Of a DNA stretch of 40,480 bases, positions 1 to 40,480 are shown piece by piece (positions within the stretch are counted from its first letter, which is position 1; each line of letters starts with the position of its first letter). The notes beneath the pieces are model-generated. The model searched no databases, had not been told where the DNA came from, and saw only the letters and a list, made by a program, of their open reading frames with translations. The translations under genes were made by a program, and so were the position numbers. The DNA is from Ignavibacteria bacterium. GTDB lineage: Bacteria; Bacteroidota; Ignavibacteria; Tepidaquicellales; Tepidaquicellaceae. The DNA lies in the NCBI GenBank assembly GCA_016873795.1, contig VGWA01000009.1:1-40480 (forward strand), given 5' to 3'.

Positions 1-108
1 TTATTGGGGACCATCCGCATTTTTTAATTCGCTTCATTTTGCGGTTTTTATTATTGGCGACTATTCACGGTTACTTTTATTTGCGTCCCTTCGCGGTTTC
101 TTTTTTAA
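1..108. repeat. degenerate ~26-bp tandem repeat (about four units)
   Basis: Four diverged copies of a unit of roughly 24-29 bp follow one another. The best-kept form reads TTTGCGTCCCTTCGCGGTTT, with cores CATCCGCATT, CATTTTGCGGTT, TATTCACGGTT and CTTCGCGGTT, each followed by a T-rich run. A further unit stands alone at 1876-1903. The last unit overlaps the 3' end of the permease gene and encodes its final residues (KETAKGRK). Similar 'GCG-CC-TT-GCGGTT' repeats are scattered in many environmental genomes, but I cannot name a family here. Confidence 0.55.
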
Positions 109-1522
109 TTTTTCTGTTCCATATGAGGTAGAATGGTATTCCAATTAGAACAAGAGCAAGTCCTATTCCTGCGTCACGCGGTTTTTGGATAATTGTTACA
201 ACCACAAGTACTACGCAGAAGATAATAAAAATTATGGGAATATACGGATAACCGAAAACTTTATAAGGCCTTGGTGTATCCGGCATTTTTTTCCTTAGCA
301 CAAAGACTCCAATAGCACCCATTCCGTAGAAAATAAATGCTGCAAAAATCAGCATATCCGTCAGCTGGTCAAAAGTTCCCGAAAGTACAAGTATAGAAGC
401 CCATATTCCCTGAATAATCAGAGCAATATGGGGAGTTCTGAATTTCGAATGACATTTACCAGCCGGGCGGAAAAACAGTTTATCGTTTGCCATGGCGAAA
501 TATATCCTCGAGGAAGCAAGTACCGTGCCGTTTGTTGTTCCGAAAGTAGAAACCATAATAAGTATGGAAATAAAGACTGCTCCGGCAGTTCCGAGGAATT
601 TTCTTATTACCTCAACAGCGATAATGCTATGCGGATTTTCCTTCGAAAGTTTTATTATTTCTTCTACGGGCATAATATACATATATGCAAAATTTGCAAG
701 AAGATATACTACAATTACTATAGCCACACCAAGTATAAGTGATAAAGGTATATTGCGTTTTGGATTTTTTATTTCACCCCCGAGAAACCCGATATTATTC
801 CATCCGTCATAGGGCCAGAGGGCTGCAAGCATAGCAGCAAACATAGCACCGAATAATCCGAGAGATGTATTATATTGAAAATTATCCGCTTCGAGTACCG
901 GCGATACATTGGATATTTGTCCGTCACTGATTGTGAAGGCGAAGAACACAATAAGAACAATGCCGAGTGTTTTTAAAACAGTAAAAAAATTGTTCAGATA
1001 TCCGCCGAATATAACACCGAAGTAATTTACAATTGTGAGAAAAAGTATTGTTATTATTGTAAGTCCTTTTACACCAAAATTATGCAGCGGTGTGAAAATA
1101 CCGAAAAGAGAGAAACTATCCAGATTCCGACTAAGGTGTGGTAACGGAAAGACCGCGTTTACAGATTCAGCGAACACATAGGCAATCGAAGATATCGAAG
1201 CGGATTGGATAACCGAAAAGCACGACCATCCGAAGAGGAATGCGAATGCTTTGCCGTACATTTCTTTAAAATATACATATTGTCCGCCAGGTTCAGCGAT
1301 AAGTCCTGCAACTTCTGCATTTGTAGCAGCACCGAAAAGTGTGATAATTCCCGGTATGAGCCAGCACAGCAGAATTAATCCCGCAGAGCCGAGTTCAGAA
1401 GACATTGGTGCGATTTTTTTAAATACACCGGAACCAATCATTGAGCTGACGACTATTAAAATTGCGGTAAAAAGACCAAGGCGGGTCAGTAATCCTGAAC
1501 GATGGGTTTCAATATTTTTCAA
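77..1522 (-). CDS. APC-superfamily amino acid permease
   Basis: Inner-membrane amino acid transporter of the APC superfamily, closest in pattern to the LAT/SteT-type exchangers. The 481-residue protein has about 12 hydrophobic segments. The first carries the GSGVF substrate-backbone motif at residues 30-34, and the family signature YDGWNNIGFLGGEIKNP begins near residue 237. It starts at TTG: an in-frame TGA lies five codons upstream and no ATG or GTG is available before transmembrane segment 1. No Shine-Dalgarno sequence is evident. The last eight codons fall within the degenerate tandem repeat at the window's left edge, so the natural C-terminus may have been replaced or extended by repeat DNA. 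The gene stands alone on the minus strand. Substrate cannot be assigned; class call is firm. Confidence 0.9.
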   Translation of the reverse strand: MKNIETHRSGLLTRLGLFTAILIVVSSMIGSGVFKKIAPMSSELGSAGLILLCWLIPGIITLFGAATNAEVAGLIAEPGGQYVYFKEMYGKAFAFLFGWSCFSVIQSASISSIAYVFAESVNAVFPLPHLSRNLDSFSLFGIFTPLHNFGVKGLTIITILFLTIVNYFGVIFGGYLNNFFTVLKTLGIVLIVFFAFTISDGQISNVSPVLEADNFQYNTSLGLFGAMFAAMLAALWPYDGWNNIGFLGGEIKNPKRNIPLSLILGVAIVIVVYLLANFAYMYIMPVEEIIKLSKENPHSIIAVEVIRKFLGTAGAVFISILIMVSTFGTTNGTVLASSRIYFAMANDKLFFRPAGKCHSKFRTPHIALIIQGIWASILVLSGTFDQLTDMLIFAAFIFYGMGAIGVFVLRKKMPDTPRPYKVFGYPYIPIIFIIFCVVLVVVTIIQKPRDAGIGLALVLIGIPFYLIWNRKIKKETAKGRK

Positions 1523-1546
1523 TACTATGTAGTTTCAGTTAAAAAT

Positions 1547-1582
1547 CCTAACTTTAGTCCTGACTTTAGTCTTGACTTCAGT
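1547..1582 (+). repeat. three tandem 12-bp units of the dispersed GACTTTAGTC repeat
   Basis: The units are CCTAACTTTAGT, CCTGACTTTAGT and CTTGACTTCAGT, placed end to end. The middle unit is the exact reverse complement of ACTAAAGTCAGG, found at 1983, 11542, 12250, 12791 and 28475. The core GACTTTAGTC can fold as a GACT/AGTC hairpin tip. This is the only place where copies lie in this orientation and in strict tandem. Confidence 0.75.
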
Positions 1583-1779
1583 TAAGTTCAGACAATATAT
1601 AAGAAATATTAAATAGTAAATAGTAAAAAAAACAGTAAATTTCCTTTACAAAGGCTAATGTTTTATTCACTACTTAACAAATAGTTAGAATACAGCCAAT
1701 GATTTCAGAGGCTGTGTGAAAATTTCAAATCAAGCATTTTGTCATTCCCGCCCCGCCCTGTCGGAGAAGGAAGTGAAGA

Positions 1780-1828
1780 TTAAAAGGTTAAAAGGTTTAA
1801 TGGTTAATAAGTTAAAAGGTTAAATAGT
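1780..1828. repeat. low-complexity TTAAAAGGTT run
   Basis: Imperfect repeats of ATTAAAAGG, TTAAAAGG, TTTAATGG, TTAATAAG and TTAAAAGG with a period of 8-10 bp. No coding potential is visible. It sits in the middle of the repeat-rich gap. Confidence 0.5.
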
Positions 1829-1875
1829 AAAAATTATGGAATGAGAAAAAGTGGAATATATTCTAAAAGTGTTTT

Positions 1876-1903
1876 TTTGTCTGCCTTAGCGGATTTTTTA
1901 TTA
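1876..1903. repeat. isolated unit of the ~26-bp degenerate repeat
   Basis: TTTGTCTGCCTTAGCGGATT followed by a T-rich run aligns with the consensus of the array at 1-108 (TTTGCGTCCCTTCGCGGTTT). It shows the repeat is dispersed as well as tandem. Confidence 0.45.
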
Positions 1904-1976
1904 TAAATAAAATACATATTTTCTGTAAGATTAAATTATTGACCTGATTGAATCCTGATGAATAAACAAAACAAAA

Positions 1977-1994
1977 ATCCTAACTAAAGTCAGG
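1977..1994 (+). repeat. dispersed 18-bp repeat, ATCCTAACTAAAGTCAGG
   Basis: Taken here as the reference copy. The intergenic copy at 12785-12802 differs at one position. The two copies inside ligA (11536-11553, 12244-12261) differ at two each. It is followed by AAGGCAGGCAGG. Confidence 0.7.
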
Positions 1995-2067
1995 AAGGCA
2001 GGCAGGTTAGTAAGAATAATCTGCAAACAATAAATTGTAAAATTTTTTAAAAATAAATTGTAATATT

Positions 2068-3951
2068 ATGAAACATCTGATTTTATTTTTCATGGTTGTT
2101 TTGTTTACTGTTAATCAATCCGACGCATTTTATATATGGCAGGATTTTGAGAATCCTTCTTTTCCTCCGGCCGGATGGACAATTAACACAACCAATTACA
2201 TAGACTGGGAATGGTCAATAAGATGCAGCGGATACGGTTTAGGGTACGGAGCAGCAAAGGCAAATTTCAATGATGCACAAACAGGAATAACATTTGATTT
2301 GATTACTCCTTTATTTACTTCCTCCACAGCAGGGGATTCCTTATGGTTTGATCACGCATACGCCACATACGGTTCATCTAATGATCAGTTAATCATTTAT
2401 TACTCAACGAACGGTGGTACAAACTGGACAATATTAATATCATTAAACGGCGGGGCTTCAGGTCCGCTTGTAACTGCACCTGCAACAGGTGTCCCTTTTG
2501 TACCTACTAATACCCAGTGGGCAACGAAGAAATACAGTCTGCCGATTGGTACCAACAAGGTCAAATTTACTGCTATATCAGCTCTTGGTAACAATTTATT
2601 TCTCGATAACATAAAACTCGGGACTGCTTATAGTAATGATGTCGGGGCAACCGGAATAACAAGATATAATAAAGCAATAACACCGGGAACTATAGATACA
2701 CCCAGGGTATATGTAAGGAATTTCGGTACAACAGCACAATCATTTCCACTGACATTAATTATATCTCCCGGTACATATTCACAAACTCAGAATATAACAA
2801 ATCTTGCTCCGGGAGCATCAGAACTTGTAATATTTCCTCATTGGACAGCGGTAACCGAAGGAAATTATGCATACACAGCATATTCATCACTAAGCGGTGA
2901 CCAGAATATTTCGAATGATACAATACAAAGTATTTTTTCTGTTACCTCCAACCCGAGAAATATGTTGATGGAATATTGCACCGGAACATGGTGTCAATGG
3001 TGTCCCTGCGGAAAAACGGCAATACTTGACCTCGAAAGTTACTTTCTGAATACAGTTGTACTTGCTTATCACGGCGGTTCTTCGTCTGACCCGTTCATAA
3101 ACTTTAACGGGAATAATATTATTTCTCTTCTCGGAATGAGCGCCTATCCAACAGGTACTCCCGACCGCACCAATTATCCAAATGCATACATTTGTGCAAG
3201 TGCATTCTTTGAGACATCTTTTACAAGATATTTAAACAGTCCATCTTCGCCTGTCAGGATAGAAATTATTACACAGAATTACAATCCGTCAACAAGACTA
3301 CTGAATGTAGTATTAAACTTAACCGCACTGGAAAACTTAACGGGTCAATTTAAAATTAATTACGTAATAACCGAAGACAATCTCGTTTATAACCAGAGCG
3401 GAAACAGTTACTGTACGGGAGGTTCAAGTTATGTGCATAAATGGGTAGTGAGAAATATGATAAATAGTGCAGCAGGGGAGAATGTTAATTCGGGAGGAGT
3501 ATGGAACAGCGGGCAGGTAATATCAAAAACATTTTCAACAACCATTAATTCATCATGGGTTGAAAATAACTGTTTGTTAAAAATATTTGTTTACAAGGAA
3601 ACATCACCGTTATATCGTGCCGAGGTTCAGCAGTCAATGGAAACAGGAGTAACATTAACAGGGATATACGAGCCTCAGGAAACACCGTTGAAGTACGAGT
3701 TGATGCAAAATTATCCTAATCCGTTTAATCCGATTACAAACATTAAATTTGCAATCGCAAAAGACGGGTATGCAAGTTTGAAAATTTACGACATAACCGG
3801 GAAACTTATTTCGACATATTTAAACGAGTATGTAAAAGCAGGATATTATAATGCGGAATTTAACGGGAGCGGACTTGCAAGCGGAACATATTTTTATACT
3901 TTAAAATCGGGCGATTTTTCCGAAACAAAATCAATGATATTAATTAAATAA
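2068..3951 (+). CDS. T9SS-exported Omp28-like protein with thioredoxin-like motif
   Basis: Secreted or surface protein of unknown exact role. A signal peptide covers residues 1-20 (MKHLILFF...SDA). Residues 22-190 look like a choice-of-anchor/MAM-type beta-sandwich (WQDFENPSFPPAGW ... DNIKLG). Residues 297-400 resemble the thioredoxin-like core of Omp28 proteins, with CTGTWCQWCPCG at 304-315 where the family usually has WCGWC. The last ~88 residues are a type A T9SS sorting domain (QNYPNPFNP ... LASGTYFYTLKSGDF). The start is ATG with no strong Shine-Dalgarno sequence, as is common in Bacteroidota. The next gene follows after 12 bp on the same strand, probably in one transcript. The architecture is clear; the redox function is inferred from the CxxC motif only. 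Confidence 0.85.
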   Translation: MKHLILFFMVVLFTVNQSDAFYIWQDFENPSFPPAGWTINTTNYIDWEWSIRCSGYGLGYGAAKANFNDAQTGITFDLITPLFTSSTAGDSLWFDHAYATYGSSNDQLIIYYSTNGGTNWTILISLNGGASGPLVTAPATGVPFVPTNTQWATKKYSLPIGTNKVKFTAISALGNNLFLDNIKLGTAYSNDVGATGITRYNKAITPGTIDTPRVYVRNFGTTAQSFPLTLIISPGTYSQTQNITNLAPGASELVIFPHWTAVTEGNYAYTAYSSLSGDQNISNDTIQSIFSVTSNPRNMLMEYCTGTWCQWCPCGKTAILDLESYFLNTVVLAYHGGSSSDPFINFNGNNIISLLGMSAYPTGTPDRTNYPNAYICASAFFETSFTRYLNSPSSPVRIEIITQNYNPSTRLLNVVLNLTALENLTGQFKINYVITEDNLVYNQSGNSYCTGGSSYVHKWVVRNMINSAAGENVNSGGVWNSGQVISKTFSTTINSSWVENNCLLKIFVYKETSPLYRAEVQQSMETGVTLTGIYEPQETPLKYELMQNYPNPFNPITNIKFAIAKDGYASLKIYDITGKLISTYLNEYVKAGYYNAEFNGSGLASGTYFYTLKSGDFSETKSMILIK

Positions 3952-3963
3952 GGAGCATCAATT

Positions 3964-4365
3964 ATGAAACAGATGCTTATAGCAGTACTTTTTTTCCTTT
4001 TATATACAGCGAGCGGTTACCCGGATAAAGTATATAAAGAGTATTCACAAAATACCGATACATTAAAAACAGAACTCAGAGGTGAAATAATCTCTAAAAA
4101 AGGAAAAACAGTTAAGATTCAGGTTACAGATGTTCAGGAATACCCTGTATCCGGTATAAAGGGAACGATGTCAAAATACTTCGAATCGAATTTTCTGGGG
4201 ATTAAAACTACAGGGTGGCTGGAAACAGGAGAGATGGAAGTGATAAGCGTAAGTGACGATATTATAGAGTTTAAATTGTTGAAAGAGCTAAGTAAGATAA
4301 AAGTAAACAATAAAAAGGAAAACCAATTCGAGAGCGGAACAATAGTTAAATTTGTCTGGGATTAG
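3964..4365 (+). CDS. small exported protein, unrecognised family
   Basis: A 133-residue protein with a hydrophobic N-terminal signal (MKQMLIAVLFFLLYTASG) and no lipobox cysteine. The mature part is short, charged and probably beta-rich; I recognise no domain. A good Shine-Dalgarno sequence (AAGGAG, 3951-3956, overlapping the upstream stop) lies eight bases before the ATG, so its translation is coupled to the Omp28-like gene. The pairing suggests an accessory role for that secreted protein, but nothing in the sequence shows what it does. Confidence 0.75.
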   Translation: MKQMLIAVLFFLLYTASGYPDKVYKEYSQNTDTLKTELRGEIISKKGKTVKIQVTDVQEYPVSGIKGTMSKYFESNFLGIKTTGWLETGEMEVISVSDDIIEFKLLKELSKIKVNNKKENQFESGTIVKFVWD

Positions 4366-4490
4366 AGTTTATTGACCAAGAAATATATTGAATAATTTAC
4401 CATTTTGACAGCCGAACAGATACGGAAATTTGTCCTATTTTTTATTCCTGAAATTTTATAAATTTTTTACAACAATTTTTTTCAGGAGTA

Positions 4491-5780
4491 TTATTCTTTA
4501 TTTTGTTTTACCGGAGGGTCTTCAATCAGGTATTTGAACCTTTCTTCGAATTCCTGAATTTTGAGGTTACCTATTAAAGCAAGACGAGCAACATTTTTTA
4601 CTTCCTCGAAATCTGTCTTCTCTAATCTTATCATATATTTTCTTGCGACCTGATATCCGTCCGAGTCCACGTCAACCTCTCTTGTTCCTATTCGACCGTC
4701 TTCGCCGATAATATCTTTAAACTTTATTGGAATTAAATGTCCTTTGTCAACCGTAACAATCGCCCCGCTGTTTCCCGAAAGAAGATATCTCACCGCTGCA
4801 TAACCAAGGTCCTGCGTATATTCACAATCAAACGGTATAGGACGTGCACATCTTAACTCGTAACCGATATCTTTATTAACTATTGTAATATTGATTCCTC
4901 TCTCGCGAAATCTTCTTCTTACTTCATCTTTTGTTATTCTGCCGATATCGATTTCCGATAATCGTATATTTCCGTGTGAATCTTTTTCAAGATTAACAAA
5001 CGGATGATTTCTGAGTTCTTCCTGGTCAATTCTTGTAATAATGCCTTCAGCGAGAATGGCAACACCGTACGGATGTCCCTGAGCCATTCTCTTAATTATT
5101 GATGCTTCGAGTATATCGCATACAGTTTCAAAGCTGATAATTTTATCTCTGAATTCTTCTCCGATAATAGTCAGAGTTGCACCTGCAGCTTTACCTATTC
5201 CGAGTGCCAGATGACCTGCTTTCCGTCCCATCGAGACTACATAATACCACCTCTTTGTTGTCTGAGCATCGACCATAAGAGACTGAACAATTTTTACGCC
5301 GAAATCTCTTGCTGTCTGATAACCAAAGGTCGGCATATTTCCGGGCAGAGGTAAATCGTTATCAATTGTTTTTGGTACATGGGCAACTTCAATTTGACCA
5401 GAAGCAAGCTGGTCAATCCGGTATGCAGTTGTGGCTGTATCGTCTCCGCCTATTGTTACAAGATAATCAACTGAAAGTTGTGTAAGTGCTTTTATTGTCG
5501 CTTCGAGTTTTTCTTTTTTGTCTGCCGGATTTTCTCTGGATGTACGCAGCAGACTGCCGCCGCTGAAATGTATTCTTGAGACGTCTTCAATTCTGAGTTC
5601 TCTTACATGCGAATGGTCGCCCTTTACGAGCCACTCGAATCCGTCATAAACACCGATAACGTTGAGTCCGGAGTTTATTGCCTCAATTGTTACAGAACGG
5701 ACAACACCGTTTATTCCCGGTGCGGGTCCGCCGCCGACACATATTGCTAAAGTTTTCTTTCTATAATGTTCTTCCGGCAT
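4491..5780 (-). CDS. pfp: phosphofructokinase, pyrophosphate-dependent type
   Basis: Phosphorylates fructose 6-phosphate to fructose 1,6-bisphosphate in glycolysis. Residues 16-22 (GGGPAPG) form the phosphate-donor loop. The decisive positions are GGDD at 111-114, where ATP enzymes have GGDG, and PKTIDND at 136-142, where ATP enzymes have PGTIDND. Both are the established marks of the PPi-dependent, reversible form. MGR at 184-186 is the substrate-binding motif. At 429 residues it is longer than the 320-residue E. coli enzyme, as usual for PPi-PFKs. The start is ATG. It is the last minus-strand gene before the convergent Omp28 unit and sits 255 bp below the membrane protein gene, so it probably has its own promoter. 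The donor assignment rests on motifs only. Confidence 0.9.
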   Translation of the reverse strand: MPEEHYRKKTLAICVGGGPAPGINGVVRSVTIEAINSGLNVIGVYDGFEWLVKGDHSHVRELRIEDVSRIHFSGGSLLRTSRENPADKKEKLEATIKALTQLSVDYLVTIGGDDTATTAYRIDQLASGQIEVAHVPKTIDNDLPLPGNMPTFGYQTARDFGVKIVQSLMVDAQTTKRWYYVVSMGRKAGHLALGIGKAAGATLTIIGEEFRDKIISFETVCDILEASIIKRMAQGHPYGVAILAEGIITRIDQEELRNHPFVNLEKDSHGNIRLSEIDIGRITKDEVRRRFRERGINITIVNKDIGYELRCARPIPFDCEYTQDLGYAAVRYLLSGNSGAIVTVDKGHLIPIKFKDIIGEDGRIGTREVDVDSDGYQVARKYMIRLEKTDFEEVKNVARLALIGNLKIQEFEERFKYLIEDPPVKQNKE

Positions 5781-6035
5781 ATTTTTCGCAATTTAATTTC
5801 TTAATTATCACAGTTTTAACTCCCTGTGCTGGATTCAACAGTACCTGCTATTTGCTTTATCCGATTACCTCCGGTAAATCATAAATCGGTAAAATTACAG
5901 CAGAAATTAATCGAAATAACGTGTATATACAAAAATAAAGTTATCGATTTCAATTTACAAGTTACAACAATCGTCATCTAATCCAGAAAACCTACAATTG
6001 AAAAAATGTTACTGTTTTTCAAAAATTTTCCGTTT

Positions 6036-8474
6036 TTAATCATATTTTTTCAATATTATAAACATAGCAAAAATATAAAGCATTCCCGGAATTATAAAAA
6101 CGGCTTTAAAACCGATTGTCATAGCCAGAATCATTGTTAATACCGTACCCGCAACAGAAAAGAATCCATTAACAGCCCAAGCATAGGCAATTTGGCGTTT
6201 TTGCTCTTCTTTATAGAGCGATAAAGCTGTTGGAAAAGGCATCCCCATAAAAAATCCGATTGGGAACACTATTATGACGGTTAAAATTATTCTCCAGATA
6301 ATGTGAAAACGCACAAATGAATTAAAAAGAACAGGGGTTAGCAGACCCGTCATTACAACAAGAAAAACAATAAGCATAAAGACCATTAATATTCTGCTCT
6401 TGTTTTCACCGATAATTTTTTTTGAAGAAATACTACCGAGCCCGGAGGCAATTAACATCGCTGAAATAACCGCAAGCATAGTGTAAACCGGTTGACCAAG
6501 AAGCAGTGTAAATTTCTGGATTAAAGCAATTTGTACCATTATGTAACCGAGTCCAATTGATGCAAAATATAATATATTAACAGGAGATTTCCTGTAGTTT
6601 TTTTCTTTTTTTATAAATCTTAAAGGAATCAGCAACAGTACACCTGCAATAATTACAGTCTGAATGAAAATGATAATTAAAGTGACTTCGGCAATCGGTC
6701 TTTCTTTTAGAGCAAGAATTCCTTTTTCATTTTGGGAAAAGATTTCTTTTATTTGTTCAAGGCTTATATTGCGAAATCCTACCGATTCATCGAAGAAAGG
6801 TTTGTTATCCGTTGCAGGATTGATGCTGTATGGATAGGATGCAATAATTTGATTAATATCTTCAAGCTCAACTATATCTTTATAAATACCATCCTGTTTT
6901 ATTATTGGGTCATAAAGAATTTCCAGACCAAGAGAACCGATTTCATTGTATAGATTATTCATTTCGCTTTCTGTTAAGCCGCTTTTTTTGTAGATAATTC
7001 CCGAAAGAAAACTTTTTTCTGTCTCGAATACATTTACAGGTCTTCTGAATACGGCTATGCATTTATCGAAATTAATTGTTGTAGAGCCTGTTTCTGGCCC
7101 GGGTAAAATATCTTTATGTACTTCTTTTAATGTTGCTGTTAATTTAGGCAGCTGTGTTTCCGGTCTTGAAACGTATAATATTCCGTTATTACTCAGGTGA
7201 TTGATATATTCCGTTACGGCTTCTTTTGTAAGTATATAGTTTTCAACCATAGACATAGAGCCGTTTGATACTGCCGATGAAGATATTGTATGTGCAGAAA
7301 TAATCACATCGTAGTTTTGTGTATCTCTTCTTATTACCGACCTGGCATCATCGGTGATAATTTCTACGTCTTTATTATTCTTAATAAGCGGACCTGTCCA
7401 GTAAGCAAATTTTTCGCTGATTAAATCATTTATTAACCCGTTTATTTCAACACCTTTTACCTTGTGAGCGCCGTGATGAAGAGCCGTAAGAACTTCTCCT
7501 CCGCCAGCGGAACCTATAATGAAAACTTTTTCAGGTTTATTTTCGGAGATGAAAGCAAGATTTGATAAATCAGCGGGTTTATTCTGCGGCGGTAACGACT
7601 TGACGTTTGGTATTGTTGTGGTTGCGTTGCCCTCGTCAATAACCGCAAGCAGTACGTTATAACCGTCGGGAGAATCTTCCTGTTCTCTCATTACGTCAAT
7701 TTTTGAAATTGTGTTCCATCCGCTGAATAAATTAAGGTTTGGATTTTGTTTTATGTAATTGGCATAGATTTTATTAGGAGTAGGATTGACAGGCAAAGAA
7801 CTGTCAATGTTGAAAATTATTATAATATTCAAAATCAACATTGCGAATCCGCCGAGTCGGACTATTCCGATTTTTCTGTTTTTACTAAGTTTTTCGGCAG
7901 AAAAAATTGTGACAAGAAAAGCAATTGCCGATGCAATTGCAACCGTTCCGTTTCCGCCTAACAACGGTATAAAGACCGTAAAAAAGAAACAGGAAATTCC
8001 TGCTCCGAGTAAATCAAAAAAATACAGTTTATGAATTTCATTTTTAAACTTTGCTAACAGATACGAAATTATCAAACCTGCAAAAAAGAAAGGTAAAGTG
8101 ATGAGAATATAATAAAGAGGAAGATACAGAATTTGTATTTTTTCAAACAAAAGACTGAAAGGATCAAACGGGATTTTATTAATCATCCAGAATGATAATA
8201 AGATACTTATTCCGTACAACAGTGATAAAAAAGGTAATATTTTTTCAGATTCAGTATTCAGTATTTTTCTAAACAGAGCCAGCACAATCCCGCTTATTCC
8301 CAGTCCGAGCATTGCAACACTGATTACAAGAAAGGCAAAATGGTACCAGAGGGTTACAGATAAAACTCTTGTCAATGTGAATTCAAGCAGAAGAGCCGAG
8401 AGCGAGACGGTAAAGATTAAGATGTAATATTTTTTTTGGAATAAGTCTTTTCTAATTACGGAGACAGATTTCAT
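6036..8474 (-). CDS. membrane protein with spermidine-synthase-like domain
   Basis: An 812-residue inner-membrane protein in three parts. About seven transmembrane segments occupy residues 17-225, a soluble Rossmann domain lies at ~250-480, and a further group of transmembrane segments runs from ~590 to the end. The Rossmann domain has the glycine loop GSAGGGEV (321-328) and the following acidic position (KVKGVEIN, E344) of SAM/dcSAM-binding polyamine synthases. The catalytic DSSDP-type motif is absent: after YDVII (388-392) the sequence reads SAHT, then ENY at 411-413. That pattern belongs to the widespread uncharacterised membrane 'spermidine synthase-like' proteins rather than to true spermidine synthase. 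It starts with ATG, 2 bp after kdsA, so it is the third gene of the trmH-kdsA operon. Function unknown. Confidence 0.8.
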   Translation of the reverse strand: MKSVSVIRKDLFQKKYYILIFTVSLSALLLEFTLTRVLSVTLWYHFAFLVISVAMLGLGISGIVLALFRKILNTESEKILPFLSLLYGISILLSFWMINKIPFDPFSLLFEKIQILYLPLYYILITLPFFFAGLIISYLLAKFKNEIHKLYFFDLLGAGISCFFFTVFIPLLGGNGTVAIASAIAFLVTIFSAEKLSKNRKIGIVRLGGFAMLILNIIIIFNIDSSLPVNPTPNKIYANYIKQNPNLNLFSGWNTISKIDVMREQEDSPDGYNVLLAVIDEGNATTTIPNVKSLPPQNKPADLSNLAFISENKPEKVFIIGSAGGGEVLTALHHGAHKVKGVEINGLINDLISEKFAYWTGPLIKNNKDVEIITDDARSVIRRDTQNYDVIISAHTISSSAVSNGSMSMVENYILTKEAVTEYINHLSNNGILYVSRPETQLPKLTATLKEVHKDILPGPETGSTTINFDKCIAVFRRPVNVFETEKSFLSGIIYKKSGLTESEMNNLYNEIGSLGLEILYDPIIKQDGIYKDIVELEDINQIIASYPYSINPATDNKPFFDESVGFRNISLEQIKEIFSQNEKGILALKERPIAEVTLIIIFIQTVIIAGVLLLIPLRFIKKEKNYRKSPVNILYFASIGLGYIMVQIALIQKFTLLLGQPVYTMLAVISAMLIASGLGSISSKKIIGENKSRILMVFMLIVFLVVMTGLLTPVLFNSFVRFHIIWRIILTVIIVFPIGFFMGMPFPTALSLYKEEQKRQIAYAWAVNGFFSVAGTVLTMILAMTIGFKAVFIIPGMLYIFAMFIILKKYD

Positions 8475-8476
8475 TA

Positions 8477-9307
8477 TTAAAATTTTAAGTTAATCAGTTT
8501 AACAATTTTATCCACAAGCAGTTCGAATTTATCGAGTTTAAGCATATTTGAACCGTCGCTCAGTGCTTTCATAGGTTCCGGATGAGTTTCTATGAACAAT
8601 CCGTCTGCTCCTGCCGAAACAGCAGCTTTTGATAGAGGTTCAATAAATTCAGGTTTTCCCCCGCTTACTCCTTTATTTGCAGACGGCATTTGTACCGAGT
8701 GAGTTCCGTCAAATATTACGGGGTATCCGAATTTTTTCATAATAATAATGCTTCGCATATCAACAACGAGATTATTATATCCGAAAAATGTTCCTCGTTC
8801 TGTAAACAGAATTTTATTATTTCCGGTTGAAGCAACCTTTTCTGCCTGATATTTCATATCCTCCGGAGACATAAACTGTCCTTTCTTGATATTGATAATT
8901 TTTCCTGTTTCGCCCGCCGCTTCGAGAAGCTCCGTTTGCCTGCAAAGAAAAGCCGGTATTTGAATAATGTCGGCAACTTCTGCTGCTATTCCCGCTTCAA
9001 ATTCAGAATGTATATCGGTAAGTACCGGAACGGAAAATTCTTTTTTGGTCTGAACCAGAATCTGCAATGCTTTTTCCATTCCAATTCCCCGAAAAGATTT
9101 TCCCGATGTTCTGTTAGCTTTTATATAAGATGATTTAAAAACAAAAGGTAGATTGTATTTTGCCGAAATATTTTTAATGTGTTCACAGGTTTTAAAAACC
9201 ACCGATTTATTTTCAATAACACAGGGACCCGCAATCAGCAAAAAATTTCTTTGCTTTTTAAATCCGAGATAAGTAAATATAGAATCGAAGATATGTGATT
9301 TATTCAT
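8477..9307 (-). CDS. kdsA: 3-deoxy-8-phosphooctulonate synthase (KDO-8-P synthase)
   Basis: Condenses arabinose 5-phosphate with phosphoenolpyruvate to form KDO 8-phosphate, the first committed step of KDO synthesis for lipopolysaccharide, in the cytoplasm. The 276-residue protein matches the family along its length. Visible motifs include IAGPCVIE (25-32), KANRTS, the TDIH metal/substrate segment, FDGTHSVQMP and the C-terminal ETHPEP. Cys29 in AGPC marks the metal-dependent class, known from Aquifex; the E. coli enzyme has Asn there. Its ATG overlaps the trmH stop as ATGA, so it is translationally coupled. It implies a Gram-negative outer membrane with KDO. No other KDO gene lies in the window. 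Confidence 0.95.
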   Translation of the reverse strand: MNKSHIFDSIFTYLGFKKQRNFLLIAGPCVIENKSVVFKTCEHIKNISAKYNLPFVFKSSYIKANRTSGKSFRGIGMEKALQILVQTKKEFSVPVLTDIHSEFEAGIAAEVADIIQIPAFLCRQTELLEAAGETGKIINIKKGQFMSPEDMKYQAEKVASTGNNKILFTERGTFFGYNNLVVDMRSIIIMKKFGYPVIFDGTHSVQMPSANKGVSGGKPEFIEPLSKAAVSAGADGLFIETHPEPMKALSDGSNMLKLDKFELLVDKIVKLINLKF

Positions 9308-9894
9308 TTTGATAAATATTTTTTTAATTTTTCGTTAAGTTCTTTTCCTGTATAAAAAGTTTTATCATACATTCCTTTCAACATTCTTTGTCTGACACCC
9401 TCATATATACAAATCGCAGCAGACACGGAAACATTTAAGGATTGTACCATTCCAAACATCGGAATTACCAAGTTTTTGTCAGAAAAATTAATAGCTTCAT
9501 CCGAAACACCGCTGTGTTCATTTCCAAACACCAGAGCAATTTTTTTTGTGTAATCAATATCATACAAAGAATATGATATACAAGTTTTATTTTCGGGTAT
9601 GTGAGTTGAATATATTTTGTACTTTTGTTTTCTTAATTCAAGAAAACAATCTTTCACATTGTTGAATCTTTTGACCTCAATCCATTTGTTAGCGCTTGCC
9701 GAAGAAGTTTTACTTATCCTTGGAAATTCGGATGTATTATAAACTAGATAAACCATATCAATTCCGGCGCATTCAGCAGTTCTGAATATAGCACTTACAT
9801 TATGCGCATCATGAATATTTTCAAGCACCAGCGTAAAATATTTCTGGCGTCTGGATATGACATTTTTGAATTTATTTAATCGTTTTTCGGTCAA
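9304..9894 (-). CDS. trmH: TrmH-family tRNA 2'-O-methyltransferase (SpoU)
   Basis: SPOUT-class SAM-dependent ribose methyltransferase, most likely modifying G18 of tRNA. All three family motifs are visible: motif 1 at 26-43 (NIHDAHNVSAIFRTAECA, with the invariant Asn32 and Arg38), motif 2 at 120-129 (ALVFGNEHSG) and motif 3 at 144-158 (IPMFGMVQSLNVSVS). Its 196-residue length fits a TrmH core with a short C-terminal tail. It starts at TTG: an in-frame TAA lies eight codons upstream and no other start codon precedes motif 1. It is first in the trmH-kdsA-membrane protein operon. TrmH versus other SpoU subfamilies is judged from motif 1 wording, so the exact target base is inferred. Confidence 0.88.
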   Translation of the reverse strand: MTEKRLNKFKNVISRRQKYFTLVLENIHDAHNVSAIFRTAECAGIDMVYLVYNTSEFPRISKTSSASANKWIEVKRFNNVKDCFLELRKQKYKIYSTHIPENKTCISYSLYDIDYTKKIALVFGNEHSGVSDEAINFSDKNLVIPMFGMVQSLNVSVSAAICIYEGVRQRMLKGMYDKTFYTGKELNEKLKKYLSK

Positions 9895-9925
9895 TATGAA
9901 TAATGATTTATAAACCGGTTATATC

Positions 9926-9954
9926 ATAACAAATTAATCATTTAAGTTTGTTAT
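9926..9954. promoter_or_regulatory. inverted repeat in divergent promoter region (possible operator)
   Basis: ATAACAAA (9926-9933) and TTTGTTAT (9947-9954) are perfect inverted arms, extended inward by TTAA/TTAA with one bulged base. It lies between the divergently transcribed trmH operon and the FMN reductase gene, where an operator for either could sit. No regulator gene is adjacent, so the role is inferred from position and symmetry alone. Confidence 0.3.
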
Positions 9955-10036
9955 TTAAAGGAATTTTTTAATAAAATAAAAAGTTACAACCTGCAACAGT
10001 AATAACATGTAAACAAACAGATTAAAAGGAGGAAAA

Positions 10037-10579
10037 ATGAAAATTATTTTAATACCGGGCAGTTTAAGAAAAAACTCGTACAATAAAATGGCTCTGAATT
10101 TTATCAAGAAAGAAATTGAAGAAACAGGCAACAAAGCCGAGATTATAGACTTAAAAAAGGTTAATATGCCGTTATTTGACGAAGATATTGAGTCAGCCGG
10201 AGTACCGCAAAACATAATTGACTTTCAGAACAAACTGCTTGAATCCGATGCATTTATAATTGCTGTTCCGGAATATAATCATTCTGTATCCGGTGCATTG
10301 AAAAATGCAATTGACTGGGCATCGAGGAGTAAGTCTCCGGTTTTTAAAAACAAGAGTATCGGTTTAACCGGTGCATCGACAGGAATGGGCGGGACAATAC
10401 GAGCTCAGATTGCGATACTGCCTACTTTAAGAGCACTTGGTGGAAATATAATACCTTACCAGTCGTATATTGCAGCTGCACAGAATGTGTTTAGTGAAGA
10501 TGGAAACATAAATGACGACAGTATAAGGAATAATTTAAGAAATCTTGTCTTGAATGTTATTGGACAATCAAAGAAATAA
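10037..10579 (+). CDS. NAD(P)H-dependent FMN reductase (flavodoxin-like fold)
   Basis: Cytoplasmic flavoprotein that uses NAD(P)H to reduce FMN, quinones or similar acceptors. The 180-residue flavodoxin-like domain shows the phosphate-binding GSLRKNSYN (8-16) and the flavin-ring loop PEYNHSVSGALKNAIDW (78-94), followed by GASTGMGG near 112-119. These are hallmarks of the NADPH_dep_FMN_red (ChrR/YieF-like) family. It has the strongest Shine-Dalgarno sequence in the window, AAGGAGG at 10026-10032, four bases before the ATG. It is a single gene, convergent with ligA. The physiological acceptor cannot be read from sequence. Confidence 0.9.
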   Translation: MKIILIPGSLRKNSYNKMALNFIKKEIEETGNKAEIIDLKKVNMPLFDEDIESAGVPQNIIDFQNKLLESDAFIIAVPEYNHSVSGALKNAIDWASRSKSPVFKNKSIGLTGASTGMGGTIRAQIAILPTLRALGGNIIPYQSYIAAAQNVFSEDGNINDDSIRNNLRNLVLNVIGQSKK

Positions 10580-10701
10580 GAAAAAAATGAATTAGTCAAG
10601 TTAAAAGTCTGTTAAACTAATAGTTTATAAAGTTTGACACAGATAGATTCTATGACATAATTCACTAAAGCAGATAAATGTTTGGAAGGTATATGAAATT
10701 T

Positions 10702-12735
10702 TTATCCCGAGATTAATTTTTCGAATTCTTCTTCGTTTATTATTCTTATCGAAAGTTTTTTTGCTTTTTCCAGTTTACTGCCAGAGTCAGAACCTGCAAG
10801 TACATAATTAGTTTTTTTGCTGACTGATGAAGATACTCGGCCTCCTAATTTTTCAATCATTTCGGTTGCCTTTTGCCTGGTGTATTTTTCGAGTGCTCCG
10901 GTAAGAACAAATATTTTCCCTTTAATTTTTAAATTGTCCGGGGCTTTTTCCTTTTGCAAAGTTGAAACAACAGATAGGTTTAATCCTGCCAGTTTAAGTT
11001 TCCGTATTATTTTTAAGTTTTTTTCTTCTTTAAAGAAACTTATAATACTATGGGCAATCTTCGGACCTATTTCGTATATATTGGAAATTTCATCTTCGGT
11101 TGCTGAGGCTAATTTACCGATAGAATCGAAATGCTGCGAAAGTATTTTTGCAATACGGCTTCCAACATGTCTAATTCCGATTGCATATAATACTTTATCA
11201 AAAGGTTTTTGTTTAGAGTTTTCAATTGATGTTAAAATATTATTGATGCTTTTTTCGCCGAATCTTTCGAGTTCGATAAGTTCGTTCCTGTATTTTTTTA
11301 GTTCGTACAAATCTGCGAAGTCTTTTATATATCCTTTATTGAGAAAAGTTTCTATAATACTTTCACCTAACCCTTCAATTTCCATTGCATCTCTGAAAAC
11401 AAAATGTTCGATTCTTCCCTTGACCTGTGCGGGGCAAAAATAATTCGGGCAATAGTAATTGACTTCATCATCAGGATTTTCCAATTTGGTATTACATACC
11501 GGACATTTTTCCGGGGGGGTATAAATCCGTGAATTATCTTTACTAAAGTCAGGTCTTTTTTCTTTTATAACTTCGACAACCTTTGGAATTACCTCTCCTC
11601 CTTTTTCGATTTTTACGTAATCACCCGTTCTTATATCTTTTCTTCTGATTTCATCGAAATTGTGAAGTGTAGCCCTTGAGATTTTTGAGCCGGAAAGAAA
11701 AACCGGTTCAAGTTCAGCTACCGGAGTTATTGTTCCGAGCCTGCCTACCTGACATGTAACATTCAGGATTTTTGTAATTTTTTCTTTTGCTTTAAACTTA
11801 TATGCTATAGCCCAACGAGGTGATTTTGAGACGCTTCCGAGCAGATCCTGCTGCCTGAGTGAATCGATTTTGACAACCACACCGTCAATCTCGTACGGGA
11901 GTTCATCTCTTATTAGTTCTATTTCATTGCAATACTTTTTGACTTCTTCGATATCTTTTACTTTTTTGCAATATTTTGAGACAGGAAACCGCATTTCTTT
12001 CAGATATTGAAGATTTTTGTAATGAGAATCTAATTTTAAATCTTCTGTTGAGAAGTAATATGTAAAAAGTGTTAAAGGTCTGGCAGCGACAATTTTACTG
12101 TCTTTTAATTTTAGAGTACCCGCCGCGGTATTTCTTGCATTTGCAAATAATTTTTCCCCTTTAATTTCCTGTTCTTCATTAATTTTTAAGAAATCTTCTT
12201 TATTTATTATTACCTCTCCCCTGACTTCGAAATTTTGTACTTTTTCCGAACTAAAGTCAGGTTTAACTGAAAGAGGCAAAGATTTTATCGTTCTGAGATT
12301 TTGTGTTATATTATCTCCCTTGGTTCCGTCTCCCCGTGTAGCCCCCCTGATGAATTTACCATTTTCATAAATTAAAGAAACTGCAACGCCGTCAAACTTT
12401 AATTCACATACATATTCATATTCCTTCTGTTCTAATAAAGAACTTATTCGTCTATCAAAGTCGGTTAATTCGTCGAAGTTGTAAGAGTTGGAGAGTGAGA
12501 GCATCGGTGTCTTATGTTCGACGACTTCAAACTTTTTTGTCGGTTCACCCGAGACACGTTGTGTTGGGGATTCAAATGTTTTATATTGCGGATATTTTTC
12601 TTCGAGCTCTTCAAGCTCTTTCATCATCAGGTCGTATTTATAGTCATCAATATCCGGTTCAGCAAGAACATAGTACTTATAATCCGCATCGTTTATCTTT
12701 TCCCTTAGTTCTTTGATTCTTTTTTCTGCTTCCAA
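10702..12735 (-). CDS. ligA: NAD-dependent DNA ligase
   Basis: Seals nicks in duplex DNA during replication and repair, using NAD. The 677-residue protein has the full bacterial layout: the Ia domain (1-65), the adenylation domain with KFDG and nucleophile Lys113, the OB fold, a Cys4 zinc finger (C411, C414, C429, C434), helix-hairpin-helix repeats (~450-580) and a C-terminal BRCT domain (~597-677). It starts at TTG: an in-frame TGA occurs 15 codons upstream and the N-terminus aligns with normal LigA. Two loops contain the peptide PDFS (159-162, 395-398), each encoded by an exact copy of the dispersed 12-bp repeat CCTGACTTTAGT. Both loops are poorly conserved in LigA proteins. It lies 121 bp downstream of the rodZ-like gene. 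Confidence 0.97.
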   Translation of the reverse strand: MEAEKRIKELREKINDADYKYYVLAEPDIDDYKYDLMMKELEELEEKYPQYKTFESPTQRVSGEPTKKFEVVEHKTPMLSLSNSYNFDELTDFDRRISSLLEQKEYEYVCELKFDGVAVSLIYENGKFIRGATRGDGTKGDNITQNLRTIKSLPLSVKPDFSSEKVQNFEVRGEVIINKEDFLKINEEQEIKGEKLFANARNTAAGTLKLKDSKIVAARPLTLFTYYFSTEDLKLDSHYKNLQYLKEMRFPVSKYCKKVKDIEEVKKYCNEIELIRDELPYEIDGVVVKIDSLRQQDLLGSVSKSPRWAIAYKFKAKEKITKILNVTCQVGRLGTITPVAELEPVFLSGSKISRATLHNFDEIRRKDIRTGDYVKIEKGGEVIPKVVEVIKEKRPDFSKDNSRIYTPPEKCPVCNTKLENPDDEVNYYCPNYFCPAQVKGRIEHFVFRDAMEIEGLGESIIETFLNKGYIKDFADLYELKKYRNELIELERFGEKSINNILTSIENSKQKPFDKVLYAIGIRHVGSRIAKILSQHFDSIGKLASATEDEISNIYEIGPKIAHSIISFFKEEKNLKIIRKLKLAGLNLSVVSTLQKEKAPDNLKIKGKIFVLTGALEKYTRQKATEMIEKLGGRVSSSVSKKTNYVLAGSDSGSKLEKAKKLSIRIINEEEFEKLISG
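11536..11553 (+). repeat. copy of the dispersed 18-bp repeat inside ligA
   Basis: ATCTTTACTAAAGTCAGG matches the intergenic reference copy at 16 of 18 positions and is exact over the 12-bp core (11542-11553). On the coding strand the core reads CCT GAC TTT AGT (PDFS, residues 395-398), just before the zinc finger. Confidence 0.7.
12244..12261 (+). repeat. second copy of the dispersed repeat inside ligA
   Basis: TTCCGAACTAAAGTCAGG matches the reference at 16 of 18 positions and is exact over the 12-bp core (12250-12261). It is read in the same frame as the other ligA copy, giving PDFS at residues 159-162 in the adenylation domain. A third reading frame of the unit would contain TGA and TAG, so only some frames are tolerated in genes. 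Confidence 0.7.
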
Positions 12736-12784
12736 TTTGATGATTCTATAGTTCTGATTTCGGGATATGAAATTAGTTCAATAC

Positions 12785-12802
12785 ATCCTTACTAAAGTCA
12801 GG
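12785..12802 (+). repeat. copy of the dispersed 18-bp repeat between rodZ and ligA
   Basis: ATCCTTACTAAAGTCAGG, 17 of 18 identical to the copy at 1977-1994. It lies in the 121-bp gap upstream of ligA, 50 bp before the ligA start. Confidence 0.7.
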
Positions 12803-12856
12803 TGTTTTCTGTGCATTTATTTACCTCTTAACCTCTCGACCCTTTATTGTCTCAGC

Positions 12857-13903
12857 TTATTTTGGCTTAGGCAATTTTCCGCCCGGCATGGGTCCGTCTT
12901 TTCCTATCCTTAAATTGTTTTGTTTTTCGAACTTTAGTTCGAATTTTTTATCATTAATAAAAAGGTCAAAAGCTTTGGAATTATCGGTTGTCAAAAATAT
13001 GAAATTTTTTGCCTTAAAAATCAGTTCCTGTCCTGCTTCGAAACGTTTAGTAACCGGATTGTTAATCAATGTATCATACACAATTTTTACCGAACCTTTA
13101 TCTTTTCCGGCAATTTTTACTATTACTGAATCGATTTTTGTTTCCGTTTGCTGAGTGGTTTGAGTTTGTTGTACCGAGTCCTTTTTGGTGTCTGCCGTAA
13201 CAGTTTCTGTTTTTGTCGAAGTATCTGTAATTTCCTGAGGAGGGATAGGTGTACTTTTTTTAGACGGGAAGAACGCAGGTTTGAATAAAAAATAAAGAGC
13301 AACAATTATTAAAATTCCAATAGTTATACTGCCCAATCTTTTCCAGAATGCCGGAGTGTAATTGAAGAATTTCTTTTTATGTTTTGTTTCATCACTTTCA
13401 ATGTCATAATCATCCGAAGAAATCTTTTTAGTCTTTATAGATTCCCCGGGCTCTTTTTTGAAACTTGTTTTTGTAACATCAAGTTTTTCTGCAGCAGTAT
13501 GGTCGGGGGAAATTTTCGGTGTCACTTTTTGTTCTGTTTTTGCTGCATCCTGTTTAGTATGTGTTGTCTCACGCAGTTCGGAGAGTTTTTCACGTTCGCT
13601 GCGGTGAACAGGGCGGAATTGTTCTCGTGAGGTCACTGAAGGTTCAGGGGCATATTTTGACCGGTATTTTCCGCTTTTTGCAAGATTGTAATTGTAAATT
13701 ATTTCGTTTTCTTCAATGCCTACTGCTCTTGCATATTGTTTCAGGAAAGCTCTGATGTAGGTTTCGGGTTGAAACGAAAAATCACCGCCCTCCATTTTCT
13801 CGAAATTTGATATGTGAAGCCGTGTTTCATTATAAACCTCGATCAGGGTTACCCCTTTTTCCTCTCTTATGCGTCTTAAATCTTCACCAAACTTCTTTAG
13901 CAT
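12857..13903 (-). CDS. rodZ: RodZ-like cell-shape protein (HTH, membrane span, DUF4115)
   Basis: Bitopic inner-membrane protein that in known cases links MreB to the cell wall machinery. Residues 1-72 form a cytoplasmic helix-turn-helix domain (FGEDLRRIREEKGVTL ... FLKQYARAVG). A charged linker (~80-180) follows, then one transmembrane segment (~190-209), a Thr/Gln-rich periplasmic linker and a C-terminal DUF4115 beta domain (~265-340). This is the standard RodZ order and the 348-residue length is typical. The start is ATG. It is divergent from yggS, with a 167-bp shared promoter region, and upstream of ligA on the same strand. Neither mreB nor other rod genes are present. The gene name is by architecture. 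Confidence 0.85.
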   Translation of the reverse strand: MLKKFGEDLRRIREEKGVTLIEVYNETRLHISNFEKMEGGDFSFQPETYIRAFLKQYARAVGIEENEIIYNYNLAKSGKYRSKYAPEPSVTSREQFRPVHRSEREKLSELRETTHTKQDAAKTEQKVTPKISPDHTAAEKLDVTKTSFKKEPGESIKTKKISSDDYDIESDETKHKKKFFNYTPAFWKRLGSITIGILIIVALYFLFKPAFFPSKKSTPIPPQEITDTSTKTETVTADTKKDSVQQTQTTQQTETKIDSVIVKIAGKDKGSVKIVYDTLINNPVTKRFEAGQELIFKAKNFIFLTTDNSKAFDLFINDKKFELKFEKQNNLRIGKDGPMPGGKLPKPK

Positions 13904-14070
13904 TTATGTTTTTATTAAATTTGTACAAAAATATTGTTAAATCTACCAAATGAAAAAATTAACAAAATCAATTATTAACGACAATTATAAAATTACCATA
14001 AATAGTTGAAAATTTAAAGTTAAAAATATATTGAAAATTGATTAAATAAAAAGTATTTTTATCAAGTAAT

Positions 14071-14802
14071 ATGTCTATACAGGAAATCAGATTAAAAGAA
14101 ATCCGTTTAAATTACGAGAAATTAATAAATAATATTAAGACCAAATGTTTATCTCTTGATATTAATTTTAATGATATAACAATTGTTGCCGTAAGCAAGA
14201 CATTTCCTGCTTCTGATATAATCTGCCTTAACGAACTTGGTCATAATGACATAGGCGAAAATAAAGTACAGGAATTAATACAAAAATATAAAGATATTCG
14301 CGATACATACCCGGGCAGTGTTAAATTAAAATGGCATCTTGTCGGACACTTACAAACAAACAAAGTTAAGCATATAACAGACATTGTTCATCTGATACAT
14401 TCCGTTGACAACGTTAAACTCGCTGCAGAAATACAAAAGCAGTTGACTAAAACGGAAACAGGGCGAGATAAAATCATTAATGTGCTAATACAGGTTAATA
14501 CGAGCAGGGAACCCCAGAAATCAGGAGTGGAGATAGGGGATACTGGTAAATTATGCAAAGAAATCAGCTTATATGAAAATATTCGAATTAAAGGTTTAAT
14601 GACAATAGGAATGTTTACAGACAACGAAAATATTATCAGAGAAAATTTTCGGACGTTAAATAATCTTTTTCAGGAGTTAAAATTCATTCATACTGATTTC
14701 AAATATTTATCAATGGGAATGACTTCTGATTATGAAATTGCTCTTGAAGAAGGAGCAAACATGCTCAGAATCGGAAGTGCAATATTCGGAGAGAGAAATT
14801 AA
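14071..14802 (+). CDS. yggS: YggS/PLPBP-family PLP homeostasis protein
   Basis: Cytoplasmic protein that binds pyridoxal 5'-phosphate and buffers its pool; it is not known to catalyse a reaction. The single alanine-racemase-like TIM barrel (243 residues) shows AVSKTFP with PLP-binding Lys43, GENKVQE, WHLVGHLQTNK, SREPQKSGVE, LSMGMTSDYE and a C-terminal RIGSAIFGER. All are family signatures. The start is ATG. It heads a plus-strand run yggS-divIVA-pnp-pnp paralog. In Gram-positive bacteria yggS-type genes also sit just upstream of divIVA in the division cluster, so the order here echoes a widely kept linkage. Confidence 0.95.
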   Translation: MSIQEIRLKEIRLNYEKLINNIKTKCLSLDINFNDITIVAVSKTFPASDIICLNELGHNDIGENKVQELIQKYKDIRDTYPGSVKLKWHLVGHLQTNKVKHITDIVHLIHSVDNVKLAAEIQKQLTKTETGRDKIINVLIQVNTSREPQKSGVEIGDTGKLCKEISLYENIRIKGLMTIGMFTDNENIIRENFRTLNNLFQELKFIHTDFKYLSMGMTSDYEIALEEGANMLRIGSAIFGERN

Positions 14803-14876
14803 ATAAATTCTGTTTTTCAGGAAATTTTTATAATGTAATTATCAGAAAAAAAAGGAAACAAACAATTAATTAATAA

Positions 14877-14899
14877 CGACCGTTACGCATCGGCGGTCG
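14877..14899 (+). promoter_or_regulatory. GC-rich hairpin upstream of divIVA
   Basis: CGACCG (14877-14882) pairs with CGGTCG (14894-14899) across an 11-base loop. It is a GC-rich stem in otherwise very AT-rich DNA, 30 bp before the divIVA ATG. It is followed by A-rich rather than T-rich sequence on the plus strand, so it does not look like a classical terminator after yggS. It may be a leader structure or an mRNA processing site. Confidence 0.35.
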
Positions 14900-14929
14900 G
14901 AAAAATTTATAAATATTAAAGAAAAAATT

Positions 14930-15547
14930 ATGTTTTCAAAAAATTTCAAAAAATCCCTAAGGGGATATGATGTCTCTGAAGTAAATTCACGGCTTGACTT
15001 GATTGACTCAGCTTATGACAAGCTGATAAAAGAAAATAAACATCTTATTGATAAGATTAAGTCACTTCAGGCAGATATAGAAATATATAAAGAAAACGAG
15101 GCAAATCTACAGAAAGCCATAATAAAATCACAGGAGTTAGCCGAAGAAATTATTAATAATGCTAAAAAGAAAGCTGAATTAATAACCAAGGAAGCAGAAT
15201 TAAACCTGAGAAAGCAAAAACAAGATATTGATAATGAAATAATTTCGAAGCAGAGAGAATTAAACGAACTTAAAGAGAAAAACGAGAACCTGATTGAGGA
15301 AGTAAGAAATTATTTAAATGAAAAACTGATAGAACTTGAAGATTTTCTGAAAAACAGAAAGATTTACAAAATGGAACTAACAACTTTTAACACACCGACG
15401 GAAGATGAGAAAATTACGGATGATTTTATCTCGGAGAGCTCTGAATCGGGAGTAAACGTAGAAAATGACGAAAAGAAATCAGGGAAAAATAATGATGATC
15501 TTGAAATTAAAGGTAAGTCTTTCAGTGATAATTTTGAGATTATATAA
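14930..15547 (+). CDS. divIVA: DivIVA-domain coiled-coil protein
   Basis: Cytoplasmic scaffold of the DivIVA/GpsB type, which in known members binds curved membrane and organises growth or division. The N-terminal FKKSLRGYDVSEVNSRLD (residues 6-23) is the conserved DivIVA opening. Residues ~25-145 are an almost continuous coiled coil rich in Lys, Glu and Ile, and the C-terminal ~50 residues are acidic and probably disordered. The start gives an N-terminus about 10 residues shorter than usual, and no ATG, GTG or TTG lies just upstream to extend it. The short form could affect membrane binding. It lies between yggS (127 bp gap) and pnp (5 bp gap). Confidence 0.85.
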   Translation: MFSKNFKKSLRGYDVSEVNSRLDLIDSAYDKLIKENKHLIDKIKSLQADIEIYKENEANLQKAIIKSQELAEEIINNAKKKAELITKEAELNLRKQKQDIDNEIISKQRELNELKEKNENLIEEVRNYLNEKLIELEDFLKNRKIYKMELTTFNTPTEDEKITDDFISESSESGVNVENDEKKSGKNNDDLEIKGKSFSDNFEII

Positions 15548-15552
15548 CACAA

Positions 15553-16404
15553 GTGCCAAAGTCTAACCATTTCATATCGACAGAATATATTAAAAAGAAA
15601 ATTTCCGAAAAGAGAATAGAAAAACCGGTTTCAGGAACAAAGTCAGAACAAAAAATTGGAATAATTTTAGGTACAGGGCTTGGGGGGTTGGTCAAAGACA
15701 TTAATATCAACTTTGAGATAGATTATAATGATATCCCGAACTTTCCTGTTTCCACAGTTGAATCACATAAGGGTAAATTAATATTCGGAACACTTTCAGG
15801 GAAAGATATAATTGCAATGCAGGGAAGATTCCATTTTTACGAAGGGTATTCACACTCAAGAATTATATACCCTGTCAAAGTACTGAACGATTTAGGAATT
15901 AAGTATCTAATTGTATCAAATGCATGCGGAGCTTTGAATCCCCAATTTAAAAAATCCGATTTAATGATAATAACTTCGCATATAAATTTACATTTTACAA
16001 ATCCCTTAATCGGAAATGTTTTTAATACCACATCCCGATCGGGAAAAAATGATTCGGCTTATTATTCGCGAAGATTGATAAATCTGGCAGAACGAATAGC
16101 ACAGGAAAACGAAATTGAAATTCGCAAGGGAGTTTATGCAACGGTACACGGTCCGAATCTCGAAACAAGGTCAGAATATCGCTTTATTAAAAACATGGGT
16201 GCTGATGTGGTCGGAATGTCTACCGTACCGGAAGTTATAGTTGCTCACAGTCTTGGGATAGAGTGTTTGGGTCTTTCGATAGTAACGGATGAGGGATTTC
16301 CGGACTCACTGGAAGTCGCAGTACTGGAGAATATTTTAAAAGCTGCAGCAGCAGCCGAACCGAAATTAACACTGATAATTAAAAAAATAATTGAAAATTT
16401 ATAA
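15553..16404 (+). CDS. punA: purine nucleoside phosphorylase (PNP-I family)
   Basis: Phosphorolyses purine nucleosides to base plus ribose 1-phosphate in salvage. The 283-residue protein has the trimeric PNP-I motifs: phosphate loop GTGLGGL (40-46), ESHKGKL with His72, QGRFHFYEGY (Arg92, His94), SNACGALNP (122-130), GPNLET with Glu204 and GMSTVPE (Met222). At the base-recognition site it has ITD-type Asp246, where mammalian PNP has Asn243. The same change in the human enzyme shifts preference towards 6-aminopurines, so adenosine use is possible here. It starts at GTG, 5 bp after divIVA; no in-frame ATG precedes the phosphate loop. Confidence 0.93.
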   Translation: MPKSNHFISTEYIKKKISEKRIEKPVSGTKSEQKIGIILGTGLGGLVKDININFEIDYNDIPNFPVSTVESHKGKLIFGTLSGKDIIAMQGRFHFYEGYSHSRIIYPVKVLNDLGIKYLIVSNACGALNPQFKKSDLMIITSHINLHFTNPLIGNVFNTTSRSGKNDSAYYSRRLINLAERIAQENEIEIRKGVYATVHGPNLETRSEYRFIKNMGADVVGMSTVPEVIVAHSLGIECLGLSIVTDEGFPDSLEVAVLENILKAAAAAEPKLTLIIKKIIENL

Positions 16405-16413
16405 ATACTAATT

Positions 16414-17268
16414 ATGAGTACATACAAAAACAACATTCAAGAGACATATAAGAATATTTCTATTCAAATGCCGAAAAAATTCAAGCCTTCTCTTGCAATA
16501 ATAACGGATAACCTCACAAAATTAAAGTATAACTTTTTCGGCGGTTATGAGATATACTCAAGAATTCAGTTGCAAAAAATATCTCCTTTATTCAGCGAAC
16601 TTGAACCCTTACCGGAAACTGAATTGATTTTCGCAAGAATCTGCAACAAAGATATTATTATAATCAGCGGCAGGATTTATTATTATGAAGGATATACAAT
16701 GAAAGATATAACACATATTATATATGTTTTGAAGTTTTCAGGAATAAAAAAAATAATATCAATTGATGAAGTTGCAACATTGAATCCCCGTTTTAAATGC
16801 GGTGAACTTGCGCTGATATATGACCATATAAATTTTATGGGTGATAATCCTTTAATAGGAGAGAATGACGAAGAACTCGGAATCAGATTTCCTGATATGA
16901 GCAATGCATACTGCAATGAGTTGTTTAATAAAACATATAAGATATTTCAGGAAGAAAAAATCAGAATAAATGAATCCGTATATTTCGGAATAATAGGTCC
17001 GGAGTCTGAAACTGAAGCAGAAGTTCGTTTTTACAGATACGCCGGTGCCGACGTGCTTGGGTACTCGTTTGTTCCGGAGAATATTGCATCGGTTCATGCA
17101 GGCATAAAATTTTCTGCTGTAGGGTTGATAACCCGTGAATTACTGGCGGATAAGATGATGAAAGACGAAACAACGGCAGAAGAAAAAGTAATTTTAAAAA
17201 ATAAATATTTAAATACATCCTATAAGGAGTTAAGAAAGGTTATAAGAAAAATTATAGAAAAAATCTGA
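16414..17268 (+). CDS. degenerate purine nucleoside phosphorylase paralog
   Basis: A 284-residue homolog of the preceding gene along its whole length: GRIYYYEGYT matches GRFHFYEGYS, TLNPRFKCGEL matches ALNPQFKKSDL, and DNPLIG and GADVLGYSFVPE are kept. Most of the catalytic set is lost. The phosphate loop has become TDNLTKL, the HKG segment is gone, the active-site His after GR is now Tyr, NACG has become DEVA, and the base-pocket TD is TR (240-241). Glu199 and the following Ser remain. The reading frame is open and uses normal codons, so it is a kept protein, not debris. It is probably a non-enzymatic PNP-fold protein, perhaps a partner of the active enzyme, since PNP-I forms trimers. It follows 9 bp after pnp. 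Confidence 0.8.
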   Translation: MSTYKNNIQETYKNISIQMPKKFKPSLAIITDNLTKLKYNFFGGYEIYSRIQLQKISPLFSELEPLPETELIFARICNKDIIIISGRIYYYEGYTMKDITHIIYVLKFSGIKKIISIDEVATLNPRFKCGELALIYDHINFMGDNPLIGENDEELGIRFPDMSNAYCNELFNKTYKIFQEEKIRINESVYFGIIGPESETEAEVRFYRYAGADVLGYSFVPENIASVHAGIKFSAVGLITRELLADKMMKDETTAEEKVILKNKYLNTSYKELRKVIRKIIEKI

Positions 17269-17534
17269 AATAATATAGCAGCTATTGGAAACACTCTAAT
17301 CTTAAAAAAGAGTTAATTTTCAATAATCTATGTACTTTTTATGAATTACACAGGTATGTTAACAAAAACTACAAAGTTGTAAGAAACTATTTCTGTACTT
17401 TACAGGTTTACAAATATTTAAACATTATATGAAATTAAATTCAGATTCCTGAGTTGATACATCAGAATATCTGACCGACAGGTTAGTTTTCTAAATTTTG
17501 ACAGGAATTACAGAAAAAACACGGAGAACAATTT

Positions 17535-18695
17535 ATGAAGACTTTTTCCAAATCTCAAGTATTATTATTCACTATCTTTGCCTTTTTATTTCTGGCATTT
17601 ACTTTTAATACTAAAAAAGACACAATTGAAAGTTCTGTGCCTGCAAAAGAGGAAATTAATCCATATCAAACACAGGAACAGAGTTCAGAGCCGGAAACAA
17701 CACATAATATTGCAATTGACGACAAGTATTCGACTTTGTCGATTGAAACCAGCAGTATATCTGATGCGGATAATTCCATAAGAAGCTATCTTACCGATAT
17801 TTTTCCTCTGATTTCCGACGAAACTTTGGATGAGATAGTTGAAGGAAGATTAATTGAGAACATAGGAATTGAGGGAAATAAATTTTATAATATTTCATAT
17901 AAAGCACCGAAAAATTACTTTGCAGATACAGTGAAATTATTATGGGAATTAAACATACCGGAATTCCGCTCAAACCTGTATCAGATATACGAAAAAGATA
18001 CGATATATCTGGATACATGGAAAAACGTAGTAGGAACAGCTTCAAGTAAAACATACACAGGAAATTTTCAGGCATACAGAATAAGAAACTGGCCGTCATG
18101 GAAAGACCCTGAAAAGCCTGAATCAGCTGTTACTCCTCCCGGTCCTAAAAATCCGCTAGGTCTTTTTGTCGTTCATTATGATGAAAATTCACTTCGTTAT
18201 TTTCACGGTACCAATAAAGAATATCTTATGGAAAAAACGATGAGAAATCTTTCCCATGGTTGTGTCAGGAACATGAACAAAAACATACAGAAAATGAAAG
18301 AGTTCATTATTAAAAAAGTAGTCAGCTCGGAAGACCTGACATATTGGTTTGACAGTCAAAAAACTCTTTTATATAATTTGAAAGAGGAAGAAAAATTTCC
18401 CGTAAGAATAATATATAAAACTTACAGGCTTGGCACCGACCCTGACGGAGATTATATCGAATTATACAGCGATATTTACGGCTACGCAAAGAAAGATTTC
18501 AGCAGGGACAAATTCAACGACCCCGAACTTGTTTTCCTTTCGACAAAAGAAAACATAAAAGCAGAATACAGAAAAAAAATCGGAAATAAATTATCCGATG
18601 CAGAATTAGACCATCTTATCAATAAAATATTACAAACGGGAAAACACTATGAACGTTATTACTTCGATGATTTAATCCGCCATAGTGAACAATGA
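17535..18695 (+). CDS. L,D-transpeptidase (YkuD-type) with N-terminal membrane signal
   Basis: Periplasmic enzyme that would cross-link peptidoglycan or attach proteins to it through a cysteine nucleophile. The YkuD catalytic motif is clear: YFHGTN (His224-Gly225), then LSHGCVRNMN with Cys243 and Arg245. The N-terminus (residues 8-24) is a signal peptide or membrane anchor, followed by a Ser/Glu-rich linker and a region of ~75-200 without a recognisable domain. The protein is 386 residues long. GGAG lies 10 bases before the ATG. It ends 5 bp from a convergent lipoprotein gene, leaving no room for a separate terminator. Substrate is inferred from the fold only. Confidence 0.87.
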   Translation: MKTFSKSQVLLFTIFAFLFLAFTFNTKKDTIESSVPAKEEINPYQTQEQSSEPETTHNIAIDDKYSTLSIETSSISDADNSIRSYLTDIFPLISDETLDEIVEGRLIENIGIEGNKFYNISYKAPKNYFADTVKLLWELNIPEFRSNLYQIYEKDTIYLDTWKNVVGTASSKTYTGNFQAYRIRNWPSWKDPEKPESAVTPPGPKNPLGLFVVHYDENSLRYFHGTNKEYLMEKTMRNLSHGCVRNMNKNIQKMKEFIIKKVVSSEDLTYWFDSQKTLLYNLKEEEKFPVRIIYKTYRLGTDPDGDYIELYSDIYGYAKKDFSRDKFNDPELVFLSTKENIKAEYRKKIGNKLSDAELDHLINKILQTGKHYERYYFDDLIRHSEQ

Positions 18696-18700
18696 ACTAA

Positions 18701-19225
18701 TTAAAAACTCTCGTCCTTCCATCTTCGGATTTTCCACACACCGTCAGAAAACTTAACCAGTGTCATATCAACAAATCCGTTCAGTCTTATAATATCGCTC
18801 GGATTAAAAGTGATTGTAAGATTAAAACTTCTTTTGATTGATTGAAGTGTATCGGAGCCGGACTGATAAATTATATTATTCCAGATTAGTTCCAGTTTTT
18901 GAGTATTTAAGAATAGACCCGCTGTTGTTTTCATATCAGTATATTTATCCCATGAAACGTCGAATCCGGAGGCATAATCCCGGTAAGTAAAAACAAAATC
19001 ATCTGTTAAAAGATAACTGTATACATTTGTATCTTTGAAGGTATATGAATAAATGAAATTTTGAAACAGCCCGCTGACAGTTTTCTGGTCGGTTAAAATT
19101 GAACTCGGAGGTGAGTTGTCGAGTTTCGGCGAAAAAATATTTTCGCATGACTGCAGGCAAAATATTAACAGAGTAAGTGTAACAGGTATAATATAAACTT
19201 TGTATCTTCCCAATGCTGATTTCAT
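18701..19225 (-). CDS. small lipoprotein, NTF2/SnoaL-like
   Basis: A 174-residue lipoprotein with a signal peptide ending in the lipobox LQSC (Cys27). The mature part has the pattern of an NTF2/SnoaL-like cone fold: a helical opening (LFQNFIYSYTFKDTNVY), then alternating strands ending in VWKIRRWKDE. It resembles the next upstream gene in signal, length and closing Trp-rich strand, so the two are probably distant paralogs. Function unknown. The start is ATG. Confidence 0.7.
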   Translation of the reverse strand: MKSALGRYKVYIIPVTLTLLIFCLQSCENIFSPKLDNSPPSSILTDQKTVSGLFQNFIYSYTFKDTNVYSYLLTDDFVFTYRDYASGFDVSWDKYTDMKTTAGLFLNTQKLELIWNNIIYQSGSDTLQSIKRSFNLTITFNPSDIIRLNGFVDMTLVKFSDGVWKIRRWKDESF

Positions 19226-19340
19226 TTATTTACCGAAGTCATAAAAACATCTGTTCTTATTTTCATCTAATAATTGAGTAATCTGTTATGTAATTCTGTT
19301 ATCCGCTGTTGCCAGGGTTACAAAAGTATGATTTTTAATA

Positions 19341-19919
19341 TCAATTAGCAAAATTTGCTTTAAGTACACTCCAGGTTGTATCGGTTGACGTATTTTTAAA
19401 ATCAGACCAATTATGAACACTCCAGAGATTTCTTGTGTCTACGGACATAACAAATCTCAGTGCCCCAAGACATCTTTTCGGTGCTCCGGTTTTGTTATGC
19501 TCGAACAGCAGTTCATATTTCGCGTCAAATATTGCTGTGTCGGCTACAATGTTCCAGGTTACATCGGTAAAAATAACATCAGAATAGGTCTGCGGATTTG
19601 TGACCGTAAGCAAGTTTCTGTAATAAGAATATTCATTTCCAATTGCCCAGAATCTGAAAATCGGATATTGACTCTGGGATACAACATCGGCGCTGTATGT
19701 GTATTTTCTTGGATTAAAAGCTGTATCAATCAGACATTTCATAAAATTATTTAGATCTTTCTCTATTATACTTGATTTCAGATTGAAAACAACAAGATCA
19801 GGAGTTGTGGGTGGAATAAAAGTCGTTCTTGCAGTTACCGGATCTTCATCGTCTCTTAAACCGCAACTTTGAAATATCAATAAAAATAAAATTAATAATA
19901 TGTTAAACTTTTTCAGCAA
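19341..19919 (-). CDS. small lipoprotein, likely paralog of its downstream neighbour
   Basis: A 192-residue lipoprotein with signal LLKKFNILLILFLLIFQSC and lipobox cysteine, then an NTF2-like domain ending in WSVHNWSDF. The frame stays open for 27 codons further upstream, but that stretch lies inside the methyltransferase gene and would bury the signal peptide. I therefore place the start at the TTG at 19917-19919, which overlaps the methyltransferase end by 17 bases and suggests translational coupling. Function unknown; the lipoprotein nature is well supported, the exact start less so. Confidence 0.7.
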   Translation of the reverse strand: MLKKFNILLILFLLIFQSCGLRDDEDPVTARTTFIPPTTPDLVVFNLKSSIIEKDLNNFMKCLIDTAFNPRKYTYSADVVSQSQYPIFRFWAIGNEYSYYRNLLTVTNPQTYSDVIFTDVTWNIVADTAIFDAKYELLFEHNKTGAPKRCLGALRFVMSVDTRNLWSVHNWSDFKNTSTDTTWSVLKANFAN

Positions 19920-20679
19920 AAACGATAAACCTTTTTGATTTATTCCTATCGAATATATTGCCGTGATAGTCGCCGAATTTTTTCCTGACAACAAAACCAT
20001 GTTCAGCTATGACTTTTGTTAGTATAATATCAGAATATAATTTGATAATTTCAGTATAATTATATTTCTTATTCAATTTTGCATTGTTGTTTTTGTAAGT
20101 CGGGGAATAACTTATTTCTATATCTTTTAATATTGAATTACCGCATATTTTTCTTCTTTGTGTGATAGATAAATTACCTGACTTTTGTACGGATTTGCGC
20201 ACAAGGTTTTTTTTAATATAATCAGAGTTGAGAAAATCGAATATAAATATACCTCCTTTTTTTAAAGATTTACAGACGTTTCTGAAAAGTACAAAATTTT
20301 CCTTATCGTTGTCAAAATATCCGAAGCTTGTAAAGATATTAATTGCCATATCAAATTGTTTTTTAAAATCAAAACACCTCATATCTCTTATCAAGTATTT
20401 AATCTTGATATTTTTATCTTTTATCTGTTTGAGGTTTTTGTCCGCGGTTTCAATTAAATATTCAGACAGGTCAATTCCCGTTACATCATATCCTCTTTTT
20501 GCAAGTTCGAGTGAGTGGCGTCCCGCTCCGCAGCAGACGTCGAGTACTTTAAGGTTCGTCGGTTTTTTTGTGGTTCTCAGAATTAAATCAATAATAAATT
20601 TTGCGTCCTGCTCGTCTCTGTGTGCATAAAGCTTCAGGTAAAATTTTGAACTGAACCATTTTTCATACCAATCAGACAT
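19903..20679 (-). CDS. class I SAM-dependent methyltransferase
   Basis: Cytoplasmic methyltransferase with a Rossmann fold. Motif I is VLDVCCGAGRHSLELA (residues ~44-59), motif II is VTGIDLSEYLI, and the acidic post-II segment includes IRDMRCFDF. The C-terminal part (~170-258) is variable and would hold the acceptor site. At 258 residues it matches the general Methyltransf_25/11 class; the substrate (small molecule or protein) cannot be assigned. The start is ATG. It follows the DUF2148 gene by 24 bp and overlaps the lipoprotein gene, so it is in a run of co-directional genes. Confidence 0.82.
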   Translation of the reverse strand: MSDWYEKWFSSKFYLKLYAHRDEQDAKFIIDLILRTTKKPTNLKVLDVCCGAGRHSLELAKRGYDVTGIDLSEYLIETADKNLKQIKDKNIKIKYLIRDMRCFDFKKQFDMAINIFTSFGYFDNDKENFVLFRNVCKSLKKGGIFIFDFLNSDYIKKNLVRKSVQKSGNLSITQRRKICGNSILKDIEISYSPTYKNNNAKLNKKYNYTEIIKLYSDIILTKVIAEHGFVVRKKFGDYHGNIFDRNKSKRFIVFAEKV

Positions 20680-20703
20680 ATCTGTTCTTGTTTTGATTAT
20701 AGT

Positions 20704-21243
20704 TTATTTCCTGTCAAAGAACGGGTTTTTAGAGCTTACAGAAAGAGGTATTCCATAGGCAATTTTTACTTCTTCTCCGAGTAATTTCATTTCCAGAACC
20801 GCTTGACCGACTGTATACATAATTCTATTATCTATTCTTAAATCCATTGCTTTACTTACAGCCGAACCTATTGCAATTCCAAGGTCACCTGTATTGAACA
20901 CACAGGGGATATCGGGATTCTTGTCTTTTTCTTCACATGTTATAAAGCCGCACATACCACAGGGGTTAAGATACAGAGGTTTTATTTTTGTTCCGATTAA
21001 AATCATTGCTTCAGCTTTCAAAATATTTTCGGCATCCCGGAGAAAAAATGCAGGAATATTTTTCTCTTTTGACATCTGCTTAATTTTATCCGAAATTTCT
21101 TTTATTTCCTCTTTACCAATCAGGGCAATTACCAGATTATCGAAACCCCGTCCTTTTGGGGCTGTTCTTGCAGCAGTCATAATTTCTTTGGCTGCATTCA
21201 TTACCGTTTCGTTACGGATTTCTTCTTCGTATATTATTTTCAT
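20704..21243 (-). CDS. DUF2148 ferredoxin-domain protein
   Basis: A 179-residue protein of the DUF2148 family, described as containing a ferredoxin-like domain. Four cysteines in the pattern CGMCGF (95, 98), ITC (103) and IPC (114) would bind an iron-sulfur cluster. The N-terminal half (GRGFDNLVIALIGKEE) has the nitroreductase-like opening seen in this family. Function is unknown in all members I know of. The start is ATG. It lies between mfd (110 bp upstream) and the methyltransferase (24 bp downstream). Confidence 0.85.
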   Translation of the reverse strand: MKIIYEEEIRNETVMNAAKEIMTAARTAPKGRGFDNLVIALIGKEEIKEISDKIKQMSKEKNIPAFFLRDAENILKAEAMILIGTKIKPLYLNPCGMCGFITCEEKDKNPDIPCVFNTGDLGIAIGSAVSKAMDLRIDNRIMYTVGQAVLEMKLLGEEVKIAYGIPLSVSSKNPFFDRK

Positions 21244-21353
21244 GGTTTTTTATTAAAAATAATTGAGTTAGAAAAAAATTACAATAACAATCTGGAAACT
21301 GATTCATAATTAAGAAACAAAAACCAATCAGCTAAGGTATTAAATATTTATTT

Positions 21354-24300
21354 TTACATAACAATATAAAATGCTTCATCCAATCTTTTTGTATCATCTA
21401 TGTCTTCCAGTTCAATATCAATTATCAGTTTTTCCTTATTATTCCTGATAAGAAATTTTCCTTTTCTTGCTGTTGAGATTTTGTTTGTAAACCTGTCAAA
21501 AAACTCAGTTTTGTATTTATCTTTTACCGATAAGTCTTGTTTTTCAATATACTTTTCCGTTGGAAAATATAAGGTCAGTATCTTTTTATTAAATGTAATT
21601 TTTTCAAGTCCGGTTTCGGTTGCTTTAATTTTTAATTCAACTATTCTGAATAAGTTTTCCACATCGTCAAGAAAGTCACCGAATCTGTCTCTAAGCTCTT
21701 CTCTTATAGTCTCTAATTCGTCGGTATCCTTTGCCTCATAAAGTCTTTTGTATATGTTAAATCTCTCAGTATCGTTTTCTATATAGTCATCCGGTATTAT
21801 AGCGTTTAAATCATTTTCTATTACTGCATAATCTTTTTCGGATAGTTTTTGTTTGACAGTTTTTTCTTTTTCTTTAAAAAGTTCACTAAATTCCTGTTCT
21901 TTTAATTCTCCCACTGCTTCTTCTATTATATCTATATATGTTTCGAATCCTATTTGTTGTACGAAACCGCTTTGCTCTTTTCCAAGAAGATTACCGACAC
22001 CGCGTATTTCCATATCCCGCATAGCAAGATTAAAACCCGAACCAAGTTCGGTATATTCTTCTATTGCCTGCAGACGCCGGATAGCAGTTTTTGTTAATCT
22101 GTCTGAAGGTGGAGATATAAAATATGCGTATGCCTGTATATCGGCTCTTCCGACTCTGCCGCGCAACTGGTATAACTCTGCCAAACCGAACATATTTGCA
22201 TTGTTAATTATTATTGTGTTAACGTTCGGAATATCAAGTCCGGATTCGATAATTTTGGTGCAGACAAGCACATTAAATTTTTTCTCGATAAAATCGATAA
22301 TAATGTTTTCCAGTTCTCTTCCGTTCATTTGACCGTGTGCAATTCCTATCTTTGCTGAGGGGATATTCTGTTTAAGTTTTTCCGCTAATCTTTCGAGTTT
22401 GTCTATTTTGTCGTTTACGAAATATACCTGTCCTTTTCTGTCAAGCTCTCTTCTTACTATATCACCAAGCAAAGTCCAGTCGAGTTTTATTATTTCTGTT
22501 ATTATCGGCTTCCTGTTTTTCGGAGGAGTATTAATGATTGACAGGTCCCTTGCTCCGAGAAGTGAAAAATTAAGGGTTCGGGGTATAGGAGTTGCAGTTA
22601 AAGTTAATGTATCAATATTAGTTTTTAATGAACGTAATTTTTCTTTTGCTTTTACTCCGAATCTTTGTTCTTCGTCAATGATTAATAAACCAATGTCTTT
22701 AAATTTTACGTCATTTGATAATATACGATGTGTGCCTATAAGTATATTAATTTTTCCTTCTTTAAGACGTTTTAAAATTTCTTTTTGTCGGTTTCGTTTT
22801 GTCAGTCTTGTGAGGCATTCAGCCTCCACCGCAAAAGAACTTAACCTGTCTCTGAATGTATTGTAATGTTGGAGTCCCAGAATTGTTGTAGGAACAAGCA
22901 AAACAACCTGCCGGTTGTCAAGCACAGATTTAAATGCAGCCCTGAGAGCAACCTCTGTTTTCCCAAATCCTACATCACCGCAAATTAACCTGTCCATTGG
23001 ATTTTCCGATTCCATATCCTGTTTTGTTTCCAACGTAGCCGTAATCTGATCGGGCGTATCTTCATATATAAAATTTGCTTCGAGTTCTTTTTGCCATATA
23101 CTATCGGCTGAAAAACGATATCCTGCCTGTGATTTACGTTTAGCATATAATAATATTAAGTCTCTTGCAATGTCTTTAACTTTGTTTTTTGTTTTTTGTC
23201 TTAATTTTTCCCATTCGTTTCCGCCGAGACGGTTCAATTTCGGAATTTGTCCCTCCTGTGCGGAGTATTTTTTAATAAGATTAACATAGTTAAGATTTAA
23301 AAAGAGTATGTCGCCATTTCCATATAAGAGCTTTATTACTTCCTGCTCTCCGTTTATAGTTTTTATTTTTTTCAGTCCGTAATACATACCTATTCCGAAG
23401 TCTCGGTGTACAATAAAATCTCCGGTTCTTAACTGCTTTAAGTCATCGAACAGAATTCCGACGAACTTTCTTTTCTTGTGCCTGTATTGACGAAAAAATC
23501 TTCCGAATATCTGATGTTCCGTATATACTATTATCCCTTTTTCATCTTTGTTTTCTGTTTTACTGTGAGTTGACTCCGGAAATATAAATCCGTTGTGTAT
23601 GGATTCCGGTATAAAATGTAAATTGTTACTATTAGTTAATTCGAGTCCCTTTTTTTCGTCGCTAGTTTCCGAACCTTGAACGCCAATGTCTGTTAACGAA
23701 GTTTCTTCAATTAAAAACTTTAATCTGTCAACCTGATATTCATCGGAACAAAGTAAAAATACATTATAATTTTTTTTGATATATTCCGATACATTGGAAA
23801 CAAGATTTTTTGTACTTGAATAAAAATCGGGCTGTGGTTTTGATTTAAAGTCTATGCTTTTTGTATTCTTATCCGAATGTCTGGCTACTCCGGTTAGTAT
23901 AATATTATTATTGTTAATTAAATGCTGGTAGATTTGTTGATTTTCCGATTTGAGGATTTCATATTCGTCTATAAAAACAAGACAGTCTCTTGAAATATAA
24001 TCAATTATTGAACCACCGGTTCTAATTGAACCGAAACCCGTTTTTTCCCAATTATTATATTGTTCTGCCGGTGATTGTATTACAATTTGTATTTCATCAA
24101 ATTCCCTGATTGAACGCTGTGTACGCAAGTCGAATTCTCTAATGGATTCTATTGTATTTCCGTAATACTCTATTCTTACGGGTAATTCAAAATTTTCCGG
24201 ATAAATATCGATTATCCCTCCTCTGACAGAGTAATCACCCGGTTGTTCAACAAAGTCATTTTTGTTATAATTATATTCGTGAAGTTTTGTTTTTAAAAGT

Positions 24301-24770
24301 TCGAATTCATAAAAGCTGTTCTTTTTTAAAATAATAAACGATTTATTAAACTCTTCGAAACGGATAATATCCTTTTTAAAAGATTCATTATCAAGAAGGA
24401 CTATAAAATTATTTTTTTGAGAAATATTTGAAAGCGATTTACTTGTTTGAGCACTGTCTATTTTTTTTTCTTTCGAAAAAATCGAAATATTTTCACAGTC
24501 ACTTATTAAATCAAGATCTTCCTTAATTTTAATTATTTTATCAATGTCATAAGAAATAAAAATGATTCTGTTTTTATTTTTTACATATGCAAAATCTATG
24601 ATAAAAGATATTAACGAACCGGATACACCGTTTATAAATAATTTTTTTATTTCGGATACTTGTTTGTTTAGCTCCGAAGGAATATCGGGAAGTAACGACA
24701 GATTATTCAGAAAATTATTAAGTTCGATAAATTCTCCGGAATTATATAATATTTTCTTGATTCTATCCAA
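21354..24770 (-). CDS. mfd: transcription-repair coupling factor Mfd
   Basis: Removes RNA polymerase stalled at DNA lesions and recruits UvrA. The 1138-residue protein carries the whole family layout. A UvrB-like module has QPGDYSVRGGIIDIYP near 176-191. The RNA-polymerase-interacting domain (~440-510) opens LRTGDFIVHRDFGIG. A RecG-like motor has Walker A GDVGFGKT (598-605), a DEEQ box and QLRGRVGRA, followed by the TRG segment (RDMEIRGVGNLLG) and the D7 domain. It starts at TTG, since an in-frame TAA lies nine codons upstream and no other start precedes the conserved N-terminus. It follows rsmA by 46 bp on the same strand. Confidence 0.97.
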   Translation of the reverse strand: MDRIKKILYNSGEFIELNNFLNNLSLLPDIPSELNKQVSEIKKLFINGVSGSLISFIIDFAYVKNKNRIIFISYDIDKIIKIKEDLDLISDCENISIFSKEKKIDSAQTSKSLSNISQKNNFIVLLDNESFKKDIIRFEEFNKSFIILKKNSFYEFELLKTKLHEYNYNKNDFVEQPGDYSVRGGIIDIYPENFELPVRIEYYGNTIESIREFDLRTQRSIREFDEIQIVIQSPAEQYNNWEKTGFGSIRTGGSIIDYISRDCLVFIDEYEILKSENQQIYQHLINNNNIILTGVARHSDKNTKSIDFKSKPQPDFYSSTKNLVSNVSEYIKKNYNVFLLCSDEYQVDRLKFLIEETSLTDIGVQGSETSDEKKGLELTNSNNLHFIPESIHNGFIFPESTHSKTENKDEKGIIVYTEHQIFGRFFRQYRHKKRKFVGILFDDLKQLRTGDFIVHRDFGIGMYYGLKKIKTINGEQEVIKLLYGNGDILFLNLNYVNLIKKYSAQEGQIPKLNRLGGNEWEKLRQKTKNKVKDIARDLILLYAKRKSQAGYRFSADSIWQKELEANFIYEDTPDQITATLETKQDMESENPMDRLICGDVGFGKTEVALRAAFKSVLDNRQVVLLVPTTILGLQHYNTFRDRLSSFAVEAECLTRLTKRNRQKEILKRLKEGKINILIGTHRILSNDVKFKDIGLLIIDEEQRFGVKAKEKLRSLKTNIDTLTLTATPIPRTLNFSLLGARDLSIINTPPKNRKPIITEIIKLDWTLLGDIVRRELDRKGQVYFVNDKIDKLERLAEKLKQNIPSAKIGIAHGQMNGRELENIIIDFIEKKFNVLVCTKIIESGLDIPNVNTIIINNANMFGLAELYQLRGRVGRADIQAYAYFISPPSDRLTKTAIRRLQAIEEYTELGSGFNLAMRDMEIRGVGNLLGKEQSGFVQQIGFETYIDIIEEAVGELKEQEFSELFKEKEKTVKQKLSEKDYAVIENDLNAIIPDDYIENDTERFNIYKRLYEAKDTDELETIREELRDRFGDFLDDVENLFRIVELKIKATETGLEKITFNKKILTLYFPTEKYIEKQDLSVKDKYKTEFFDRFTNKISTARKGKFLIRNNKEKLIIDIELEDIDDTKRLDEAFYIVM

Positions 24771-24816
24771 ATTACGTGCTGGTTTTTCAGTTTATTAGCA
24801 CAAAGGCTCTATAGTT

Positions 24817-25671
24817 TCATGATTTTTGTCGCGGGATTATATCTTTTGCCAATTTGATAAACTCATCAACTGAAACGCTCTCCGGTCTTCTTGAAAAATC
24901 AAAATCAATTTCCGAGGTATTAATTCCATATTCATTTAAAAAATCTTTCAAAGAATTTCTCATTGTTTTTCTTCTTTTTGCGAAACTTTCCCTTATAATC
25001 TTTGTAAGGATATTGTAATCGGGTATTTTTTGAGTTTTTTCTGAAAATTTGTTACGCCTGAAATCAAGTTCAATTACCGAAGAATTTACTTTTGGTTTTG
25101 GAAAAAAAGCCTCCGGGGGAACGTTAAATAAAATCCCGGGAATGCAATTAATCTGTGTTTGTACGGATAGTATTCCGTAACTTTTTGTATTTGGCTTTGC
25201 CGTCAGGCGCATCGAAACTTCCTTTTGCATCATTAGAACAGCCTTTTCTGTTACATCTTTCCAGGAGAATAATTTAAATAATATTTCCGAGGTAATATTG
25301 TAAGGAATATTACCAACAATTTTAATCGGATTTTTATGTGATATTGAAAAGCCGGATATATCTTTTCTTAAGTCGAAATCGAGAAAATCTTTGCAAATCA
25401 ATATTATATCTTTTTCCGTATATTGATTATACTTTTCAGAAAGTATGTCTATGATTTTTTTATCTATGTCAACGGCAATATATCTTGTTTTTTCCGTCTT
25501 GACCAGATGTTTTGTGAGAGCTCCATATCCTGCCCCTATCTCTATTATAACATCTTCCTTTTTTACGTCAAGATATTTTATGATTTTTTTTGCAATATTG
25601 TCATCGCAGAGGAAATTTTGCCCGAGGAATTTTTTGGGTCTGTATTTTTCATATTTATCCTTTTTCTCCAA
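24817..25671 (-). CDS. rsmA: 16S rRNA dimethyladenosine transferase RsmA/KsgA
   Basis: Dimethylates two adjacent adenosines near the 3' end of 16S rRNA during small-subunit assembly. The 284-residue protein has KKFLGQNFL (13-21), SAM motif I EIGAGYGALT (44-53), acidic VDID and motif IV NIPYN (121-125), all diagnostic. The C-terminal domain ends in a KRRKTMRNSL-type helix. It starts at TTG: the codon two before it is TAG, so no upstream start is possible. It lies 59 bp downstream of the acylase gene and 46 bp upstream of mfd. Confidence 0.96.
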   Translation of the reverse strand: MEKKDKYEKYRPKKFLGQNFLCDDNIAKKIIKYLDVKKEDVIIEIGAGYGALTKHLVKTEKTRYIAVDIDKKIIDILSEKYNQYTEKDIILICKDFLDFDLRKDISGFSISHKNPIKIVGNIPYNITSEILFKLFSWKDVTEKAVLMMQKEVSMRLTAKPNTKSYGILSVQTQINCIPGILFNVPPEAFFPKPKVNSSVIELDFRRNKFSEKTQKIPDYNILTKIIRESFAKRRKTMRNSLKDFLNEYGINTSEIDFDFSRRPESVSVDEFIKLAKDIIPRQKS

Positions 25672-25730
25672 AAACTATATTATTTTAAAATTTCATTATT
25701 ATCTTGATTACTTCATTATTTCAGCTACGT

Positions 25731-28379
25731 TTACTCGTTTCTGTAACCTGTTTTAGGATCAAGAATTAAATGCTTATATGTCGCATACTTTAAGAAATCA
25801 TTTCCCGTATATGTTATTTTATATTCTCCGTTCAACCATAACCTCATCTGATCGCTGTAATTCGGGTGTTCTGGCTGTCCTGACTGTCCCGGCGGTAATA
25901 TTGTAATTGTGTTGCCTGTATTTGACATATCTGCAATCATTCGCATGGAAGTTCCGACAAACACACTGTAATTTTGATTTTCGAAAGCTCTCTGTAAACT
26001 GTATTCTGCATTGGAAACAGTTGTGCCCGAACCGCTTATTTCATAAGGTCCTATGTTTAGTATAGGAGCAAGAGCGGTTACGACTCCGAGAGGATGGTTC
26101 ATAGTTATTTTGTGCAGCTCTCCCCAAGTCCACTTATTGTAATCTTCTGTTTTTAATGTTTCTTTTATTTTAGTTACTGCATTTTTAAAACTTTTTACGA
26201 GTATTTGATTTCTGTTTTCAATTTTACTTTTATTTGTGTCTATATCGAGCAACCATGATGTGTTTTCCGATAATATTCTGGATGCGGTTCGTACAGGCAC
26301 ATTTTTTATCATTATATAATTTTTGAAAAGCTCTGTGCCTAATTTTTCTTCAAAGAGTGTTTTGTATAGTTCTATTTCAAATTGAGCAAATAAGAGCGGA
26401 GCAGGTGAGGAAGTGTTGAATTTATAATCCCATCTTTTCAGTATATTTACATATCGTGTATCCTCTGATTTATAATTAGAGTCTGAAAATGCTTCAAAAA
26501 GATAGCTGCAAAATTCTTTTGCCTGAAGACTGACAATGTCTGTCTGAATAAGTTTAAAATCATTAACCGAAATAAAATTTCTCGTACTTAAAAGTGAATC
26601 TATTCTCTCGGCACGGTACGGCGGTTCAAATAAAATGGAGATATAATTTTTAGAGCCGGTTCGGTTATCGGAAAACTCTTTAGTCGGAGGATTATTTGCA
26701 GTTATTATGTAATTTTCCTCAGGATTGAAAGATGCAGGCAGCTCTTCAAATTTCATATATGAGACCCATTCGTTTTCTGTGGTTTGCGGGATATATGCGA
26801 AATTTGATTTTCTGACAGGTATCTTTCCGGCGCATTGGTATCCTATGTTACCCTGATTGTCTGCATAAATAAAATTTAATGCCGGAAGTCCAAGATGTTT
26901 TAATCCGCTTCTGAATTCATTCCAGTTTTTTGCATTATTTATCTCGTAGAAAGCCAGTATTTCATCGCTGAATTCTTCCCCTGTCCACTTTAAAGCCAGA
27001 TAATATTTTTCTCCCGGATCTAATCTGCTTTCATTTGAAAAACCGGTTTTCTCAAGTTCTGATACTATAGGTCCAAGTTCTGTGTTCCACACCGTAAATT
27101 CAACTTCTTCTTTTATGTCTTTAACTTTGATTAATTCGGGAGTGCTGTCCGGGCGCTGGATTTTATTTTGATAAATATAATTTGTCTTTACAATTGTATC
27201 TCTTTCGAGCAGATAAAAATCAAGGTCGTCATTCATAAGATTTGTAATTCCCCATGATATATTATCGTTACACCCGACCGCAATTCCCGGCGTACCGGGT
27301 ATTGTGAATCCCGAAATGTTTTTGTGAATATCTTTTCTGTTTAAATGAACTTCATACCAGCGGGATGGTATACTAAGTAACAGGTGCGGGTCATTTGCAA
27401 GAATTGGTTTTTCAGTTTCGCTCTTCTTTCCGCTTATTACCCATGAATTACTGCCGGATGAGTACGATAAGCAATCTTTACCAATGAATCTGTTGTAGCT
27501 TAAACATTTATCTACAAAACTTTCTAATAAAGATGTTAAGTTATTATATGGAGTTGCATAAGAATTAATGTGATCATATAAAGTTGTATGTTTCTTTTGA
27601 ATCGGAAAAGATTCATTATAAATATGATTACTATATTCTTTTAACAGTTGATGAGCCGGTTGGTTTATTGTCGAATTAGTATCGAAGCTTATCTTTGATG
27701 TTGTTTTTTTTGGTTTTACAATGAAGGGTCCGTTTGCAGGATATGAAGGGAAAAAATCCACAGCCATTTCCGGACCGAACCTCTCTGCAATTTTTCCGAA
27801 AACAAAATCAGTATACCATGAGATTGTTAATTCCCAGCCTACTAACCTCATCACCATTATGCTGTGTTCGGGTTTCCATTTTTCCGGTTTGTAATCAAGA
27901 ACATCGAATTCCAGAGGGAGTTGTTTTATTCTTTTATTTAAAAATGCATTTATACCGTTTGTGTATTGCTCAAGTATTTCTTTGCTTTTCGGAGATAATT
28001 CAGTGTATAATTTTTCAGATATTTTATTTATTCCGATGGTTCTGAAAAGTTTATCGTATTCAACAACTTCATACCCGAAAATCTCAGAGAGTTTTCCCTC
28101 TGCTACTCTTCTGGAAATATCCATTTGCCACATTCTGTCCTGTGCGTGTATGTATCCAAGAGCAAAATAAATATCATTTTCATTACCTGCTACAATGTGC
28201 GGAACTCCAAAGTTATCTTTAAATATTTCCGTTTTTTCACGCAGTCCTTCTACTTCCGTTCTGCCGGTTTCCTCATAAAACGATTTTGTTGTGAGGTGTT
28301 TAAAAAGAATAAATAAAGTTATAAAAACAATAATCAGAAAAATTATTATGCCGATTATATTTTTTAAAATTTTGCTCAA
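25731..28379 (-). CDS. penicillin-acylase-family Ntn hydrolase, membrane-anchored
   Basis: An 882-residue amidohydrolase of the penicillin G acylase/acyl-homoserine-lactone acylase family, which cleaves amide-linked acyl groups. An N-terminal hydrophobic segment (5-28) anchors or exports it. The alpha part has DNFGVPHI and QDRMWQMDISRRVAEGKLSE. The beta chain would begin at Ser310 in SGSNSWVISG (cleavage Gly309-Ser310), followed by LANDPHL. Self-cleavage and the N-terminal serine nucleophile are established for the family; the substrate is not readable. It starts at TTG, with an in-frame TAA three codons earlier. It begins the long minus-strand run towards rsmA and mfd, which may be chance. 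Confidence 0.92.
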   Translation of the reverse strand: MSKILKNIIGIIIFLIIVFITLFILFKHLTTKSFYEETGRTEVEGLREKTEIFKDNFGVPHIVAGNENDIYFALGYIHAQDRMWQMDISRRVAEGKLSEIFGYEVVEYDKLFRTIGINKISEKLYTELSPKSKEILEQYTNGINAFLNKRIKQLPLEFDVLDYKPEKWKPEHSIMVMRLVGWELTISWYTDFVFGKIAERFGPEMAVDFFPSYPANGPFIVKPKKTTSKISFDTNSTINQPAHQLLKEYSNHIYNESFPIQKKHTTLYDHINSYATPYNNLTSLLESFVDKCLSYNRFIGKDCLSYSSGSNSWVISGKKSETEKPILANDPHLLLSIPSRWYEVHLNRKDIHKNISGFTIPGTPGIAVGCNDNISWGITNLMNDDLDFYLLERDTIVKTNYIYQNKIQRPDSTPELIKVKDIKEEVEFTVWNTELGPIVSELEKTGFSNESRLDPGEKYYLALKWTGEEFSDEILAFYEINNAKNWNEFRSGLKHLGLPALNFIYADNQGNIGYQCAGKIPVRKSNFAYIPQTTENEWVSYMKFEELPASFNPEENYIITANNPPTKEFSDNRTGSKNYISILFEPPYRAERIDSLLSTRNFISVNDFKLIQTDIVSLQAKEFCSYLFEAFSDSNYKSEDTRYVNILKRWDYKFNTSSPAPLLFAQFEIELYKTLFEEKLGTELFKNYIMIKNVPVRTASRILSENTSWLLDIDTNKSKIENRNQILVKSFKNAVTKIKETLKTEDYNKWTWGELHKITMNHPLGVVTALAPILNIGPYEISGSGTTVSNAEYSLQRAFENQNYSVFVGTSMRMIADMSNTGNTITILPPGQSGQPEHPNYSDQMRLWLNGEYKITYTGNDFLKYATYKHLILDPKTGYRNE

Positions 28380-28474
28380 AATATGTTATAAGTTACAAGT
28401 TACTTTTTTGAACGCTGATTATCACTGAATTTAAGTTAGTTAATTTCAAGACGACAAAACCTTTCGTTTCCAAA

Positions 28475-28486
28475 ACTAAAGTCAGG
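28475..28486 (+). repeat. copy of the dispersed repeat core ACTAAAGTCAGG
   Basis: An exact 12-bp match to the copies at 1983, 11542, 12250 and 12791, preceded by TTCCAAA, which resembles the TCC-rich left flank of the others. Confidence 0.65.
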
Positions 28487-28503
28487 GAGGCTTAAAGCTT
28501 AAA

Positions 28504-28519
28504 AACCGTTAAAACGGTT
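28504..28519. repeat. short hairpin AACCGTT-AA-AACGGTT
   Basis: Perfect 7-bp inverted arms around a 2-bp centre. There is no T-run after it, so it is not a terminator. It shares AACCGT/ACGGTT wording with the right arm of the composite hairpin at 28544-28576. Confidence 0.4.
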
Positions 28520-28543
28520 ATCAGATCTTTTAATTAACCTATA

Positions 28544-28576
28544 CCCACGACTGAAAGTCAAGGTTAAAACCGTGGG
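28544..28576. repeat. REP-like composite hairpin (CCCACG ... CGTGGG)
   Basis: CCCACG (28544-28549) pairs with CGTGGG (28571-28576). The left interior reads GACTGAAAGTC, the same hairpin tip as the dispersed repeat, while the right interior reads GGTTAAAACC. A complete left hairpin would be CCCACGACTGAAAGTCGTGGG split by a centre, so this looks like half of one hairpin joined to half of another. Similar CCCACG-stem repeats are known as REP-type elements in various bacteria; no RAYT transposase gene is in the window. Confidence 0.45.
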
Positions 28577-28596
28577 CTGAATTTTTAAAAAGTCAA

Positions 28597-28659
28597 TTGA
28601 AAGTCAGGTCGACAGTCAGTTAACTGAAAGTCAGGTCAGTGATCAGAACTAAAGTCACG
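28597..28659 (+). repeat. cluster of three GAAAGTCAGG-type units
   Basis: TTGAAAGTCAGG (28597-28608), ACTGAAAGTCAGG (28623-28635) and ACTAAAGTCACG (28648-28659) recur every 24-27 bp. GAAAGTCAGGTC is repeated exactly at 28599 and 28626. A 12-bp palindrome, TCAGTTAACTGA, lies at 28616-28627. These are variants of the dispersed repeat. Confidence 0.55.
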
Positions 28660-28716
28660 AGAGAAATTTAATTTTAATGACGTTTTCTCAAAAAAGTTAA
28701 GATTACAAGAGATTAA

Positions 28717-28756
28717 AAAAGACGCCATTCCTGTATTTATGAAATGGCGGTCTTTT
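28717..28756 (-). terminator. intrinsic terminator after the C25 protease genes
   Basis: AAAAGACGCCATT (28717-28729) pairs with AATGGCGGTCTTTT (28743-28756), with one bulged G. On the minus strand the hairpin is followed by a TCTTTTTT tract. It starts 31 bp downstream of the stop of the protease gene at 28787. The A/T tails on both sides could let it act in both directions. Confidence 0.75.
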
Positions 28757-28786
28757 AAAGTCTGATATTTACTAATTTATTATTTA

Positions 28787-31700
28787 CTATTTGATAAGTA
28801 TCATTTTCTTAACATCTCTAAAATCACCGGCTTCAATTCTGTAGTAATAGACGCCGCTTGCAAGTGTAGAGGCATTAAATTCGACTATGTAATTACCTGC
28901 AGACTTATTTTCATTAATTAGAGTCTTTACTTCTCTTCCGAGTATATCAAAGACTTTGATTGTAACAAAGGACTGCTTAGGAATAGCGAAGTTTATTTTT
29001 GTTACTGGATTAAACGGATTTGGATAATTTTGTGACAGCGAATAGGTTGTCGGTAATTCTCTCGGGTCACCTGTAATATTATTGGGACCTGGATTCATTA
29101 CGATTGAAATATTTGGTAATGCAGTATATGTTGAACCCGGAGTAGTTGCTATTGCACATCCATCGCCCGTAGATAAATCAGAATGGTAATGAATATTCCG
29201 TCCCGACGAAGCAGTTGCATATACAGTTGTGTTTGATGTATAACTACTGTTATTGAAACAAATTTCGATTAACAAATTACTTGTTCCATCCCAATAGAAC
29301 GGCAGATTAAGGTCAACGTATTGCCAACCAGTACCCGGAACTGTGTAGGCTCCGTTGTAACAGACTGTCCAGCCTGTGTTTATCCATGTACTTACTGTTG
29401 AGGATGTTGTGTTCTGCATTTTTATGTAGAATCCGTTCATAGTTTGGGAAGCTACTGTAGCCACATTAAAACCAATTCTTGGTATAAATCCTGCTGCTCC
29501 GCCCTGTGCGGTTATTTCTGAAGCGAGGTATAGCATCTGTGTTCTGGAATCCATATAGTATGTATAGAATGGCCAGCCCACTGCAGTTGTTCCGTTTCCG
29601 ATGTTTACCGTAACCTGATTTATGATTTTGAAACTATATAGTTGTGTTGAATCTCTTTTGTGTAAAGAACCGGCATCCTGTGCAACGATTCTATAGAATA
29701 TGGAGTCATTAAAGTTAACGTCCGGTGGTACGGAATTGAACAATGCCGAATAGTTATTTCCGGTTGTGTTATTTAGTCTGAATGTTCTTATTCCAGTACT
29801 TGTATTGTTTATATACCAGTTTACCCACACACTGTCAATTCCTATATTATCAGTTGCAGATGCCGTTACCGTTGCAGGCCAGAGGGTCTTTGGCGTATTT
29901 TGTAAAGGTGTATGTGTAAGAACAGGTGATGTTGTATCAGTAGCAGCATAGAATGAGAATAATTCTGTGGGAGCAGTACCCGGAAGTTTTCCGATTCTAC
30001 CTGCCGTATCAAGTGTTTTAATATAATATCTGTATATTGCCGCTGTTCCGTTTCCCGGAATGTTTGCTGTCCAGTTGTTACCGGAAGAATTAGTCATTAC
30101 AATACTGTCAGTAATAACGGTATTATTTCTTGACCACAATAATTTTGTTTCACCAAGAACTAATGGTGCTGTTGCAGGGGTAATAACGCAGTTTACTACA
30201 TAAGGACCGTTAAGATTTTCTGTATTAGGTAACTTTGCGTGTGAAATTGCGGGTCCGAGAGGTACTCCTCTGGTTAACAGAAGTGAGCAATCTCCGAAGA
30301 TATTGTATTGTTCCATAAGTTTCAAACCTTCGCCCGAACTACCGCCCCACATATCCATTGCTTTCATAACGCCGAAGAACGACATTGCTCCCGCAGTTTT
30401 TCTCCATTGATGAGCCATTAATCTCATTGCGTACATTTGCATATCGCAGGGAGGTACCCAACTCGCATTAGTTGAAGATGCATATATTGAAGAGCATCCT
30501 TTTGGGTTGGCTGTATCTCCTGCTCTTAAGAGAGCTTCTGCAAGACATTCTGTAAGTGTAAATTTTCCATTTAAGCAGGCAACGTCAACTAAAAACGGAT
30601 TCATCCAGCCGTTAGCTAACTGATAGGCATTGGAAACATTAAAACCGGTATTGCTCCAAGAAGTCCCCGAGCCGTGTCCAATATAATTCAAAACAAATCT
30701 TCCATCATTTAGAACATTTATTAATGTCTGAGCGGTAGCAATTGGACCGTTTACCTTATCGACATGTGTGAATCCGCCCAATAATAATGTATCTCTTACC
30801 CAATTCATTCTGATTGAATCCGTATACGAAGGCGTTCCGCCATTATCTGGTCCGGCAACTCCTGTAGCTTTATTGTACCAAGGAGCACCTGGAGTTACGT
30901 CTCTTTCCATTCTTATCAACTTTTCTATCACATAAGCAGCATTTGTCGGGTTTGGGCAGGATATTCTCGATATAAAGGCATCAGGATATGCATCAGTACC
31001 TGCCAACTTAACATAGCAAGGGTCAGACGGTGCTGATTCATAAACACCATTGAGTGTCGGAATCTGGTCTGATTCGCCGACTAAAATTATGTATGTAATT
31101 TTTTCCGGCTGATTATATAAATTCTGTATATATGTTTTAATAGCCGTGTTACCCGTTCCCGTTTGTGTCGGGTATTCTGCTGTTAAAACGGTCAAACCTC
31201 TGGATTGCTTCCACTGTACCAAGGGAACGATTGTTGTTGCATATTGTGAAGCGTAGATTATAAGCATTCTGCCCGGTTCAGGAATAGAATCAAATCTTGT
31301 TGAACCGACTCCGTAATTTAAAAATAATGACCTGTATATACTTGCAAATTCATAATCTACTGCAGTAAGACCTCTTGTTCTTTTAAAAGGATTTATTACG
31401 CCGGTACCCGGATCAGAATAGACCTCAATAACCATTTTTTTGCAAATTTTAAGAGTGTTCTTAATATGGTTATATTGCATCGGGTTAAACTGTACTGTCA
31501 TTCCTCTTAAATCACGAACTATATAGGGCTCGTCGAGCAATATATTCTGGGCAGGATAATATGTATCTGTATTATAAAAATTACTAAATGTATAAGGAAC
31601 TGTCTCAGGGTCAATATCTCTTGTAAAATGACCTTTTGACGGCATTATCGGTCCGCTCTGCACCTCGTAATATTCAGATGAGAGGACGCGATAGTTCATC

Positions 31701-31978
31701 CCTGCTAAATCAGGAATTATTATACTGCCTCTGTAAGTAGGTAATTGAGGATAGCCTTTTTCCATAAGGACTATCATGTCCGGAGCCGAAAGATTTAAAT
31801 AGGTTGCTCCGTTGATTTTTACTTCGCTTTGTTCGTAACCTAAAAACTGGTATTCTATTTTGGTGCTGTTTCCTTCCGAAGAAAGAACTTTTACCTTAAT
31901 TCCGCTCTGTTGTGCGGATACTAATCCTGCAGAAACAAACAACAGGATTAAAAATGAAAGGACTATTCTTGTTCTCAT
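28787..31978 (-). CDS. C25 (gingipain-family) cysteine protease with T9SS sorting domain
   Basis: A 1063-residue secreted protein with signal peptide 1-22 (...SAGLVSAQ), an N-terminal prodomain-like region (~25-230) and a peptidase C25 domain (~236-560). The catalytic pair is visible as NYIGHGSG (His435) and VDVACLNG (Cys468). Ig-like and jelly-roll-like beta domains occupy ~570-970, and a type A T9SS sorting domain the last ~85 residues (QNYPNPFNP ... LASGVYYYRIEAGDF ... KKMILIK). Gingipain-type enzymes are exported by T9SS and act on the cell surface. The gene lies 34 bp downstream of a paralog whose C-terminal half is closely similar. Arg/Lys specificity of the gingipains should not be assumed. 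Confidence 0.92.
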   Translation of the reverse strand: MRTRIVLSFLILLFVSAGLVSAQQSGIKVKVLSSEGNSTKIEYQFLGYEQSEVKINGATYLNLSAPDMIVLMEKGYPQLPTYRGSIIIPDLAGMNYRVLSSEYYEVQSGPIMPSKGHFTRDIDPETVPYTFSNFYNTDTYYPAQNILLDEPYIVRDLRGMTVQFNPMQYNHIKNTLKICKKMVIEVYSDPGTGVINPFKRTRGLTAVDYEFASIYRSLFLNYGVGSTRFDSIPEPGRMLIIYASQYATTIVPLVQWKQSRGLTVLTAEYPTQTGTGNTAIKTYIQNLYNQPEKITYIILVGESDQIPTLNGVYESAPSDPCYVKLAGTDAYPDAFISRISCPNPTNAAYVIEKLIRMERDVTPGAPWYNKATGVAGPDNGGTPSYTDSIRMNWVRDTLLLGGFTHVDKVNGPIATAQTLINVLNDGRFVLNYIGHGSGTSWSNTGFNVSNAYQLANGWMNPFLVDVACLNGKFTLTECLAEALLRAGDTANPKGCSSIYASSTNASWVPPCDMQMYAMRLMAHQWRKTAGAMSFFGVMKAMDMWGGSSGEGLKLMEQYNIFGDCSLLLTRGVPLGPAISHAKLPNTENLNGPYVVNCVITPATAPLVLGETKLLWSRNNTVITDSIVMTNSSGNNWTANIPGNGTAAIYRYYIKTLDTAGRIGKLPGTAPTELFSFYAATDTTSPVLTHTPLQNTPKTLWPATVTASATDNIGIDSVWVNWYINNTSTGIRTFRLNNTTGNNYSALFNSVPPDVNFNDSIFYRIVAQDAGSLHKRDSTQLYSFKIINQVTVNIGNGTTAVGWPFYTYYMDSRTQMLYLASEITAQGGAAGFIPRIGFNVATVASQTMNGFYIKMQNTTSSTVSTWINTGWTVCYNGAYTVPGTGWQYVDLNLPFYWDGTSNLLIEICFNNSSYTSNTTVYATASSGRNIHYHSDLSTGDGCAIATTPGSTYTALPNISIVMNPGPNNITGDPRELPTTYSLSQNYPNPFNPVTKINFAIPKQSFVTIKVFDILGREVKTLINENKSAGNYIVEFNASTLASGVYYYRIEAGDFRDVKKMILIK

Positions 31979-32012
31979 TTTTTTATTATTAATTTATACT
32001 GTTTATTATATA

Positions 32013-35000
32013 CTATTTAATAAGTATCATTTTTTTCACATCTTTGAAATCGCCGGCTTCTATTCTGTAATAATAAACGCCGCTTGCAAGCTCTGATGCA
32101 TTAAAATCTATTATGTAATTTCCTGCTGATTTCACTTCGTTTACTAATGTTTTAATTTCTCTTCCGAGTATATCGTATATTTTCATTGTAACAAACGATT
32201 GCTTCGGGAGTGCAAAATTTATTTTTGTTACAGGATTAAACGGATTCGGATAATTCTGCGAGAGTGAATATGATTCAGGTATTTCTGTTGTCAGCTGATT
32301 TATTCCGGTTACAAGATTAATTACAAGTGAAATGTTAGGCCTGTATGATAGTGCTCCCGTACCGCTCGTAAGATTAGCAGTACAACCGTCTCCTGATGAC
32401 AGATCGTTATATCTTCCGTATGCCATGCCTGACATTGTTGTTGCGTTGACCGGAGAATATTGTGTATATGAAGAATTATTATAACAAACCTCTACAAGTA
32501 AATTGCTTGTTCCATCCCAGTAGAACGGAGAAGTTAATTCAACAAACTGCCATCCTGTACCTGTTAACGAATAAACTCCGTCATAGCAGGTTGTCCAACC
32601 GGTTGTTACAAAGTTCGAAATAGAGGTTACGTTTGTATTTTGCATTTTTACTTTGAATCCATTCATCGGCGACAGGTCAGCTGATATTACATTAAAGCCG
32701 ACTTTTATTATATTTCCCGCAGCACCCATTCCAGCGATAATTTCGCTTGCAGTAAACAGCATGTCTGTTCTGCCGTCCATCCAGTATGTAGTGAACGGAT
32801 AATTTGATGAAGTTGTACCGGTTCCTATTGTAGCTGTTGTTTGTGCGACAATTTTGAAACTGTATAATGCTGTTGAATCTTTCCTGTGTAATGAACCGGC
32901 ATCCTGTGCGAAGACTCTATAAAAAATAGAATCGTTATATTCAACTTCCGATTGTAATGAGTTAAACACACCTGAATAATTGTTACCCGACAAGTTATTC
33001 AATTTAAAATGTTTTATTCCTGTAGCAGATGAGTTTTTATACCACCTTACCCACACGCTGTCAATTCCAATGTTATCCGTTGCCGAAGCTGTTACGGTTG
33101 CAGGCCAGAGAAGTTTTGGTGTATTCTGAAGAGGTGTGTGGGTTATTACAGGACATGTTGTATCAGTCGAAGCCATGAAAGAGAAGTAACTCGTTGGAGC
33201 TCCGCCCGGAAGAAAAGTTGTTAAACCCGCATTGTCAGTAGTTCTTATATAGTATTTATATATAGCCGGACTACCGTTTCCGGGAATATTTCCTGTCCAA
33301 TTGTTTCCGGATGAGTTTGTCATCGAAAGACTGTCAAACACAGTTGTTCTTGTCCAGAACAGCTTTGTCGATGAAATTGGATTTCCCGCAGGAGTAATAA
33401 CGCAATTTACTGTGTAAGGACCCGTCATATTTTCAGTGTTAGGAAGCGGTGTATGTGAAATCGCCGGACCGTAAGATAGTTGATAAATTGACGGGTCTCC
33501 CATACAATTATACATTTCTAAATAACGCTGTGTCATTCCGCTCATTCCCCAATGCTGGTAGTAATAGTATTTTCCTCTAACATAGTTTTCCGCATTTTTC
33601 TTCAGGTTGTCAACAAATAATGATTTCACGACTCTTTTCTCGAGAATATCGTCTTCATCCCAGTATGAATTTACGGATGATCCCCAGAATACTACACCCG
33701 CTTTCGGCTTTCTAATCCATGTCTCTGCAAAACATTCGCCGGACATATGATATGAACCTGTTATACAAGCGTAAGAATAAACATAAGGAAATATAGTGTT
33801 ATTTAAAGCACTGACATTTGCCTGACTAAATGGAGGACCGTCTGCCCAGGAAGTCGTTGAACCATGCCCTGAGAAAATTGCAAATATCTTTCCTGAATCT
33901 ATTGATTGTGTTACCTGGGCTGTTGTAGCTCCATAATATGAATACAGTTTGGTGTTAACCGTAAATCCGTTAGGTATGAAAAAAGTATCAATTACAAAAT
34001 TATGAGTTCCCTCTGATACGGTATGATTATCAGTCGACGCCATAAATACATTCTTTTTCCACAGTGCATTAATGGCGTTTTCCATATAAACTGTCTTGTT
34101 AATAATATTTATTAAAGATGTTGTGTCCGAGAGCGGGAATCTTCCGAGAAACACATCTGCAAATAAATCACTGCCTTCTAATAAAGAATAATTTAAATCA
34201 GTACTTGGGGTTCCTGTTCCGCCGCCTGTCCAGCAGGGAATTTGCTCTACATCTCCTACAAGCAATACAAATTCCGGTCTTGTGCTAATGTTATTATAAA
34301 GATTTTGAATGTAAGTCTTGATTGACGTATTCGTAGTACCGGTTACGGTTGTGTTGACAACTGTTACAATATAGCCAAGGTTTGTCTTATGTGTTACCAG
34401 TGGCGCAAGATGACCATCAAGATTAGGAGCGGTGATAATGAGATATCTGTTAGTACCAGTGCTTTTTGCTGATTGATAATTTATAAACAGGCTTTGATAA
34501 AAACTATTATATGATTCTGACGGCACAAAATCCAGTACGGGTTCTGTAGTTAATTCTATTTTAATGCTTGCAGTTCTTAAAATGTTGAGCTCATTTGAGG
34601 AAGGATTATAGCCATAAGGATAAACAGTTACCATTACTCCTTTCGCACCTGCAAGAATAAAAGGTTCTGAAATAGTAATAATCGGCTCATCAATATTTCC
34701 TCTTGTATTATAATATTCCCAGTCAATTGTAAAAGGTCTGTCGTTAAGCGAATATACTTTTTCCCAAGGTGCCTGTCTTGGATATATTTTATGTTGAAGA
34801 CCGATTGTTTCTTTATTTTGTGATAAAACTCGATATGTTGGTATTTGTTCATTTTTTCCGATTAAAACAAAAAATGAAACCTGAGGAAGCTGCGGTCTTC
34901 CGTCACCCAGCGTTATTCCGTAATCTACCGACTCCAGTTTTGTAAAAGTTTCCTCTATGTTTTGTTTATCTGTTATTTTAACAGAAACATCCGTCATTTT

Positions 35001-35165
35001 GTAGCCGGGATTTGTGAAATTTATCACATACCCGGTTCCTTCTCGCTGATATGATATTCCATTAGGTAAATCACCTGCTATCAGACCTGACATTAGGTTT
35101 GGAAAAAGATTTACCGATAGAAAAACCATCATTGAAATTATCAAAGTAAAACTGATTTTTTTCAT
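32013..35165 (-). CDS. second C25-family cysteine protease with T9SS sorting domain
   Basis: A 1050-residue paralog of the downstream gene with the same order: signal peptide, prodomain, C25 domain (~240-550), beta domains and T9SS sorting domain (~966-1050). Catalytic residues are His434 (FSGHGSTTSW) and Cys467 (YSYACITGSY). The N-terminal ~550 residues have diverged well beyond the framework motifs. From GPAISH onward the two proteins match almost block by block (HTPLQNTPK, LWPATVTASATDNIGIDSVW, DAGSLHRKDST). It starts at ATG, 41 bp after the nuoE-like gene. The pair is probably co-transcribed and ends at the terminator near 28717. Confidence 0.92.
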   Translation of the reverse strand: MKKISFTLIISMMVFLSVNLFPNLMSGLIAGDLPNGISYQREGTGYVINFTNPGYKMTDVSVKITDKQNIEETFTKLESVDYGITLGDGRPQLPQVSFFVLIGKNEQIPTYRVLSQNKETIGLQHKIYPRQAPWEKVYSLNDRPFTIDWEYYNTRGNIDEPIITISEPFILAGAKGVMVTVYPYGYNPSSNELNILRTASIKIELTTEPVLDFVPSESYNSFYQSLFINYQSAKSTGTNRYLIITAPNLDGHLAPLVTHKTNLGYIVTVVNTTVTGTTNTSIKTYIQNLYNNISTRPEFVLLVGDVEQIPCWTGGGTGTPSTDLNYSLLEGSDLFADVFLGRFPLSDTTSLINIINKTVYMENAINALWKKNVFMASTDNHTVSEGTHNFVIDTFFIPNGFTVNTKLYSYYGATTAQVTQSIDSGKIFAIFSGHGSTTSWADGPPFSQANVSALNNTIFPYVYSYACITGSYHMSGECFAETWIRKPKAGVVFWGSSVNSYWDEDDILEKRVVKSLFVDNLKKNAENYVRGKYYYYQHWGMSGMTQRYLEMYNCMGDPSIYQLSYGPAISHTPLPNTENMTGPYTVNCVITPAGNPISSTKLFWTRTTVFDSLSMTNSSGNNWTGNIPGNGSPAIYKYYIRTTDNAGLTTFLPGGAPTSYFSFMASTDTTCPVITHTPLQNTPKLLWPATVTASATDNIGIDSVWVRWYKNSSATGIKHFKLNNLSGNNYSGVFNSLQSEVEYNDSIFYRVFAQDAGSLHRKDSTALYSFKIVAQTTATIGTGTTSSNYPFTTYWMDGRTDMLFTASEIIAGMGAAGNIIKVGFNVISADLSPMNGFKVKMQNTNVTSISNFVTTGWTTCYDGVYSLTGTGWQFVELTSPFYWDGTSNLLVEVCYNNSSYTQYSPVNATTMSGMAYGRYNDLSSGDGCTANLTSGTGALSYRPNISLVINLVTGINQLTTEIPESYSLSQNYPNPFNPVTKINFALPKQSFVTMKIYDILGREIKTLVNEVKSAGNYIIDFNASELASGVYYYRIEAGDFKDVKKMILIK

Positions 35166-35206
35166 TTTTTTATTTTTTTAATTTATTTTTATGTAATATT
35201 GTCTGG

Positions 35207-35719
35207 TTAATCAGATTTATCTAAATCCCTTATTATACTTACTGCTTTTTCCGGAGTTAATTTTGTATATATTTTGTTATTTATCATCATTGCGGGTCCA
35301 AGGTCGCACATTCCCAGACAATTTGTGTATTCAAGAGTGAATTTATTGTCTTTTGTCGTTTCCCCGACTTTAATCTTTATTTCTTTAGTAATAGCTTTTT
35401 CTACTTCTTCTTTTCCTGCCAGATCGCAAATAATGGTTCGGCATAGCCTTATAATATATTTTCCTTTTGGTTCGCTGCTCAGGAAAGAATAAAATGTTAT
35501 TACTCCGTAAACTTCAACAGGATGAATATCAAGTAGCTTTGCTACTTCTTGCTGTGCGAAACTCGAAATAAATTTGTATTTTTTCTGTATTTGCTGTAAA
35601 ACAGGAATTAATGCGGAACGGTCACTTCCGTAAACTTTTACTAAACTTTCAATTTCTTTTGCTAATTCGCCATCGTGAAGTTGTTCAGCTTGGCGGATAA
35701 TTTTTTCTGTTGGCTCCAT
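35207..35719 (-). CDS. NuoE/HndA-like 2Fe-2S subunit
   Basis: A 170-residue thioredoxin-like [2Fe-2S] protein of the 24-kDa subunit family, found in complex I (NuoE) and in NADH-linked or electron-bifurcating [FeFe]-hydrogenases (HndA/HydC). The helical N-terminus (VLQQIQKKYKFISSFAQQEVA) and the cluster cysteines C93, C98, C134 and C138 (LCRTIIC ... NCLGMC) are all present, so it should bind its cluster. No nuoF, nuoG or hydrogenase gene is adjacent; downstream are the C25 proteases and upstream a response regulator 53 bp away. The partner complex is therefore unknown from this window. Confidence 0.88.
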   Translation of the reverse strand: MEPTEKIIRQAEQLHDGELAKEIESLVKVYGSDRSALIPVLQQIQKKYKFISSFAQQEVAKLLDIHPVEVYGVITFYSFLSSEPKGKYIIRLCRTIICDLAGKEEVEKAITKEIKIKVGETTKDNKFTLEYTNCLGMCDLGPAMMINNKIYTKLTPEKAVSIIRDLDKSD

Positions 35720-35772
35720 ATTACTTTTTTATTTCCACTTTTTTCTACAGATATAATCCGGATTATTGGTTA

Positions 35773-36153
35773 CTATTCACCATTCACCTTTTTTAACTGT
35801 TTTTCAACTTTTTGTATTAATTCGTCCGGAGAAATAGGCTTCTCGATAAAATCATTCACCGGAACTATCGTACTTGCACCGAAATCCATACCTACAGTTT
35901 TTGATATTGAAGTATACATTATAATCGGGGTCAGGATGTTTTCTCTCCTGAATTTTTGTGCAAGGAAAAATCCGTCATCCGGTTCATCCATCATTACGTC
36001 CAGTATAATTAAATCCGGTTTCTTTGAAATTACTAAATCATATCCCTCTTTAGGATTAGACGCCGTAATCACTTCATAACCTTTTGAATTTAGTATTAAA
36101 CTACTTGCCTCTCTTATATCCGGATCGTCATCTATTACAACGATTAATGCCAT
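35773..36153 (-). CDS. stand-alone response-regulator receiver domain
   Basis: A 126-residue CheY-like receiver with no output domain. The acid pocket is Asp8-Asp9, the phosphoacceptor is Asp52 (IILDVMMDEPDDG), the switch residue is in the YTS at 80-82, and the conserved Lys105 lies in EKPIS. It would act by binding a partner when phosphorylated. A clear Shine-Dalgarno sequence (GGAGG, complement of 36162-36166) precedes the ATG by eight bases. It is first in a minus-strand unit with the NuoE-like gene. No histidine kinase is in the window. Confidence 0.92.
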   Translation of the reverse strand: MALIVVIDDDPDIREASSLILNSKGYEVITASNPKEGYDLVISKKPDLIILDVMMDEPDDGFFLAQKFRRENILTPIIMYTSISKTVGMDFGASTIVPVNDFIEKPISPDELIQKVEKQLKKVNGE

Positions 36154-36327
36154 TTATTATTCCTCCGAGTTATTAAATATAAATATTAAACATATAAAAA
36201 GTCATTATAATTTACTATATAAAAATACATTCCAAAACCTGTTTTTCCAGAAGAAATTCACCGGAAATTTTGTTTAAAAATGTGTAAAAATGTAAAAAAG
36301 TCCTGATAGTATATAATTTTTATTTCA

Positions 36328-36356
36328 TTGGTTTAAATATTTAAATTTACTATAAT
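36328..36356 (+). promoter_or_regulatory. sigma70-like promoter candidate
   Basis: TTGGTT (36328-36333) and TATAAT (36351-36356) are spaced by 17 bp, and the ATG of the next gene lies 26 bp beyond the -10 box, leaving a leader of about 20 bases. Housekeeping promoters in Bacteroidota proper use a different -7 box, so the call depends on the lineage. Confidence 0.35.
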
Positions 36357-36382
36357 AAATAAAATTATAAATTTACGGTACT

Positions 36383-38035
36383 ATGAAAAATATATTTAAA
36401 GCTCTTTTATTAATAGCAATATTTGCAATCAAATCTTTTTCCTATACTGGAGAGGTTGTGAAATCATTTGATACACCGGGGAAATTTCCGACAGGTCTTT
36501 GTTTTGACGGTAAACATCTCTGGGTAGCGGATAGGGAAACGGATAAAATTTATTGTGTCGACACTGAAAACGGAAATATAATAAGAGAATTAGAATCTCC
36601 GGCTTACTGGCCGATGGGATTAGCTTGGGACGGCGAATATTTATGGAATGCCGATTTAAGGGGGATAACGGATAAATCGGAAGATTTAGACGGTATGATT
36701 TTTAAAATTGATATCCGTGACGGTACAATTCTAAAGACTCTTAATGCTCCGTCGAAAAGCCCTGTAGGATTAACATGGGATGGGAAATATTTCTGGTGTG
36801 TTGACGATAAAGCTGATAAAGTAATTCAATTCAGTCCGGTTGACGGTACTACAATAAAGTCTTTCAAATCTCCGGCTTCTGACCCTACAGGTATATGCTT
36901 TGACGGGAAATATCTTTGGATATCCGACAGAATTACGGATGAAATATATATGGTTGACCCCCAAACCGGCATTGTTATAATTATTACAAACGCTCCGGGC
37001 AATTATGTACACGGACTGGCTTCTGATGGAACCAGATTATGGGCAGTTGATTATGAGGATGATAAAATATATGAATTGAAGATAAAAGACGGAGAGAAGT
37101 TTTTTAGAAAAGACGCGCAATTACACAAAGTAGTTTTTCGACATAGCGTTAAGTGTTTCGGACCGGGCAAGATTAAAACACTTGATGTAAATATTGCTCT
37201 TGCAGAAAACAGGGATAATCAGATGCTGCTTGAGGAAATTAAGTACAACATTAAGCCTGCGGATATTTTAACGGATAAATGGGGACAAAAGACAGCTTTT
37301 TTCAGTTTTAAAGACATCAAACCGGGAGAAAGTAAAGACATCAGGGTAACAACGGTTTTTAAAACCTATAACCTGAGATATTTTATTTACCCTGAAGACG
37401 TAGGCTCTCTTGAGGATATTCCCTATGATATCAGAGAAAAATATCTTGAAGATGACGAGAAATATCAAATAGATAGTGATTTAATCCGAAAAACAGTTGA
37501 GGAAGTTGTAGGTGATGAAAAAAATCCGTACTGGATTATGCGCAAGATCCACCAGTATCTTATTGGTCATTTGCATTATCTTATGGACGGAGCGTGGGAT
37601 ACTGCACCAACGGTGCTGAAAAACATGCACGGCTCCTGTTCGGAATATTCTTTTGCATTTATTGCACTTTGTAAAGCGTCAGGGCTTCCTACAAGGTACG
37701 TGGGGTCAACCTGGATTAGAAAAGATAAGGCGAGTATGGATGATGTTTATCATAGATGGGTTGAAGTGTATCTGCCTAATTACGGCTGGATTCCAACAGA
37801 CCCTACACACGGTGACAGGGAATCCCCCCGAGACCAGGCGTTTCCGATTGGTTATGTCAGCAACTCCGCATTAATCACTACTCAGTCCGGAGGCGGTTCT
37901 TCAACGATGGAATGGACATATAACAGTAACATAAACTATACAGCAGAGCCAAAAACAAATCTCAATATAACACATTATGCAGATTGGGAACCGGTTGATA
38001 AATTAATGTATCCGGACGAAACTGACATTAAGTAA
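36383..38035 (+). CDS. exported beta-propeller protein with transglutaminase-like domain
   Basis: A 550-residue exported protein with a signal peptide at residues 1-20. Five repeats of about 40-50 residues with the pattern GLxWDGxYLWxxD (near 38, 79, 129, 172 and 211) form a propeller of the NHL/SMP-30 type. After a beta linker (~240-360) comes a transglutaminase/protease-like domain with the Cys-His-Asp triad HGSCSEY (Cys419), DVYHRWVEV (His457) and PTDPTHGD (Asp473). In the transglut_core family this triad serves cross-linking or peptide cleavage. The complete triad argues for activity, but the reaction is not known. No T9SS tail. The start is ATG, divergent from the response regulator. Confidence 0.88.
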   Translation: MKNIFKALLLIAIFAIKSFSYTGEVVKSFDTPGKFPTGLCFDGKHLWVADRETDKIYCVDTENGNIIRELESPAYWPMGLAWDGEYLWNADLRGITDKSEDLDGMIFKIDIRDGTILKTLNAPSKSPVGLTWDGKYFWCVDDKADKVIQFSPVDGTTIKSFKSPASDPTGICFDGKYLWISDRITDEIYMVDPQTGIVIIITNAPGNYVHGLASDGTRLWAVDYEDDKIYELKIKDGEKFFRKDAQLHKVVFRHSVKCFGPGKIKTLDVNIALAENRDNQMLLEEIKYNIKPADILTDKWGQKTAFFSFKDIKPGESKDIRVTTVFKTYNLRYFIYPEDVGSLEDIPYDIREKYLEDDEKYQIDSDLIRKTVEEVVGDEKNPYWIMRKIHQYLIGHLHYLMDGAWDTAPTVLKNMHGSCSEYSFAFIALCKASGLPTRYVGSTWIRKDKASMDDVYHRWVEVYLPNYGWIPTDPTHGDRESPRDQAFPIGYVSNSALITTQSGGGSSTMEWTYNSNINYTAEPKTNLNITHYADWEPVDKLMYPDETDIK

Positions 38036-38071
38036 TAAGATAGATATTTTTGCTGATTAATAAAAATGTAA

Positions 38072-38085
38072 TTGTTAATTAACAA
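38072..38085. promoter_or_regulatory. 14-bp perfect palindrome TTGTTAATTAACAA (possible operator)
   Basis: A perfect palindrome 93 bp before the start of the ACT-like gene. A second half-site, TTGTTAAC, occurs at 38128-38135. The symmetry and partial repeat fit a dimeric regulator site; AT-richness makes chance a real alternative. Confidence 0.3.
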
Positions 38086-38178
38086 ATACTTTTTACATTT
38101 TTTTGAATTCTATTTTTTACATTCTTTTGTTAACTTAATCTACTAACAATAATTTCTTAACAAAAATAATTTAACGCA

Positions 38179-38439
38179 ATGGAAAAGACTATTTTACTTA
38201 TTCTCATCGGTAACAGAAAAGATTCTGCCGTAAAAGTTCAGCAAGTGTTAACAGCATGGGGCTGCCTTATAAAAACGAGACTCGGGATACATGACGGAAT
38301 ACTCGAAAATTGCTCCGACCAGGGTCTTGTAATTCTTGAACTGTACGGAACCAGAGAACAAAAAGAAGAAGTAGCAAGAAAAATATCCGTAATTCCGGGT
38401 GTTTCATCTAAACTTGTTGACCTTAAACTGGAAGAATAA
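38179..38439 (+). CDS. small ACT/NikR-like protein, resembles TM1266 hydrogenase-associated family
   Basis: An 86-residue protein that fits a ferredoxin-like (ACT) fold: opening strand KTILLILIGN, helix VKVQQVLTAWG, strand IKTRLGIHDG, strand GLVILELYG, helix EEVARKISVI, then PGVSSKLVDLK. This order and the RLGI and PGVxxK positions recall TM1266-type proteins, annotated as putative regulators of the iron-only hydrogenase system in Thermotoga and Clostridia. There is no DNA-binding domain. The match is by memory of the fold pattern and is not certain. It stands alone, with 140-170 bp gaps on either side. Confidence 0.6.
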   Translation: MEKTILLILIGNRKDSAVKVQQVLTAWGCLIKTRLGIHDGILENCSDQGLVILELYGTREQKEEVARKISVIPGVSSKLVDLKLEE

Positions 38440-38502
38440 ATATTTTTTTATCTAAACAGTTATTTATATATTTATTATTCCTGCCCGGAAAAATAAATGG
38501 AT

Positions 38503-38518
38503 ATAGAATATATTCTAT
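38503..38518. promoter_or_regulatory. 16-bp perfect palindrome ATAGAATATATTCTAT
   Basis: A perfect palindrome 91 bp before the start of the YD-repeat/cysteine synthase fusion gene. It could be an operator or part of the promoter; AT-rich sequence lowers its significance. Confidence 0.3.
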
Positions 38519-38609
38519 GTTTAATCTGTCATAATTTAACTTTAAATATGATTCTCCTGAGTCCACTGCATCAAACAGGTCTTTATAAAATTTTTAAATT
38601 TTTAAAATT

Positions 38610-40406
38610 ATGAAATTCTTAAAAATAATATTTTTATTTATCTTTCTTTTTCTAATTACAAGTCAAACCTTCTCTCATGAGGAACCTGCAAAAACATTAA
38701 AGGAAAAGAAAGAAAAGGAAAAAGAGAGCCGCAGAATATTATCGTCTCAAATAAAATCCTCAGTGGTTTTTAAGCATTTTTTAAAAAATAATATTATTTC
38801 GGAAAAGAGCTTTAAATATTCCGAGTCTGAATATAACGATGCGGGTTATATTAAGTCTGTTGTTTCTTATGATTCCACAGGCACTGTAAATACGAAAGTG
38901 ATTTACGAATATGACGAAAATAATAATATGATTATCGATGCCGATTATGATTCGAAAGGAGTGCTGAAAGAAAAAATTATTTATAGTTATGATGAAAACG
39001 GACTTGTTACCGGTGCAGTAAATATGAAGGAAGATAAAACAGATTCCAGATTCGTATACGTTCGCAATCTTCAAAAAAACTCGGTTGATTTATTTAAATA
39101 TAATATTGAGAATGTTCTCGAATATAAAATCGATTATTTATATTACGGACAGGATGAAAATAGTATTTTAATAGAAGTAATCAAGTATATTCCCGGTAAA
39201 GATACCTTAATGAGAGTCGAGTACAATTATTATCCTTTTCAACCCGGTGAACATTCAGGCAGAGTAAAGGAAAAAGTTATTTTCGGTAACGATAATTTTC
39301 TGATGCATAAATTCGAATATAAGTATGCTGAATCAGGTAACATAGAAACAATAAAGAAAATACTTCCTGATAATAAAATTGAACTCACGCAAAAATACAA
39401 TTACGACGAAAGTAACAACATTAAACAAGTTGTGGTGTATAATCCGGATAGCCTTATAATTTCAAAAACAACATATACATATTACGTCCGAACTCAGCCG
39501 GAGACGTCCGATATTTTCGGGATAATCGGTAATACGCCTTTAGTTGAAATTGACGGTATTTACGCTAAGCTGGAAACAGTGAATCCGGGTGGAAGTATAA
39601 AAGACCGTCTGGCAGCATATTTAATTCAGAAAGCTGAAGAACGAGGAGAGCTAAAGCCAGGGCAGGAAATTATTGAATTCACAAGCGGAAATACGGGTGT
39701 AGCTTTTTCAATGATTTGCGCAATAAAAGGATATAAATTCACAGCAGTTATGCCGGAACATAGGGGTATCGAAAAGCAAAAAATTATGAAAATTTTTGGT
39801 GCAAATCTAATTCTTACTCCGGAAGAAGAAGATTTTCAAGGAGCTCTGAAAAAATACAACGAACTGCTTAAAGAAAAATCTGAAGCCTGGTTTCCAAATC
39901 AGTTTGAAAACACAAACGGTCCTGAAGAGCATCGAACAAAAATCGGACAGGAAATTATCCGGCAAATGAACGGGCAGATTGATGCTTTTGTTGCAGGGGT
40001 CGGGACCGGCGGAACATTAATCGGTATTGCAAAAGCACTTAAAGAAATTAATCCCGATGTCAAAATAATTGCAGTGGAGCCGGAAGAATCACCTGTCCTG
40101 TCCGGAGGCAAATTTATTCCTCATCGAATAGAAGGAATCGGTGAGAGTTTTATACCTGATATTATAAAAGAAAACAGACATTTGATAGATGAAATTATTC
40201 TTATAAAAAGTGAAGATGCTATTAAGATGGCAGTAGAAATAATACAAGAGCACGGTTTTCTGGTTGGAATTACATCCGGAGCAAATGTACTTGCAGCAAA
40301 AGAAGTGAACAAAAAATACAAAAGAGTAGTAACTGTTTTGCCCGACAGGGGAGAAAGATATCTTGATATTTATCTTGATTTTATATCAAAAACTTCTCCC
40401 GATTAA
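38610..40406 (+). CDS. signal peptide + YD-repeat-like domain fused to cysteine synthase
   Basis: A 598-residue chimera in one uninterrupted frame. Residues 1-22 are a typical signal peptide (MKFLKIIFLFIFLFLITSQT...) followed by a Lys/Glu-rich stretch. Residues ~65-295 are beta-hairpin repeats of the YD type (YEYDENNNM, YSYDENGLV, YNYDESNNI, about 22-25 residues each where regular). Residues 301-598 are a complete fold-type II PLP enzyme of the CysK/CysM family: IGNTPLVEI, NPGGSIKDR with PLP-binding Lys331, SGNTG (359-363), GVGTGGT, EPEESPVLSGG, GIGESFIPDI and LPDRGERY. CysK makes cysteine from O-acetylserine and sulfide and is normally cytosolic. No ATG precedes the enzyme part; only two in-frame GTGs at codons 275-276 could start it alone. 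The domain calls are firm, the joint location is not explained. Confidence 0.85.
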   Translation: MKFLKIIFLFIFLFLITSQTFSHEEPAKTLKEKKEKEKESRRILSSQIKSSVVFKHFLKNNIISEKSFKYSESEYNDAGYIKSVVSYDSTGTVNTKVIYEYDENNNMIIDADYDSKGVLKEKIIYSYDENGLVTGAVNMKEDKTDSRFVYVRNLQKNSVDLFKYNIENVLEYKIDYLYYGQDENSILIEVIKYIPGKDTLMRVEYNYYPFQPGEHSGRVKEKVIFGNDNFLMHKFEYKYAESGNIETIKKILPDNKIELTQKYNYDESNNIKQVVVYNPDSLIISKTTYTYYVRTQPETSDIFGIIGNTPLVEIDGIYAKLETVNPGGSIKDRLAAYLIQKAEERGELKPGQEIIEFTSGNTGVAFSMICAIKGYKFTAVMPEHRGIEKQKIMKIFGANLILTPEEEDFQGALKKYNELLKEKSEAWFPNQFENTNGPEEHRTKIGQEIIRQMNGQIDAFVAGVGTGGTLIGIAKALKEINPDVKIIAVEPEESPVLSGGKFIPHRIEGIGESFIPDIIKENRHLIDEIILIKSEDAIKMAVEIIQEHGFLVGITSGANVLAAKEVNKKYKRVVTVLPDRGERYLDIYLDFISKTSPD

Positions 40407-40480
40407 TCTTTTCTATAAACGGGACCTGTATTTTTGTATTCAAATATCCATTCAATCACACTGCCTGTTTGCATTTTCAC
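40403..40480 (-). CDS. possible 3' end of a minus-strand gene, cut by the window edge
   Basis: A minus-strand frame is open from the right edge to a TAA at 40403-40405 and ends in TGSVIEWIFEYKNTGPVYRKD. The composition looks protein-like, and the frame ends exactly where the convergent cysteine synthase fusion stops, with a 3-4 base overlap. Only 25 codons are visible, too few to identify a family. Confidence 0.4.
   Translation of the reverse strand: MKMQTGSVIEWIFEYKNTGPVYRKD

Follow-up and report, generated by a model that had tools for sequence, protein, structure and literature searches.

Does a frame at the end of a contig of an Ignavibacteria bacterium encode one exported protein that carries a complete cysteine synthase, or does its form reflect an assembly error or two separately made proteins? 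The window (the whole stretch of 40,480 nucleotides that was analysed) had been read from its sequence alone as containing a single open frame in which an exported-looking YD-repeat domain precedes a CysK-type enzyme. The frame itself is as described, running uninterrupted for 598 codons from an ATG, and the two halves are not broken in the window by a stop codon or frameshift, which the earlier reading had named as the mark of two separate genes. The gene combines two known kinds of part in a new way and was seen once. Its features and those of the neighboring genes are listed in Table 1.

Table 1. Features of the fusion gene and of the adjacent part of the window
Feature	Position	Strand	Description
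Gingipain-type C25 peptidases	28790..35165	-	two adjoining genes, about 1050 aa each, each with a propeptide and a T9SS Por sorting tail
NuoE-like protein	35207..35719		2Fe-2S protein
Secreted-looking protein	36383..38035	+	550 aa; weak SGL/propeller-like region, then a transglutaminase core
CPF_0552 family protein	38179..38439	+	86 aa, directly upstream of the fusion gene; weak likeness to the TM1266 iron-only hydrogenase regulator
Fusion gene	38610..40406	+	ATG start, 598 aa; signal peptide, RHS/YD-like beta-repeat protein and CysK-type PLP enzyme
Putative Sec signal peptide	38610..38675	+	residues 1-22, MKFLKIIFLFIFLFLITSQTFS
Mature RHS/YD-like all-beta repeat region	38676..39485	+	residues 23-292; from orthologues, model and Foldseek
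Two GTG codons	39432..39437	+	residues 275-276; last in-frame ATG/GTG/TTG ahead of the enzyme
8-bp direct repeat	39484..39491 and 39504..39511	+	ACGTCCGA; 20-bp period, on both sides of the linker
Linker VRTQPE	39486..39503	+	residues 293-298, G+C-rich; flanked by homologue ends and starts
Full-length CysK-type enzyme	39504..40403	+	residues 299-598 (start approximate); PLP Lys331
Frame at contig end	40406..40480	-	ends EWIFEYKNTGPVYRKD; probably the tail of a convergent gene

The most hydrophobic 15-mer of the N-terminal half covers residues 3-17 (mean Kyte-Doolittle value 2.84), and a putative signal peptide, called by eye and by hydrophobicity, is likely to be cleaved before His23. There is no lipobox cysteine, C370 being the sole cysteine of the fusion protein, and a profile search found no T9SS C-terminal sorting domain in it. 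In the orthologues, a hydrophobic N-terminus in the same position is followed by H(E/F)EPxKTLKEK; the claim of an exported-looking N-terminus is borne out to the extent that the hydrophobic stretch is real and its position common to the orthologues. Because both this stretch and the His23-Glu-Glu-Pro start are shared in position, the fusion protein would be expected to follow the export route of its orthologues.

To call the following region YD-like repeats is justified, although the sequence match is weak: the Pfam RHS_repeat family (PF05593) matches the N-terminal half with an E-value of 0.003 and 18.2 bits, below the gathering score of 22. An AlphaFold2 model of this half (mce24d9ccb887), built from six sequences, consists of one helix (residues 30-44) followed by 18 short strands, with a mean pLDDT of 77.7. 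When this model was used in a Foldseek search, Rhs effectors, teneurins and Tc C proteins came top, followed by Bacteroides 'porin-like' proteins; the Rhs and teneurin matches have high probability and low TM-scores (global values of 0.1-0.5, with poor superposition). Since the sequence match is weak and the global TM-scores are low, we name this half RHS/YD-like and not a proven member of the family.

Among the 59 nearest genomes, clear full-length orthologues of the N-terminal half were identified in two that belong to the same family as the host (L006 in G025, 37% identity, and L007 in G023, 35%). Each is a gene by itself (298 codons for L006 and 297 for L007) that stops within a few residues of the junction in the window. 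The host genome itself encodes a second, more distant stand-alone copy of 279 aa (L005), and related exported-looking proteins, mostly of 250-500 aa and often with a YxY end, are widespread in the class and phylum. In total, 24 distinct stand-alone YD-type loci were judged free-standing from their length and the way they end, many of them showing a Y-x-Y-type tail. By this comparison, what forms the N-terminal half here is in relatives a whole protein of its own that stops at the junction, and the fusion therefore appears to join two whole genes. No trace of an ancestral adjacency was found in the gene neighborhoods, as the N-terminal orthologues have no cysK alongside and the closest cysK genes lie in clusters of another kind.

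The C-terminal half had been taken for a complete CysK-type enzyme and proves to be one, with full length, the motifs NPGGSIKDR, TSGNTG, GTGGT and SGA, and the PLP-binding Lys331 all present. Pfam PALP (PF00291) covers residues 304-579 (E 4.4e-71, 240 versus 35 bits, profile positions 3-295 of 295), and the best solved-structure matches are ordinary cysteine synthases (PDB 2egu, E 5.9e-80). The best NCBIfam match is cysK (TIGR01139; residues 305-588, E 1.1e-103), for which the enzyme half narrowly misses the cut-off (346.6 versus 350.95 bits); the nearest relative, L082, scores 466.3 bits on the same profile. K331 is invariant in an alignment of the window enzyme with five homologues, and 39 of the 43 near-invariant columns (at least 95% among 84 homologues), K331 included, are kept, the exceptions being A/Y416, N/G437, T/I445 and S/T555. 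At the threshold of at least 90% conservation, 5 of 52 columns are lost in the window enzyme compared with a homologue median of 0, and some few other homologues lose as many (5-8). The loop after NTP (NTPLVEI) comprises 9 residues versus 11-19 in the measured homologues.

Homologues of the enzyme are found everywhere, the closest (in G175, G241 and G282) being about 47-52% identical. The tree gives the window enzyme a long branch (1.16) whose position is uncertain and which falls outside the clade of the family's native CysK/CBS enzymes and the second copy of the host (L002). Given the altered near-invariant positions and the long branch, the enzyme may have a changed or reduced activity. L082-L084, the closest cysK genes, belong to clusters with nitrite/sulfite-reductase-like, TusA-like and PLP transsulfuration-type genes, recognised by eye from translations, and this gene context is absent around the window gene. 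Separately, a family-specific group of CysK-type enzymes of 361-377 aa (L014-L018, L020, L022 and L025) forms a clade of its own in the tree, and one of these, L014, has an extra cysteine-rich C-terminal tail.

The homologues of the N-terminal half terminate at the position of residue 291-292, and alignments of CysK homologues begin at about residue 299, which leaves about six residues between two complete genes at the join. Each of the other CysK-type loci examined (about 110) has its own start where the enzyme half begins, and at most 64 open codons lie upstream of the CysK match at all other loci compared, versus 296 in the window. The arginine codon CGA (R294) and the threonine codon ACG (T299) are each one transition away from TGA and ATG, respectively. 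The contig contains five G+C-rich 8-mer repeats of this kind, with the copies no more than 40 nt apart; the one that flanks the linker is possibly a scar of the fusion event. A single lost stop codon or one sequencing error was rejected as the origin of the frame, two changes being required for two good genes. Fusion via the 20-bp repeat unit was rejected as well: removing the unit changes the frame so that the first protein terminates, but the enzyme frame then has no ATG, GTG or TTG start, and two normal genes are not recovered. A structural element at the junction was also rejected, RNA folding being no better than for shuffled sequences (z 0.19).

Homologues spanning both halves, which the sequence-only reading proposed to seek in related genomes, were detected in none of the genomes searched (29 of the family, 391 of the class and 395 of the phylum), a set that includes no relative from the genus of the host. 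No description of a secreted cysteine synthase or of such a fusion was found in the open-licence literature.

We consider the gene a probable true fusion and not a product of assembly. An assembly chimera, in which the assembler, close to the end of a contig, attached a cysK belonging to another part of the metagenome to the end of a gene for a secreted protein, is unlikely. It would account for a fusion that is known from one assembly and present in no relative, for the short direct repeat at the join, and for the position of the enzyme half outside the native CysK/CBS clade of the family; the fusion gene stops 75 nt short of the end of the contig, which is the whole window and one of 273 in an assembly with an estimated contamination of 4.2%. 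Such a chimera, however, would need a break within a few codons of one stop and another start, in frame, which by a rough estimate occurs in fewer than 1 in 1000 cases if breaks fall at random within two genes of this kind. The junction sequence is unique in the host genome, and an 8-bp repeat is far below the assembly k-mer length. Both halves also match the contig in composition, with GC3 values of 28.1% (N-terminal) and 28.4% (C-terminal), both within the contig range, and codon scores under the contig model of 0.110 and 0.112, respectively (0.082-0.159 for the other ORFs of the contig). By contrast, GC3 is 0.50 and 0.16 in cysK genes from the nearest relatives of the enzyme, which thus differ from each other and from the contig. 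Compared with relatives, second codon positions are the most conserved in both halves (0.64 in the N-terminal half, third positions 0.39; 0.74 in the C-terminal half, third positions 0.32), a codon-position pattern that in our reading is protein-level constraint in both.

If the DNA is real, the fusion might still be an accident that is tolerated or decaying, under relaxed selection and with enzyme activity weak or lost. The four changed near-invariant positions, the loss of 5 of 52 conserved columns against a median of 0 and the branch of 1.16 would all fit such decay, and the second CysK-type gene could meet the need of the cell. We find this improbable, given a frame without a stop or frameshift, intact K331, TSGNTG, GTGGT and SGA, the constraint seen in the codon-position pattern and the few homologues that have lost equally many positions. 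Quite improbable is separate production of an ordinary cytosolic CysK by initiation within the gene, either at one of the GTG codons (39432 and 39435) or at a non-standard start: both GTG codons are present, CysK enzymes are known as cytosolic and the homologues begin at about residue 299, but these codons would append about 23 foreign residues, no ATG, GTG or TTG occurs in frame in the approximately 22 codons between them and the enzyme, promoter-like matches in the region are not above chance expectation, and without a stop between the halves the upstream protein would carry the enzyme in any case.

The host genome, which is 97.6% complete, contains the second CysK-type gene that the sequence-only reading had recommended looking for (C51:13019-13939, CysK/CBS-type, 39% identity). 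No gene in this genome scores above the TIGR01172 cut-off for CysE (best 41.7 bits) and no NIR_SIR sulfite reductase was recognised in it, so that the usual substrates of CysK are not obviously supplied. Given these absences, the presence of two full-length PF01053 transsulfuration-type enzymes and the two T9SS-tailed gingipain-type peptidases, the host resembles a protein-degrading organism more than a sulfate-assimilating one.

The preferred reading, a genuine lineage-specific fusion that is exported by Sec and active as a PLP enzyme in the periplasm, has in our estimate slightly less than an even chance of being correct as a whole. The gene for a Sec-exported RHS/YD-like protein would have lost its stop and a CysK-type gene its start, the two becoming joined through about six residues. 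The product would be a single chain that crosses the inner membrane by means of its signal peptide and is cleaved before His23, after which the repeat part would keep the fold-type II PLP enzyme at the periplasmic face of the envelope. With PLP bound at Lys331, the enzyme would there catalyse beta-replacement or beta-elimination, its substrates being amino acids of the serine or cysteine type, and the second CysK-type gene would serve the cytosol. We infer each of these steps, namely expression as one chain, export, PLP-dependent folding outside the cytoplasm and the reaction. A full-length AlphaFold model of the fusion protein is poor (pLDDT 60.5) and uninformative on the packing of the halves. 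CysK enzymes are regarded as cytosolic, and substrates of Sec cross the membrane unfolded, so that PLP would have to be bound outside.

The broad-spectrum racemase BsrV, a PLP enzyme at work in the periplasm, is a precedent for such a relocation (PMC7890096). Besides using sulfide with O-acetylserine, CysK-type enzymes act weakly as cysteine desulfhydrases (PMC6401616). A tentative and rather doubtful proposal is that a Sec-exported, repeat-tethered CysK forms or degrades cysteine or sulfide beyond the cytoplasm in a proteolytic host of Bacteroidota type that lacks a recognisable CysE or sulfite reductase; a role in handling extracellularly released cysteine or sulfide is a speculative possibility. 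Through export, PLP-dependent reactions of cysteine or sulfide would take place in the envelope, and this would raise the questions of how PLP reaches the enzyme and what its substrate is without O-acetylserine from a recognisable CysE. If private to one population, the gene would be a clean case of two unrelated whole genes joined in frame.

Among known systems, the enzyme half resembles CysK/O-acetylserine sulfhydrylase A (TIGR01139, PF00291, PDB 2egu) in its full length, core motifs and PLP lysine, but differs in that it follows an exported domain, has no start codon of its own, falls just under the curated cut-off, and has a shortened post-NTP loop and four changed near-invariant residues, in a host without a CysE over the cut-off or a sulfite reductase. 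The N-terminal half resembles stand-alone secreted YD/RHS-like proteins of about 280-300 aa from the same phylum (L006, L007, L008 and L071, and L005 from the same genome), of which L006 and L007 match it over the whole length, with the hydrophobic N-terminus, the HxEPxKTLKEK start and the YxY end; unlike the fusion protein, all five lack the enzyme. As modelled, this half also shares strand-turn-strand repeats with RHS/YD-repeat shells (Rhs effectors, Tc C proteins and teneurins) and with the Bacteroides proteins 4ghb and 3tzg, but differs from the shells in having no demonstrated closed shell or toxin and a sequence match under the Pfam cut-off. In the CdiA-CT/CysK toxin-activation complex, CysK is likewise brought together with a secreted protein (PMC5422565), but there it comes from the cytosol of the target cell and lies outside the secreted chain, and the window protein has no CdiA-type toxin. 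BsrV, although distinct in PLP fold and reaction and in having no repeat-domain fusion, is, as predicted for the window protein, an exported member of a PLP enzyme family that includes cytosolic members (PMC7890096).
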